A stretch of DNA of 9,561 nucleotides from an uncultured Prevotellaceae bacterium (GTDB lineage Bacteria > Bacteroidota > Bacteroidia > Bacteroidales > Bacteroidaceae): the NCBI GenBank assembly GCA_937892315.1, contig CALAVF010000449.1, forward strand, positions 1 to 9,561. Reading direction: 5' to 3'. The position numbers and the translations under genes are program-made. The notes beneath the pieces were generated by a model. That model made no database searches, was not told the DNA's origin, and saw only the letters and a list, made by a program, of their open reading frames with translations. Below are positions 1-9,561 of this stretch, in pieces (position 1 is the first letter of the stretch; each line of letters starts with the position of its first letter).

Positions 1-906
1 GGTGGCTACTCCGTCGGTCAACTCACGCTCACGTCACCTACGACACTGTACATCTTCGTTGGCGGTCAAGGCGGTTCGTCGGGCAACGGCGGCTGGAACG
101 GTGGTGGTGGCGGTTCGGGTTCCTCAGCCTACAATGCGGGCAACGTGTATGGTGTTTCACGCATGGGTTGCGGTGGTGGAGCAACCGACATCGCCTTGGT
201 GACAAGCGACATGAGTTATTCATCCTACCGCACCAATCGCTCTTCGGAATCTCTGCTTTCCCGAATCATCGTGGCTGGAGGCGGCTCTGGCGGTGCAGAC
301 ACCTACAGGGCAACCACTACGACCACGACCACTACGGTGACTGACTATTCGGTAAGTGGTTCGTTGCTGACAGCGAGCAGTTACAATGGCGATTCGGTAA
401 GCGGAAGCACACTTACCTTTGCTGGAACAACCTCGTATTCGTCAGACACGGCAACCATCACCGACACGCACTCGGAATCCTCCTCCTCAACCACGACCAG
501 CAATGATTATCAGGTCGGGTATGTTGGCGGTGGAACGTCGGGCGGTGGTTATTCATCTACCTACCAAGGACGAATCAATGCGGCAGGTTCAAGCGGAGGT
601 TTCGGCTATGGAGCGAACATGACGATTGGGAACTACCGACATTGCTCTGCTTGCGGTGGCGGTGGATGGTACGGAGGAGGTTCTTCCTACAGCGATGACA
701 CCATTACCACTGTGCGTTATAGCGGCGGTGGCAGCGGATGGGTGAACACCTCAGCCAATTCGTCCTACCGACCAACGGGCTACACGGGGGTGGAACTTGA
801 CAGCGGTACGACCTACGCAGGAGACACGTCATTCACATCGACGAGTGGAGGTACTGAGACTGGGCACAGCGGCAACGGCTACGCAAGAATCACAAGATTA
901 TCATAA
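1..906 (+). CDS. Glycine-rich tail/surface protein, 3' part (5' end outside window)
   Basis: The reading frame is open from base 1 and stops at 904-906, giving 301 visible residues. The true start is upstream; the GTG at 145 is an internal valine codon. The sequence shows the layout of the glycine-rich domain common in phage tail proteins and surface proteins of gut bacteria: a strand ending TLYIFVGGQGG, then GGWNGGGGG, GGGATDI, SRIIVAGGGSGG, a second glycine block, GGGGWYGGGSS, and a closing GNGYARITRLS. Between roughly residues 100 and 175 a Ser/Thr-rich stretch interrupts the domain, including a run of eight threonines with mixed codons. It precedes two small genes and the switching fibre gene on the same strand, so a place in the tail tip or fibre is likely. 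The exact role is inferred. Base composition is more GC-rich than the right half of the window. Confidence 0.8.
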   Translation, partial: GGYSVGQLTLTSPTTLYIFVGGQGGSSGNGGWNGGGGGSGSSAYNAGNVYGVSRMGCGGGATDIALVTSDMSYSSYRTNRSSESLLSRIIVAGGGSGGADTYRATTTTTTTTVTDYSVSGSLLTASSYNGDSVSGSTLTFAGTTSYSSDTATITDTHSESSSSTTTSNDYQVGYVGGGTSGGGYSSTYQGRINAAGSSGGFGYGANMTIGNYRHCSACGGGGWYGGGSSYSDDTITTVRYSGGGSGWVNTSANSSYRPTGYTGVELDSGTTYAGDTSFTSTSGGTETGHSGNGYARITRLS

Positions 907-929
907 CAACAAAAAGAAAGGGAAACAAC

Positions 930-1277
930 ATGGAAAATGTAACCATCAAGACAGCGACCACACGCAAGGAGTTCACCTATGTAGGTGAAGACCTCTATGT
1001 GGAAGGAGCGGTAGAGCGTGACAACAGCACACAGCAGGTCACGACCGTCAACGGTGAACTCTACACCAAGGAATACGGCACAGACCAGCGTGCCAACTAT
1101 ATCGGCAACTTCAACGGTTGGATGTCGAGCGGTCAGATGAAGTATGACCTGCATGACATGGATGCCGAAAACACCATCCTTGCCGCCGACCTCATTGCCG
1201 AACTTGGCACCAAACTGCCCGACATTGCGGCGGAAGAGGTGACGGAAACAACACAGGAAGAAGAGGAAGAAGAATAA
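930..1277 (+). CDS. Small acidic phage protein, unrecognised
   Basis: A 115-residue protein starting at ATG 930, 23 bases after the glycine-rich gene, behind the A-rich leader AAAAAGAAAGGGAAACAAC typical of Bacteroidales starts. I do not recognise a family. The N-terminal two thirds are mixed strand-like sequence (KTATTRKEFTYVGEDLYVEG, then NYIGNFNGWMSSGQ), and the C-terminus is strongly acidic, ending TTQEEEEEE. There is no signal peptide or membrane segment. Its position between a tail-type glycine-rich gene and the fibre gene suggests a virion component or a fibre-assembly accessory, but that is context only. The 265-residue frame on the opposite strand over this area is a shadow of this gene and the next. 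Confidence 0.75.
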   Translation: MENVTIKTATTRKEFTYVGEDLYVEGAVERDNSTQQVTTVNGELYTKEYGTDQRANYIGNFNGWMSSGQMKYDLHDMDAENTILAADLIAELGTKLPDIAAEEVTETTQEEEEEE

Positions 1278-1291
1278 ACTCACTCCATTTT

Positions 1292-1337
1292 CTCTGTCGG
1301 CTCTGCTTTCTTTCAAAAGGAGGCTGGAGCCACAGAG
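1292..1337 (+). other. Intergenic hairpin between two tail-region genes
   Basis: CTCTGT-C-GGCTC (1292-1303) can pair with GAGCC-ACAGAG (1327-1337), giving 11 pairs with a single bulged C. The loop contains AAAAGGAGG, a Shine-Dalgarno-like string. No T-tract follows, so a classic terminator is unlikely. A leader structure or an RNA processing site is possible. Confidence 0.45.
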
Positions 1338-1364
1338 GGAATGCAAAAGAAAAACAGAAAGAAA

Positions 1365-1691
1365 ATGGAAGAAAAAAAGATTAAAATCACCGCTTACTAC
1401 ATCTCGCTGCTCGGAAAGATGCAGCAGGAGGATTGGGTGGTGAGCACCACGCAGGAGGCTCAGACCTTCGTCGAGACGCAGATGAGTCTCTACACGCAGC
1501 CGAAGTATGAACTGACGGCTACCAAGACCACGGTGGATGGCTACGAATATGACGTGACCCGATTCGTGGAGTTCAAGTTCTCGCACCTTGATGTCACCGA
1601 CTACACGGACGGTCACGAGGTAATGGAAACCGCCGAAATTGACGGAGCAGTTAAAGAAAATAGTCAAACCCTTCAAATAAACGATAAATAG
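1365..1691 (+). CDS. Small phage protein upstream of the fibre gene, unrecognised
   Basis: A 108-residue protein if it starts at ATG 1365 (MEEKKIKITAYY). An in-frame ATG at 1341 would add eight residues. I prefer 1365 because the A-rich stretch directly before it matches the leaders of neighbouring genes; the AGGAGG before 1341 lies 17 bases away, too far for normal use. The protein is mixed alpha/beta, with ITAYYISLLGKMQQEDWVVS near the start and YDVTRFVEFKFSHLDVTDYT in the second half. It has no membrane segment or signal peptide. Its stop lies two bases before the fibre ATG at 1694, so the two are almost certainly translated from one message. No family recognised. By position a fibre-associated or assembly role is plausible, not shown. 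Confidence 0.75.
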   Translation: MEEKKIKITAYYISLLGKMQQEDWVVSTTQEAQTFVETQMSLYTQPKYELTATKTTVDGYEYDVTRFVEFKFSHLDVTDYTDGHEVMETAEIDGAVKENSQTLQINDK

Positions 1692-1693
1692 TT

Positions 1694-2095
1694 ATGGCAG
1701 CAATTACACAAATCAAACTCAGTTCAACAGGTACAACCTACAACATCTACGATTACAGAATCGGAACGTCCACCATCAGCACATGCAGTTATGTATTGGG
1801 CATGACGAGCACATCTGGCAACATCAATCCTATCTCAACGAGCAACTTGGCATCAGTTCTGGGGGTGCCTAATAGTGCCGTATATAGCACAGCAGTTACC
1901 CTCGATTCACTACCGACAGGTGTATATCATGTTTATAGAGATGCTGTGGATGGCTCAGAGTTTCCCACAGAAGGGATTGCAGTTATTGAAGTTGCATCAA
2001 GCACAGCCAAAATTGCATTGCTAATTTCTTCCCACAACGTTCTATATACTAACGTTAAATGGAACGCATGGAAAGGGTGGAAAGAAATAAGTTAG
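1694..2095 (+). CDS. Fibre-type protein with switchable C-terminus (expressed state, cassette A)
   Basis: A 133-residue protein in two parts. Residues 1-58 are the constant part, ending in TSNLASVLGV; the codons for VLGV are the site GTTCTGGGGGTG at 1856-1867. Residues 59-133 are the variable part (cassette A). It reads like a pyocin-knob type domain: a PTGVYHVYRDA start, a central strand with AVIEVASSTAKIALLIS, and a closing WNAWKGWKEIS. That Trp-x-x-Trp ending is typical of receptor-facing tips of tail fibres. Two silent cassettes downstream on the other strand start with the same VLGV codons and end with similar WxxW motifs, so inversion should swap the last 75 residues while keeping the N-terminus. 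The stop is only six bases from the stop of the convergent cassette B. Fibre assignment rests on motif recognition; the switching is inferred from the repeat layout. Confidence 0.8.
   Translation: MAAITQIKLSSTGTTYNIYDYRIGTSTISTCSYVLGMTSTSGNINPISTSNLASVLGVPNSAVYSTAVTLDSLPTGVYHVYRDAVDGSEFPTEGIAVIEVASSTAKIALLISSHNVLYTNVKWNAWKGWKEIS
1856..1867 (+). repeat. Shufflon site 1 (GTTCTGGGGGTG), in the expressed gene
   Basis: The 12-base string GTTCTGGGGGTG encodes VLGV in frame at residues 55-58 of the fibre protein. The same string occurs inverted at 2369-2380 and 2739-2750, and with one base missing at 2387-2397. Flanking bases are not conserved among the copies. Confidence 0.85.
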
Positions 2096-2101
2096 ACTAT
2101 T

Positions 2102-2380
2102 CTAAATCTGCACCCAACTGCTCCAACTGCCTCCAACGAGTACCCTGTAATAGGCCCCGTTTCCGGCAACAGAACTTTTAAATCCGATTGCTATTTGTGT
2201 ACCATAAGTTCGGGGTGTGCTCGTGCCTTGTAGTATGTATGTGAGGACATAGCAATAGTTGCAAGGAAAGTTATTATTGGCTGACCCTGTAGTGTGAGCA
2301 CAAAAAGAAAGGTGTGCCAAATTATCAGCATCGGTTGCTCCGATATTGCCTCCAGTTCCGACCGCCTGCACCCCCAGAAC
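2102..2380 (-). pseudogene. Silent fibre C-terminal cassette B (no start codon; not decayed)
   Basis: Read on the minus strand from 2380, this begins with site GTTCTGGGGGTG (VLGV) and continues in frame QAVGTGGNIGATDADNL to a TAG at 2102-2104. It has no ATG of its own; the apparent start codon is the GTG inside the site. About 89 residues follow the site: a Cys-bearing centre, TYGTQIAIGFK, then YYRVLVGGSWSSWVQI. The end matches the knob-type WxxW closing seen in cassettes A and C. It lies tail to tail with A (six bases between stops), so inverting 1856-2380 would join it in frame to the constant N-terminus. It is labelled pseudogene only because the schema lacks a class for silent cassettes; the reading frame is intact and probably functional when inverted. 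Confidence 0.8.
2369..2380 (-). repeat. Shufflon site 2 (inverted), head of cassette B
   Basis: The complement reads GTTCTGGGGGTG, identical to site 1 over 12 bases. It stands head to head with site 3, separated by GATTTT, so the pair makes a near-perfect palindrome. Confidence 0.85.
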
Positions 2381-2386
2381 GATTTT

Positions 2387-2397
2387 GTTCTGGGGGG
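2387..2397 (+). repeat. Shufflon site 3 (GTTCTGGGGGG, one T missing)
   Basis: The copy reads GTTCTGGGGGG followed by CTGGGAGAG. Inserting one T between the fifth and sixth G would restore the GTTCTGGGGGTG of the other three sites and put the downstream remnant in frame. It has the same orientation as site 1. Confidence 0.75.
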
Positions 2398-2466
2398 CTG
2401 GGAGAGTCTGTGTGTATTTTGGTTATGGTTGAGAGTTCTTGGTTTGGCTGGGTCTCACTCTCTTAA
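2387..2466 (+). pseudogene. Decayed fourth cassette D (short, out of frame with its site)
   Basis: In the frame ending at TAA 2464-2466, the sequence from 2398 reads LGESVCILVMVESSWFGWVSLS, a short C-terminus whose WxxW and final serine resemble the ends of cassettes A (WKGWKEIS), B (WSSWVQI) and C (WNSWVAQRS). This frame is one base out relative to VLG in site 3, exactly what loss of the T from the canonical site would cause. The body of a knob domain is absent: only 22 residues follow the site, against 75-89 in the other cassettes. I read it as an internally deleted, frameshifted relic, or an assembly scar from mixed inversion states. The longer frame through 2551 (GWESLCVFWLWL and on) runs across the antisense of cassette C and looks non-native. 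Confidence 0.5.
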
Positions 2467-2495
2467 TCAAAATAAAAGCACCTTGTGCCCTACCG

Positions 2496-2750
2496 TTACG
2501 ACCTTTGTGCTACCCATGAATTCCAGTTATACCCCGATGACTTTGTTCTGACGTATAGGATTCTGCTACCATCATTTTGGCAGACTATTTGACAAACATC
2601 ACTACGCCCTATAACCAAGACATACCACCAACTACTACCAGAACTAACGGGGACTCCGTCTGTTGGGGCGAAGTAATAAAAGCCAGGAGTGGTACAATCG
2701 TCCAGAGAACCTGAAAATGTTGCCGCTCTGTATGAACCCACCCCCAGAAC
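2496..2750 (-). pseudogene. Silent fibre C-terminal cassette C (no start codon; not decayed)
   Basis: Read on the minus strand from 2750, the frame begins in site GTTCTGGGGGTG (VLGV), continues GSYRAATFSGSLDDC, and stops at TAA 2496-2498, about 81 residues after the site. The apparent start is the GTG of the site, so the cassette cannot be expressed where it lies. The domain is the clearest knob type of the three: TTPGFYYFAP near the start, WWYVLVIGRSDVCQIVCQ in the middle, ILYVRTKSSGYNWNSWVAQ at the end. It lies directly downstream of the recombinase stop codon. Inverting 1856-2750 would fuse it to the fibre N-terminus. It is classed as pseudogene only for lack of a silent-cassette type; no damage is visible. 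Confidence 0.8.
2739..2750 (-). repeat. Shufflon site 4 (inverted), overlapping the recombinase stop
   Basis: The complement reads GTTCTGGGGGTG, identical to sites 1 and 2. Its first base is the last base of the recombinase TAG (2750-2752), so the array boundary and the recombinase gene meet exactly here. Confidence 0.85.
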
Positions 2751-3931
2751 TATTCTTCCTCTCCTCCTTTCCTTTTCCTCTTTCCGAACACCCGTTCAAC
2801 GTCTTTTTCAATCACGGACAAACCTAATTTCGCATAGTTGCGTGTCGTTTCAATCTTGCTATGTGCCGCCATCATCTGAACGGTCGTAATCGCTATGCCC
2901 TCCTCAATACACAACGTGATAAACGTGTGTCGGGCAAGATGGAAGTGGGCATACTTCTTGATGCCTGCCTTGGCGAACACCTCCTTCAATGTGCGATTGG
3001 CGGAGGCGTTGTTGCCGATATGGAAGAATCGTTGGATGGATTTGTATTGTGAGAGTATTTTCATCGCCTTGCCCTTGAAAATCGTCTCGATGGGAATCCG
3101 AGCCGTGTCACCCGTCTTTCGGGTCTGCAAAATCAGCCACTTCTTTTTTCGAATAATCTGGAAGTCTTCATCGGTGAGATTCGTCAGGTCAGAATAGCGG
3201 AGTCCACACATGCAGTCAAACACGAACACGTCACGGATATGTGCCATCCTTCCCCTCATCCTTGTCTTCAAGAGTAGTTCCACCTCATCGGGCGTGAGGC
3301 TTTCATCTCGGCTCTTGATTTTCTTGATGCGGAATGACTTGAATGGGTCGTCGTCACTGCTGATGAGTTTTCGTGCAATCGCCTCGTTGATGATGGCTCG
3401 CAGGTTCTTGAGTCTTCCTGATATGGTGGATTGCGTCATGCCCTGTGCTTTGCTCCAATCGGAGAATCGGTTGAGAAAGTCAATGTCGATGTCTGCAATG
3501 GTTGTGCCTTTCTGAAACTTCTCCACATGCTTGATAAGTGTCTGATAAGATGCCCTTGTATGCTCACCCCTATAAGCCGAATGCTCGTTGATGGAATTGA
3601 CAAAATCTGCAAACGAGGCTGATGCGGAGATATGATGCAGAACGGCATTCTTCAACTGGAGGAGCGTGGGTGTCTGCCCTCGCCTGATAAACTCCAGTTC
3701 CACCTTTTCAACATCCATCATGCTCTTGTATAGATAGGCGTTGAGGTCGGCGGCATGAGGATGGTTTACTACAAAGCCGTTCTGCCATTGCTCAGGGTTA
3801 AGGTAAATGTTGGTTGAGAAAAAAATACGCTGCCCATGCAAGAGGCATTCAATTTGCACGAGGGCAGTTCCTTTCTTGTTTAGATGTCGTGTCCGATTAT
3901 ATACCAGTCTGTATCTTATTTTGTCTAACAT
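2750..3931 (-). CDS. Tyrosine recombinase, probable shufflon invertase
   Basis: A 393-residue tyrosine recombinase, the usual length for Bacteroidales integrase/invertase proteins. It shows an N-terminal arm-binding type domain (about 1-90, RYRLVYNRTRHLNKKGTA), a helical core-binding domain (about 105-200, ASFADFVNSINEHS through PFKSFRIKKIK), and a catalytic domain (about 210-380). All catalytic residues are visible: Arg245 in CGLRYSDL, Lys272 in QTRKTG, His331 and Arg334 in HLARH, His357 in AAHS, and nucleophile Tyr366 in RNYAKLG. The C-terminus is basic then acidic (GKRKRKGGEEE). Start ATG at 3929-3931 lies within a short dyad, AACATT-T-AATGTT. The stop overlaps shufflon site 4. The gene faces the array and has its own upstream control region. 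Acting on the four GTTCTGGGGG sites is inferred from adjacency; it could also, or instead, be the phage integrase. Confidence 0.92.
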   Translation of the reverse strand: MLDKIRYRLVYNRTRHLNKKGTALVQIECLLHGQRIFFSTNIYLNPEQWQNGFVVNHPHAADLNAYLYKSMMDVEKVELEFIRRGQTPTLLQLKNAVLHHISASASFADFVNSINEHSAYRGEHTRASYQTLIKHVEKFQKGTTIADIDIDFLNRFSDWSKAQGMTQSTISGRLKNLRAIINEAIARKLISSDDDPFKSFRIKKIKSRDESLTPDEVELLLKTRMRGRMAHIRDVFVFDCMCGLRYSDLTNLTDEDFQIIRKKKWLILQTRKTGDTARIPIETIFKGKAMKILSQYKSIQRFFHIGNNASANRTLKEVFAKAGIKKYAHFHLARHTFITLCIEEGIAITTVQMMAAHSKIETTRNYAKLGLSVIEKDVERVFGKRKRKGGEEE

Positions 3932-3965
3932 TTAATGTTTCTTTTCTGTCTTTTTTAGGGTGCAA

Positions 3966-3984
3966 TGTAACACACCATGTTACA
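3966..3984. promoter_or_regulatory. Inverted repeat TGTAACA-CACCA-TGTTACA, candidate operator
   Basis: A perfect 7-base dyad with a 5-base spacer lies between the recombinase gene and the rightward membrane-protein gene. The right arm overlaps two tandem GTTACAAA copies (3979-3994) and the recombinase -7 candidate. Its position suits a repressor site controlling the recombinase; no regulator is visible in the window. Confidence 0.45.
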
Positions 3985-3990
3985 AAGTTA
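3983..3990 (-). promoter_or_regulatory. Candidate -7 box for the recombinase gene
   Basis: The minus strand reads TAACTTTG, matching the Bacteroides TAnnTTTG -7 pattern, about 52 bases before the recombinase ATG. No good -33 TTTG is seen at the expected spacing, so the promoter may be weak or activator dependent. Confidence 0.35.
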
Positions 3991-4008
3991 CAAATTTTTT
4001 CAGAATTA

Positions 4009-4040
4009 TTTGTACGAAACCCCAATAATGACTATCTTTG
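4009..4040 (+). promoter_or_regulatory. Bacteroidales-type promoter for the small membrane protein gene
   Basis: TTTG (4009-4012), then 20 bases, then TATCTTTG (4033-4040), an exact match to the -33 TTTG / -7 TAnnTTTG pattern. Transcription would start about 4047, leaving a roughly 30-base leader before ATG 4078. Confidence 0.65.
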
Positions 4041-4077
4041 TTAAAACATTAAACAAGGTATATAATTAAAAAAGTTT

Positions 4078-4314
4078 ATGGGATTTATTACAAAACACAC
4101 AACGGCAAAGCAGAGGAACATATTGGGAGCAACTATTGCGTTTGTTCTTTCGCTCCTTTTTAGCGGTATCGGAATACTTGTCATGCTTTATAGGGAATAC
4201 TACCAAAGTAAGAAATATGTTTTTCCTATTGAGACTGACGATGTAATAAGATACTCTATTAGCGGTTCATTTGGCTGCATCTGCAATTCTATTTGCATTT
4301 GTTGCTTTTTATAA
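4078..4314 (+). CDS. Small membrane protein, probably frameshifted near its second helix
   Basis: As it stands, a 78-residue protein starting at ATG 4078, 38 bases after a promoter. Residues about 16-37 form a membrane helix (GATIAFVLSLLFSGIGILVML), followed by a charged stretch YREYYQSKKYVFPIETDDVIRY. After that the frame yields a Cys-rich tail (GCICNSICICCFL) unlike a membrane protein. In the +1 frame the same bases read LLAVHLAASAILFAFVAFYK and end in KETM with TAA at 4328-4330. That is a clean second helix with a basic end. A one-base skip between 4250 and about 4265 would join them, giving about 83 residues with two helices. This could be a real mutation, a sequencing or assembly error, or a programmed shift. 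No family recognised. It stands alone between a promoter and a terminator, next to the recombinase. Confidence 0.6.
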   Translation: MGFITKHTTAKQRNILGATIAFVLSLLFSGIGILVMLYREYYQSKKYVFPIETDDVIRYSISGSFGCICNSICICCFL

Positions 4315-4336
4315 AAAAGAAACAATGTAATAACGC

Positions 4337-4359
4337 AACTATTTATAAATGAAATAGTT
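4337..4359 (+). other. Inverted repeat before the terminator
   Basis: AACTATTT (4337-4344) and AAATAGTT (4352-4359) form a perfect 8-base stem with a 7-base loop, seven bases after the +1-frame stop and eight bases before the terminator stem. It is AT-only apart from one pair, so weak by itself. Confidence 0.35.
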
Positions 4360-4366
4360 ATTCCAA

Positions 4367-4402
4367 AGGGTCAAGAAAAAAATAATTTCTTGGCTCTTTT
4401 TT
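4367..4402 (+). terminator. Intrinsic terminator after the small membrane protein gene
   Basis: AGGGTCAAGAAA (4367-4378) pairs with TTTCTTGGCTCT (4386-4397) over 12 positions with two G-T pairs, followed by a run of T interrupted by one C. It isolates the small gene from the promoter at 4466. Confidence 0.8.
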
Positions 4403-4465
4403 CTTTTGCAATTCCATGAAAAACAATAGGTTACAAAAATAATACAGACTTGATAAAGTAGGGTC

Positions 4466-4495
4466 TTGTTTGATAAATCTTTTGCCATATCTTTG
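4466..4495 (+). promoter_or_regulatory. Bacteroidales-type promoter for the rightward gene run
   Basis: TTG (4466-4468), 19 bases, then TATCTTTG (4488-4495). A start point near 4502 makes the leader about 50 bases and rules out the upstream ATG at 4466 as a translation start. It lies after the terminator and is the only promoter I can see for the genes from 4553 to 7937. Confidence 0.7.
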
Positions 4496-4497
4496 CA

Positions 4498-4511
4498 TTG
4501 TGGTACCACAA
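4498..4511. promoter_or_regulatory. Perfect 14-base palindrome at the predicted transcription start
   Basis: TTGTGGTACCACAA is its own reverse complement and covers the expected +1 of the promoter at 4466-4495. This is a classic place for a repressor operator. As RNA it would also make a short stem at the 5' end. Confidence 0.5.
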
Positions 4512-4552
4512 AAACTCTATCATTTACTAATCACAAAAAAAAAGAAAAAACT

Positions 4553-5488
4553 ATGGCAGAGATTATTCAACTTCCAGAGAATGGCGGCAACAGTGGTGTC
4601 GGTAACATTCCATTCTCTATTCCACTCGGAGGTTTCGGTGGATTTGGTAACGGATTCGGCGGTGGCTTTGGCTACGGCATGAATGGCATTGCTGACCTCT
4701 TTGGTCTTGCAATCATCGCATCCATGTTTGGATGGAACGGCGGCAACGGCTTCGGCGGTTGGGGCGGAGGCAACAATGGTCAACTTGGCTTCCTTGCTAA
4801 TCAGTTAAACAATGACAGCGGACGTGAACTGATTATGAATGCAGTCACTTCGCAGGGAGAGGCTAACCGTTCAGCCGTTCAGAGCCTTGCAAATGCTATC
4901 GGTCAGGACTTCAACCTTGTCAACAGCGGTGTGCAGAACGTACAGAACGCTTTGCAGTCCCTCGCACTCCAGCAAGCCGTCAGCGTACCTCAGATTATCA
5001 ACTCCTTGCAGTTGGGCAACCAAACTCTTGCACAGCAGTTCCAGAATTGTTGCTGTGAGCAGAAACTTCTTACCACGGAGCAAGGTTATCAGGCACAGAT
5101 TCGTACCATTGAGCAGACCAACCAACTTGGCTCGCAGGCTGACCGCAATACGGCAAGCATCGTAGGTGCAATCAGTGCTTTGCAGACCAACATGACCAAA
5201 GAATTTTGCGATGTTAAGGAGCGTGAACTGCAAGACAAGATTACGTCTCTCACCGCAAACAACGCATTGCTCCGTTCACAGATTGACAATGCCAATCAGA
5301 CGGCTGCAATCACAAACTATGTAAATGGTCTTGTGACTCCATTGCAGAAAACGGTTGACACAATCGCTAACAAGCAACTTCCGACCGTTCCTGTTGTTTA
5401 TCCAAACATTCAGGCGGTCAATAACACCCCATACAATGGCGGTTATGGCTTTTGGGGCAACGGCTTCGGTAACAACATCGTGTTTTAA
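4553..5488 (+). CDS. Glycine-rich, coiled-coil phage protein with CCC cluster
   Basis: A 311-residue protein starting at ATG 4553 behind an A-rich leader; the in-frame ATG at 4466 overlaps the promoter and is not used. Residues about 25-80 are rich in Gly, Phe, Trp and Asn (GGFGGFGNGFGGGFGYG) with a hydrophobic insert GIADLFGLAIIASMF at 45-59. Residues 85-275 are helical, Gln/Asn/Ala rich and probably coiled coil. They include a triple cysteine at 166-168 (QNCCCEQ) and FCDVKERELQDKI at 218-230, then a C-terminal Gly/Tyr/Phe tail (GGYGFWGNGFGNN). Proteins of this layout, with a CCC(E/D) cluster and an FCD/FCN-KER motif, recur in gut phage genomes, but I know of no established function. First gene after the promoter, so probably highly expressed; a virion or ejected protein is a reasonable guess. 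Confidence 0.85.
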   Translation: MAEIIQLPENGGNSGVGNIPFSIPLGGFGGFGNGFGGGFGYGMNGIADLFGLAIIASMFGWNGGNGFGGWGGGNNGQLGFLANQLNNDSGRELIMNAVTSQGEANRSAVQSLANAIGQDFNLVNSGVQNVQNALQSLALQQAVSVPQIINSLQLGNQTLAQQFQNCCCEQKLLTTEQGYQAQIRTIEQTNQLGSQADRNTASIVGAISALQTNMTKEFCDVKERELQDKITSLTANNALLRSQIDNANQTAAITNYVNGLVTPLQKTVDTIANKQLPTVPVVYPNIQAVNNTPYNGGYGFWGNGFGNNIVF

Positions 5489-5513
5489 TTAACGGAAATA
5501 GGAGGTAAAAAGT

Positions 5514-5849
5514 ATGACTTGTTTCAATAACGTAACAACGAATGCAGGGGGTATTCCGTTACTTACATCTACGACAACCACCATTGGTACTGACACCATC
5601 GACATCTCGTTAGGTTTTCGCAGAATTCAGCCGTTGGGTTACTTTACTGTCCGAATCTCGGATGTAATACCAACAGGCACAACTGCCACCTTGCCTATCA
5701 CATTGACGCTGAACGGAACTACACGGGCTTTGACGCTGCCAAACGGCACACCGCTGACCGCAGCGGCATTGATTAACACAAGTGTCATATTGGTCTATAA
5801 CGACCGTTTCAACAGTGCTTTGATGCTGATGTCACGTACTATTGCGTAA
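5514..5849 (+). CDS. Small beta-rich phage protein, possible virion component
   Basis: A 111-residue protein starting at ATG 5514. The leader has AGGAGGT 7 bases before the ATG, a strong Shine-Dalgarno unusual for a Bacteroidales gene set, where the neighbours use A-rich leaders; this argues for high output. The sequence is Thr/Leu/Ile rich with alternating strand patterns (TDTIDISLGFRRIQPLGYF, then TLPITLTLNGTTRALTLP) and ends SALMLMSRTIA. There is no membrane segment or signal peptide. No family recognised. The beta content, lack of charge and position after a glycine-rich structural-type gene fit a small decoration or spike-type protein, but this is inference. It starts 25 bases after the preceding stop. 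Confidence 0.75.
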   Translation: MTCFNNVTTNAGGIPLLTSTTTTIGTDTIDISLGFRRIQPLGYFTVRISDVIPTGTTATLPITLTLNGTTRALTLPNGTPLTAAALINTSVILVYNDRFNSALMLMSRTIA

Positions 5850-5879
5850 ACGAAGTAATAACAATTAAACAACAAGACG

Positions 5880-6425
5880 ATGGATTTTAATTCACTTGGT
5901 AACGGTAATCCGTTTTACGTGCTCCGCAAAGGAGAGAAGCCAGTTTTGGAAGTGGGTGTGGTAAAGAGCAAAACACAGCCAAGAGCCAAATTCCCAACGC
6001 AAACCCCGAACATCATGCAAGGTGTTCAAATACAGCAGGTGATTGATGTAACGGCAACCATCAACGGAAAGGATGAGACGTTCCCTGACATTCCCGTAAA
6101 CGTGGAAATTGCCGCAAGAGGTAATGACACCTTTAGCGGCAGTCGAGAGGCAATGCTTCAAGCCGTAGATGCCATGTTGCAGACATCAAAGAAAGCAATC
6201 GACCAGATACCTTATCATAAGAGTGTCATTGCCGAAAGTGAAAAGATGCTGGAGGTCTTGAATCCTCAGTATGCTGACAACAAACGTCAAGCACGGACAA
6301 TTCAATCTTTAGAGGAAAAGCAGAGGGCTACAGACCAGAAATTGGCGACGCTTGAACAGCAAAACGCTGAAATGCTTTCTATCCTTCGTTCATTGAATGG
6401 GTCTCCATCACCAAGTTCTGTTTAA
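5880..6425 (+). CDS. Phage protein with C-terminal coiled coil, unrecognised
   Basis: A 181-residue protein starting at ATG 5880 after the A-rich leader CAATTAAACAACAAGACG. The N-terminal half is mixed (NPFYVLRKGEKPVLEVGVVKS, TPNIMQGVQIQQVIDVTATI) and may form a small beta domain. Residues about 85-175 are helical: EAMLQAVDAMLQTSKKAID, then heptad-like ARTIQSLEEKQRATDQKLATL ending in LRSLNGSPSPSSV. No membrane segment, no catalytic motif, no family recognised. The coiled coil suggests it forms oligomers. It sits in the same direction as its neighbours with a 30-base gap upstream and 37 bases downstream, within the run started at 4466. A virion or scaffold-like role is possible. Confidence 0.78.
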   Translation: MDFNSLGNGNPFYVLRKGEKPVLEVGVVKSKTQPRAKFPTQTPNIMQGVQIQQVIDVTATINGKDETFPDIPVNVEIAARGNDTFSGSREAMLQAVDAMLQTSKKAIDQIPYHKSVIAESEKMLEVLNPQYADNKRQARTIQSLEEKQRATDQKLATLEQQNAEMLSILRSLNGSPSPSSV

Positions 6426-6462
6426 TCCGTTGTCTTGTCAAAAGAAAGAAAGGAACAAAATT

Positions 6463-6696
6463 ATGGGATATTTGATTCTGAATACAGACCGTGACGATGA
6501 GATGAAGAGTCTCCGTCATAACATGAGGCGTATGTATCGCCACGATGGTACGATGCCAATGATGCGTCACGATGGTAGCACTAAAGAGCACTATTATCGC
6601 ATGGGTTACAAGCACGCCGTAGAGGACATGGATGACGACTGGTGCGAGGATGAATACTACCGCCGTGCAAGAGATTCGAGAGGCAGATACGTTTAA
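6463..6696 (+). CDS. Small His/Met/Arg-rich phage protein
   Basis: A 77-residue protein. I choose ATG 6463 (MGYLILNTDRDDEM), preceded by the A-rich leader AAAGAAAGAAAGGAACAAAATT, over an in-frame ATG at 6397 that would overlap the end of the previous gene. The middle has repeated short units, RRMYRHDGTMPM then MRHDGSTKEHYYRMGYKHA, and the C-terminus is DDDWCEDEYYRRARDSRGRYV with alternating acidic and basic clusters. MRHDG/YRHDG is used twice. No family recognised. High charge with Arg/Tyr at the end suggests nucleic acid or protein contacts, not more. It is followed by a strong hairpin at 6713-6742. Confidence 0.72.
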   Translation: MGYLILNTDRDDEMKSLRHNMRRMYRHDGTMPMMRHDGSTKEHYYRMGYKHAVEDMDDDWCEDEYYRRARDSRGRYV

Positions 6697-6712
6697 TTAC
6701 TAAATTTTATGG

Positions 6713-6745
6713 GGGAGAGGGTGTATTTGCACACTCTTTCCCTTT
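6713..6745 (+). terminator. GC-rich hairpin, terminator or attenuator
   Basis: GGGAGAGGGTGT (6713-6724) pairs with ACACTCTTTCCC (6731-6742) over 12 positions (two G-T pairs) with loop ATTTGC, followed by only three T and then AACTAA. It lies between two co-directional genes, and I see no promoter before the next ATG at 6770. Partial termination or RNA processing therefore seems more likely than a full stop. Confidence 0.55.
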
Positions 6746-6769
6746 AACTAACAAAGAAAGGAAAGAATC

Positions 6770-7186
6770 ATGGCAAATACATTGATGAACTATTTGATTC
6801 CGTCTGACATGGAACAATACCTGTCATTCTACGGAATGCACTTCAACAAGAAACTCTGTGACTTTGCTGTAAGCAAGATGGAGAAAGAGGACAAGGCTAC
6901 TGGTGCAATGAAAAAAATTACACCAATGACTTTGGAGGAGTTGAAGCCTATTCTTGAAAAGAACAAAGTCGAGGTCGAGAGCAACGATTGGTATGATGCC
7001 TTGTATTTGGCGAATATGGTCAAAGCGGATTATTGGGGCAGTTCAATCGAGGACGAGGCACACATGGCAAAGTACATTGAAGACGTAATTAACGACCCTG
7101 ACGGATATGAGGGGATTGTGTTTTCACGATTCCTTGCTGATTGTAGTGCAAAGGGTGTAGTTATTTTCTGGGATATGCTTATATGA
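6770..7186 (+). CDS. Acidic phage protein of 138 residues, function unknown
   Basis: Starts at ATG 6770 after the leader AACAAAGAAAGGAAAGAATC. The protein is helical and acidic: MNYLIPSDMEQYLSFYGMHF at the start, then MTLEELKPILEKNKVE, then WYDALYLANMVKADYWGSS and a C-terminal helix pair with YIEDVINDPDGY and FSRFLADCSAKG. From memory this pattern recalls a widespread family of short phage proteins of unknown function (possibly the one listed as DUF7841); I cannot verify that here. Its stop overlaps the next start in ATGA (7183-7186), so the two are translationally coupled and may act together. No membrane segment or catalytic motif is visible. Confidence 0.75.
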   Translation: MANTLMNYLIPSDMEQYLSFYGMHFNKKLCDFAVSKMEKEDKATGAMKKITPMTLEELKPILEKNKVEVESNDWYDALYLANMVKADYWGSSIEDEAHMAKYIEDVINDPDGYEGIVFSRFLADCSAKGVVIFWDMLI

Positions 7187-7575
7187 AAACAAGGTACATT
7201 GATATACCCGATGACAAGTGGGGCATTCTTTTCATCTATGATTTTGACATCATGGATGCAGATGAAATGGGTGGGATAATGGAGTCGTTCGGATTGCCTG
7301 AACACAAGATAAACGAATCCATTAAAATCCTTTTAGGGGTCAACACGGGTATGACCATTTCTCGCGAGGATTTGCGGATGAGTGTCATATTTGTTGGTGC
7401 CGCTTCGTCTATGGAGCAGTTCGCCGATACTGTCGCCCATGAATGCGACCATGTTCAAACCGCCATTTGTGATTACTACAATGTTCCTTATGGCAGCGAG
7501 GATGCCGCTTGGACGCAAGGGTATATCATTAGGCGTATCGCACATGAGATTAAAAACGATATATTAAGACATTAA
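7183..7575 (+). CDS. Small HExxH protein, putative zinc metallopeptidase
   Basis: A 130-residue protein overlapping the previous gene by four bases (ATGA). Residues 86-90 are HECDH, a good zincin HExxH motif placed in a helix (FADTVAHECDHVQTAI). A downstream acidic residue, Glu106 in GSEDAAW, is a plausible third zinc ligand, followed by a helix TQGYIIRRIAHEI. This arrangement (HExxH, then Gly-x-Glu-Asp/Glu-x-Ala, then a GY-containing helix) is what I would expect of small phage and mobile-element metallopeptidase-like proteins. The N-terminal 70 residues are mixed, with WGILFIYDFDIMDADEM. No signal peptide, so it acts in the host cytoplasm or in the virion. Substrate unknown. Activity is inferred from the motif only. 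Confidence 0.75.
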   Translation: MKTRYIDIPDDKWGILFIYDFDIMDADEMGGIMESFGLPEHKINESIKILLGVNTGMTISREDLRMSVIFVGAASSMEQFADTVAHECDHVQTAICDYYNVPYGSEDAAWTQGYIIRRIAHEIKNDILRH

Positions 7576-7580
7576 ACTTT

Positions 7581-7937
7581 ATGGAAAGAGAAAAACTTTT
7601 ACAGGAGCACAAGGTAACACTCGAAAGCCTTGTAGAGAAAACAAAATTCTGTTATTCGGAAGAGTTCTACAAACTTGACGAGTTTGAAAAACAGAAGTAT
7701 CAGAAGGACAAGATGGCTACAGAGGGTCATCTAAGTACGCTGTGCAATATCCTTTGGGGTGCAAAGATTCAACTTAACGGAGGTCTTGCAGATATGTTTG
7801 CGTTAAGCCTCCTTGGTTCTATGTTCAACGGAGGAGGTTTCGGAAATCCGTCACCAAGTGCAGATTTCTTGAAACAAAAACTTGAAGAGGACGAGAACAA
7901 AGAAAAGGAACAAGTGTTCGCTATTCCTGTAAAATAG
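7581..7937 (+). CDS. Small phage protein with helical N-terminus and Gly-rich motif
   Basis: A 118-residue protein starting at ATG 7581, five bases after the preceding stop. Residues 1-60 are helical and charged (EKLLQEHKVTLESLVEKT, FYKLDEFEKQKYQKDKMATE), a shape seen in short crAss-like phage proteins. Residues 67-88 read GGLADMFALSLLGSMF then NGGGFG, closely matching a motif in the 311-residue protein at 4553 (GIADLFGLAIIASMF, then GGNGFGG). The C-terminus is acidic (KLEEDENKEKEQ). No catalytic motif or signal peptide; the hydrophobic motif is too short to be a sure membrane helix. It ends the rightward run before the bidirectional terminator. Function unknown; the shared motif hints that both proteins contact the same partner. 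Confidence 0.75.
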   Translation: MEREKLLQEHKVTLESLVEKTKFCYSEEFYKLDEFEKQKYQKDKMATEGHLSTLCNILWGAKIQLNGGLADMFALSLLGSMFNGGGFGNPSPSADFLKQKLEEDENKEKEQVFAIPVK

Positions 7938-7999
7938 AAAACAGAACCGAATAAGCCATTTTTATTTGGTAGGTGGCACATTGTTCAACTTAACAAAGA

Positions 8000-8045
8000 A
8001 ATAGCCGTACAACGCTTATTTGTGGCGAAATACGGCTATTCTTTT
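8000..8045. terminator. Bidirectional terminator between converging genes
   Basis: AATAGCCGTA (8000-8009) pairs perfectly with TACGGCTATT (8031-8040). An inner CGC/GCG adds three more pairs. CTTTT follows on the plus strand and TTTCTTTG on the minus strand. It lies between the rightward gene ending at 7937 and the leftward gene ending at 8047. Confidence 0.8.
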
Positions 8046-8046
8046 G

Positions 8047-8253
8047 TTATTTATTATCCTTATGTTCTTTTACCCATCGCCAAATTTTATTCATTTCCTT
8101 ATCTAAGTTGGTGTCGGTAAACGCAGGATAATTGATTTCCTTTTTACTTATCATCATCATGTTCAAAGCACAGATAAACCCTTCATAGGAATCTATCATC
8201 TTTTGCATCCTTGCAACTTCTCTTACCTCGTTGTCGTTCAGTTTTGTTTCCAT
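8047..8253 (-). CDS. Small helical phage protein, unrecognised
   Basis: A 68-residue protein starting at ATG 8251-8253, behind the leader AAACAACAAGAAA. It is mostly helical and charged (EVREVARMQKMIDSYEGFI, then MNKIWRWVKEHKDNK) with ALNMMMISKKEINYPAF in the middle. No membrane segment, signal or known motif. Its first seven residues, METKLND, nearly repeat those of the next gene upstream in its run, METKQND. It is the last gene of the leftward group, 60 bases after the methyltransferase-like gene, and ends two bases from the bidirectional terminator. Function unknown. Confidence 0.7.
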   Translation of the reverse strand: METKLNDNEVREVARMQKMIDSYEGFICALNMMMISKKEINYPAFTDTNLDKEMNKIWRWVKEHKDNK

Positions 8254-8313
8254 TTTCTTGTTGTTTAAATTATTTAATCCAATAGTAACATCAGTAATCT
8301 TACAGCAACTGCT

Positions 8314-8970
8314 TTATGGGTAGTACACATAGCAATTAGTAAATGTTTGCCTTACCAATTCCATCGGATTTTCATTAAACCATGCGGGGACATAGTTGCA
8401 TATTGCAAAAGTTTTTTTCAAGTCAAGGTTGAGTGTCGGTAGAATCTTGCTTATAAATTCGCCTGCTGTCATTTCGTATCTTTCCGTACCGTCTGCCTTA
8501 AAGTTTTCAAAGTGCCAATCATTGTCGCTCTTAAAAGGTTCAACGGCAATATACTTTGCATGGTCTTGGAACAAGTAAGACTGTGCTCCGTATGATGCAC
8601 CTACATCAATCACCGTCCCGTCTTTTGGTATCATCCGTGAAAGGTAGTAATATGTAGCACCGCCGCACATAAGGTCGTTGCATGATATTTCAGCACTTGC
8701 CTCCGATTTCATTACCCGTTTCATTTCATTGTCTGGAATAAGCGAGCGTACATAGTGCATATAATCCGTACATACAGGGTTTAGAATCATTTCGGGATTA
8801 ACCCTTTTTACAATAGGCTCACGATTGCCTATCCAGTCTTTGTGTTTTTGCTTTAATTCAGGTATAGACAACTTTGCATCTGTTTCTGACGAATAGAACC
8901 CCAAAAGATATTGGTCTTCGTTGTGATAGTCTTGTAGCACAAGTTTCCAGTCATTTTGTTTTGTCTCCAT
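8314..8970 (-). CDS. SAM-dependent methyltransferase-like protein
   Basis: A 218-residue protein starting at ATG 8968-8970. The region from about residue 118 looks like a Rossmann-type SAM-binding fold: motif I as TVIDVGASYGAQSYLF (119-134), an acidic end of the second strand as YIAVEPF (140-146, Glu144), a later strand FAICNYVPAWF (188-198), and a final strand NCYVYYP that closes the protein. The 117 residues before it are helical and mixed (QLLGF-like start, ELKQKHKDWIG, VRSLIPDNEMKRVMK), probably a lid or a separate domain. The VGASYG form resembles FkbM-type enzymes, but the substrate (protein, sugar, nucleic acid) cannot be told. It starts five bases after the stop of the upstream frame, so they share a message. 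A degenerate, non-catalytic member is possible. Confidence 0.65.
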   Translation of the reverse strand: METKQNDWKLVLQDYHNEDQYLLGFYSSETDAKLSIPELKQKHKDWIGNREPIVKRVNPEMILNPVCTDYMHYVRSLIPDNEMKRVMKSEASAEISCNDLMCGGATYYYLSRMIPKDGTVIDVGASYGAQSYLFQDHAKYIAVEPFKSDNDWHFENFKADGTERYEMTAGEFISKILPTLNLDLKKTFAICNYVPAWFNENPMELVRQTFTNCYVYYP

Positions 8971-8975
8971 AAGCG

Positions 8976-9534
8976 TTATTTGTTTTGTTCCCTTAAATAA
9001 TCGACTATCTTGGCCATATCATCAAAGTACAAATCAAAGGAATAGTAATCATCATCCATATAAATAGTGATACCACAACCATCTGGTGCTTCAAAAAATT
9101 CATAAGTTTCAAGAGATAAACCACGCCGAGCCTCTAAAGGTAAATTTTTAAGATTAGTGCGAGCAATGGAAATATCAGCCTGAATCATTTCAATTTCTTT
9201 AGATTCAAGTTCTAATTCTTCAGGAGATTTTAAGCATAGACGTCGATGGTGTTCGTCGATATTTTTTGTTACACTGTATTTCACGCCATTTGTCTGTTCA
9301 TCTGTTTGAAAATTATCAGGATAATCGAATGTATTATTGGATTCAAGATAAATGCCAAAATCATTGCAAGCACGGCAACAAATTTCTTGAAAATCCAAGC
9401 GATAATCAAGGTTGTAAAAGAAAGCGAGAAGATGAATATTGTTGAAAGCCTCATTACATTTAAAGCAATGATAAATCCAAGCGTTGCCGACAAAGTTTGG
9501 TTGAATACCAGTGCCATCTTTGCCTGTACCATTG
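8976..9534 (-). CDS. Primase-type zinc-finger protein, 5'-truncated at contig end, possibly chimeric
   Basis: The frame is open on the minus strand from the adapter junction at 9534 to TAA 8976-8978, about 185 residues; the real start is off the contig. The apparent start at 9398 is an internal TTG. The N-terminal visible part reads NGTGKDGTGI, then WIYHCFKCNEAF and DFQEICCRA. This matches the zinc-ribbon of DnaG/CHC2-type phage and plasmid primases (Cys-x-x-Cys, GNGTGxxGTG, YHCFxC); the first cysteine pair is cut off. Next comes a charged linker and EARRGLSLETYEFF, as in primases with a following toprim region. There the likeness stops: the last 38 residues (EAPDGCGITIYMDDDYYSFD and on) are not toprim-like, and the protein ends. 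It is either a short relative, a truncated gene, or an assembly join near 9090. Confidence 0.55.
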
Positions 9535-9561
9535 AGATCGGAAGAGCGTCGTGTAGGGAAA
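9535..9561. other. Illumina adapter read-through (artefact)
   Basis: The last 27 bases are AGATCGGAAGAGC followed directly by GTCGTGTAGGGAAA, the reverse complement of the 3' part of the Illumina universal adapter. This is library sequence, not biology. It marks the contig end and shows incomplete trimming. Confidence 0.97.

Follow-up and report, generated by a model that had tools for sequence, protein, structure and literature searches.

The stretch of DNA analysed here (9,561 nt in full, in the following the window) is phage-like and has relatives both in bacteria of the Bacteroidales and in phages of these bacteria; it very probably carries a shufflon of a phage tail fibre, i.e., of a receptor-binding protein. 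Three generic features of a shufflon were found in it, namely a site lying in frame between a constant and a variable part, two inverted silent cassettes and a flanking site-specific recombinase. This reading, first proposed from the sequence alone, is backed by related loci and by a pair of distant relatives, in which one fibre start is joined to different tips.

The expressed fibre gene (1694..2095, forward strand) codes for 133 amino acids, with residues 1-55 forming the constant part and tip A starting at residue 56. The putative crossover site 1 (1856..1867, forward strand) lies within this gene at residues 55-58 (VLGV), with a 7-bp core CTGGGGG at 1859-1865. The 12-mer, GTTCTGGGGGTG, had been described in the fibre gene and twice inverted downstream, and exact copies were found at all three positions; site 2 (2369..2380, reverse strand) heads cassette B and site 4 (2739..2750, reverse strand) heads cassette C. 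Site 4 shares one base with the stop codon of the recombinase gene (TA directly before GTTCTGGGGGTG), a point absent from the earlier description; L003, a related locus, is arranged likewise. A single copy with two mismatches, the degenerate site 3 (GTTCTGGGGGGC; 2387..2398, forward strand), is located back to back with site 2, while two other matches with two mismatches, at 284 and 2208, resemble chance. Among 1000 dinucleotide-shuffled versions of 1694-2752, not one contained any 12-mer three times.

The silent tip cassettes B (2102..2380, reverse strand) and C (2496..2750, reverse strand) are of the pyocin-knob type and comprise 92 and 84 codons from the site, respectively. As the sequence-only reading had stated, both frames start with VLGV, stay open in the phase of the fibre and end in WxxW like tip A, and six bases separate the stops of A and B. 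Its claim that B and C lack a start codon stood in one part, as no in-frame ATG, GTG or TTG precedes either frame before a stop, but not in the other, since the GTG ending each site is a formal start, the sole one at the head of these frames. Open length by itself is weak evidence, with shuffles matching the length of B in 25 and that of C in 19 of 2000 cases.

A knob profile from which the cassettes of the window were left out matched three of the 83 ORFs of the window, which are A, B (E 1.6e-8) and C. Using a profile built from 30 cassettes, the three of the window among them, matches to R1/R2 pyocin fibres were obtained in the PDB (6cl6, E 3.6e-8; 6cl5, E 6.7e-7). The modelled tips A and C have a predicted knob fold and gave fold matches to pyocin-type knobs, so that the earlier assignment of the tips to the knob type is supported by profile for all three and by fold for two. 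No curated-level match of the tips was found in Pfam or NCBIfam; one of the 30 cassettes matched DUF4165 at 0.0019, and PHROGs yielded weak tail matches for A (0.039) and C (0.005), while B matched a family of unknown function (0.003).

Cassette D (2387..2466, forward strand) was rejected as a usable fourth tip, as its site is degenerate and its knob-like C-terminal end, SSWFGWVSLS, lies in another frame than VLG. It seems to be an out-of-frame relic of a knob C-terminus and would give a non-knob product if brought up. The idea that two successive inversions could bring up D as a tip was therefore abandoned.

The proposed invertase is a tyrosine recombinase of 393 amino acids (2750..3931, reverse strand) with an Arm-DNA-bind_5 domain at residues 10-90 (E 2.1e-11), a SAM-like core-binding domain and a catalytic domain of the type Phage_integrase (PF00589). 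It would recombine site 1 with either of the inverted sites, most likely inside CTGGGGG, which comprises the codons for Leu-Gly. A flip between sites 1 and 2 would exchange tip A for tip B, and a flip between sites 1 and 4 would exchange it for tip C, the reading frame being kept in both cases. The 55 constant N-terminal residues would remain attached to the virion, and the exchanged knob would be the likely receptor-binding tip. Recombination of the direct pairs 1-3 and 2-4 could lead to cassette deletion. We infer that this recombinase is the enzyme in charge, that flipping occurs in the phage of the window and that it changes the host receptor. At the window's own locus no alternative orientation was seen, and no second copy of the phage was found in viral_contigs or among 5.8 billion proteins.

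Relatives of the recombinase were identified on a viral contig (L001, 78% identity), in a Bacteroidaceae genome from roe deer rumen (L002, 81%) and in the Bacteroidaceae genome RUI029 (L003, 79%). A wider profile added L016, L038, L040 and L041, the recombinases of which are 48-54% identical. Together with the window, these seven loci form a supported clade (100/99) in a tree of 98 rows, from which duplicates, nearly identical loci and alignments shorter than 300 residues were omitted. Each of the eight members has one or more knob frames near its recombinase and, beside it, CTGGG(C/G)G cores in either orientation, which supports the role that had been inferred for the enzyme. The knob profile was partly built from the knob-bearing loci, yet it also detected L038, which lies outside its sources.

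In six loci the array lies 3′ of the recombinase, and in L001 and L002 it lies 5′. Within array ranges set by hand, 4 cores were counted in the window, 2 in L001, 3 in L002 (contig cut), 6 in L003, 5 in L016, 8 in L038, 10 in L040 and 11 in L041, an intact frame not lying behind every core (e.g., L041:3034). The expressed gene, marked by a long N-terminal part ahead of the site, is visible in six of the seven relatives and lies beyond the contig end in L002, where two of the three cassettes are short or cut. The part before the site ends with LASV- in the window, L001, L003, L016, L040 and L041, and with LAAV- in L038.

A search of related phages for the constant part had been suggested earlier. 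L016 has the fibre N-terminus and other genes in common with the window; no close relative of the fibre protein was found in viral_contigs, and the only match among 11 candidates from 5.8 billion proteins was the protein itself. Both searches missed the fibre of L016 and therefore have a short reach; the L016 fibre in turn retrieved only its own contig from viral_contigs. Blastn of positions 1000-4000 of the window against phages gave nothing useful, nor did a comparison of L041 with phages. Between the window and L001, the sole blastn match with E<0.5 outside the recombinase is a stretch of 28 bp ending in the site, and tblastx revealed one more gene in common, at 4099-4299.

The left flank of site 1, TTGGCATCAGTT, is identical in L001, L003, L016 and L040 and differs in L038 and L041. 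The sequence CTGGGCG is all that the sites of L040 and L041 have in common, and the crossover is therefore suggested to take place there. The relatives point to CTGGG(C/G)G as a crossover core of 7 bp. The 7-bp cores of sites 2 and 3 are 12 nt apart, which is the commonest spacing among the compared arrays: counting these two sites, 7 of 12 back-to-back silent pairs have a 12-nt spacer, and the others have spacers of 9, 11, 14, 16 and 17 nt. The spacer forms the left flank of both sites of a pair and may therefore act as a recombinase arm common to the two. In viral_contigs, the pattern of back-to-back cores with a 12-nt spacing was found in 21 stretches, of which four belong to known loci (L040 twice, L041 and L038) and the remaining 17 showed no knob frame. 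Seven back-to-back core pairs outside the named loci were all duplicate copies of L002, L003 and L016.

Traces of switching were found in Bacteroides phage BS-TP2, which is cultured and originates from sewage, and the human faecal contig MT837885. The recombinase of BS-TP2 is 37% identical to that of the window, and its tail genes share blocks of 98.4-99.8% identity with MT837885. In BS-TP2 the fibre start is followed by a tip beginning with LMPIANLG. In MT837885 the same fibre start leads into LLGVSSST, a cassette which is silent and inverted in BS-TP2, and the exact-match blocks from the two BS-TP2 sources overlap there in precisely the 7 nt CTGGAAG. The next block in MT837885, LMPIANLG..LLGINDTW (91.7% identical), stands behind the flank HKIYLFAL, which precedes a different cassette in BS-TP2. 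In a reconstruction, an inversion of the whole array followed by an inner inversion would yield the three visible MT837885 cassettes in the order and orientation in which they occur. The last 32 nt of MT837885, behind the site of the third cassette, match nothing in the BS-TP2 array; two inversions leave them unexplained, which implies a further cassette or an exchange, and recombination between phages at the site is a possible source of the arrangement. The exchange of tips at the site that distinguishes BS-TP2 from MT837885 is, at the level of sequence, a sign of switching, in a distant relative only. In addition, L046 and L154 have a common fibre N-terminus (92% identical) that extends up to the site, beyond which their tips differ. 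L046, L047 and L048, which represent one related phage in three samples, are colinear, with no alternative orientation among them.

In the wider recombinase family, a knob frame is located near 15 of the 98 recombinases on the tree and absent near 83, the former count being a lower bound, since cassettes of a non-knob type escape the profile, as in L152 and L153, where site cores occur and no knob. Because of these 83 rows, the broad family was rejected as specific for shufflons. The knob label is clustered on the tree (5 changes; 0/500 shuffles as low), and its bearers do not form one clade, the knob-bearing L027 being a long branch. Other cores in knob-bearing members are CTGGGAGAA (L046, L154), GTGGGAGGA (L150, L151) and CTGGAAG(A/G)AC (BS-TP2). 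A close recombinase (E<=1e-120) is encoded in two of 399 Bacteroidaceae genomes, which are those of L002 and L003, and a broader relative (E<=1e-85) in 56 of them. A de novo k-mer site detector was dropped as too noisy, as at three sites it passed 42 of the 146 recombinase loci and also 40 of the 66 null windows; many of these null loci were GC-rich, and the knob profile was used instead. Counted against the shufflon reading were the single orientation seen at the window's own locus and the failure to find a close relative of its fibre, the low identity of the recombinase at the swap-showing locus, the unexplained 32 nt of MT837885, the colinearity of L046-L048, the integrase-like arm domain and the tree recombinases with no knob frame nearby.

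The cassettes B, C and D might also be functionless remnants of duplicated fibre ends, the 12-mer then being coding sequence (LASVLGV) conserved where each knob begins. D resembles such a relic, and the coding motif LASV-LG is common to several fibres. However, the frames of B and C are open and are recognised as knobs by a profile that excludes the window, opposed site cores adjoin the recombinase in every locus of the clade, and BS-TP2 and MT837885 show tips exchanged at the site, so that remnants are very improbable. Also very improbable, in our view, is that the recombinase is the phage integrase and the repeats are attachment-type sites, with cassette exchange as a by-product or carried out by another enzyme in trans. 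The arm domain and the finding that no other integrase was recognised in the 9.5-kb window would fit this explanation, whereas BS-TP2 has a second annotated integrase, L003:3479-4756 looks integrase-like by eye, and the recombinase of the clade of eight always adjoins such cassettes.

That the arrangement is a chimera, assembled from more than one phage variant, is likewise very improbable. The same kind of layout was seen in independent loci, among them contigs of 44, 49 and 106 kb as well as L003 on a 65-kb contig, and a chimera itself would suggest that orientations co-exist. In favour of it were counted the metagenome-like character of the contig, its end at 9535-9561, which we take to resemble a sequencing adapter, and the contigs of the relatives L042 and L002, which end at or within the cassette region.

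The closest known system to the shufflon proposed for the window is the Rin shufflon of Bifidobacterium prophages, in which C-termini of 95-100 residues on a constant part of 168 residues are swapped at 11-bp sites by a tyrosine recombinase (PMC6109161). A tip of about 80 residues, which had been regarded as unfamiliar in size, therefore has a precedent. The same paper describes the Rin recombinase as distinct from the integrase and reports inversions between sequenced copies of Bifidobacterium phages (PMC6109161), and a Rin shufflon is also reported for Eggerthella lenta prophages (PMC8778435). Rin and the window alike have a constant N-terminus, silent C-termini headed by a short site and a flanking tyrosine recombinase. 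They differ in that the Bifidobacterium Rin recombinase is reported to have no arm domain, its site is TTCCCTAACCC and its tips resemble a lactococcal phage receptor-binding protein (PMC6109161), whereas the window combines an arm-bearing recombinase, the site GTTCTGGGGGTG with the core CTGGG(C/G)G, and pyocin-type knobs in Bacteroidales-linked phages. How Rin avoids the deletion of cassettes is named as a puzzle in that paper (PMC6109161), and the same puzzle applies to the direct site pairs of the window. Judged by the published features of Rin, the window appears to work like Rin and departs from its Bifidobacterium form in two features, the armless enzyme and the site.

Tsr-type enzymes are Bacteroidales tyrosine recombinases which invert DNA and act on host genes, whereas the recombinase of the window adjoins phage fibre tips. 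Diversity-generating retroelements act by mutagenic copying, in contrast to the inversion of ready-made tips proposed here. The tip profile and the folds predicted for A and C match pyocin-type knobs (6cl5, 6cl6 and staphylococcal phage receptor-binding proteins). In the matched entries these knobs belong to single fibres, and we know of no shuffling of them. Inversion also exchanges tail-fibre ends in the Gin, Cin and Min systems of the phages Mu, P1 and p15B, but these use serine recombinases, unlike the window, according to PMC6109161, which also names Tsr-type tyrosine invertases of Bacteroides fragilis; diversity-generating retroelements are described as diversifying phage tail proteins in gut prophages (PMC12629997). 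In the open-access literature, no description of a fibre shufflon in Bacteroidales phages was found.

The principle of fibre-tip inversion is already known from Rin, and the arm-bearing recombinase, the core CTGGG(C/G)G and the pyocin-type knobs in Bacteroidales-linked phages set the proposed system apart from it. Gut Bacteroidales switch their surface through DNA inversion. It is probable that a dedicated clade of arm-bearing tyrosine recombinases, spread over phages of Bacteroidales as well as prophage-like regions, drives shufflons of fibre tips in which a site heads each of 1 to 10 further cassettes, with a 7-bp Leu-Gly core and one 12-bp spacer between most of the back-to-back silent sites, and that the phages thereby answer the inversion-driven surface variation of the hosts. 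For annotation, knob frames that lack a start and have a common site of 7-12 bp at their head, next to a tyrosine recombinase, can be used as a rule, and caution is advised, as a single assembled fibre tip may misreport the host range of such a phage. Since BS-TP2 is cultured, the question of switching is testable. If true, the fibre-tip switch of such a phage family would use the same class of chemistry as the surface inversion of its hosts and form its direct counterpart, and such switching could help to explain the lasting co-existence of phage and host.

A comparison of the expressed genes carrying the constant fibre part revealed that TTGGCATCAGTT precedes the core and is identical in the window (1839-1867) and in four related loci with a recombinase of the same clade, namely L001 (5380-5408), L003 (near 9155), L016 (326-344) and L040 (near 10612). 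As this identity extends to synonymous positions, though the fibres of these five loci have otherwise diverged, TTGGCATCAGTT is possibly a DNA-level half-site at the expressed position. The flank before the core in the related loci L038 and L041 differs from it.

The glycine-rich protein encoded 5′ of the fibre gene (1-906) matches ALK_LTK_GRD (E 7e-19) and phrog_1589, and a minus-strand frame at 8976-9533 has weak similarity to a DNA primase (phrog_47, E 0.0024). The adjoining contig end (9535-9561) resembles Illumina adapter sequence, and the minus-strand ORF entering from it starts with FPTRRSSDL, a typical translation of adapter sequence. The contigs of two relatives, L042 and L002, stop at the edge of the cassette array or within it, which could be an assembly effect of mixed orientations. 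In L001, a 1-nt frameshift (6200-6280) splits the recombinase gene, reflecting either a sequencing error or a broken gene.

In the record of the cultured Bacteroides phage BS-TP2 (PQ571275.1), 141 bases are repeated at both ends (L117, L119) and therefore the linear form splits the shufflon in two. Its silent cassettes are mostly split or without annotation.

Finally, a second class of cassettes, about 120-147 residues long and without the WxxW end, was found at L003:7161, L046:4115, L117:585, L151:5229 and L152:5029, several of them with ends like LPSDAV. Since they occur together with knob cassettes in most of these five arrays, shufflons apparently combine tips of unrelated kinds.
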